A stretch of DNA of 33,475 nucleotides from Elusimicrobiota bacterium. Its GTDB lineage: Bacteria > Elusimicrobiota > Elusimicrobia > Elusimicrobiales > UBA9959. Positions 1-33,475 of the stretch are shown in pieces. The notes under the pieces are model-generated. The model ran no database searches. It saw only the letters and a list, made by a program, of their open reading frames with translations, and had not been told where the DNA came from. Each line of letters starts with the position of its first letter. The stretch's first letter is position 1. The translations under genes were made by a program, and so were the position numbers. The stretch lies in NCBI GenBank assembly GCA_012517285.1, contig JAAYVG010000011.1, forward strand, positions 1-33,475. The letters run 5' to 3'.

Positions 1-2
1 AA

Positions 3-122
3 CTACAATCTGCATATAAAGTGGAGTTAGTAGATAAAGATAAAGATTTTAGGTGGAGCAAGATTGTTACTTTAAAAAACGAACAGAAGACTATTTTAAA
101 GTTATTAAATTGTAGTGTATAA
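3..122 (+). CDS. 3' end of an unidentified protein (partial, 39 residues)
   Basis: The only open forward frame from the window edge runs for 39 codons and stops at TAA 120-122. The tail reads roughly LQSAYKVELVDKD, then FRWSKIVTLKNEQ, ending LNCSV. The 'YKVELVDKDKDFRW...TLKNEQKT' pattern is loosely like the C-terminal strand pairs of PEGA-type surface domains. That is only an impression from a short stretch and should not be taken as an assignment. The upstream part lies outside the window. Compound repeat copy 1 begins about 20 bp after the stop. Confidence 0.4.
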   Translation, partial: LQSAYKVELVDKDKDFRWSKIVTLKNEQKTILKLLNCSV

Positions 123-142
123 AATCATAGGCAAAGTCAGGT

Positions 143-338
143 ATTTAATGAAAACAGAAGTCAGAAGACAGATGACAGAAGTCAGATAACAGAACTTGCC
201 TGCCGAAGCCGCTTCGGCGCAGGCAGGGACAGAAATCAGAAAAGCAAATTAGTTATTTGGTTGTCTCGTTATATAGTTATTTAGGGATGCAGAGCGACCG
301 ATTCAACCTACGCGGTTGAAGAATAAACCGCGTAGGTT
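143..338. repeat. Compound intergenic repeat, copy 1
   Basis: Four modules follow each other. First is a heptamer array of CAGANNN units at 155-243 (CAGAAGT, CAGAAGA, CAGATGA, CAGAAGT, CAGATAA, an interrupted CAGAA|GA, CAGAAAT, CAGAAAA). Second is a 33-bp palindrome at 195-227 that splits the sixth heptamer. Third is an octamer-like stretch at about 250-283 (TTAGTTAT, TTGGTTGT, CTCGTTAT and similar). Fourth is a perfect hairpin with 13-nt arms AACCTACGCGGTT (305-317) and AACCGCGTAGGTT (326-338). The same block recurs at 4291-4487 with about six substitutions and one indel by eye. The right hairpin arm overlaps the stop codon of the small minus-strand gene at 337-546. Confidence 0.9.
195..227. 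repeat. 33-bp mobile palindrome (copy 1)
   Basis: The unit begins CTTGCCTGCCGAAGCC and ends CTTCGGCGCAGGCAGG, so it folds into a GC-rich hairpin (GCCTGC/GCAGGC and CGAAG/CTTCG). It stands out against the AT-rich surroundings. Removing exactly these 33 bp rejoins CAGAA and GA into a CAGAAGA heptamer, keeping the 7-nt period of the array around it. No target duplication is seen. Confidence 0.75.
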
Positions 339-546
339 ACTTTATCTTTTTTAGATCAACTTTATAAGGGTCTAATTTAATAGTTTTGCCATTCTGATAA
401 ACTACAAGAGGAACATTATATCTTCGGTGCACAATAACAGCTTCCTTTGCCGCTTCTATTGCAGCTTTAAGAATTCTGTCAGTTTCAGGCAAATATTTGA
501 TATTCTTTCCCCCACCTTTCTTATTACTTTTAGTTTTTTTCCTCAT
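337..546 (-). CDS. Small partner protein of the zeta-like kinase (possible antitoxin)
   Basis: A 69-residue, lysine-rich protein. Residues 1-18 are strongly basic (MRKKTKSNKKGGGK). A predicted helix follows at about 21-42 (ETDRILKAAIEAAKEAVIVHRR), then a short strand-turn unit (PLVVYQNGKTIKLDP, 46-60). The pattern 'helix with A..A...H.R, then P.vv..nGk...l.P' is often seen in small genes beside zeta-like P-loop kinases. That is from memory of such loci, not a search. Its start overlaps the kinase stop by 4 bp (ATGA at 543-546), so the two are translationally coupled, with the kinase first. The stop codon lies inside the 13-bp-arm hairpin of the compound repeat, which would form the 3' end of the transcript. 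It could be an antitoxin or simply an accessory subunit. Confidence 0.75.
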   Translation of the reverse strand: MRKKTKSNKKGGGKNIKYLPETDRILKAAIEAAKEAVIVHRRYNVPLVVYQNGKTIKLDPYKVDLKKIK

Positions 547-1124
547 ATTTTTTCCTCATATTCTGACCACCTTTTCATCCGATTAAATTTTAAATCATCA
601 ATAATATTTAGATTGCCATCCCTTCTGACAGCAATTATTTCAGGTATAAAGAATGAATTATCTATTATTTCTATATCATCTAAAATATCCCAGTAAAGAT
701 TAAACAGGTTATGAATACTTCTGTAAAATCTTCTTCTTATATCTGTATCATCAACGCTGTGCCCACCATGTTTAACACTTTCTCTCACCCTTTTAACCGC
801 AAAATTAACATCAGGGATATAAAGATAAACAATGTTTATTTTGTAACCATTATTTTTAATTCTTTTAAAAAGTTTAATATATCCCTTACCAGAGAGGGTA
901 GTTTCAAACGAAAAATCTGATTTTTTTGATAATAACTGATTTATTCTTTTGAAAGCAAGTTTCCCTGCTTCAATAAAGACATTTTTATAATTAAGTGGAG
1001 AGATTCCCTTTGCCATTAAATCAATGTTTATAAATTCTTTTGATTGTAGATATTTATCAGCATATTTTTCAGCAAAGGTGGTTTTACCCGCACCATTAGC
1101 ACCCGCAATAACTAACAGTTCCAT
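543..1124 (-). CDS. Zeta-toxin-like P-loop kinase
   Basis: A 193-residue cytoplasmic P-loop protein of the zeta toxin/UDP-GlcNAc-kinase-like superfamily. Walker A is GANGAGKT (8-15). An Asp in NIDLMAKG (33-40) sits where zeta toxins carry the sugar-binding acid. FETTLSG (73-79) and the lid motif RVRESVKHGGHSVDD (112-126), with arginines in DIRRRF (128-133), complete the usual zeta layout. Known zeta toxins phosphorylate UDP-N-acetylglucosamine and poison wall synthesis. Many chromosomal homologues of this short form have no proven toxicity. It is first in a two-gene operon with the small gene at 337-546. No Shine-Dalgarno site is seen, and a TAAAAT box lies 6 nt upstream of the ATG. The family assignment is firm; the toxin role is inferred. 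Confidence 0.85.
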   Translation of the reverse strand: MELLVIAGANGAGKTTFAEKYADKYLQSKEFINIDLMAKGISPLNYKNVFIEAGKLAFKRINQLLSKKSDFSFETTLSGKGYIKLFKRIKNNGYKINIVYLYIPDVNFAVKRVRESVKHGGHSVDDTDIRRRFYRSIHNLFNLYWDILDDIEIIDNSFFIPEIIAVRRDGNLNIIDDLKFNRMKRWSEYEEKI

Positions 1125-1130
1125 AATATA

Positions 1131-1136
1131 ATTTTA
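1131..1136 (-). promoter_or_regulatory. -10 box of the zeta-like kinase gene (leaderless type)
   Basis: Minus-strand TAAAAT lies exactly 6 nt before the ATG at 1122-1124, the same spacing as at the ATPase genes ending at 2665 and 4156. The -35 position (1154-1159, TTCATC) is poor. There is no Shine-Dalgarno sequence, so transcription would start at or next to the ATG. Confidence 0.35.
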
Positions 1137-1139
1137 TCA

Positions 1140-1382
1140 TTTTTAATCATCAGGATGAAAACAGATAGATTAGTTATCTGGTTATCTCGTTATTTAATGG
1201 AAACAGAAGTCAGAAGACAGACCAATTAGTTGTTTAGTTGTCTGGTTATCTGGTTATTTAGGGATGCAGAGCGACCGATTCAACCTACGCGGTTGAAGAA
1301 TAAACCGCGTAGGTTGGAACCAGAATTAACTGACGCGGTTGGGGATCATAAACCGCCTCAGTTAAATAAACTGCGTGGGTTG
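1140..1382. repeat. Compound intergenic repeat, partial copy with two hairpins
   Basis: This fills most of the 326-bp gene-free stretch 1125-1450. It contains an 'AATCATCAGGATGAAAACAGAT' type module at 1145-1166, a truncated heptamer array (CAGAAGT, CAGAAGA, CAG at about 1204-1220), and an octamer array at about 1222-1260 (TAGTTGTT, TAGTTGTC, TGGTTATC, TGGTTATT). The perfect hairpin AACCTACGCGGTT (1282-1294)/AACCGCGTAGGTT (1303-1315) follows. A second hairpin AACTGACGCGGTT (1328-1340)/AACCGCCTCAGTT (1351-1363) has one mismatch. The 33-bp palindrome is absent here. I see no gene. Confidence 0.85.
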
Positions 1383-1450
1383 ATTTCAGATCCCCCTTTT
1401 ATTAAAGGAAAAGATGATTTTTAATGCTTATCTCCTATCTTAAAATTTTT

Positions 1451-2665
1451 CTATATCTTTAACTTTTTTTTAATCTTATCCAAAAAGTTTTCAAAGCGAC
1501 AGAAAAATATTTCTTTACCATTAATCATCTCAACGCCATCAAATTTTTCAGAGACTACCATTCCGCCAATTGTCTCAGGATAATTTTTGATAAAATCATA
1601 AAAAACAGATGGAACCTGTTTTGAATTAATAGAAGATTTTACTTCTACAATAAATGGCAATCTGTCTTTAAGAATTATAAAATCTATTTCCTTGCCCTGT
1701 TTATTCCGCCAGAATTTTATCTCCATATTCTGTTTAATCAGAGAAAGTATCTGCAAAAACACAAAAGTTTCTGCAAGAACACCTTTATCATCTCTAAAAG
1801 CATAACCCTTGAAATCCTTTAGGATAGCATTCCTTATACCAAGATCATAAAAATAGATTTTCTTCGACTTTTTAAGCTCATTACCGAGCTTTTTTGCATA
1901 TGAATAGATAGGATAACAGACATAGGTGTTTTCAAGCAAACTGATATGTTTATTAATTGTTGCAGTGCTAAGTCCAACCTCACGAGATAGACTGTTTTCC
2001 GAGATAAGAGAGCCCTGATTTTCAGCAAGCAAATATAATAATGAGTTAAATGCTCTGATATTTTCTTCTCTTATCAAAGATTTTATATCCTTCTGTATGT
2101 AAGATTCAAGTATTTCACTGAGTAATCTCATTTTAGAACTTGCATCACTGATATGAATCAAACCAGGCAATCCACCATAAACCATATATTCATCAAATGC
2201 CTTTTTTTTATTAGAATTTGATTTGAATTTTTGTAAAAATTCATTATATGATAATGGTCTTAATTTAGTCACCCATCGTCTTCCAGCAAGACTTTCCTTA
2301 AGGTGTTTATGAATCTCAAGCGATGAAGAGCCTGAAGCATATATCTTAATATTTCTGCCACTATCATAGAGCATCTTGAATATTTTAGATGCATTTTTTA
2401 TGTAATGAAATTCATCTATAAAAATAACCCTGCCTGCTGATAGTAAAAAGTTATATATGTCTTCATCAGAAGCATTAAAAAGTCTTAAATCCTCTGGTAA
2501 TTCTAAATTAAAATAAGATGATTTTAGTCGCATAGATATAGCTTCACTGTATAATTTTTTTAATAGAAATGTTTTTCCAACCTGTCTTGCCCCAAGTATA
2601 ATGGAAACACCTTTTAAACTTATCTCTTTGAAAAGAGAGGGATAAACTTCACGAATAATAACCAT
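1451..2665 (-). CDS. AAA_14/DUF4143-type ATPase 1
   Basis: A 404-residue protein of the AAA_14 plus DUF4143 architecture. Walker A is GARQVGKT (25-32) and Walker B is VIFIDEFHYI (80-89). A sensor-like stretch reads YASGSSSLEI (109-118), followed by LAGRR (126-130) with candidate arginine-finger residues. A winged-helix-like segment lies around 210-260 (STATINKHISLLE). At about 322-342 is a nuclease-like core, GKEIDFIIL...IVEVKSS, with the D...E.K pattern of restriction-endonuclease-fold domains. The cellular role of this abundant family is not settled; neither defence nor DNA repair is proven. It is a single-gene unit between compound repeats, the first of three such ATPases in a row on this strand. 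The start follows a promoter directly and no ribosome-binding site is visible. Confidence 0.9.
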   Translation of the reverse strand: MVIIREVYPSLFKEISLKGVSIILGARQVGKTFLLKKLYSEAISMRLKSSYFNLELPEDLRLFNASDEDIYNFLLSAGRVIFIDEFHYIKNASKIFKMLYDSGRNIKIYASGSSSLEIHKHLKESLAGRRWVTKLRPLSYNEFLQKFKSNSNKKKAFDEYMVYGGLPGLIHISDASSKMRLLSEILESYIQKDIKSLIREENIRAFNSLLYLLAENQGSLISENSLSREVGLSTATINKHISLLENTYVCYPIYSYAKKLGNELKKSKKIYFYDLGIRNAILKDFKGYAFRDDKGVLAETFVFLQILSLIKQNMEIKFWRNKQGKEIDFIILKDRLPFIVEVKSSINSKQVPSVFYDFIKNYPETIGGMVVSEKFDGVEMINGKEIFFCRFENFLDKIKKKLKI

Positions 2666-2671
2666 ATAACT

Positions 2672-2700
2672 ATTTTATACTACTACTATAAAAAAGTCAA
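2672..2700 (-). promoter_or_regulatory. Promoter of ATPase 1, leaderless type
   Basis: On the minus strand, TTGACT (2695-2700), a 17-nt spacer and TAAAAT (2672-2677) are followed by only 6 nt and then the ATG (2663-2665). Both hexamers match the sigma-70 consensus at five of six positions. The start codon would fall at about +1, so the mRNA should have almost no leader. Confidence 0.55.
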
Positions 2701-2980
2701 TATGGTGTAAGTGTCCATAACATATTGGACTTTTTATGATCTATAAAAAACTCATCGTTTATGTAAAACACATACCATATGTTTTTAGTTTTTGGCATAT
2801 CAACCACATACCGATTCAACCTACGAGGTTGGGGAATTAACCTACGAGGTTGGAAGAGAATGATTTTCAGTGTGTTTAAAAAAAGGAATTGAGGTTTTTA
2901 TCTTGTTTATGAGATTTATGATGAATGGAACCAGTCTATAAATCAAACCAGTTATAACATTTACAGGAGTTCCAATATAT
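2701..2980. other. Gene-free stretch with short palindromic repeats
   Basis: The stretch between ATPase 1's promoter and the end of ATPase 2 holds no convincing gene. At 2818-2830 and 2839-2851 are two direct copies of AACCTACGAGGTT, a diverged relative of the hairpin arm of the compound repeats. Each copy is itself partly palindromic (AACCT/AGGTT). A minus-strand open frame (2842-3072) runs through it in a different frame from ATPase 2. It is treated as non-coding or as a frameshifted tail of ATPase 2. Confidence 0.6.
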
Positions 2981-4156
2981 TCACTGAGCCAGTATGGAAA
3001 TATTAAATAGATAGATATTGTCTTCTTTATCAAACTGATAATTTCTATCAGTTCGGCATAATATGCCAGCATTCCCTATGTTTTCTTTTTTAAAATTTGT
3101 AATAAACTTTTTTATATTCTTTGAGTCATTTTTATCAGGATTCTCACTGAATTTTGACTCGAAAATATTTATTTTGTTATTTTTTTCCACAATAAAATCC
3201 ACTTCTTCACCATCCCTTGTTCTCCAGTACCATATTGTTGGCTTTCTACCTTTAAAGCTGAAATATCTTATCATTTCATTGAAAACAAAGGTTTCCCAGA
3301 CAGCACCAGCAAGTGGACTTTTTATCAGTTGGGATTTGTTTTCTATTCCAAGCAAGAAGCACATAAGACCTACATCATTAAGGTAAACCTTTGGTGATTT
3401 TATAAGTCTTTTACCTAAATTACGATAATATGGTTCTAATAAATAAATTTGTTTGCTTGCTTCTAAAACACTTATCCATTCTTTTGCGGTGCTCACTGCA
3501 ATACCAACATCCCTTGCTAAATCAGAATATGATAATATCTGAGCACTTCTTATAGCCAGTGCTCTCAAAAACCTTTCAAAGTCTCTCAATTTCCCAACAT
3601 TTAAAAGATTTCTTATGTCTCTTTCAAGGTATGTTGATAAATAGCTTGAATAAAAGATGTCGGTTGATAAACCTCTATCTGCCCATATCTGAGGATAACC
3701 ACCCTTTAATATAAAATCTATCTCAGAAATATTTCTGAAGTTTTTAAAGTTTTTTAACTCGTTAAAAGATAATGAGTAGAGGTCAATTATAGCACATCTT
3801 CCCGCAAGGCTGTCTCCAATATCTTTCATAAGCAAAAAATTTTGAGAACCAGTGAGTATAAATCTTCCATTGATTCTTTTTTTATCTATTTCAAGTTTTA
3901 GATATCTTAAAAATCTGGCGGCATACTGAACTTCATCTATTATGGTATTTCTTTTAAGAGTTGATATAAATTCTAAAGGATTTTTTTCCGCCTGTTCAGC
4001 AACTGACGGAAGGTCAAATGTCAGGTAGTCATAATCAGGAAAAAGTTTTTTTAAGAGGGATGTTTTTCCTGCTTGCCTTGGCCCTGTTAAAAACAAAACA
4101 GGGTAATGTATTACTGTATCCTGTATCAACTTAGATGATTTTCTGTTTATCCACAT
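2981..4156 (-). CDS. AAA_14/DUF4143-type ATPase 2
   Basis: A 391-residue ATPase of the same family as its neighbour but clearly diverged. Walker A is GPRQAGKT (25-32) and Walker B NTIIDEVQYA (70-79). The sensor region reads FILTGSQNFLL, followed by SLAGRCAIIDLYSLSFNEL, which is typical of the family. A helix-turn-helix-like part (YSDLARDVGIAVSTAKEWISVLE) leads to a nuclease-like C-terminal block RDGEEVDFIVE...INIFESKFS (about 317-339). The protein ends IYLFNISILAQ. The family often ends with a hydrophobic strand plus aromatic residues. Here an overlapping frame would instead read YLIFPYWLSEYI, so a late frameshift is possible. The gene has its own promoter with an embedded palindrome and no Shine-Dalgarno site. 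Compound repeats lie on both sides. Confidence 0.9.
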   Translation of the reverse strand: MWINRKSSKLIQDTVIHYPVLFLTGPRQAGKTSLLKKLFPDYDYLTFDLPSVAEQAEKNPLEFISTLKRNTIIDEVQYAARFLRYLKLEIDKKRINGRFILTGSQNFLLMKDIGDSLAGRCAIIDLYSLSFNELKNFKNFRNISEIDFILKGGYPQIWADRGLSTDIFYSSYLSTYLERDIRNLLNVGKLRDFERFLRALAIRSAQILSYSDLARDVGIAVSTAKEWISVLEASKQIYLLEPYYRNLGKRLIKSPKVYLNDVGLMCFLLGIENKSQLIKSPLAGAVWETFVFNEMIRYFSFKGRKPTIWYWRTRDGEEVDFIVEKNNKINIFESKFSENPDKNDSKNIKKFITNFKKENIGNAGILCRTDRNYQFDKEDNIYLFNISILAQ

Positions 4157-4162
4157 ACTGAA

Positions 4163-4191
4163 ATTTTACGATATAATCGTAAAATTGTCAA
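4163..4191 (-). promoter_or_regulatory. Promoter of ATPase 2 with embedded operator-like palindrome
   Basis: On the minus strand a perfect -35 TTGACA (4186-4191), a 17-nt spacer and -10 TAAAAT (4163-4168) are followed by 6 nt and the ATG (4154-4156). A perfect inverted repeat, ATTTTACGAT (4163-4172)/ATCGTAAAAT (4176-4185) with a 3-nt centre, covers the spacer and the -10 box. This is the classical position for a dimeric repressor operator. The layout again predicts a leaderless mRNA. Confidence 0.65.
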
Positions 4192-4290
4192 ACAAAACAT
4201 TAGACCAGCAGTGATGAATAATTTCTTATTAAATAAGTGGCACTGAAAAGGTTATCTATATTAGTTGTTTGGTCATCTGGTGGTTTAGTT

Positions 4291-4487
4291 ATTTAATGAA
4301 AAACAGAAGTCAGAAGACAGATGACAGAAGTCAGATAACAGAACTTGCCTGCCGAAGCCGCTTCGGCGCAGGCAGGGACAGAAATCAGAAAAGCAAATTA
4401 CTTATTTGGTTGTCTCGTTATTTAGTTATTTAGGGAGGCACGGCGACCGATTCAACCTACGCGGTTGAAGAATAAACTGCGTAGGTT
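4291..4487. repeat. Compound intergenic repeat, copy 2
   Basis: A near-identical direct copy of 143-338, with the heptamer array, the 33-bp palindrome (4344-4376), the octamer stretch and the hairpin AACCTACGCGGTT (4454-4466)/AACTGCGTAGGTT (4475-4487). The single change in the second hairpin arm leaves a G-T wobble. It dominates the 347-bp gene-free stretch 4157-4503. The remainder (4192-4290) contains another octamer-like run, TTAGTTGTTTGGTCATCTGG, at about 4261-4280. Confidence 0.9.
4344..4376. repeat. 33-bp mobile palindrome (copy 2)
   Basis: Identical in sequence to the unit at 195-227 and at the same place in the heptamer array. It was therefore carried along with the duplication of the whole repeat rather than inserted independently. 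Confidence 0.75.
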
Positions 4488-4503
4488 GGATAAACCGACT
4501 GAT

Positions 4504-5706
4504 TTAGGATATGTATCCTAACATGAACAACGGAACTCTTTCGTTTTTCTTTTCAGTTATATTTATATTATCAGAAAGGATCATTTTTTTATGTTTATTA
4601 AAGCTTTTAAACTGGCTCCTCCCCTTGCCCTTTCCTCCAACTTCTACAACCATATCATCATTCCCTATCAGATAGTCAGGGGTCTTTTCACCCTTTGATG
4701 ATTTTAGATAATAAAAATTATATCCAGCCGTTTTTAAACACTGGGCAACAAAATCTTCTCTCAGTGCTCCGACAGAGTTGTTATAATCATTAAAAATCAA
4801 CCTGTAAGGCAGATACATAAGTATCTTGGGTTCTCTTAAAACATTTGTTCCATACGGAAGGATAGTGTTTAAAACAAATGCTCTGTTAAGGAGATCTACA
4901 TATTGCTCGGCCTTGTATTTGGTAATTTTAAGATTGTTCGATATGCTTGAAAAACTTATTCCATCAACAGAGGAGATTGAAATAAACCTTATAATTTTTT
5001 CAATGATTGCGAGTTCATCCACCCTTAATCCCTTAACAGCAGGGATATCCCTTGAAATTATGGTTTTTAATGTGGTTTTAATTATATCAATTACATTGAG
5101 GTTATCAAGTGAAAAAGGGAAACAACCACCTACCATATATTCCTTAAAAAGATATGAATATTTGAGATAGTCGGGGGTGTATTTGCCGTTGTAGATATCT
5201 GAGATGCTCAATGGATCAAGCAGAACCCCATCACTGAAATAAATATATTCCCTGAAGCTGAATGGATAGATATTAAAAATTTTAACTCTTCTTGAAAGGT
5301 CATATGAGGATTCATAAAGTGATAGTGAGACAGAACTTGTAAAGACAATTTTTACATTTAAAAAATCATAGATGTTTTTAATCTCTTTCTGATAATCATT
5401 TAAAAAGTGTATTTCATCAATGAGAAAAAGACTTATTTTATTTTTTTCATTTAGCCCTTTTACAACATCAAAGAGGCTCTCTCCCTCAAAACTATCCATT
5501 GATATATAAAATGAATTATTAACCTCAGATGCTAACTGCCTTAAAAGAATTGTTTTACCAACACCCCTTGGCCCTATAAGAGATATAAATCTGTTATCAT
5601 TTTTTAAACTCTCAGTTATATCATTGTATATCAATCTTTTTCTCTGATAATCTGTAACACTCTTTCTGGCTAAAGAGTCAAGTTTAAAAAGGTTTGATAT
5701 GTCCAT
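4504..5706 (-). CDS. AAA_14/DUF4143-type ATPase 3
   Basis: A 400-residue AAA_14-family ATPase, more distant from the other two. Walker A is GPRGVGKT (45-52) and Walker B ISLFLIDEIHFL (91-102). The sensor region reads IVFTSSVSLSLYESSYDLSRRVKIFNIYPFSFREYI, where SRR replaces the usual LAGR. A winged-helix-like part (ISNNLKITKYKAEQYVDLLNRA) precedes a nuclease-like C-terminus, GEKTPDYLIGNDDMVVEVGGKGKGR (about residues 345-370). There a D...EV pattern is kept but the usual lysine is displaced by GGKGK. It is the upstream-most of the three tandem ATPases. The region before the ATG has only a weak -10 (TAGAAA, 6 nt upstream) and no clear Shine-Dalgarno site. Confidence 0.85.
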   Translation of the reverse strand: MDISNLFKLDSLARKSVTDYQRKRLIYNDITESLKNDNRFISLIGPRGVGKTILLRQLASEVNNSFYISMDSFEGESLFDVVKGLNEKNKISLFLIDEIHFLNDYQKEIKNIYDFLNVKIVFTSSVSLSLYESSYDLSRRVKIFNIYPFSFREYIYFSDGVLLDPLSISDIYNGKYTPDYLKYSYLFKEYMVGGCFPFSLDNLNVIDIIKTTLKTIISRDIPAVKGLRVDELAIIEKIIRFISISSVDGISFSSISNNLKITKYKAEQYVDLLNRAFVLNTILPYGTNVLREPKILMYLPYRLIFNDYNNSVGALREDFVAQCLKTAGYNFYYLKSSKGEKTPDYLIGNDDMVVEVGGKGKGRSQFKSFNKHKKMILSDNINITEKKNERVPLFMLGYIS

Positions 5707-5877
5707 AATAGTTTTCTATTACCAATTATTTATTTATGATTCGCTAAAAAGGGGCACCGAAAAAATCTAACGAAGGAAAATCCTTGTTTTATTGTTCAAA
5801 TAGACTTCTTCAATGAACCTGTTTATATATAATATTTTTACAAAATATATGTCATTTTGTCAAATGGTTGGACAGAT

Positions 5878-6275
5878 TGGCTGTTTAGTTATCTGGTTAT
5901 TTAATCATCAAGATGTAATCATCAGGATGGAGACAGATTCATCAGGATGAAAACGGATAAGACACCTGATGAATACAGATTAAGTCAAAATAAAAACAGA
6001 CAAATTAGTTATTTAATCATCAGGATGAAGACAGATTAAGTCAGAATGTAAACTGATAGTTTAGTTATTTGGGAAGGACAAATTGGTTATTTAGTTGTCT
6101 GGTTATCTGGTTATCTGGTTGTCTGGGAAGGCACGGCGACCGATTCAACCTACGCGGTTGAAGAATAAACCGCGTAGGTTGGAACCAGAATTAACTGACG
6201 CGGTTGGGGCTCATAAACCGCATCAGTTAAGACCAAATTAACCTGCGAGGTTCAAGAACAAATCAGGTAGGTCAG
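5878..6275. repeat. Long mosaic of intergenic repeat modules
   Basis: This is part of the longest gene-free stretch of the window (5707-6648). The modules include repeated 'ATCATCAGGATG..GACAGATT' units (about 5906-6035) and a run of TGGTTATC-like octamers (about 6081-6126). The perfect hairpin AACCTACGCGGTT (6147-6159)/AACCGCGTAGGTT (6168-6180) follows. The second hairpin AACTGACGCGGTT (6193-6205)/AACCGCATCAGTT (6216-6228) is mismatched at the same position as at 1351-1363. A decayed third element, AACCTGCGAGGTT, lies at 6240-6252. Nothing is recognisable in 5707-5877 or 6276-6356. Confidence 0.8.
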
Positions 6276-6356
6276 TAGATGACTATGTTTGGATAATTAA
6301 ACATTGGGTGATATTGCTGACTTTTTTATGATGAGTGCAGATTTAAATCAGGGATT

Positions 6357-6665
6357 AGCAAGCGGGCGATGCCTGCCTGCCGAAGCCGTTTCGGCGTAGG
6401 CAGGGGAATCTCCTACAAGTAACCCCGTGGAATAAAATCCTTTGGATTTTAATTTGCAAAGCAAATTATTCCACTGGGTCTCGCAGGCCGCTCCTCGTTC
6501 CAATATATAGCACAATCGGGATTGCGGACTTTTCCGCCTACGATAAACATATCAGCAAAACGACTGTGGCTATTCGCCACTTTGCTGATATATCTTCGGC
6601 GGACAGGCGATTCCCGCGTCCCGATTTCATCGGGACTTAGCACCAGCAAGCGGGCGATGGGAATC
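6357..6665. mobile_element. tRNA-bracketed, gene-less structured element
   Basis: Both ends carry the 3' end of the tRNA-Gly gene. The right copy is the tRNA itself plus flank, AGCAAGCGGGCGATGGGAATC (6645-6665, plus strand). The left copy is AGCAAGCGGGCGATG (6357-6371) plus GGAATC (6405-6410), split by a 33-bp palindrome. In between are strong folds. One is a three-way junction at 6427-6474 (GTGGAA/TTCCAC enclosing hairpins TAAAATCC-TTT-GGATTTTA and ATTTGC..GCAAAT). Another is a long stem at 6517-6616 (CGGGA/TCCCG, TCCGCC/GGCGGA, ATATCAGCAAA/TTTGCTGATAT, GTGGC/GCCAC). The last is a hairpin GTCCCGAT-TTC-ATCGGGAC (6618-6636). No real gene is present. The layout resembles a minimal element inserted at a tRNA 3' end; its mobility is inferred. 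Confidence 0.55.
6372..6404. repeat. 33-bp mobile palindrome (copy 3)
   Basis: Starts CCTGCCTGCCGAAGCC and ends GTAGGCAGG, matching the units at 195 and 4344 at about 30 of 33 positions. Removing it restores GATG|GGAATC, exactly as in the intact tRNA copy at 6656-6665. The two T-for-C differences near the centre and the right arm suggest an independent insertion. Confidence 0.75.
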
Positions 6666-6719
6666 GAACCCACGTCTTGACCTTGGCAAGGTCTCGTTCT
6701 ACCATTGAACTACGCCCGC
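6649..6719 (-). tRNA. tRNA-Gly (GCC)
   Basis: Reading the minus strand from 6719: acceptor GCGGGCG pairs with CGCCCGC (6650-6656). The D-arm region is AGTTCAATGGTAGAAC, the anticodon arm ACCTTGCCAAGGT carries GCC, and the T arm is GTGGG-TTCGATT-CCCAT. The length is 71 nt before CCA. The CCA tail is not encoded: the flank after the discriminator T reads TGC. The downstream 3' end is repeated at 6357-6410. Confidence 0.95.
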
Positions 6720-6727
6720 ATAAGGAA

Positions 6728-6757
6728 ATTATAATAATTTTTAAGCTTATCGGTCAA
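6728..6757 (-). promoter_or_regulatory. Promoter of the tRNA-Gly gene
   Basis: Minus strand: TTGACC (6752-6757), an 18-nt spacer and a perfect TATAAT (6728-6733), with 8 nt to the first base of the tRNA (6719). Initiation would fall at or next to the mature 5' end, which would leave little or no leader to trim. Confidence 0.65.
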
Positions 6758-6759
6758 AT

Positions 6760-6792
6760 AAAAAAAAAACAAACCCCTAATACTGAAGGATA
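6760..6792 (-). terminator. Weak terminator of the polysaccharide operon
   Basis: Just after the stop of the glycosyltransferase gene, the minus strand can form a short CCTT/AGGG stem and then runs into TTTG followed by a long T run (6760-6769). The T run is convincing but the stem is short, so the call is tentative. Confidence 0.3.
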
Positions 6793-7737
6793 TTAAATAT
6801 TTAAAAAAGATATAAAACTGGATATCTGATTATAAATATTTATAGCATCAAGCTTATCAAGCTCGCCCTGAACTCCCCTGTGTATATCAAGCGGAGGACC
6901 CCAAACCTTAGGATCTGAATAAGGGCTGTAAACTGTAAATGTAGGCACATCAAAAGAGACTGCCATATGCATCGGTGATGATGATGTTCCTATATGAAGT
7001 TTTGAAAGGGATATGAGATATGAAAGTTCTAAAAGAGACAAATCAGATATCACTATATGCTTATCCTTATATTTAGAATATCTTTCTATAGAATCTTTTA
7101 CATAATCCAATTCCCATAAAGCTGGTGGAAAAATTGTTTTAAAACCTGACTCAACTATCCTGTCGGCTATATATATAAACTTATCAGCTGACATCTGTCT
7201 CACAGCACGCGGACTTGTTATATCAAATGTAATAATTTTATCGTTGATATCAACCTTTTTTTTACCCAGTATTTCTCTTATTTTTATTTTATTATTTTCA
7301 TCAGGATAGATCTCAGGCTTTATATCATCTATCTCTTCCCACTTTATACCAAACGGTTTCAAGTACTGAAACTTCTGTTTGGCATTATATCCATGATACT
7401 CATTTTTTACCATATTGTTATAAATCAATGATCTCCACTTTCTGTAAAAAGCTATTCTTTTTTTAGCACCGCTTGCAACAGAATGAAATGCTGATAAACT
7501 TGATAACATATAATCTATTGATACATCAATTTTATAGCCTCTGAGCTCTTTGAGCGAAAGTTCTTCTCTTATCAAAACTTTCTCTATATAAGGATTATTT
7601 TTTAATATATCAGCAGAGTATTTTTTGACAAGGAAATATATTCTGCTGTCAGGAAAATATTTTTTTATCGCTTTTAGAAGCGGGGTGGTGAGTATGACAT
7701 CACCTATTCCTTTATAAACTATTATTAAGAAATTCAT
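6793..7737 (-). CDS. Glycosyltransferase family 9 (heptosyltransferase-like)
   Basis: About 314 residues from the ATG chosen here; a GTG start at 7746 would add three. The N-terminal segment YKGIGDVILTTPLLKAIKK and the C-terminal donor-site segment GTSSSPMHMAVSFDVPTFTVYSP are signatures of the ADP-heptose:LPS heptosyltransferase family (GT9, GT-B fold). These enzymes add heptose, or in divergent members other sugars, to lipopolysaccharide core or surface glycans on the cytoplasmic face of the inner membrane. No heptose-synthesis gene lies in the window, so the true donor is open. It is the last gene of the nucleotide-sugar operon, about 70 bp after galE, and is followed by the tRNA promoter. 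No good Shine-Dalgarno site separates the two start options. Confidence 0.85.
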   Translation of the reverse strand: MNFLIIVYKGIGDVILTTPLLKAIKKYFPDSRIYFLVKKYSADILKNNPYIEKVLIREELSLKELRGYKIDVSIDYMLSSLSAFHSVASGAKKRIAFYRKWRSLIYNNMVKNEYHGYNAKQKFQYLKPFGIKWEEIDDIKPEIYPDENNKIKIREILGKKKVDINDKIITFDITSPRAVRQMSADKFIYIADRIVESGFKTIFPPALWELDYVKDSIERYSKYKDKHIVISDLSLLELSYLISLSKLHIGTSSSPMHMAVSFDVPTFTVYSPYSDPKVWGPPLDIHRGVQGELDKLDAINIYNQISSFISFLNI

Positions 7738-7807
7738 ATCAATCACAAATAAAAGCTACAACCTATACCCAATCATTAAGGCAATATTTTTATATTTAAT
7801 TCTACTT

Positions 7808-8791
7808 TTAAATTATGTTTTCTTCTAACTGCTTTTTATGCCAGTTATAAGCTGTTTCAACTATTAAATCTATTCTATCATAAAATGGTTTCCAGCCAAG
7901 CACTTCATAAGCTTTCTTTGAGCTTCCGACAAGAACTGCAGGATCTCCTTCTCTTCTTGGACCGTATATTATATTAAGTTTTTTACCGCTTTTGCTTTCC
8001 ACAACATCAAGAATCTTTTTTACAGAAAATCCATTGCCATTGCCGAGGTTAAAACTGTTGCTCTTTTTTTCACTCATAAGATACTCTAAGGCAAGGACAT
8101 GAGCAGATGCAAGATCGTTTACATGGATATAATCCCTTACACATGTTCCATCATCAGTTTTATAATCTGTTCCAAAAACTGTTATATTGCTGTTGATTCC
8201 AATCGCATTGTATATGGCAAGAGGAATAAGATGGGTCTCAGGATCATGCCATTCGCCTATCTCTGAATCAGGATCAGCACCGGCTGCATTAAAATATCTC
8301 AGATTGACATAATTAAGTCCATAGGCTCTATCATAGTCTTCTAAAACCTTCTCAACCATAAACTTTGTTTTACCATATGGATTTACTGGATTTTGAGGAT
8401 GGGCTTCTGTTATAGGAATTTCCAGCGGAACACCATATGTGGCACAGCTTGATGAAAAAATAAATTTTCTAACCTTGTATTTAACCATAAGATCTAAAAG
8501 ATTTATAGTATTGATAAGGTTGTTTGTATAATATTTTGAAGGATTTTTAACAGACTCACCAACATATGTGTATGCTGAAAAATGCATAACAGCATCTATA
8601 TGATTTTCTTTAAAAACACGTTCTATATCATCCCTATTTTTCAGATCCCCCATATAGAACTTTCCCCATTTAACAAATTCTTTGTGACCGTAGATAAGGT
8701 TATCAAAAACTATTGTTTCATAACCTTTTTTATTCAAAGCTTTGTTTACATGAGAACCGATATAGCCTGCTCCTCCAACTATTAATATCAT
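7808..8791 (-). CDS. galE: UDP-glucose 4-epimerase
   Basis: A 327-residue extended short-chain dehydrogenase. The NAD-binding glycine motif is GGAGYIG (6-12). SSSCATYG (113-120) supplies the catalytic Ser, and Y139-x3-K143 (NPYGKTK) is the active-site pair. The segments LRYFNAAGADP, VRDYIHVNDLA and DPAVLVGSS are characteristic of GalE. It interconverts UDP-glucose and UDP-galactose, and some relatives also act on the N-acetyl forms. It lies between rfbD and the GT9 gene in the operon, so its product probably feeds the same surface polysaccharide. Its length is close to the usual 330-340. Confidence 0.93.
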   Translation of the reverse strand: MILIVGGAGYIGSHVNKALNKKGYETIVFDNLIYGHKEFVKWGKFYMGDLKNRDDIERVFKENHIDAVMHFSAYTYVGESVKNPSKYYTNNLINTINLLDLMVKYKVRKFIFSSSCATYGVPLEIPITEAHPQNPVNPYGKTKFMVEKVLEDYDRAYGLNYVNLRYFNAAGADPDSEIGEWHDPETHLIPLAIYNAIGINSNITVFGTDYKTDDGTCVRDYIHVNDLASAHVLALEYLMSEKKSNSFNLGNGNGFSVKKILDVVESKSGKKLNIIYGPRREGDPAVLVGSSKKAYEVLGWKPFYDRIDLIVETAYNWHKKQLEENII

Positions 8792-8819
8792 AATAACCTC
8801 TATCTATTATAAAGCATCT

Positions 8820-9656
8820 TTATTTTTTTAATACCAGATAATCATACAAATATTCTTCCCATGATTTTATACCAACCGACAGATCCCTTTTTATCTTATT
8901 ATTGTTCATTGCTGAAAACTCTGGTCTTTTTGCTGGGGAATTAAAATCAGACTGTGATGCCTTTATAAGATCAATATTCAAATTAAGTATTTCATTTATT
9001 TTTTTTGCCCAATCATATCTTGATACGAAGCCATCAGGAATGAGATGCCACAAACCTCTCAAATCATTTTTTATAGCCTTCATTGTTACTTCTGCGACCA
9101 TTTTTACAGGGGTTGGAACTGATACCTCATCAACCGATACCTTTATCATCTTTGATTTTTCTGACCAGCTTTTAAATTTGTATATAAAATTTTGTTTTCC
9201 ATCACCGTATAGCCAGCTCACACGAAAAATTATAAAATTTTCATAATTTTTTATTAGATTCTTTTCGCCCTCAAGCTTCGTAAATCCATATTTGTTTAAT
9301 GGTTCAGGCTTATCATCCTCAGTATAAGGGATATGATCTTTTTTCCCACCAAAGACGTAGTCAGTGCTGAAATGAACTATTTTTGTTTTATATCTTTCAC
9401 AGTATTCAGCCAATTTCCCAACTGATACAGCATTTATTTTATATGCCATTTCAAAATCAGTCTCAGCCCCATCGACATTGTTATAAGCGGCAGTATTTAT
9501 CAAAATAGATGGTTTTACGAAATCAATACAATCCTTCAGTTCTTTTTCATCAGATATATCAAGCTTTTCCCTTGGATAAGCAAAGAGATCACCATCTATT
9601 ATTTTTGCAAATTCTTTTGCCAACTGACCATTTGCTCCTGTTATCAAATATTTCAT
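8820..9656 (-). CDS. rfbD: dTDP-4-dehydrorhamnose reductase
   Basis: A 278-residue RmlD/RfbD-type reductase performing the last step of dTDP-L-rhamnose synthesis. It shows the nucleotide motif GANGQL (7-12), the conserved NTAAYNNVDGAE (54-65), STDYVFGG (97-104) and the active-site Y123-x3-K127 (KYGFTK). PVPTPVKMVAEVT-like and GLWHLIPDG segments are also typical. It starts 3 bp after the stop of the Y1 transposase gene, so it now depends on read-through from upstream. In many genomes rfbD directly adjoins rfbA, B or C; here it is separated from them by gmd, manC and the transposase gene. Confidence 0.93.
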   Translation of the reverse strand: MKYLITGANGQLAKEFAKIIDGDLFAYPREKLDISDEKELKDCIDFVKPSILINTAAYNNVDGAETDFEMAYKINAVSVGKLAEYCERYKTKIVHFSTDYVFGGKKDHIPYTEDDKPEPLNKYGFTKLEGEKNLIKNYENFIIFRVSWLYGDGKQNFIYKFKSWSEKSKMIKVSVDEVSVPTPVKMVAEVTMKAIKNDLRGLWHLIPDGFVSRYDWAKKINEILNLNIDLIKASQSDFNSPAKRPEFSAMNNNKIKRDLSVGIKSWEEYLYDYLVLKK

Positions 9657-9659
9657 ATA

Positions 9660-10289
9660 TCAATCCAAAACAAGGTTTTTAATCTTATTCAAATCTCTCT
9701 GATAATCTATCTGATCTTCAACAAAAACCTTATATACATCAGGTGTCATATTAATATATTTTACAAAATCACAAAAACCATGCTCCAATTCAATATATTC
9801 TTTATATGATGAATACTTCCAATCCTCAGGTTTTGAAACGAGAAAAGCCGTTACAGGATTTAGATGCTGATATCTTGTCAGATGAACAAGCTGTTCATTA
9901 CTTTTCACGGCCACAGCCTTAAACCTTGATTCCCACAGCGGGCCTTTTCTTTTATGCCTTTGATTGAAATACAATGAATAACTCTTCTGTACTGAACAGA
10001 TGTATTTTTCTATACCATTATCTTCATTCTGGAAAAGAGTCATATGATAATGTGTAGGCATTATGCAATATGAAAGAATATCTACTTTAGTTTTTCCAGC
10101 AGATATATCAAGCTCATCAGAATTACAGAAAGAGTATCTCTTTTTAAGTCCTGAGAATCTATAATACTTCATTATGCTTAAAAATCTATTATACTCACTA
10201 TAATCATTAAAAATTTGATATCCTGATATACTTCTATTAAATATATGATAGAAACAACCATTAACAATTTGGACTCTTCTAAATGGCAT
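9660..10289 (-). CDS. REP-associated (RAYT-type) Y1 transposase
   Basis: A 209-residue Y1_Tnp protein of the IS200-like/RAYT class, single-strand-specific HUH nucleases. The N-terminus GCFYHIFNRSISGYQIF is the family's opening motif. The metal-binding HUH is H80-Y81-H82 (PTHYHMTLF), and the likely catalytic tyrosine is Y140 in LTRYQHLNPV. GPLWESRFKA and DWKYSSYKEY are typical of the REP-associated branch. It lies inside the nucleotide-sugar operon in the same direction, with a good Shine-Dalgarno (AGGGGG) and a perfect hairpin (10300-10332) directly before it. No tnpB, terminal inverted repeats or target duplication are visible, as expected for single-copy RAYT genes. It may process palindromic repeats such as those in this window. 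Confidence 0.9.
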   Translation of the reverse strand: MPFRRVQIVNGCFYHIFNRSISGYQIFNDYSEYNRFLSIMKYYRFSGLKKRYSFCNSDELDISAGKTKVDILSYCIMPTHYHMTLFQNEDNGIEKYICSVQKSYSLYFNQRHKRKGPLWESRFKAVAVKSNEQLVHLTRYQHLNPVTAFLVSKPEDWKYSSYKEYIELEHGFCDFVKYINMTPDVYKVFVEDQIDYQRDLNKIKNLVLD

Positions 10290-10299
10290 TTATCCCCCT

Positions 10300-10332
10300 A
10301 CGATCCCGAACCGTGTAACGGTTCGGGATCGT
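10300..10332. repeat. Perfect 15-bp-arm hairpin before the transposase gene
   Basis: Arms ACGATCCCGAACCGT (10300-10314) and ACGGTTCGGGATCGT (10318-10332) with a 3-nt loop. It lies between the stop of manC, which it overlaps by one base, and the ribosome-binding site of the transposase gene 10 bp on. There is no T run, so a REP-like substrate for the adjacent Y1 transposase is more likely than a terminator. It may also tune read-through to the distal operon. Confidence 0.85.
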
Positions 10333-11720
10333 TATTTCCTACCATACACATCGTCAAATCTTACTATGTCATCCTCGCCAACATACTCTCCGTTTTGGAC
10401 TTCTATAAGCTCTAAATCAACCTTCCCGGGGTTAGAAAGCCTGTGTCTCATAGACTTAGCCACATATATGCTCTCATTCTCATGAACTATATGGCTTTCA
10501 CCTCCTATATCAACTTCCGCTGTTCCCTTTATAACAATCCAGTGCTCACTTCTGTGATAATGCATCTGTTCGCTCAGCTTATGGTTAGGTTTAACAAAAA
10601 TCCTTTTTATCTTATACCTCGGCCCTTCCTCAAGAACTGTATAGCTGCCCCACGGCCTAAAAACTGTAGTGTGTTCAAGTGCCTCATTACACTTCTGATT
10701 CTTGAGTAATTCAACAATATTTTTTACTTTTTCACCACTACCCTTTTTTGCCACAAGTAAAGCATCATCAGTGTTTACGATTATAAGATCTTTCACATCC
10801 ACAATTGATACAACTTTTTTGCTGTTGCTATATACTATTGAATTGCTGCTGTTAATATTAAAAACATTTCCAAGCTTAACATTGCTGCTTTCATCCTTTT
10901 CCATTATTTCGCCAAACGACTCCCAATTGCCTATATCAGACCAGCCAATATCTGATTTGACTACCGCTGCTTTATCTGTTTTTTCCATTATTGAATAATC
11001 TATTGATATATTTTCAATCTCTCCAAATCTCTTTATAAGCTCATCATAAGAAAGATTAAAAAATTTAATCATCTCTGGCTTGTATTTTTTGAACTCCTTT
11101 ATCATAATATCCATCTTAAAAAGAAACATTCCGCTGTTCCACAGATATTTTTCAGAGCTCAAATATTCTCTCGCTCGTTTGATATCGGGCTTTTCTGTAA
11201 ACTCTTCAACTTTACAGAGGTTATTAAAAAGTTTTTTACCTGTTTTTATATATCCATAGCCGGTATGAGGTGTATCAGGCTTGATACCAAATGTAACGAT
11301 GCTGCCTTTCTTTGAGGCTTTATCAGCTTCTTTTATGCATTTTATAAATTCTTTTGTATTGGTAATTATATGATCGGATGGTGAGACAAAAAGAGACTCC
11401 ATCATAAATGATTTTGATCTGTTGGTTATAAACTTAATACCGAGAAGTATTGCTCCTGATGTGTTTCTACCAACAGGCTCAAGGATTATATTATCCTCAA
11501 TGCTGGTGTTTATATCAATTAGATCATTGATAACATAAAACTTATATTTTTCATTTGTAACTATGTATATGTCCTTTTTATCACATATATTTAAAAACCT
11601 TTTATATGTTTTTAAAAGAAGGCTTTCACCATTTATTTTTATAAACTGCTTTGGATAGTTCTGTCTTGAAAGCGGCCAGAGCCTTGTTCCGCTTCCACCT
11701 GCAAGTATTAACACCTTCAT
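10332..11720 (-). CDS. manC: Mannose-1-phosphate guanylyltransferase / mannose-6-phosphate isomerase
   Basis: A 462-residue bifunctional type II enzyme, of normal length for the family. The N-terminal nucleotidyltransferase has [14 protein letters not shown] (6-19) and EEFTEKP (about 171-177). The linker leads to a C-terminal cupin-type isomerase domain from RPWGSY (about 355), with the metal-binding EQMHYHRSEHW near 385-395. It makes GDP-mannose from mannose-1-phosphate and can interconvert fructose-6- and mannose-6-phosphate. No phosphomannomutase gene is in the window. A Shine-Dalgarno AAGGAG precedes the ATG. It supplies the substrate of the neighbouring gmd product. Confidence 0.94.
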   Translation of the reverse strand: MKVLILAGGSGTRLWPLSRQNYPKQFIKINGESLLLKTYKRFLNICDKKDIYIVTNEKYKFYVINDLIDINTSIEDNIILEPVGRNTSGAILLGIKFITNRSKSFMMESLFVSPSDHIITNTKEFIKCIKEADKASKKGSIVTFGIKPDTPHTGYGYIKTGKKLFNNLCKVEEFTEKPDIKRAREYLSSEKYLWNSGMFLFKMDIMIKEFKKYKPEMIKFFNLSYDELIKRFGEIENISIDYSIMEKTDKAAVVKSDIGWSDIGNWESFGEIMEKDESSNVKLGNVFNINSSNSIVYSNSKKVVSIVDVKDLIIVNTDDALLVAKKGSGEKVKNIVELLKNQKCNEALEHTTVFRPWGSYTVLEEGPRYKIKRIFVKPNHKLSEQMHYHRSEHWIVIKGTAEVDIGGESHIVHENESIYVAKSMRHRLSNPGKVDLELIEVQNGEYVGEDDIVRFDDVYGRK

Positions 11721-11742
11721 ATCATCTCCTTAATTAGTTGTC

Positions 11743-11773
11743 AGTGATCAGTGGTCAGTGGACAGTGATCACT
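11743..11773. repeat. Heptamer array between manC and gmd
   Basis: Four 7-nt units CAGTGAT, CAGTGGT, CAGTGGA, CAGTGAT (plus strand, from 11742) are bounded by the inverted pair AGTGATC (11743-11749)/GATCACT (11767-11773). The period is the same as in the CAGANNN arrays elsewhere in the window. It lies in the 50-bp gap inside the operon and touches the gmd stop codon. Confidence 0.7.
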
Positions 11774-12800
11774 ATTTTATTTCCTCACCAACTCTCTTTA
11801 AGTCTGCTTCCATCATTATTTCTATAAGTTTTTTAAACTTTGTTTCAGGCTTCCAGCCAAGGTTTTTCTTGGCCTTTGATGGATCTCCCAAAAGAAGATC
11901 AACCTCCGCAGGTCTGTAATATTTTTTCGAGACTTCAACAAGCACCTTGCCACTTTTTTTATCAATTCCCTTTTCATCAAGTCCCTTCCCTTTCCATGCT
12001 ATTTTAATTCCAATATAATTGAATGCATATTCTATTAGTTCTCTTATTGTGTGAGTCTCACCTGTTGCAAGGACATAATCATCAGGATTTTTTTGCTGGA
12101 GCATAAGCCACATTCCCTCAACATACTCCTTTGCATACCCCCAGTCTCTTTTTGAGTCAAGATTTCCAACTACAAGTTTTTCCTTGAGACCATACTTAAT
12201 CCTTGCAATATTGTCAGTGGTTTTCCTTGTTATGAATTCAAGACCTCTCAAAGGTGATTCGTGATTAAAAAGTATGCCACAACAGCCAAATATGTTGTAT
12301 GATTCTCTATAGTTAACAACCATCCAGTGAGCAAAAAGTTTGCTCACTGCATAAGGGCTTCTCGGATAAAATGGGGTTTTCTCATTCTGAGGAATTGATT
12401 GAACCTTACCAAACATCTCGCTTGTTGATGCCTGATAAAATTTAGTTTTGGGACTGAAGTATCTTATTGCCTCAAGTATTCTTAAAACTCCAACAGCATC
12501 TATATCGGCTGTAAGAAGTGGTTGATCAAACGAGGCCTGAACAAAGCTTTGAGCTGCTAAGTTATAGACCTCATCAGGTTTTATATTTTTTATAACATCT
12601 ATTATATTGATGTATTCAAGCAAATCCATATATATATGTTCTACTCTGTCCTCTATACCTAACTCTTTCATTCTCCATAGCGATGAATCACCGCTCCTTC
12701 TATCAGCTCCATAGACCTTATATCCCTTGTCAATAAGAAACCTTGCTAAATATGCTCCATCCTGGCCTCTTATTCCTGTTATCAGTGCCTTTTTCATCAA
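11772..12800 (-). CDS. gmd: GDP-mannose 4,6-dehydratase
   Basis: A 342-residue extended SDR enzyme. The dinucleotide motif [12 protein letters not shown] (8-19) is diagnostic for GMD, as are [15 protein letters not shown] (80-94), QASTSEMFG (123-131, with catalytic T126 and E128) and Y150-x3-K154 (SPYAVSK). It converts GDP-D-mannose to GDP-4-keto-6-deoxymannose, the branch point to GDP-fucose, GDP-rhamnose or GDP-perosamine. No gene for the second step (fucose synthase, Rmd or Per) is in this window, so the final sugar cannot be told. The gene lies between rfbB and manC, with 6 bp to rfbB. Confidence 0.94.
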
Positions 12801-12806
12801 TCCTCC

Positions 12807-13886
12807 TCATCTGTTGTTATAATTCTTTTTTATCCACTTCTTATAATCGCCACTTTTTATGCTTTCTATCCAGTCTTTATTGTTCAAATACCATTTTACC
12901 GTTTCTTTTATACCATTTGAAAAATCATAACTCTGCTTCCAGCCCAATTCTTTTTTTATCTTATCACAGTTGATCGCATACCTTCTATCATGACCGGGCC
13001 TATCCTTAACAAATCTTATCAAATCTTCATACTTCTTATCTTTTAAAAATGGATTATTTTTTGATGGATAAAGGCTTTCAAGCTCACTGCATATAGCTTT
13101 AACAATTTTTATGTTTTCCATCTCACATTCACCACCAATGTTATATGTTTCTCCAGCTCTTGCTTTTTTAATCATTAGCCATATAGCGGAACAGTGATCA
13201 GTAACATAAAGCCAATCCCTCACATTTTTGCCATCGCCATAAACAGATATGTCCTTTCCCTCAATCGCATTTATTATTGTTAGCGGAATCAATTTTTCAG
13301 GAAACTGGTATGGACCATAGTTGTTTGAACAGTTGGATATTGTTGCGTCCAATCCATATGTGTGATGATATGCTCTAACAAGGTGATCGCTTGATGCCTT
13401 TGATGCAGAATATGGACTTCGGGGAGAATATGGGGTTGTTTCATAAAAATATCCAGTTTTGCCGAGCGAGCCATAAACCTCATCTGTGCTTATGTGATGA
13501 AATCTGAAGTGTTTTTTGCTTTTTGAGTGTTTGACTCCTGCCTCAAGCAGAAAAAAAGTTCCATTTATATTAGTTTTTATAAAATCTTCAGGAAGAAGTA
13601 TTGACCTATCCACATGGCTTTCAGCAGCAAAGTTGATGATAGCATCAATATCATATTCTTCAAGGGTGCTAAAAACTTTTTTATAATCACATATATCACC
13701 CTTAATAAAGAAGTATCTGCTGTTTAAATATCTATCCGATATATCATCAAGATTTTTAATATTTCCAGCATATGTCAGTTTATCATAGTTGACTATTCTT
13801 CCCTTAAAATCAGTATTCTCAAAAACATATCTTATAAAATTAGAGCCTATAAAACCTGCACCACCTGTTACCATTATGTTTTTCAC
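12807..13886 (-). CDS. rfbB: dTDP-glucose 4,6-dehydratase
   Basis: A 359-residue SDR enzyme catalysing the second step of dTDP-L-rhamnose synthesis. The NAD motif is GGAGFIGSNFI (8-18). FAAESHVDRS (86-95), the catalytic triad segment STDEVYG (133-139, with the TDE active acids) and Y159-x3-K163 (PYSASK) identify RmlB. SNNYGPYQFPEKLIP and DGKNVRDWLYV are further family signatures. Its ATG overlaps the rfbC stop by 4 bp, so the two are translationally coupled. Length is normal. Confidence 0.95.
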   Translation of the reverse strand: MKNIMVTGGAGFIGSNFIRYVFENTDFKGRIVNYDKLTYAGNIKNLDDISDRYLNSRYFFIKGDICDYKKVFSTLEEYDIDAIINFAAESHVDRSILLPEDFIKTNINGTFFLLEAGVKHSKSKKHFRFHHISTDEVYGSLGKTGYFYETTPYSPRSPYSASKASSDHLVRAYHHTYGLDATISNCSNNYGPYQFPEKLIPLTIINAIEGKDISVYGDGKNVRDWLYVTDHCSAIWLMIKKARAGETYNIGGECEMENIKIVKAICSELESLYPSKNNPFLKDKKYEDLIRFVKDRPGHDRRYAINCDKIKKELGWKQSYDFSNGIKETVKWYLNNKDWIESIKSGDYKKWIKKNYNNR

Positions 13887-14440
13887 ATCACCCCCCCAGT
13901 TTTAAAAAGTTCTCTATAAAATTTTAATTTTAAATCCTTATCAGATAAAATAGGTTTATCAACTCCCCATGAAATATCTATATCAGGATCATCATATCTT
14001 ATTCCACAATCATTTTCTTTTGAGTACTCCACATCACATTTATAAACTATCTCAGCTCTATCGCTCAATGTTAGAAAGCCATGAGCAAAACCCTTAGGGA
14101 TAAAAAGCATCCATCCATTTTCTCGTGTGAGCTCGGCAGAAACCCATTTCAAAAATGTCTTTGAATTTTTTCTTAGGTCAACAGCTACATCAAATATCTT
14201 ACCGCTTACACACTTAACAAGCTTTGATTGCTCGGCTGGTGGCTTTTGGAAATGGAGCCCCCTTATAACATTTTTAATGGAGCTTGAATGATTGTCCTGA
14301 ACAAACTCAGATGTTATGCCATATCTTTCAAAATCACTCTTTTTATAGCTCTCCATAAAAAACCCACGATTGTCATTAAAAACCTGTGGTTTTATCAGTA
14401 TGACATCATCTATACCCATTCTCTCAAAATTAAATGGCAT
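13883..14440 (-). CDS. rfbC: dTDP-4-dehydrorhamnose 3,5-epimerase
   Basis: A 185-residue cupin-fold epimerase, the third step of dTDP-L-rhamnose synthesis. Catalytic His63 (RGLHFQKPP) and Tyr133 ([10 protein letters not shown]) are present at the usual places, together with NRGFFMES (24-31) and [10 protein letters not shown] (114-123). I start it at the ATG with AGGAGAG directly upstream. A TTG five codons earlier also opens the frame, but it would overlap rfbA by 26 bp instead of 11. The overlapping start inside the end of rfbA suggests coupled translation. Confidence 0.94.
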
Positions 14441-15314
14441 TTTTCTCTCCTGCAACCTTTAAAAGATATGAGCCGTAAGAGTTTTTGCTAAAACTAGTTG
14501 CTATTTCAACAAGCTTTTCTCTTGATATAAACCCCTGCCTGTATGCAATCTCCTCAATACAGCCAATTTTTAAACCCTGTCTTTTTTCTATTGTATATAT
14601 AAACTCACCTGCTTCTATAAGACTCTCATATGTGCCTGTGTCAAGCCATGCAAAGCCTCTTCCCATAAGCTCAACATTCAATCTGTTTTCTGAAAGATAT
14701 ATTTTATTCAAATCAGTTATCTCAAGCTCGCCTCTTTGAGATGGTTTTAGATTCTTTGATATTTTTATTACATCATTGGGATAAAAATAAAGTCCGACAA
14801 CAGCCCAGTTTGATTTAGGAATCTCGGGCTTCTCCTCTATTGAAACGACACTCTTACTGCTATCAAACTCTACAACACCATATCTTTGTGGATCATTCAC
14901 ATAATAGCCAAATACAGTTGCCATATTGGATATTAAATTTTTTCTCGCACTCGCAAGGATATCGGTCATTCCATGGCCATAAAAAACATTATCCCCAAGC
15001 ACTAATGCTACATCATCACCGCCAATGAAATCCTCACCTATTATAAATGCCTCTGCAATACCATTTGGAGCGGGCTGTTCTTTATATGATATTGAAAGCC
15101 CTAAATGACTGCCATCACCGAGGAGATCTTTAAACCTTACAAGATCCTTTGGTGTTGATATTATAAGTATATCTCTGATATCACTGAGCATAAGCACAGA
15201 AAGAGGATAGTATATCATCGGTTTGTCATAAACAGGAAGAAGCTGTTTTGACACAGCATATGTTATAGGATAAAGCCTTGTTCCACTACCACCTGCAAGT
15301 ATTATTCCTTTCAT
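14430..15314 (-). CDS. rfbA: Glucose-1-phosphate thymidylyltransferase
   Basis: A 294-residue nucleotidyltransferase that makes dTDP-glucose, the entry step of dTDP-L-rhamnose synthesis. [11 protein letters not shown] (6-16), [18 protein letters not shown] (22-39), GLAEAF-like [17 protein letters not shown] and SIEEKP segments are all characteristic of RmlA. It is the first gene of the nine-gene minus-strand operon and has a Shine-Dalgarno (CTGGAG) 6 nt before the ATG. No convincing sigma-70 promoter was found in the repeat-rich leader region. Length is typical. Confidence 0.95.
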
Positions 15315-15394
15315 AAAAAACTCCAGATAAACTTGTCAACTAAAAGTATAAATAATATTCTACAAATTTATTTTTATATTACCATAATAAGTTA

Positions 15395-15520
15395 TCTAAT
15401 CATCAGGATGTAGACGGATTAAATACACTGATGAAAACAGATTCATCGAGATATAGACAGATTAATTAGTTATTTGGTTGTTTAGGAAGAAGAAGCAAAA
15501 GTAACCGCGTAGGTTACTTT
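15395..15520. repeat. Repeat modules upstream of the rfb operon and the FN3 gene
   Basis: The divergent gap 15315-15614 holds 'AATCATCAGGATG..GACGGATT' and 'TGATGAAAACAGATTCATC' modules like those at 5906-6035. A decayed octamer stretch lies at about 15460-15485. A short palindrome AAAGTAACC (15498-15506)/GGTTACTTT (15512-15520) has a GCGTA loop, and its core AACCGCGTAGGTT is the hairpin arm of the compound repeats. No gene is seen. Confidence 0.7.
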
Positions 15521-15578
15521 GGTTAGTGGCAGTTAATGTGAAAGTCGGGATTAAATACGAAAGAACATAAATATTTAA

Positions 15579-15607
15579 TTGCTTTTTAATTACCTATCAT
15601 ATAAAAT
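15579..15607 (+). promoter_or_regulatory. Possible leaderless promoter of the FN3 gene
   Basis: TTGCTT (15579-15584), a 17-nt spacer and TAAAAT (15602-15607) are followed by 7 nt and the ATG at 15615. The -35 is weak (three of six). The -10 matches the box seen before the ATPase genes, and no Shine-Dalgarno site precedes the ATG. Confidence 0.4.
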
Positions 15608-15614
15608 ATATATA

Positions 15615-18600
15615 ATGGCTTTTTATAAAAAGATTAATATATTGATAGATTTTATTGTTTTGTCTTTTTTTTTATCATTAAAGGCATATTCGGCTGATCT
15701 CACTGTTAATCAAACCGTTCATATAACATCAATAACATACCAGTGGAATGCCGTGGGCACAAACAATTACACAACAGTTCTATCCACACACTCAGATTTT
15801 TCATATCCTATTATATCAGAAACAATAAGCACTAACTCCACAGACTACCTATCACTTAAAGGAAATACCCAATACTATTTCAAGGTTAAGATCTCCACAA
15901 AGGATGACTCCGCATACACATCTGTTTCTACAGTTACGTACACACAAACTCCTTATAACATTGAAGCCACATACAATCAATATCAATCAGAAACAACTGC
16001 ACAGATAGTTATTAACTTTCCAGATGAAAATGCCCCTGATACAACATATCAGATAGATTATTCTTCCAACGTCTCCTATAACCCTAAAAATAGTAAATCA
16101 TACACTGGAGTTCCACCCTTTCCCGTGAACGGTCTTTTAACCAACACTACATACTATTTTAAGGTTAAAGCCTTTGATAGAGAGTCAAGGCCCACCAACT
16201 TCTCTGAATCATTTTCAACTCAAACGGTGGCAAAGACTCCTGATGACTTTAACACTCAAATATATGAAACGAGCTCAACATTTAACTGGTCGCCTATTAA
16301 TGGTCCAGAGCAAGAAAACTCATCCTCAGGATATAAACTTTTAGTAACAGAAGATGCGGAGTATAAGATAATAGTATCATCATATAATATTGATAAAGAT
16401 ATAGGTTCACAAACAATAGAAAATCTTACGAGGAATACAAAATATTACTATAAATTTTCTGTTTTAAACTCAATAGGAGTTGAGAGCTTTATACCCGGAA
16501 GTTTTTATACGCTCACATCAAAGCCATCAAACTTTAAAATAATAAATTATTCATCAAGCTCTGTCAGAGCAGGATGGAACAGATTCCCTTCATCACCACC
16601 ATCCGATACAGCACTTCTATTTAGACTTGAGGCATCAACCACAAACAATTTCATAAATATAATATCATCCATAACATATGATATGAGTATTTCTACACTT
16701 TCCATAGATACTCTTGATAGTAATACGACCTATTACTTCAGGGTTGGTGCTTTTAATATGGCTGGATATTCAAATTATTCTGATATCTTATCCACATTAA
16801 CACTAAGCATGCCGATACACGACTCAACGATAGAATACATAAAGACTCCGCGATCAATAACGGCAGTTTTTCCAAACTCACCAAAAAACTTTGAGCCACT
16901 TACATCATACGGTTATTCATTTGAGATATCAACAAACAATTTTTTTAGTGTATATCTTTCATCATATACACCCAATGTTGATGATAATTCTCTTACAATA
17001 TCAGGACTTAGGCCAAACACAACATACTATCTTAGACTTGCCACCTACAACAGGAATATGGTTCCAAATTATTCAGAAATAAGGAAAGAGTTAACACCTC
17101 TGCCACAGATATCACCTGATGTCTTTGTAACATATTACTCAAGCGATACTGTATCCATACATTACTCAACAGTGGATGCTGATGGTTATGTTGTAGAGCT
17201 CAGTACAACCAACGATTTCAGCAATATTTCCTACTCATCAGCAACGTATTCAAATGATATTTCAACGCTTACTATAACTCCTGTTAATTCTGATACCCTT
17301 TATTACATAAGAGAGGGCTCAATTTTTCCTGGTGCAACAATATATAAGAATGCAGAACCATACTATATAAGGACACTTTCTCCTCCTCCAACCGATCTTC
17401 AGATTGATAGTGTTAATATTTCAAGCATAACTATGAGATGGACACCTTCAGCATGTAAGGGTTATTCATTAGAGGCATCTACATCCTCACAGTTTACAAA
17501 TCCAATAACTTCGGTTATAATGGATCCAAATCTATCTGTTATGAGTGTAGGAGGGCTTAAACCGAATACAACATATTATCTGAGGGTTGGAAGCATAAAC
17601 TCTGCCAATGCTAAAAATTATATAACATCCCCTTCCACACCAACGCTGGCCAATTTCACTATTGAGAAACCTTTGACGAGGCTTACAACATATTCGATGC
17701 AAATAAACTGGGACAAGAATTCAAATCCCGATGACACGCTGTATGATATAGAAATCTCATCAACTGGTTTTACTGATGGTATTATCTATTCATCAAAAAC
17801 ATACAACAGTTTTGCATACTTTGACTCACTTAAATCAAACACTACATACTACAAAAGGATTACCTCATTCAACAGAGCAATGAGACCAACAGGACCCATA
17901 AGCTTTACACCAGTTGCAACTCTTGCATATAAGCCACATCTTCTAACAGTAAACAATTCTACACGCTCTATAAATGTAATATGGGATGATACAAACAATG
18001 CCTTCGGTACACCATATCTGGTTGAGGTCTCATCAACAAACTTTGAATCAATAATTTCATCAAGAACTCTTATGAAATCATCAACATTTTATGATCTCAA
18101 TGCAAACACACCGTATTTCTTAAGGCTATCAGCTATAAATTTTAGTGGAATACCTTCGGAATATGAAAGTTATATTACCACAACCTGTGTTGAAATTCCA
18201 TCGATATCAACTCCAACATTTTTGAATGTTTTGCTTGATGGCTTTACAGCCCAGTGGTCAAACAATTATAACTCCACGCATACAATATATAGCGTCGAGG
18301 CATCAACAAAAACTGATTTTTCAACAATATTCAGATCTGTTGATACAATGGATACTATACTGGTTTTTCCAGATCTCAACTACAACACTCAGTATTATAT
18401 AAGAATAAAAGCAAAGGGGTTGATACCTAACAATGAAAGCGATTATTTTTATCTTGGCAGCATATCAACGCTTTACAGAGAGGAGCAGACTATAGATAAT
18501 AAGAAGGAAGAGATTGTTTCAATACCATATTCATACGGAGCGATACAGGTTATAATACCACCATATGCTTTAGGAAGTGCAACAAAGGTTTTTATAGAAC

Positions 18601-19163
18601 CGGATTTAAATCCACCAGCACCAAAATCGAAAGCTGGCAATTTAAGGCCAACGGGATTTGCAGCCAGAGTTTATATATTTCCAGTGGTTTTATATAACGG
18701 TTTTATGGAGGTAAGAATTCCATTTAGCACCATACCATCATCATTTGATATGAATAAACTCATACTTGCAAGGTATGATGAAAGTGCAAAGCTATGGGTT
18801 CCGATTGAATCATATCAGGAGAACAATTATATTGTTGGCAAAACTTACCATTTTTCAACATTCCAGATAATGGAGTTTGAGGAATCTCAAAGCGTCGAAG
18901 ATGTAAAAATATATCCCAATCCATACAAGCCAAACACAAACATGGGTAAGGTAAATTTTTCAAATATGCCGGGCGACACTGATATACACATATATACTGT
19001 TATGGGCAAGCTTATTAAAAAATTAAAGGCTAACAAAAGTGGATTTGTTCAATGGGATTCAAAGAACTCTGATGGGAGAGAGGTGGCAAGCGGGGTATAT
19101 CTTGTAATTTTTAAGGACAAAAATGGTAATAAGGTAATAAAGAAACTGGCCATAGAGAAATAA
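15615..19163 (+). CDS. Secreted multi-FN3 protein with C-terminal sorting-type domain
   Basis: About 1182 residues from the ATG; an upstream in-frame TTG at 15579 would spoil the signal-peptide start. A signal peptide (KINILIDFIVLSFFLSLKAYSA) opens the protein. Ten fibronectin-III-like repeats follow, each marked by an 'N-T-x-Y-Y-x-R/K-V' strand (from NTQYYFKV to NTQYYIRI) at 90-99-residue spacing. Next comes a ZU5-like segment (GAIQVIIPPYALGSATKV), then KIYPNPYKPN and a final FlgD-like/type-IX-sorting-like domain ending GVYLVIFKDKNGNKVIKKLAIEK. It is Ser/Thr/Tyr-rich and probably cell-surface or exported, perhaps an adhesin or carbohydrate-binding protein. Its stop overlaps the start of the PorV-like gene by one base (TAATG), which suggests that the two products work together. 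Confidence 0.88.
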   Translation: MAFYKKINILIDFIVLSFFLSLKAYSADLTVNQTVHITSITYQWNAVGTNNYTTVLSTHSDFSYPIISETISTNSTDYLSLKGNTQYYFKVKISTKDDSAYTSVSTVTYTQTPYNIEATYNQYQSETTAQIVINFPDENAPDTTYQIDYSSNVSYNPKNSKSYTGVPPFPVNGLLTNTTYYFKVKAFDRESRPTNFSESFSTQTVAKTPDDFNTQIYETSSTFNWSPINGPEQENSSSGYKLLVTEDAEYKIIVSSYNIDKDIGSQTIENLTRNTKYYYKFSVLNSIGVESFIPGSFYTLTSKPSNFKIINYSSSSVRAGWNRFPSSPPSDTALLFRLEASTTNNFINIISSITYDMSISTLSIDTLDSNTTYYFRVGAFNMAGYSNYSDILSTLTLSMPIHDSTIEYIKTPRSITAVFPNSPKNFEPLTSYGYSFEISTNNFFSVYLSSYTPNVDDNSLTISGLRPNTTYYLRLATYNRNMVPNYSEIRKELTPLPQISPDVFVTYYSSDTVSIHYSTVDADGYVVELSTTNDFSNISYSSATYSNDISTLTITPVNSDTLYYIREGSIFPGATIYKNAEPYYIRTLSPPPTDLQIDSVNISSITMRWTPSACKGYSLEASTSSQFTNPITSVIMDPNLSVMSVGGLKPNTTYYLRVGSINSANAKNYITSPSTPTLANFTIEKPLTRLTTYSMQINWDKNSNPDDTLYDIEISSTGFTDGIIYSSKTYNSFAYFDSLKSNTTYYKRITSFNRAMRPTGPISFTPVATLAYKPHLLTVNNSTRSINVIWDDTNNAFGTPYLVEVSSTNFESIISSRTLMKSSTFYDLNANTPYFLRLSAINFSGIPSEYESYITTTCVEIPSISTPTFLNVLLDGFTAQWSNNYNSTHTIYSVEASTKTDFSTIFRSVDTMDTILVFPDLNYNTQYYIRIKAKGLIPNNESDYFYLGSISTLYREEQTIDNKKEEIVSIPYSYGAIQVIIPPYALGSATKVFIEPDLNPPAPKSKAGNLRPTGFAARVYIFPVVLYNGFMEVRIPFSTIPSSFDMNKLILARYDESAKLWVPIESYQENNYIVGKTYHFSTFQIMEFEESQSVEDVKIYPNPYKPNTNMGKVNFSNMPGDTDIHIYTVMGKLIKKLKANKSGFVQWDSKNSDGREVASGVYLVIFKDKNGNKVIKKLAIEK

Positions 19164-20110
19164 TGAAAAAAATTTTAATGCTATATATTATACTTATTTC
19201 AAACAAACCACTCTTTTCAGCTTTTGATAGTTCATCTCATGGAACAACTGCAGCAGAAATACTTGAGCTTAATATAAATCCGAGGTGCGTTGCTATGGGA
19301 GAGGCTTGCACATCAAATATATATGATGCATCAACAATAGATATAAATCCAGCAAGCCTTGTCAAGGTAAAGAAGGATTCTTTCTACCTTTCCTACAACA
19401 AACTTTTTGAAGATATATCGGTAGGGAATATATCATATGCAAGAAAAATTGGTAAGAATGTTGGTTCATTCGGGGTTGGAGTAAAGTATCTTAACTGGGG
19501 TGATATAACAAAAACAGATGACTATGCAAATGATATTGGTGTTATGACACCAAATGAGATGGTGGTTGAGATGGGATTTGCCACATATCTAACAGGTCTT
19601 ACAAAGGATGAAGAGGACAGGCTTGTTTTTGGAGGCATCGGTAAATTTATAAGGACACAAATAGACTCATCGGCAACAACCCTTTCAGCAGATATAGGTG
19701 TTCTATTCCCATATCTCTTTGATAGAAGACTTCTTATGTCCTTTGCTTTTCAAAACATCATAGGAACTATAAAAATGGATAAGGACAACTACAACATAAC
19801 AAAAATAATAAAATTTGGCAGCAGTGTATTTTTAAACCAGAACATAACCATAAACTCTGATATAATAATGCCAGAAAACTCGTTTCTTTATTTTGCAATT
19901 GGGATTGAAGGGAAAATAGACATCAATAAAAGAACCAAGCTTTTTCTAAGAGCGGGTGGAAATACAAGAAACATATCGGATCTAAACGGGTTCAGGAGTG
20001 CAAGTTTTGGATTTGGAGTAAGACACTGGGAATATACATTTGATTATTCATTTTCACCATTTGGAGATTTAGGAAACATCAACAGGATATCACTGTCGCT
20101 TAATTATTAA
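19163..20110 (+). CDS. PorV/PorQ-like outer-membrane beta-barrel protein
   Basis: A 315-residue protein with a signal peptide (cleavage near LFSA, residues 17-20). The mature N-terminus, GTTAAEILELNINPRCVAMGEACT...DASTIDINPASL, is the hallmark of the PorV/UPF0164 family (FadL-like barrels): a 'G..aa..L.i...aR..amG.a......d..a...NPA.L' pattern. Alternating aromatic strands and a final strand ending FDYSFSPFGDLGNINRISLSLNY fit a barrel. In Bacteroidota, PorV shuttles type IX cargo with C-terminal sorting domains. The coupled upstream gene encodes just such a domain, so a similar export or attachment partnership is plausible, but no other secretion component is visible here. Confidence 0.85.
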   Translation: MKKILMLYIILISNKPLFSAFDSSSHGTTAAEILELNINPRCVAMGEACTSNIYDASTIDINPASLVKVKKDSFYLSYNKLFEDISVGNISYARKIGKNVGSFGVGVKYLNWGDITKTDDYANDIGVMTPNEMVVEMGFATYLTGLTKDEEDRLVFGGIGKFIRTQIDSSATTLSADIGVLFPYLFDRRLLMSFAFQNIIGTIKMDKDNYNITKIIKFGSSVFLNQNITINSDIIMPENSFLYFAIGIEGKIDINKRTKLFLRAGGNTRNISDLNGFRSASFGFGVRHWEYTFDYSFSPFGDLGNINRISLSLNY

Positions 20111-20114
20111 AAAA

Positions 20115-20675
20115 CTACTTGTCAGCTTCATCAGGAATAATTCTTTCAATTACAGGGAACTCTGATATCCTCAGACTTGAAATATCATTTAAAAACTGCT
20201 TTTTATCCTCTTTGTTCAACTTACCCCAATCCGAAGAAAAACTTTTCATAGAGAGGTCAAAAAGATACCAGTTTATATTTTCTTTCAGATCATCATAGAG
20301 CGGGTTGAGTGTTAATTTTATACGATAACTTCCTCTGCTACTATCGCCTTTAACAGCTCCCCCCTCAGCTCCGCTAAAATCTATATTTTTTTTGTTGCTT
20401 ATGATATATCTGAATGGATATGTTGATATCCCATAATACCTCAATTTAAAATCATTCCTTAGCTCTAAATTTGTAAGACCACTATAAATATTAAATGGAA
20501 GTTTATAAATATATTTAAAATCTGTAAAACTGTTAAATCTTATAGAATAGGTAAGATAAGTCTTAGTTCCGCTATTATTTTTATCCATTGTAAGATAAAC
20601 TTTAGAATCATCAGTGGTGCTACTAGGAGTCTGTGAAAAAAGGGTTAAACTTAGAAATATAAATATAAATTTCAT
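20115..20675 (-). CDS. Exported protein of unknown function
   Basis: A 186-residue protein with a short signal peptide (MKFIFIFLSLTLFSQ). No family is recognised. The mature part has alternating strand-like stretches (KVYLTMDKN, TYLTYSIRF, RIKLTLNP) and a charged C-terminus (DEADK), which suggests a small beta-rich periplasmic or surface protein. Its start overlaps the end of the upstream lipoprotein gene by 4 bp, so the two are one operon. It converges on the PorV-like gene with only 4 bp between the two stop codons and no terminator visible, so read-through antisense RNA is possible. Confidence 0.75.
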   Translation of the reverse strand: MKFIFIFLSLTLFSQTPSSTTDDSKVYLTMDKNNSGTKTYLTYSIRFNSFTDFKYIYKLPFNIYSGLTNLELRNDFKLRYYGISTYPFRYIISNKKNIDFSGAEGGAVKGDSSRGSYRIKLTLNPLYDDLKENINWYLFDLSMKSFSSDWGKLNKEDKKQFLNDISSLRISEFPVIERIIPDEADK

Positions 20676-21856
20676 TTCTGAAAAAGTCTGTTTAAAAGCT
20701 CCTTTGCCATTTTATTCTGAGGATCATACTTTATAGCATCATTTAACAGATCATTTATATTCTTTTCTATTCTTGCTTTCTTAGAATCTGATATGTTATC
20801 GTCTATAAGAACGCTCATCATAGCAGCCTTCAGTGAAAGAACGCTTGAAATAAATTTATCACTGTCAGAAAATGGAAGCTGTGTTATGCTTTCAGTGGAA
20901 GATATAACATTATCAAGCTCACCCAGACTATCATAAATAAAGTTCACTAATTTTGTCTTATCCTTTTTCATCAGAGATAGCGATAGCTGATTCTGAAACT
21001 CAGTTTCTATAAGATTTTTCTTAGCAGGATAAAAACTATCATCTACTCTCAATGCTGCCTTGTAGTATATAATAGCATTAGAATAATCCTTCTTAGCAAA
21101 ATATTTGTTGCCCTCAACAGTATATTTAATAAGCTTTGCAAAATCAGGGGTCACTGTGCTTTTATCAAGTATCTGACAGTTTCTGTTTATCGAAGGCATT
21201 TTAGCATTTATATCACTCACAGATGATGTGAAATAATAGTAAAGGCCAGGATCTGCATCTTTAAAAAAAAGACGATTATTTAGATCTATGACTTCTTTTA
21301 TACCTCTGGAATAAGAACAGTATCTGTTAAGGTAGTCCATTGTCTCATCATAGCTGTTATAGAGAGATAGTTCACCATATGATTGAGTCCAATAGAGCAG
21401 ATTGGTAGAAACAAGAAATGATAGAATTTTAAAATTCTTATTGCTCTGACTTCTTTTATCAAAATCATCCTTCAGAGTGCTAAGATTGTAAAGATCACCC
21501 TTTAATGAAAATATATTGATTATATTCAGATATACATCCCAGCTCTGAGGATTTTTCTCCACATACTTTTTATAAAATTTAAGCTCATTCTCATAAGCCT
21601 TTATATAACCAGCTTTAAGACTTGCCTGAGTTACATTGTCAACAAGCTCTATTGACTCAGGTATGTTGTTCTTATAATCCAAAGCCTTCATCAAATAATC
21701 GTAAAACTTATCTATTTCTCTTTCAGAAACTTCATTGCTATGAGCAATCTTTTTAGCCTTATTAAAATAATACCCCCCTATCTGCTGGTTGACAAGATTG
21801 CATGAGGAAAAGCTCAAAGCAACAAAAAAAGAAATTATAACCACTTTTAGTTTCAT
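20672..21856 (-). CDS. TPR-like lipoprotein of unknown function
   Basis: A 394-residue protein with a lipoprotein signal (MKLKVVIISFFVALSFSSC; lipid-anchored Cys19). The body is helical and TPR-like: GYYFNKAKKIA near 28-38, an imperfect repeat at KYFAKKDYSNAIIYYKAALRVDDSFYPAKKNLIE (about 250-285), and a final ALL-like stretch IKYDPQNKMAKELLNRL. Such lipoproteins usually scaffold other envelope proteins. The downstream exported protein is its obvious partner. A clear AGGAG Shine-Dalgarno site lies before the ATG. No named family could be assigned. Confidence 0.8.
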   Translation of the reverse strand: MKLKVVIISFFVALSFSSCNLVNQQIGGYYFNKAKKIAHSNEVSEREIDKFYDYLMKALDYKNNIPESIELVDNVTQASLKAGYIKAYENELKFYKKYVEKNPQSWDVYLNIINIFSLKGDLYNLSTLKDDFDKRSQSNKNFKILSFLVSTNLLYWTQSYGELSLYNSYDETMDYLNRYCSYSRGIKEVIDLNNRLFFKDADPGLYYYFTSSVSDINAKMPSINRNCQILDKSTVTPDFAKLIKYTVEGNKYFAKKDYSNAIIYYKAALRVDDSFYPAKKNLIETEFQNQLSLSLMKKDKTKLVNFIYDSLGELDNVISSTESITQLPFSDSDKFISSVLSLKAAMMSVLIDDNISDSKKARIEKNINDLLNDAIKYDPQNKMAKELLNRLFQK

Positions 21857-21868
21857 TAAAACTCCTAT

Positions 21869-21955
21869 GGAACGGATATCAGAAGACAGAAATCAAAGGA
21901 CATAATAAAATGGATGCTTTATTTATCTGACTTCTGACCTCTGTCATCTGTTATT
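21869..21955. repeat. Inverted heptamer array downstream of tdh
   Basis: Plus-strand units CAGAAGA, CAGAAAT and a decayed CAAAGGA (21872-21893) are followed after about 35 bp by the opposite orientation. Read on the minus strand, that half is CAGATGA, CAGAGGT, CAGAAGT, CAGATAA. The inverted layout could fold into a long imperfect hairpin between tdh and the lipoprotein gene, but it lacks a terminal T run. Confidence 0.65.
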
Positions 21956-22978
21956 TTACCACTTAATTATAACCTTTCCAGACTTTCCGCTATCCATAAT
22001 CTCAAAAGCTTTCTGATAATCATCAACTGAAAACTTATGGGTTATAACAGGCTTTATATCCAATCCACTCTGTATCATAGCAGCCATCTTATACCATGTT
22101 TCAAAAACTTCTCTACCGTATATACATTTTATAAAAAATGCTTTGAATATCACACTTCCCCAAGGTATTTTTGTATCATCTGGTAGGAGACCGAGCAAAC
22201 CTATCCTTGCTCCCATTCTAAGAGCTTTAAGCATATCATTGAACGCAACAGGACTTCCGCTCATCTCATAACCGACATCAAATCCCTCAGTCATCTTTAG
22301 TTTCCTCATAACATCATCAAGGCTTTCTTTTCTTGAATCAACAACATTTTTTATACCACACTGTTTTGCAAGATTTATTCTGTAATCATTTATATCAGTT
22401 ATAACGACATTCCTTGCACCTATATGCTGTGCAACTACTGCTCCCATAATTCCTATAGGACCAGCACCAGTGATAAGAACATCCTCACCAACAAGATCAA
22501 ATGAAAGAATAGTATGAACTGCATTGCCAAGCGGATCAAGGACTGATGCTTCATCATCTGTAAGCTCATCTGGAACAGGAAAAATATTTTCATGAGGCAT
22601 GACAAGATATTCTGCAAATGCACCCGGAATGTTCACCCCTATTCCCTTTGTATTTATACATAGATGCCTCTTACCAGCCCTGCAGCTCCTGCAGTAACCA
22701 CAAGTGACATGGCCTTCACCACTGACCCTCTGGCCTATTTTCAAACCTTTTACATTTTTACCCATTTCAACAATATTGCCAACAAATTCATGACCTATAA
22801 CCATAGGAACATGGATTGTATCCTGCGCCCACTGATTCCAATCATATATATGTATATCAGTTCCACATATAGCAGTCTGTTTTATTTTAACCTTCACATC
22901 ATTGTCTCCACAAACAGGTTCAGGAACATCTCCCATCCATATACCTTTTTTTGCTTCCTTTTTAATAAGAGCTTTCAT
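21956..22978 (-). CDS. tdh: L-threonine 3-dehydrogenase
   Basis: A 340-residue zinc-dependent medium-chain dehydrogenase oxidising L-threonine to 2-amino-3-ketobutyrate with NAD. Catalytic-zinc ligands C38, H63 and E64 ([23 protein letters not shown]) and structural-zinc cysteines C93, C96, C99 and C107 ([15 protein letters not shown]) sit at the positions known for the E. coli enzyme. The NAD site is GAGPIG (171-176). [21 protein letters not shown] is a Tdh-specific segment. A GGAGG Shine-Dalgarno precedes the ATG. The usual partner gene kbl (2-amino-3-ketobutyrate CoA ligase) is not adjacent. The gene stands alone between two inverted heptamer arrays. Confidence 0.95.
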
Positions 22979-22994
22979 ATAGCCTCCAATAAAA

Positions 22995-23095
22995 TAAAAA
23001 TCAGAAATCAGAGTACAGAAGACGGAAGTCAGAGGTCAGAAATAATGAGTTCTTTTAAAATCTGACATCTGATTTCTGTTTTCTGACTTATGCTT
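22995..23095. repeat. Inverted heptamer array upstream of tdh
   Basis: Plus-strand units CAGAAAT, CAGAGTA, CAGAAGA, CGGAAGT, CAGAGGT, CAGAAAT run from about 23003 to 23044. After a short AT spacer the opposite orientation follows. On the minus strand it reads CAGAAAA, CAGAAAT, CAGATGT, CAGATTT. It lies in the 229-bp gap before tdh. The remaining part (23096-23207) is AT-rich with no gene. Confidence 0.65.
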
Positions 23096-23207
23096 ATCAT
23101 TAGCATTAATAACATTCTATAATTTTTATAAGCAAACTTACAATTATTGATATTAAAGTTTTTATGGAATAAAAGATAAGAATATTTTTTAATAATTTTT
23201 TATGATA

Positions 23208-25727
23208 TTATAATTTATTGAAATCACTAAGAAATTCTTTGATGCTTGAATATCTGTTTTCAGGCTTTGGATCAAGAAGTTTTGATATAATATCATCTAT
23301 CGCAGAAGGCAATCCCACAACAATGCTTGAAATCGGGGTATAAAGCTTTTTTTCTTTCTGATAATGATAATCAGGCCCACTGAAAGGAAGATCGCCGCTC
23401 AACATCTCATATATACAGACACCGAGAGAGTACATATCAGATTCCTTAAAGAAAACTCCAATATCCTGTTCAGGAGCCATATATGCAGGACTTCCAACCA
23501 CCTCAGATGATGAGTATCTCGCTTTTGCTTCTCTCAAAACCTTTGCAAGGCCAAAATCCATAACCTTTATAAATCCTTCTTTTGATACCATAACATTTGA
23601 AAGCTTCAAGTCCCTGTGAATAACATTTTTATTATGAGCATAATCAAGAGCTTTTGATATCTCAATAATTATATCCTTCACCTCATAAAAAGGCATTCTC
23701 ACCTCAGCATCAAGCTTTTTATCAAGGCTTATGCCATCAACGTACTCAAAAACAAGGTATATATCCTTTTTCTCCTCAAAGATAGTATAAATTTCTATTA
23801 TATTGGGATGATGCAGCATAGCAACGGTTCTTGCCTCATCTATGAATCTTTGTTTCTCCCTCTCATTCATTCTTATGTCCTCATTCATCTTCTTTATTGC
23901 AACCTCTCTGTTAAGGGTCTGATCAGTTGCAAGATACACACTTCCCATACCACCCTGACCGATCTTTTTAAGTATCTTATACTTACCGCTTGCAACACCC
24001 TCATAGAAGATGTTTGGTGATAGCACACCATTGTTGGATATGCTTGATTTAGTATCAGCAGAATGGGTGCTGAGCCTCGGTGAAAAGACATGAAGCAACG
24101 CTATGCCTATAAATATTCCACCCATCACAGTAAGCCCGAGAAGGATTAAAAACTTTTTGACATTGAACGGTTTTGGTGGAGGTTCATCAGTGTTTACTTT
24201 GCTAAATATATCCTTGTTTCTATCATAATACCTCATAAAGTTTGGAGCCCTGTATGAATAATTAGCTACAGCATCATGGAATGTTGGGATATAGTTTGGG
24301 TTTAATCTGCTTGCTTTTTCTAAATCATTGAGCATCTCATCAAATTTATTCTGTTTTTCATATATCAGAGATCTCAAGAACATAGCATCAGCAAAGTTTG
24401 GCTTAATATCTATAGCCTTATTTGTATCATCATAAGCGCTCTGGACATCTCCCTTCTTATAAAGAGCCCAGCCCCTTATATTCAATGCATTAACATTCTG
24501 TGGGTCATTTCTCAGCACATATGTAGCATCCTTTATGGCCTCATCATAGTTGCCCATAAGGTTATAAGTATTAGCTCTCTCAAGATATGCATTCATATTA
24601 TCATGGTTTTTATCAATCGCATAGTTATAATATTTAACCGCTTCCTTGTAATCCTCCATCTGAGACTTGACCAGTGCAACTTTTAAATAGTAATCAGATT
24701 TCTTTTCATCAACAGTTATTTCTTTAACGCCGCTTTGCACAACCTCTTTGGAAGAGTTAGATGGATGAATCTCAACATCGGATGTCTCTGTGTCATCATA
24801 GCTACCAGCTCTGCCATCAGCAAAGCTATCCTTAAGCGATGAAAGATCAGTTTTGGCGAACTCAGGACTTTTTAAGGCAAATGCTGCAAGGAGTTTTGTA
24901 GTCTCATTTGTTGGATCTATCTCGCTTGCCCTTTTTACATCATCAATAGCACCCTTTACATCATTTAATGAATATCTTGATTCCGCTCTCATTGTGTATG
25001 CATCATAGTTATTGTTATCGACAGAAATAGCTTTTGTGGTATATTTTTCAGCTTCCTCATAGTTCGATTCATCAAGAAATAACCTTGCTATACCATTCTG
25101 AACAGAGGGCTCAGTTGAATATTCAACACTTAGCTCATCAGCTTCTTTAACCGCCGTATCAGGGCTCGTTTTAATGCTTCTTCCAAATCCAACAAGCCTG
25201 CTTACAGGGTTTTGAAAATTAAGAGTTGCAGTGGATATCTCCACTCTTCTTGAATCTGGCGGCAGCATCTTCATCCTTCTGTTATAATCTTTTACAAAAT
25301 ATGCAAGCATATCATTAGCTTTATCACGAAAATTGATCAGGTTATCCGGGCTTATAGGAAAAGAATTTTTAACCATTACTCCAAAAACTTCTTCAAACTT
25401 AGATGACTGTTTGATATCAAGATTGAATATAAGATATGAAATCTTATCATAATTCCTTTTTATAAAATCCATCTGTTCTTCAGGGGTTTTTGATGCCATA
25501 ATCGTTATAAAGGCATCAGCTGCTCTTTCAGGTTCCTTTTTAATAATTCTGTAGCTTTGTAGGATTTTCTCAGGATTATTAATTTTATGTTCATCCTGAT
25601 AATGAGAATCAAAAAAGGCATGGATATCATCAGTCCCCTTTTTTCTGTCATACGATATATTTTTGGAATATAAAAACCCGCTTGATAAATTAAATAAAAA
25701 TAGAATAAACAATAAGGCTTTTGCCAT
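23208..25727 (-). CDS. Membrane Ser/Thr protein kinase with N-terminal TPR domain
   Basis: 839 residues. A signal-like N-terminus (AKALLFILFLFNLSSGFLYS) is followed by a long helical TPR region (about 190-500; several units such as YKEAVKYYNYAIDKNHDNMNAYLERANTY). One transmembrane helix lies near 525-548 (FLILLGLTVMGGIFIGIALLHVF), and a complete Hanks-type kinase domain at about 582-839. The kinase has the glycine loop GQGGMGSVYL, the VAIKK lysine, HRDLKLSN (about 703-710), DFG (about 724-726) and APE (about 751-753). The predicted topology puts the TPRs outside the cytoplasm and the kinase inside, the reverse order from PknB-like kinases. It probably senses an envelope partner. No Shine-Dalgarno site is seen; promoter elements lie very close to the ATG. 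Confidence 0.92.
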   Translation of the reverse strand: MAKALLFILFLFNLSSGFLYSKNISYDRKKGTDDIHAFFDSHYQDEHKINNPEKILQSYRIIKKEPERAADAFITIMASKTPEEQMDFIKRNYDKISYLIFNLDIKQSSKFEEVFGVMVKNSFPISPDNLINFRDKANDMLAYFVKDYNRRMKMLPPDSRRVEISTATLNFQNPVSRLVGFGRSIKTSPDTAVKEADELSVEYSTEPSVQNGIARLFLDESNYEEAEKYTTKAISVDNNNYDAYTMRAESRYSLNDVKGAIDDVKRASEIDPTNETTKLLAAFALKSPEFAKTDLSSLKDSFADGRAGSYDDTETSDVEIHPSNSSKEVVQSGVKEITVDEKKSDYYLKVALVKSQMEDYKEAVKYYNYAIDKNHDNMNAYLERANTYNLMGNYDEAIKDATYVLRNDPQNVNALNIRGWALYKKGDVQSAYDDTNKAIDIKPNFADAMFLRSLIYEKQNKFDEMLNDLEKASRLNPNYIPTFHDAVANYSYRAPNFMRYYDRNKDIFSKVNTDEPPPKPFNVKKFLILLGLTVMGGIFIGIALLHVFSPRLSTHSADTKSSISNNGVLSPNIFYEGVASGKYKILKKIGQGGMGSVYLATDQTLNREVAIKKMNEDIRMNEREKQRFIDEARTVAMLHHPNIIEIYTIFEEKKDIYLVFEYVDGISLDKKLDAEVRMPFYEVKDIIIEISKALDYAHNKNVIHRDLKLSNVMVSKEGFIKVMDFGLAKVLREAKARYSSSEVVGSPAYMAPEQDIGVFFKESDMYSLGVCIYEMLSGDLPFSGPDYHYQKEKKLYTPISSIVVGLPSAIDDIISKLLDPKPENRYSSIKEFLSDFNKL

Positions 25728-25732
25728 ATATA

Positions 25733-25766
25733 ATTATATGTTATATGCTTTGTTAAATGGTGTCAA
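25733..25766 (-). promoter_or_regulatory. Possible promoter of the kinase gene
   Basis: A perfect minus-strand TTGACA (25761-25766) can pair with TATAAC (25740-25745, 15-nt spacer) or TAACAT (25738-25743, 17-nt spacer). A perfect TATAAT (25733-25738) lies only 5 nt before the ATG but 22 nt from the -35. In each case the leader would be very short, which agrees with the lack of a Shine-Dalgarno site. Confidence 0.35.
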
Positions 25767-25822
25767 GAGACAAAGGGCCTACCAGAGGCTTAGGAAACAA
25801 TATTATGGATTTGTGTATAGAA

Positions 25823-26617
25823 TTATAATCTGATCTCACCCTCAAATACAATTCTGTTGGGTCCGGTTAAAACGGCATTCTTATCATTCAGCTCAATCAT
25901 AAAAATCTCTTTATTTTTAGAAAATATTCTTGCCCTTCTTATGCCATAAAGCTTATTCAATGCCCAGAAGGATGATGTGATTCCGCTCGAACATGAAAGA
26001 GTCTCATCCTCAACACCCCTTTCATAAGTTCTTATAAAAACCTCAGCACAATCACCATCAATCTTTTTTAACTCAATAAAATCTACGTTAGCACCAGAAC
26101 TCCCGAGTTCCTTTAAATCTCTAAAATATCTTCCAGTATTAACCACATCAATTTTATCTATGTTTTTAGTCTCAATAATAAGATGAGGGACACCGACCTT
26201 AACAAAAGAAATCTTTTTAAAATCAAACTTATTTTTCAAATTAAAATTTGTTTTAATAAAGCTGGGGAATGGCATACCAACATATATGCTCTTGTTTTTT
26301 ACATATATCTTAAGCTTTCCTGATTCAGTATTTAAAAAAAATTCTTTTTTTTTGACAATGCGATTTTTATAAAGCCAGAAGGCAGCAGACCTTGTTCCGT
26401 TCCCACAGAATGCAAAACTTCCATCACTGTTTAAATAATCAAGATAAAACTCATCACCCTTTTTGTTCAGGACAAGCAATCCATCAGCACCAATACCGTA
26501 GTGTCTGTCACAAACTTTCATTGCAAGATTTTTTAAATTTTTTCTGCTGTTTGAAATATTATAAAAAAGAACAAAATCATTTCCTGCAGCTGTAAGTTTA
26601 TAAAACTTCAACCTCAT
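25823..26617 (-). CDS. dapF: Diaminopimelate epimerase
   Basis: 264 residues; converts LL- to meso-diaminopimelate for lysine and peptidoglycan, using two cysteines. The first is C71 in FCGNGTRSAAFW. The second is near 209 in DETLSCSSGITSS, where the common motif is ACGTGA, so the second phosphate-like loop is altered. TAAGNDFVLF (9-18), RHYGIGADGLLVL and GVPHLIIE are conserved. The gene starts 3 bp after the stop of the HAMP protein gene, so they form one unit. Both cysteines being present argues for activity. Length is normal. Confidence 0.92.
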   Translation of the reverse strand: MRLKFYKLTAAGNDFVLFYNISNSRKNLKNLAMKVCDRHYGIGADGLLVLNKKGDEFYLDYLNSDGSFAFCGNGTRSAAFWLYKNRIVKKKEFFLNTESGKLKIYVKNKSIYVGMPFPSFIKTNFNLKNKFDFKKISFVKVGVPHLIIETKNIDKIDVVNTGRYFRDLKELGSSGANVDFIELKKIDGDCAEVFIRTYERGVEDETLSCSSGITSSFWALNKLYGIRRARIFSKNKEIFMIELNDKNAVLTGPNRIVFEGEIRL

Positions 26618-26620
26618 AAA

Positions 26621-27154
26621 TTATATTTTAAAATTGGGCATTATCTTTTTTATATCACTATCAGCCTTTTCTATTGACTCAACCTCAATATTTTTTGATC
26701 TAAGCTCCTGCTTCAATCTCTCATTTATTTTTATCACCTCTGATAGCTTATCAATCATTTTATTAAAAGAATTCTGCAAATCAACAAGATAATCGCCCTT
26801 TCTGAGATAAACCCTGTGAGTAAGATCTCCTTCTGAGATCTTATCGCAGCTCTTCTCAAATTTATAAACAGGTCCTGCAATTCTGTGAGATATCACCGCT
26901 GATGCTATTATAATTATAAGCATATAAATAACGAGCTTTAAGAACATCAGAGGCATATCAGAGAAGACCTCATCAAGAAGAGGAATTATTGCAGGATGAT
27001 TTTCAACAACCTTGTACACATCCCATATGAAATCAAGTGCCACCAGCAAAAAAGCTATAAGAGCTGTAAAAGATATTATAAACATATATCTGTACTGCAA
27101 GCTTTTTTTAATAATTATAGTCTTTCTCTGAAAACGTGGTTTAGTTTCTTCCAC
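26621..27154 (-). CDS. Two-helix membrane protein with HAMP domain
   Basis: 177 residues. A basic N-terminus precedes TM1 (about 23-46), a short external loop, TM2 (about 71-89) and a HAMP domain (about 90-141: SHRIAGPVYKFEKSCDKISEGDLTHRV, then the second helix NSFNKMIDKLSE). It ends in a short coiled coil (INERLKQELRSKNIEVES). There is no kinase, cyclase or methyl-accepting module, so it is an orphan HAMP protein that may relay a signal to a partner or act structurally. It starts at GTG with an AAGGAGG Shine-Dalgarno 4 nt upstream. It is followed directly by dapF. Confidence 0.85.
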   Translation of the reverse strand: MEETKPRFQRKTIIIKKSLQYRYMFIISFTALIAFLLVALDFIWDVYKVVENHPAIIPLLDEVFSDMPLMFLKLVIYMLIIIIASAVISHRIAGPVYKFEKSCDKISEGDLTHRVYLRKGDYLVDLQNSFNKMIDKLSEVIKINERLKQELRSKNIEVESIEKADSDIKKIMPNFKI

Positions 27155-27224
27155 AAATCCTCCTTCTCAAAAACCCAAATCAGCAATATAACTTCATAGC
27201 GGACTTTAATTACAAGAACAGATA

Positions 27225-28259
27225 TTAAAAAAGTATATCCATAAGATCAAACCAGTTTTTATCAACCACCTTAAGTTCGCCCGTTGCATCCCTCAATGGA
27301 ACAGCTTTTATTTCGTTGCCAACAAGAGCAGACATCTTTCCAAAATCACCATCCCTCACAAGCTCTGCTGCCTTTATACCAACCCTTGTTGCAAGTATTC
27401 TATCAAAAAGTGTAGGTTCTCCACCTCTTTGCATATGTCCTATTACAGCATGTCTTGTTTCTATCCCTGTATTTTTTTCTATAAACCTTGCAATTTTTTC
27501 TCCCATTCCCCTCTCTTTGAGTATTATATGACCAAACTGATCAACCTCTTCAGTATTTATGGCATCCTTTTCTTCCTGCATAACCTCGACAGCCTCACTC
27601 ACTACCACAAGTGCAAACCTCTTTCGCTGATAGGCTTTTTTTATCTTATCAAGCATATCATTTGAATCTATCTTTTTCTCTGGCAGGCAAACATAATCTG
27701 CTGCTGATGATATGGCTGTAAAAAGAGCAACCCAGCCGGCATGTCTCCCCATAACCTCAAGAACCATAACTCGTCTGTGACTCCTTCCCGTATCGATAAG
27801 TGATTTTGCAGCATCCATTGCCCTTGTCACAGCGGTATCAAAACCAAAAGTATAATCTGTAGCACTTAGATCGTTATCCATTGTCTTTGGCACGCCAACG
27901 ACATTCAGTTTATATTCATCATAAAGTTTTGTAGCAACACCAAGCGTATCCTCACCACCCATAGCAACAAGAGCATATAGATCCATAGCCTTAAAGTTAT
28001 CAATAACACTCCTAACACCATTCTCCTTTTTGTATGGATTTGTCCTTGATGTCCCGAGGATGGTTCCACCCTGAGATATTATGTATTCAACCCTTTCTCT
28101 GTCAATAGGCATAGTATTTCCCTCTATCATACCCTTCCAACCATCCATAATACCAATACACTTATAACCAAATTTTTCTGCTGCATAGACAACCCCCCTT
28201 ATTGCAGGATTTAATCCAGGGCAGTCTCCGCCACCTGTAAGTATTCCTATGTTTTTCAT
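27225..28259 (-). CDS. pfkA: 6-phosphofructokinase, probably PPi-dependent
   Basis: A 344-residue phosphofructokinase. GGGDCPGLNPAIRG (9-22), GTILGTSRTNP (65-75), TMDNDL (126-131), TFGFDTAV and MGRHAGWVAL are conserved. Two positions decide the phosphoryl donor. Asp104 is in GGEDT (101-105), where ATP enzymes have Gly. Lys125 is in PKTMDND, where E. coli ATP-PFK has Gly. Both are the pyrophosphate-type residues, and the GGEDTLGVA form resembles the actinobacterial PPi-PFK branch. I therefore predict fructose-6-phosphate phosphorylation with PPi, reversible and glycolytic. A GGAGG Shine-Dalgarno site precedes the ATG. The gene symbol is by family only. Confidence 0.93.
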   Translation of the reverse strand: MKNIGILTGGGDCPGLNPAIRGVVYAAEKFGYKCIGIMDGWKGMIEGNTMPIDRERVEYIISQGGTILGTSRTNPYKKENGVRSVIDNFKAMDLYALVAMGGEDTLGVATKLYDEYKLNVVGVPKTMDNDLSATDYTFGFDTAVTRAMDAAKSLIDTGRSHRRVMVLEVMGRHAGWVALFTAISSAADYVCLPEKKIDSNDMLDKIKKAYQRKRFALVVVSEAVEVMQEEKDAINTEEVDQFGHIILKERGMGEKIARFIEKNTGIETRHAVIGHMQRGGEPTLFDRILATRVGIKAAELVRDGDFGKMSALVGNEIKAVPLRDATGELKVVDKNWFDLMDILF

Positions 28260-28317
28260 ATTACCTCCAACTAAATATTAAATTTAAACAAATTAAAATC
28301 TATATCAGACATATTGT

Positions 28318-29079
28318 TTAAAAACTTCCAAGGTAAAAGGATGTGCTCAGCTGAACTATTCTTTCCATCTTATCCTTTTCACCATTAGGGAATCTTGAAT
28401 TTCTGCCAATGTTTCTGAGTGCTAAATCAAGCCCGAAGTTTGGTGTTATATCAACTCTGACTCCAAGATTAAACCTTGAGTGATAATCTGAATGAAAAAG
28501 ATTATCATATTCTAAAATAAGGGTCATCTTGTCTTCAAAATTATAATCAAAACCTATAAATGAGTAGAGATAACCATCATCAAAATCAGGAACATTAAAA
28601 CCTAAATTGCCCATAAGATTGGGTAAAAGAACCTCTTTGGAACCAACGAGGTAGAGCCCTTTTCCTTTCTGCATAAACTCTTCCCTTTTACTGTCATAAT
28701 AATATCCCTGACCATCATAGCCAAGAGCCATAGCAGGAAGATAATAGCCACCATCATAGAATCTGAACTTGACCTGAATCTCAGGCCTTATAAACTTTAC
28801 GGGGCTTTGTGAGCCTATCAATCTATCAACCATAAATGAAGCACCGAGATTCATACGATTTAGCACCCCTACATTCATATAAGCAAGAACACCACCATTG
28901 TTATAGAACCTCGTTTTTACTGCAAAATTAGAATAATCAAGAACACCGGCAGTAGGTATATCTATAAGGCTTACGCTTGGAGAAACGATAACCTCATCCC
29001 TTGAATGCTTATCCTCAGCATTAACGGCAAATGAAAAAATAAATACGGACAACATAATAACACTCAATTTTTTGTTCAT
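28318..29079 (-). CDS. Outer-membrane barrel protein (YjbH-like)
   Basis: About 253 residues from the ATG chosen because AAAGGAG lies 6 nt upstream; an earlier in-frame start would add nine residues before the signal peptide. The signal peptide is MNKKLSVIMLSVFIFSFAVNA. The mature start, SPSVSLIDIPTAGVLDYSNF, and then NNGGVLAYMNVGVLNRMNLGASF recall the YjbH-like barrels found in polysaccharide loci and in many uncultivated Gram-negatives. The rest alternates glycine-rich turns with amphipathic strands and ends in a hydrophobic strand (LSTSFYLGSF, terminal Phe), the usual outer-membrane insertion signal. It is a single gene divergent from the HIT operon. Confidence 0.8.
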   Translation of the reverse strand: MNKKLSVIMLSVFIFSFAVNAEDKHSRDEVIVSPSVSLIDIPTAGVLDYSNFAVKTRFYNNGGVLAYMNVGVLNRMNLGASFMVDRLIGSQSPVKFIRPEIQVKFRFYDGGYYLPAMALGYDGQGYYYDSKREEFMQKGKGLYLVGSKEVLLPNLMGNLGFNVPDFDDGYLYSFIGFDYNFEDKMTLILEYDNLFHSDYHSRFNLGVRVDITPNFGLDLALRNIGRNSRFPNGEKDKMERIVQLSTSFYLGSF

Positions 29080-29175
29080 ACATAACTCCTTTAACATATT
29101 ATACAAAAAATACTGCCTATAGAATGACTTAAATTCTTTACTAATTTATGCTTTAGAATTTAATATCAAAAAAAT

Positions 29176-29205
29176 TAGACAATCAATGATATAAAATGGT
29201 ATAAT
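29176..29205 (+). promoter_or_regulatory. Promoter of the HIT-rpsU-dnaG-rpoD operon
   Basis: TAGACA (29176-29181, five of six), an 18-nt spacer and a perfect TATAAT (29200-29205) lie about 40 nt before the ATG of the HIT gene. It faces away from the outer-membrane barrel gene. Confidence 0.6.
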
Positions 29206-29247
29206 AGATTTATAGATATTTGTTCTTTGGTAAAGGATACTATAGGT

Positions 29248-29583
29248 ATGGATTGTATTTTTTGTAAGATAATAAATGGAGAAGTCAGATCAAATATAGT
29301 TTATGAGGATGATTATGTTGTTGCTTTCAATGATCTAAATCCCATGGCTCCGACACACATACTTATAGTTCCTAAAAAACATATAGCAACAATCCTTGAT
29401 ATCTCAGATGCTGATGCTGATATTATAGGAAAAATTAATTTGGCTGCTAAAAAAATTGCAGAAAAGTTTAAGTTTGAAGATTTTAGGCTTGTTGCCAACT
29501 GTGGAAAAGATGCTGGACAGAGCGTCTTTCACATACACTATCATTTTCTTGCAGGTCGAAGGTTTGCATGGCCTCCAGGATGA
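29248..29583 (+). CDS. HIT family nucleotide hydrolase
   Basis: 111 residues from ATG 29248. The frame is open upstream to 29227, but the family begins at MDCIFCKIINGE. DCIFCKI carries the two cysteines seen in HinT-like proteins, VVAFNDLNPMAPTHILIVPKKHI is the central strand-helix block, and the catalytic triad is HIHYHFL (about 94-100). HinT-type enzymes cleave adenosine phosphoramidates in the cytoplasm. The C-terminus GRRFAWPPG is typical. It is the first gene of the operon leading to rpsU, dnaG and rpoD, with about 60 bp to rpsU. Confidence 0.93.
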   Translation: MDCIFCKIINGEVRSNIVYEDDYVVAFNDLNPMAPTHILIVPKKHIATILDISDADADIIGKINLAAKKIAEKFKFEDFRLVANCGKDAGQSVFHIHYHFLAGRRFAWPPG

Positions 29584-29645
29584 TGAGGAAACTAACTGAT
29601 TTGTGATTTATATTTCAAAATTGACCACAAAGCGAGGTGATTAAC

Positions 29646-29837
29646 TTGGTATACGTAAGAGTAAGAGACAACGAATCCCCAGAGGATGCTATAAAAAGAT
29701 TCAAACATGAATGTGAAAAAAATTCTATACTCAGAGAAATAAAAAAAAGAGAATTTTATGTTTCTCCAAGCCTTGATAGAAAATTGAAAAGGCAAGAGTT
29801 GAGAAGAAAACTCAGAAAGTTGAATCCTAATAAATAA
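29646..29837 (+). CDS. rpsU: 30S ribosomal protein S21
   Basis: 63 residues from a TTG start. GAGGTGAT (29634-29641) is an ideal Shine-Dalgarno just 4 nt upstream, and the product then begins [11 protein letters not shown] as S21 does. A GTG at 29637 would overlap that site. [26 protein letters not shown] is the S21 core, and the C-terminus is strongly basic. S21 lies in the head-platform cleft of the small subunit and aids mRNA pairing. Its place before dnaG and rpoD is the classical macromolecular-synthesis operon order. Confidence 0.93.
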
Positions 29838-29846
29838 ATCCATTTG

Positions 29847-31565
29847 ATGGATTATCATAAAATAGCACAGGAAGTCAAGGAAAGGCTTGATATCGTTGAT
29901 ATTATAGGCGAATATCTGCCGGGGTTAAGGCAGAGAGGTCGCAGTTATATTGCTTTATGTCCTTTCCACAGCGAAAAAACGCCTTCTTTTACTGTTAGCA
30001 GGGAGAAGCAGTTTTTTTATTGCTTTGGATGTAATACTGGTGGGGATATTATAAAATTTGTCAGTCTTTACGAAAATATAACATATATGGAAGCATTAAA
30101 AAAACTCGCATCCAAGGCCAACATAGAAATTGATATAGATGTTATAAATAATTCATCAGAGGAAGAAAAGGAAAAAATACTAATACGCCAGATAAATCTT
30201 GATGCAAGTATTATCTATCAGAAGTTTTTAAGATCAAACGATGGCAAAACAGCGATGAGGATTCTTAAGGATCGTGGTTTAAAAGATGAGACAATCTCAA
30301 AATTTGATATCGGTTATTCACCGGATTCATATGATATGATATACAAACAGCTTTCAAAAAAATATTCTGACAGCCTTTTATCAAGATCTCAGATAATATC
30401 ATCTACTTCAGGCAACATAATTGATACTTTTAGGAACAGGATAATGATTCCGATAAAATCCATATCAGGAAATGTTATAGCCTTTGGAGGAAGGGCAGTC
30501 CTGCGAGAACAGCAGCCAAAGTATTTAAATTCACCTGAAACACCAGTCTTTTCAAAGAGAAGAACACTTTTTGGAATTTCAAATGCCATAGCTGCTATAA
30601 GGAAGGAGAGGAAGGCTATAATAGTTGAAGGATATTTTGATACAATTATGATGCATCAGTATATGTTTAACATAACAGTTTCACCTCTTGGAACATCCTT
30701 TACATATGAACATGCAAATATCCTTAAAAATTATGTTGATGAAATAATAATAATGTTTGATTCAGATGAAGCAGGGGTAAGAGCAGCAATGAAAGCAGCA
30801 GATATAATAACAGATGCAGGCATTTATACAAGGATAGCACTACTTCCACCAAAGATGGATCCTGATGAGTATCTTATTAAAAATGGCACTGATGATATGA
30901 TTTCATTGATAAACAACTCACCTGATATAATAGAATTTAAAATAAATCTTATTAAAAATAAAAAATATGATCTTTCACCTGATAAAAAGCTTCATATACT
31001 TGAATTTCTTTCCCCAACAATTATAAGGCAAAGGAACGAGGTCATACGCTCTGAGTGGGTAAAACGGGTTTCATCAGCATTTGATATATCAGAGTCTGTA
31101 ATAAACAATTATCTGATAAAGAACTCAAAAGAAATAAAACAGCAGTTGAACATATCAAACCATAGTGATGATTTACTAATAGAGCAAAATTTAATAGATA
31201 TACTCATAAACAATCCAAAGATTATTTTTTCCTGCAAAGATTTCTCTGCAAAATATCTGAGTTCGGATTTTGCAAAAAAAGTTTATGAGTATATACAGAA
31301 AGAGGCTGATAATGAAAGAGTTATAGAATCTCTTGCAGAAGCCCTGCCTGAGTACAAGGAAAGAATAATGAAGATTTTGATAAGCGAAAAAAATACTGAT
31401 GAGACCTCAACTATTTCAAACTTTAAGAAAACTGTTAATCTTATTAAAAAAAATTATTTAGAAACTGAATGGAAAGAGCTCAAATCAAGGATTAACACAC
31501 TGAGTCCAGAGGAATTAAAAAGATTTAATGAGCTCGGCATAGAACTGAAAAACACAAGGATATAA
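29847..31565 (+). CDS. dnaG: DNA primase
   Basis: 572 residues. The N-terminal CHC2 zinc finger has C38, H41, C59 and C62 (LCPFHSEKTPSFTV, FYCFGCNTGGD). The catalytic TOPRIM core has IIVEGYFD (about 258-265) and IIMFDSDEAG (about 301-310). ALPPKMDPDEYLIK-like ALLPPKMDPDEYL is also conserved. The C-terminal helical part (about 440-572) would contact the DnaB helicase. The primase makes RNA primers at the replication fork. ATG 29847 is chosen over the adjoining TTG at 29844. It begins 9 bp after rpsU with no strong ribosome-binding site, so it may rely on coupling. Confidence 0.95.
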   Translation: MDYHKIAQEVKERLDIVDIIGEYLPGLRQRGRSYIALCPFHSEKTPSFTVSREKQFFYCFGCNTGGDIIKFVSLYENITYMEALKKLASKANIEIDIDVINNSSEEEKEKILIRQINLDASIIYQKFLRSNDGKTAMRILKDRGLKDETISKFDIGYSPDSYDMIYKQLSKKYSDSLLSRSQIISSTSGNIIDTFRNRIMIPIKSISGNVIAFGGRAVLREQQPKYLNSPETPVFSKRRTLFGISNAIAAIRKERKAIIVEGYFDTIMMHQYMFNITVSPLGTSFTYEHANILKNYVDEIIIMFDSDEAGVRAAMKAADIITDAGIYTRIALLPPKMDPDEYLIKNGTDDMISLINNSPDIIEFKINLIKNKKYDLSPDKKLHILEFLSPTIIRQRNEVIRSEWVKRVSSAFDISESVINNYLIKNSKEIKQQLNISNHSDDLLIEQNLIDILINNPKIIFSCKDFSAKYLSSDFAKKVYEYIQKEADNERVIESLAEALPEYKERIMKILISEKNTDETSTISNFKKTVNLIKKNYLETEWKELKSRINTLSPEELKRFNELGIELKNTRI

Positions 31566-31658
31566 ATAAGAGTCATTAAATATCAGATATTTTAAGATAT
31601 TTTTTAATGTTATTTATAACTTATACAGCTGATGATGTGAGCAGAGAGGTTTTGAAAA

Positions 31659-31707
31659 TATAATTGGATAAGACCCTGTTTGTTTTTACTTAATATTTTA
31701 ACAGGGT
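31659..31707 (+). promoter_or_regulatory. Possible rpoD promoter and leader inverted repeat
   Basis: A perfect TATAAT (31659-31664) lies in the 155-bp dnaG-rpoD gap, with only a poor -35 (TGTGAG, 31636-31641). Downstream, ACCCTGTT (31673-31680) and AACAGGGT (31700-31707) form an 8-bp inverted repeat with a 19-nt AT-rich loop, just before the AAAGGAG ribosome-binding site. It could be an mRNA hairpin or an operator. Confidence 0.4.
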
Positions 31708-31720
31708 AAAAGGAGCTAAT

Positions 31721-33433
31721 ATGGCAAATCAGAAACACTTGAGAGATCTTATTGAAATAGGAAAGGAATATGGATATCTAACACTGGATGAGATAAGCAA
31801 ATCCATGTCTAATACAACTATGAGTCCTGAGGATGTGGATAGCTTTATGTCAACACTTGAAGAGCTCGGCATAGAGGTAAGAGAAAAAGAAAAGACGAAA
31901 ACTTCTGAAAAAGATTTTATTGGTGATGATTGGTCATCATTTTCAACAGATGTTTCAAACTCAATCAAGATGTATCTTTCTGAGATGGGAAAGACTCCAC
32001 TTCTCAGCAGGGATGAGGAACTGACACTCGCAAGAAATATAAAAGAAAGAGAGAAGGAGTTAAAGACGCTTGTTCTTCAGTGCCCGCTTACAATGAGAGA
32101 AATAAAAAACTGGGAAACTCTTATAGAGCAAGAAGAGATGACAGCCAAAGAGCTTATGCCGAGAGGAAGAAAGACTAACAAAGAGCTCAATCAAATGAAA
32201 AAAAAGATGAAGGATGTTGTGAGGTCTATAAGTAAGGATGAGAAAGAAATAAACAAACTGAGTGAAAAACTATCAAAAAAGATAACAAACGAAGAGAGGA
32301 TTGAACTACAGAATAAAATAGAAGAAAAAAGACTCAGAATAGTTAAAAACATACTTGATCTTAACCTCAATCAGGAGAAGATAAAAAGGCTTATAAACAA
32401 GATTAAAAATATGGCAGCAAAGATAAAGGATTTAAGGTTTGAGATTGAGAGATATAGAAAGGTTTATGGCGATATCAATTTGCTGATTCATGACTATGAC
32501 AAATATCAGAGTGGAAAAATTACAAAAGAAGAGTTTAAGAAGATTCACAAGTTCATGCCTAAAGAGGTTGAAGCTGCGATTGAAAACATAAAGACTATAA
32601 AACAGAAGGAAGAGGCAATAACAAAGACTATTCCGCAGGACATAAATGAGTTTTTGGATCTTGATAACAAGATTCTTTTTCTTGAGGAGCAGATCCTGCA
32701 AGATAAGCTGAAGCTTATAAAGGCAAATCTAAGGCTTGTTGTCTCAATAGCAAAAAAACATATAAACTCAAACCTTGAGCTTTCCGATTTGATACAGGAG
32801 GGAGGACTGGGTTTGATGAAAGCTGTTGAAAAATTTGAATATAAAAGAGGATTCAAGTTTTCCACCTATGCAACATGGTGGATAAGACAATCCATTAACC
32901 GAGCAATAGCTGATCAGTCAAGAACCATAAGAATACCTGTTCATATGAAAGAGCTTGTCTCAAAGCTTATGAAGGTGGCAAAAAAATACAGGCAGGAGTA
33001 TGGAAGAGATCCAGATGTTTTGGAGTATTCTCAGCGATTAAAGATCTCTGTTGATAAGGTTAAGACCGCACTCAAAATAATGCAGGATCCAGTATCGCTT
33101 GCTACACCTATAGGAGAGGATGAGGATTCATCGCTTGAAGATTTTATAGAGGATAGATATGCTACCCCTCCATCAAACTCTGTCGTGGATATACTCAGAA
33201 AAAGAGAGGTTAACAAGATTCTTGCCACACTCACCGAAAGGGAAGCAAAGATACTGAAATTGAGATTTGGAATAGATACAGGATATCCACGAACACTTGA
33301 AGAGGTGGGAAAGATATTCAGAGTTACCAGAGAAAGGGTGAGGCAGATAGAGGCAAAGGCTATAAGAAAGCTTAGACATCCATCAAGAAGCAAGATAATA
33401 AAGGATTATCTCAATAATAATTTTTCCATGTAA
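31721..33433 (+). CDS. rpoD: Primary sigma factor RpoD (sigma-70)
   Basis: 570 residues. Region 1.1 is short (about 1-58; [18 protein letters not shown]). Region 1.2 is [20 protein letters not shown] (about 81-100). A long Lys/Glu-rich coiled non-conserved region follows (about 110-330). Region 2 begins [11 protein letters not shown], with [20 protein letters not shown] in 2.3-2.4 (about 380-400). Region 3 is [11 protein letters not shown] onward. Region 4 has [14 protein letters not shown] and the helix-turn-helix [26 protein letters not shown] (about 525-551). It is the housekeeping sigma factor. AAAGGAG lies 6 nt before the ATG. It is the last gene of the operon, and its end overlaps a converging gene by 23 bp. 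Confidence 0.96.
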
Positions 33434-33475
33434 ACTCTGACTTTCCTATAACAACTGTATCATCATCCTTTATTC
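33411..33475 (-). CDS. 3' end of a probable Obg GTPase gene (partial)
   Basis: The minus strand from the window edge reads in one open frame [20 protein letters not shown] and stops at 33411-33413. The pattern 'G[IV]K.GDTV.IG..EFEW' closes the C-terminal (OCT) domain of the ribosome-assembly GTPase Obg/CgtA. Only 20 residues are visible, so this is a motif match rather than proof. The frame overlaps the last 23 bp of rpoD in the opposite direction. Confidence 0.5.

Follow-up and report, generated by a model that had tools for sequence, protein, structure and literature searches.

The way in which REP-like palindromes spread has long been debated, since their insertion has seldom been seen directly, and the movement of REP sequences is usually attributed to inverted pairs (REPINs). 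Transposition by HUH enzymes leaves no target duplication. Among other tiny repeats, the SDR hairpins of Nostoc, reportedly the subject of Elhai et al. 2008, are said to be 21–27 nt hairpins lying in heptamer arrays in cyanobacteria, for which an RNA- or repair-type spread is said to have been suggested, and the Rickettsia palindromic elements (RPEs) are about 100–150 bp long. For the REP sequences of E. coli, both the 5′ tetranucleotide and an A12A13-G26C27 bulge matter for the activity of TnpA-REP (PMC8266576).

Here, we analyzed a window of 33,475 nucleotides, contig C31 of the 1.96-Mb genome of an Elusimicrobiota bacterium (G000), and found in it three copies of a 33-mer, with none expected from dinucleotide shuffles. 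Genome-wide, 101 copies were recovered at ≤3 mismatches and 104 by a covariance model; they are near-identical, occur in both orientations and mostly lie outside ORFs, only few being intragenic. The window copies, the repeats flanking them and a neighboring tRNA gene are given below in window coordinates.

153 to 194, forward strand: array of NNCAGWN heptamers, the left landing pad of copy 1, which resumes in phase past 227
195 to 227, forward strand: copy 1 of the 33-bp mobile hairpin, a CTTG tag plus a 29-nt hairpin within the heptamer array, with a paralogous empty site on contig C3
228 to 241, forward strand: heptamers GACAGAA and ATCAGAA, in phase after copy 1
4302 to 4343, forward strand: heptamer array to the left of copy 2
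4344 to 4376, forward strand: copy 2 of the 33-bp mobile hairpin, sharing a 200-bp segmental duplication (96%) with copy 1
6372 to 6404, forward strand: copy 3 of the 33-bp mobile hairpin, splitting a repeat that resembles the 3′ end of tRNA-Gly between GCGGGCGATG and GGAATCTCCTACAAGTAA
6649 to 6719, reverse strand: tRNA-Gly (GCC) gene; the sequence interrupted at 6372 to 6404 is unbroken in its 3′ part

Copy 1 reads CTTGCCTGCCGAAGCCGCTTCGGCGCAGGCAGG, and copy 3, reading CCTGCCTGCCGAAGCCGTTTCGGCGTAGGCAGG, matches it at 30 of the 33 positions. Since copies 1 and 2 share the 200-bp duplication, they were counted as one insertion event.

The mobile unit is 33 bp, a 5′ CCTG tag followed by a 29-nt bulged hairpin, with the consensus CCTG + CCTGCC-GAA-GCCG-YTT-CGGC-GYA-GGCAGG. 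Tag and flank statistics were taken from 95 distinct copies, read with their flanks from the stretches around them. A CCTG-like tag (≤1 mismatch) directly precedes the 29-nt hairpin in 81/95 copies, giving 33 nt; it is exactly CCTG in 54 copies and CTTG in 14, and neither GTAG nor CGTC was found in any. In the remaining copies the tag is lost or altered, some being 29-bp forms, so that not every copy measures 33 bp. The units mostly stand alone or in direct tandems, with adjacent copies arranged head to tail at a period of 33, and inverted neighbors are rare. Rfam searching found no family besides tRNA, and a literature search found no description of this 33-mer repeat. The palindrome is also carried within larger repeats: family A (L120–L132, GGGGNCACTGAAAAAGTCTATTTG...) is MITE-like and holds it at one site, in both orientations and in 29-bp as well as 33-bp forms, which suggests in-place inversion or a 4-nt slippage of the hairpin, and family B repeats carry it likewise.

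The lowest-energy fold of the hairpin is stable, but its register shows no covariation, and therefore a register leaving CCTG unpaired was tested instead, namely ....((((((...((((...))))...)))))), corresponding to CCTG + CCTGCC(GAA)GCCG(NNN)CGGC(GYA)GGCAGG. This register has a bulge of A12A13 facing G25Y26 and a 4-bp inner stem, and it outscores every slid version. Double changes were found at 6 of its pairs, with 11 such cells, against 2.2 pairs in shuffles and 0/500 shuffles reaching the observed value, in a test weakened by the register having been picked after the variants were seen.

Comparison of filled and empty sites then defined the insertion. Twenty-two copies, not all of them independent, have two or more heptamers on either side; removing the 33 bp restored the 7-nt phase in every one, and the insertion point and polarity were in each case CAGWN^NNCAG (22/22; also given as CAGWN^GNCAG). 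Copy 1 thus splits a heptamer and restores the period upon removal, just as the initial annotation had read it, and its paralogous empty site was found at C3:50291–50361 of the same genome, where the left flank matches at 45/47 and the right flank at 28/30, with one heptamer fewer. The second site read in that annotation, copy 3 within a tRNA 3′ end, was also read correctly: GCGGGCGATG runs unbroken into GGAATC in the tRNA gene, at a distance of about 290 bp. As an empty partner, a repeat copy on contig C35 (L022) is better still, the match there reaching into GGAATCTCCTACAAGTAA; on that contig the filled type of repeat recurs, and the next repeat unit is empty with both flanks matching. At both tRNA-Gly loci (window 6360–6720 and L022), the tRNA 3′ end and the sequence downstream of it are repeated in tandem blocks of about 200–290 bp, in which different hairpins have replaced one another.

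Filled and empty pairs were also found in two distant metagenome-assembled genomes (MAGs). In the one labelled Lentisphaerae (G061), exactly 33 bp are present or absent between ...CCGTCCGCGG and CGCTTTCGG, and the junction of ...GAGCCGTCCGCGG with CGCTTTCGGGCC occurs once without an insert and elsewhere with the exact 33-mer in it. Similarly, the one labelled Kiritimatiellae (G062) has an exactly 33-bp pair at ...AAGCCTGGGG and TGGAACCCC, and both empty and 33-mer-filled versions of ...CAAAGCCTGGGG with TGGAACCCCAGG. All these pairs differ by the unit alone, and no target-site duplication was seen. Clean empty sites were sought for family A as well, whose hairpin-free relatives differ in the junction region and were not counted.

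Four-unit matches to the NNCAGWN array number 381 in the host genome, 348 in the relative G006 and none in the same-genus genome G001; no 33-mer copies were found in G006, showing that the arrays exist without the unit. Around insertions outside heptamers, no common target motif or conserved tetranucleotide was found. The arrays often form inverted pairs, and lie in the window at 153–194, 4302–4343, 11740–11767, 21925–21952 and 23060–23087.

Insertions within genes provide orthologous junctions. In nnrD of the host genome (L064), two units account for 22 extra residues that separate WAQS from GKKNGF, and this insert is absent, the alignment being ungapped, from 6/6 relatives examined, including one of the same genus, which shows gain rather than loss. 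Relative to solved homologues, DnaE and aconitase of an Omnitrophota MAG (G063) have about 11 residues inserted at the hairpin. As 33 bp equal 11 codons, the unit offers a route for adding exactly 11 codons to genes such as nnrD, dnaE and aconitase without frameshift. The dnaE gene of this MAG (L039) contains an intein-like segment in addition to the 11-codon palindrome insertion.

At ≤2 mismatches, the unit was found in 0/340 other genomes of the phylum, and it was found in 0/60 close relatives; the relative G005 has about ten shorter, 30-nt cousins. The exact 29-mer, with a chance expectation of about 2e-6 in 257 Gb, was found in five GTDB genomes labelled Lentisphaerae, Kiritimatiellae (two), PVC group and Omnitrophota, and the full identical 33-mer in at least three of them (labelled Lentisphaerae and Kiritimatiellae). 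Contamination is unlikely, because flanks and base composition in the distant carriers are the hosts' own. A search for exact matches among viral contigs, plasmids and phages found none. The limits of the mobile unit are fixed to the base by the filled and empty sites, by the junctions in orthologous genes and by the identical units of distant phyla. It is well supported that this tiny hairpin is mobile and inserts with no duplication of its target, and it is among the smallest mobile DNA elements for which filled and empty sites can be compared. The gene-less mobile palindrome proposed in the initial annotation is borne out by pairs in heptamers, in the tRNA-like repeat, in two other MAGs and in nnrD, and its clean insertion without duplication stands, although some copies differ from 33 bp in length.

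The annotation had further linked the palindrome to a RAYT-type transposase encoded in the window. This gene and a hairpin beside it are located as follows.

9660 to 10289, reverse strand: RAYT-type Y1 (HUH) transposase gene (Pfam PF01797, E=2.8e-7; NCBIfam NF047646, 62.7 bits, under the cut-off of 80; PDB 4er8, TnpA-REP, E=0.006)
10301 to 10331, no strand assigned: perfect hairpin CGATCCCGAACCG-TGTAA-CGGTTCGGGATCG, just upstream of the RAYT start

The likeness of the encoded protein to REP transposases is weak but specific. The host genome has three RAYTs, two of which (on C25 and C40) adjoin the palindrome AACC-GCGTA-GGTT, as does the RAYT of the sister genome G001; the window RAYT has the unique hairpin at 10301–10331, which is probably its own and unrelated to the 33-mer. 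A second palindrome family, AACCTACGCGGTT ... AACCGCGTAGGTT with GTAG inside, occurs in the window at 304–338, 1281–1381, 2817–2851, 4453–4487, 6146–6252 and 15502–15515, and adjoins the RAYTs of C40 (on both sides), C25 and G001 (L150, L151, L152), of which it is likely the cognate REP or TIR. Elsewhere in the window, 15579–20110 encodes a protein with a type IX secretion sorting tail, beside a PorV-family protein.

With respect to the mover, a role of the window RAYT or its two paralogues appears quite improbable. Being Y1/HUH proteins, they are of the right class, and the hairpin anatomy of the 33-mer is REP-like; nevertheless, each RAYT of the host adjoins another palindrome, and no 33-mer lies beside the window gene or flanks any of about 48 RAYT loci inspected in carriers and relatives, the nearest case being one 33-mer 373 bp from the C25 RAYT, which is within chance. 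Neither do presence and number of Y1/RAYT genes follow the copy number of the 33-mer, the check across relatives that the annotation had named: G001, whose RAYT occupies the corresponding position, downstream of a homologous porin-like gene, and G006, with 8 Y1 genes, have zero 33-mers, and other relatives likewise have Y1 genes and no copies, whereas the 33-mer or its core is present in G061, G062 and G063, which have no detectable homologue of the window RAYT. The missing flanking 33-mers, the hairpins and palindromes of the RAYTs themselves and the copy-number mismatch indicate that the window RAYT is probably not the mover. The annotation had named variable length, flanks that do not rejoin cleanly and abundant copies in genomes lacking a Y1 transposase as counting against its reading; in the pairs compared the flanks rejoin cleanly, but lengths vary, and G063 has copies and no detected Y1 gene.

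Another route would be that of an SDR-like element, spreading through RNA or by way of hairpin DNA captured in replication or repair. The setting here is the same, a tiny hairpin in heptamer arrays whose copies are adjacent or nested and which has no dedicated transposase, and yet its boundaries are exact and do not differ between several phyla, suggesting the action of a specific enzyme and not a random capture; we regard this route as unlikely, while allowing it some weight. Far less credible is that the palindrome is immobile and that composites of heptamer, palindrome and heptamer were copied as larger blocks, inheriting phase and boundaries. Long flanks are indeed shared by some copies, namely those at 195 and 4344 in their 200-bp duplication and those in the family A and B repeats, but exact junctions with empty partners occur in unrelated hosts (nnrD, the tRNA-like repeat and the two other MAGs), heptamer arrays without the unit exist in both G000 and G006, and such copying is already largely refuted by the insert in nnrD and by the filled and empty pairs found outside this genome. 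Least credible of all is an ordinary regulatory hairpin, a terminator or mRNA stabilizer, that selection maintains and whose scatter reflects chance similarity: the majority of copies are intergenic and the hairpin is stable, but near-identical sequences in either orientation, about 104 in one genome against 0/340 in the phylum, in-frame genic copies and clean empty sites all speak against it, and no conserved position at orthologous genes was seen across relatives.

We therefore favor, with a probability of roughly 0.5, a REP-like mobile hairpin moved in trans by a candidate HUH single-strand transposase, a class suggested by clean insertion without duplication, the bulged hairpin and the REP-like tag. 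The element moves as a single 33-nt miniature unit, and we infer a single-stranded intermediate: the folded strand would be cut and joined by an HUH (Y1) enzyme, probably other than the window RAYT, that would recognize the tag and the AA/GY bulge in the manner of E. coli TnpA-REP. Insertion is clean, with no target bases duplicated or lost, preferably into NNCAGWN arrays at CAGWN^GNCAG, and otherwise into other repeats, directly beside existing copies or occasionally in frame within genes. Against this reading, the tag is CCTG and neither GTAG nor CGTC, no RAYT of any host is flanked by the unit and RAYT number is unlinked to copies, an IS608-like conserved target tetranucleotide is missing outside heptamers, single units dominate instead of REPIN-type inverted pairs, and the supporting register is post hoc, with the minimum-energy register lacking covariation. 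Quite conceivable too, and offered tentatively, is that the solitary 33-nt hairpin is a complete mobile unit, passed between phyla and moved by an enzyme other than the host's REP-associated transposase (an unlinked HUH protein, or an RNA/repair route), and that it lengthens conserved genes, dnaE among them, by in-frame segments of 11 codons. Defined to this precision, the unit lends itself to biochemical assays of mobility on a 33-nt oligonucleotide, and carriers can be compared with non-carriers in search of its mover.

Compared with the E. coli REP sequences of group 2 or GTAG-3 (PMC8266576, PMC3733652), the unit is alike in its length of about 33 nt and in having a 5′ tetranucleotide directly before an imperfect hairpin. 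It also shares with E. coli REP the AA-GC bulge of group 2 (here AA-GY) at 12–13 and 25–26, the 4-bp inner stem and about 100 copies that are mainly intergenic with some intragenic, and it is, like REPs by definition, a high-copy, mostly intergenic palindrome of 20–50 nt. In contrast, it has a CCTG tag in place of a GTAG or CGTC end, no rayt flanked by inverted copies of it was found, and its abundance does not track a cognate rayt; it occurs as singles or head-to-tail tandems rather than as the two inverted REPs with a short linker that make up a REPIN, its clean single-unit insertion is directly readable, and its sequence is common to several phyla.

With the Nostoc SDR it shares tiny hairpins often in tandem heptamers, a position beside or within other repeats and the lack of an encoded enzyme; by description rather than by sequence, the 33-mer is set apart by its length of 33 nt instead of 21–27 nt, by its REP-like tag and bulge, by its presence in other phyla and by orthologous empty sites in a gene. 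The RPEs and CGTC-tagged repeats (PMC3733652) are likewise in-frame palindromes in protein genes with no dedicated transposase known, but differ in size and CGTC tag, and only few copies of the 33-mer are intragenic. Hairpin ends, the absence of target duplication and a Y1-class enzyme in the genome recall IS200/IS605 single-strand transposition, from which the 33-mer differs in having neither left and right ends nor a gene; against the insertion of that family 3′ of a fixed tetra- or pentanucleotide, it shows a fixed CAGWN^GNCAG within heptamers, and no common motif or conserved target tetranucleotide was found elsewhere. Since the unit works like a REP and departs from the REP definition in tag and flanked rayt, we place it among the tiny mobile hairpins as a variant.
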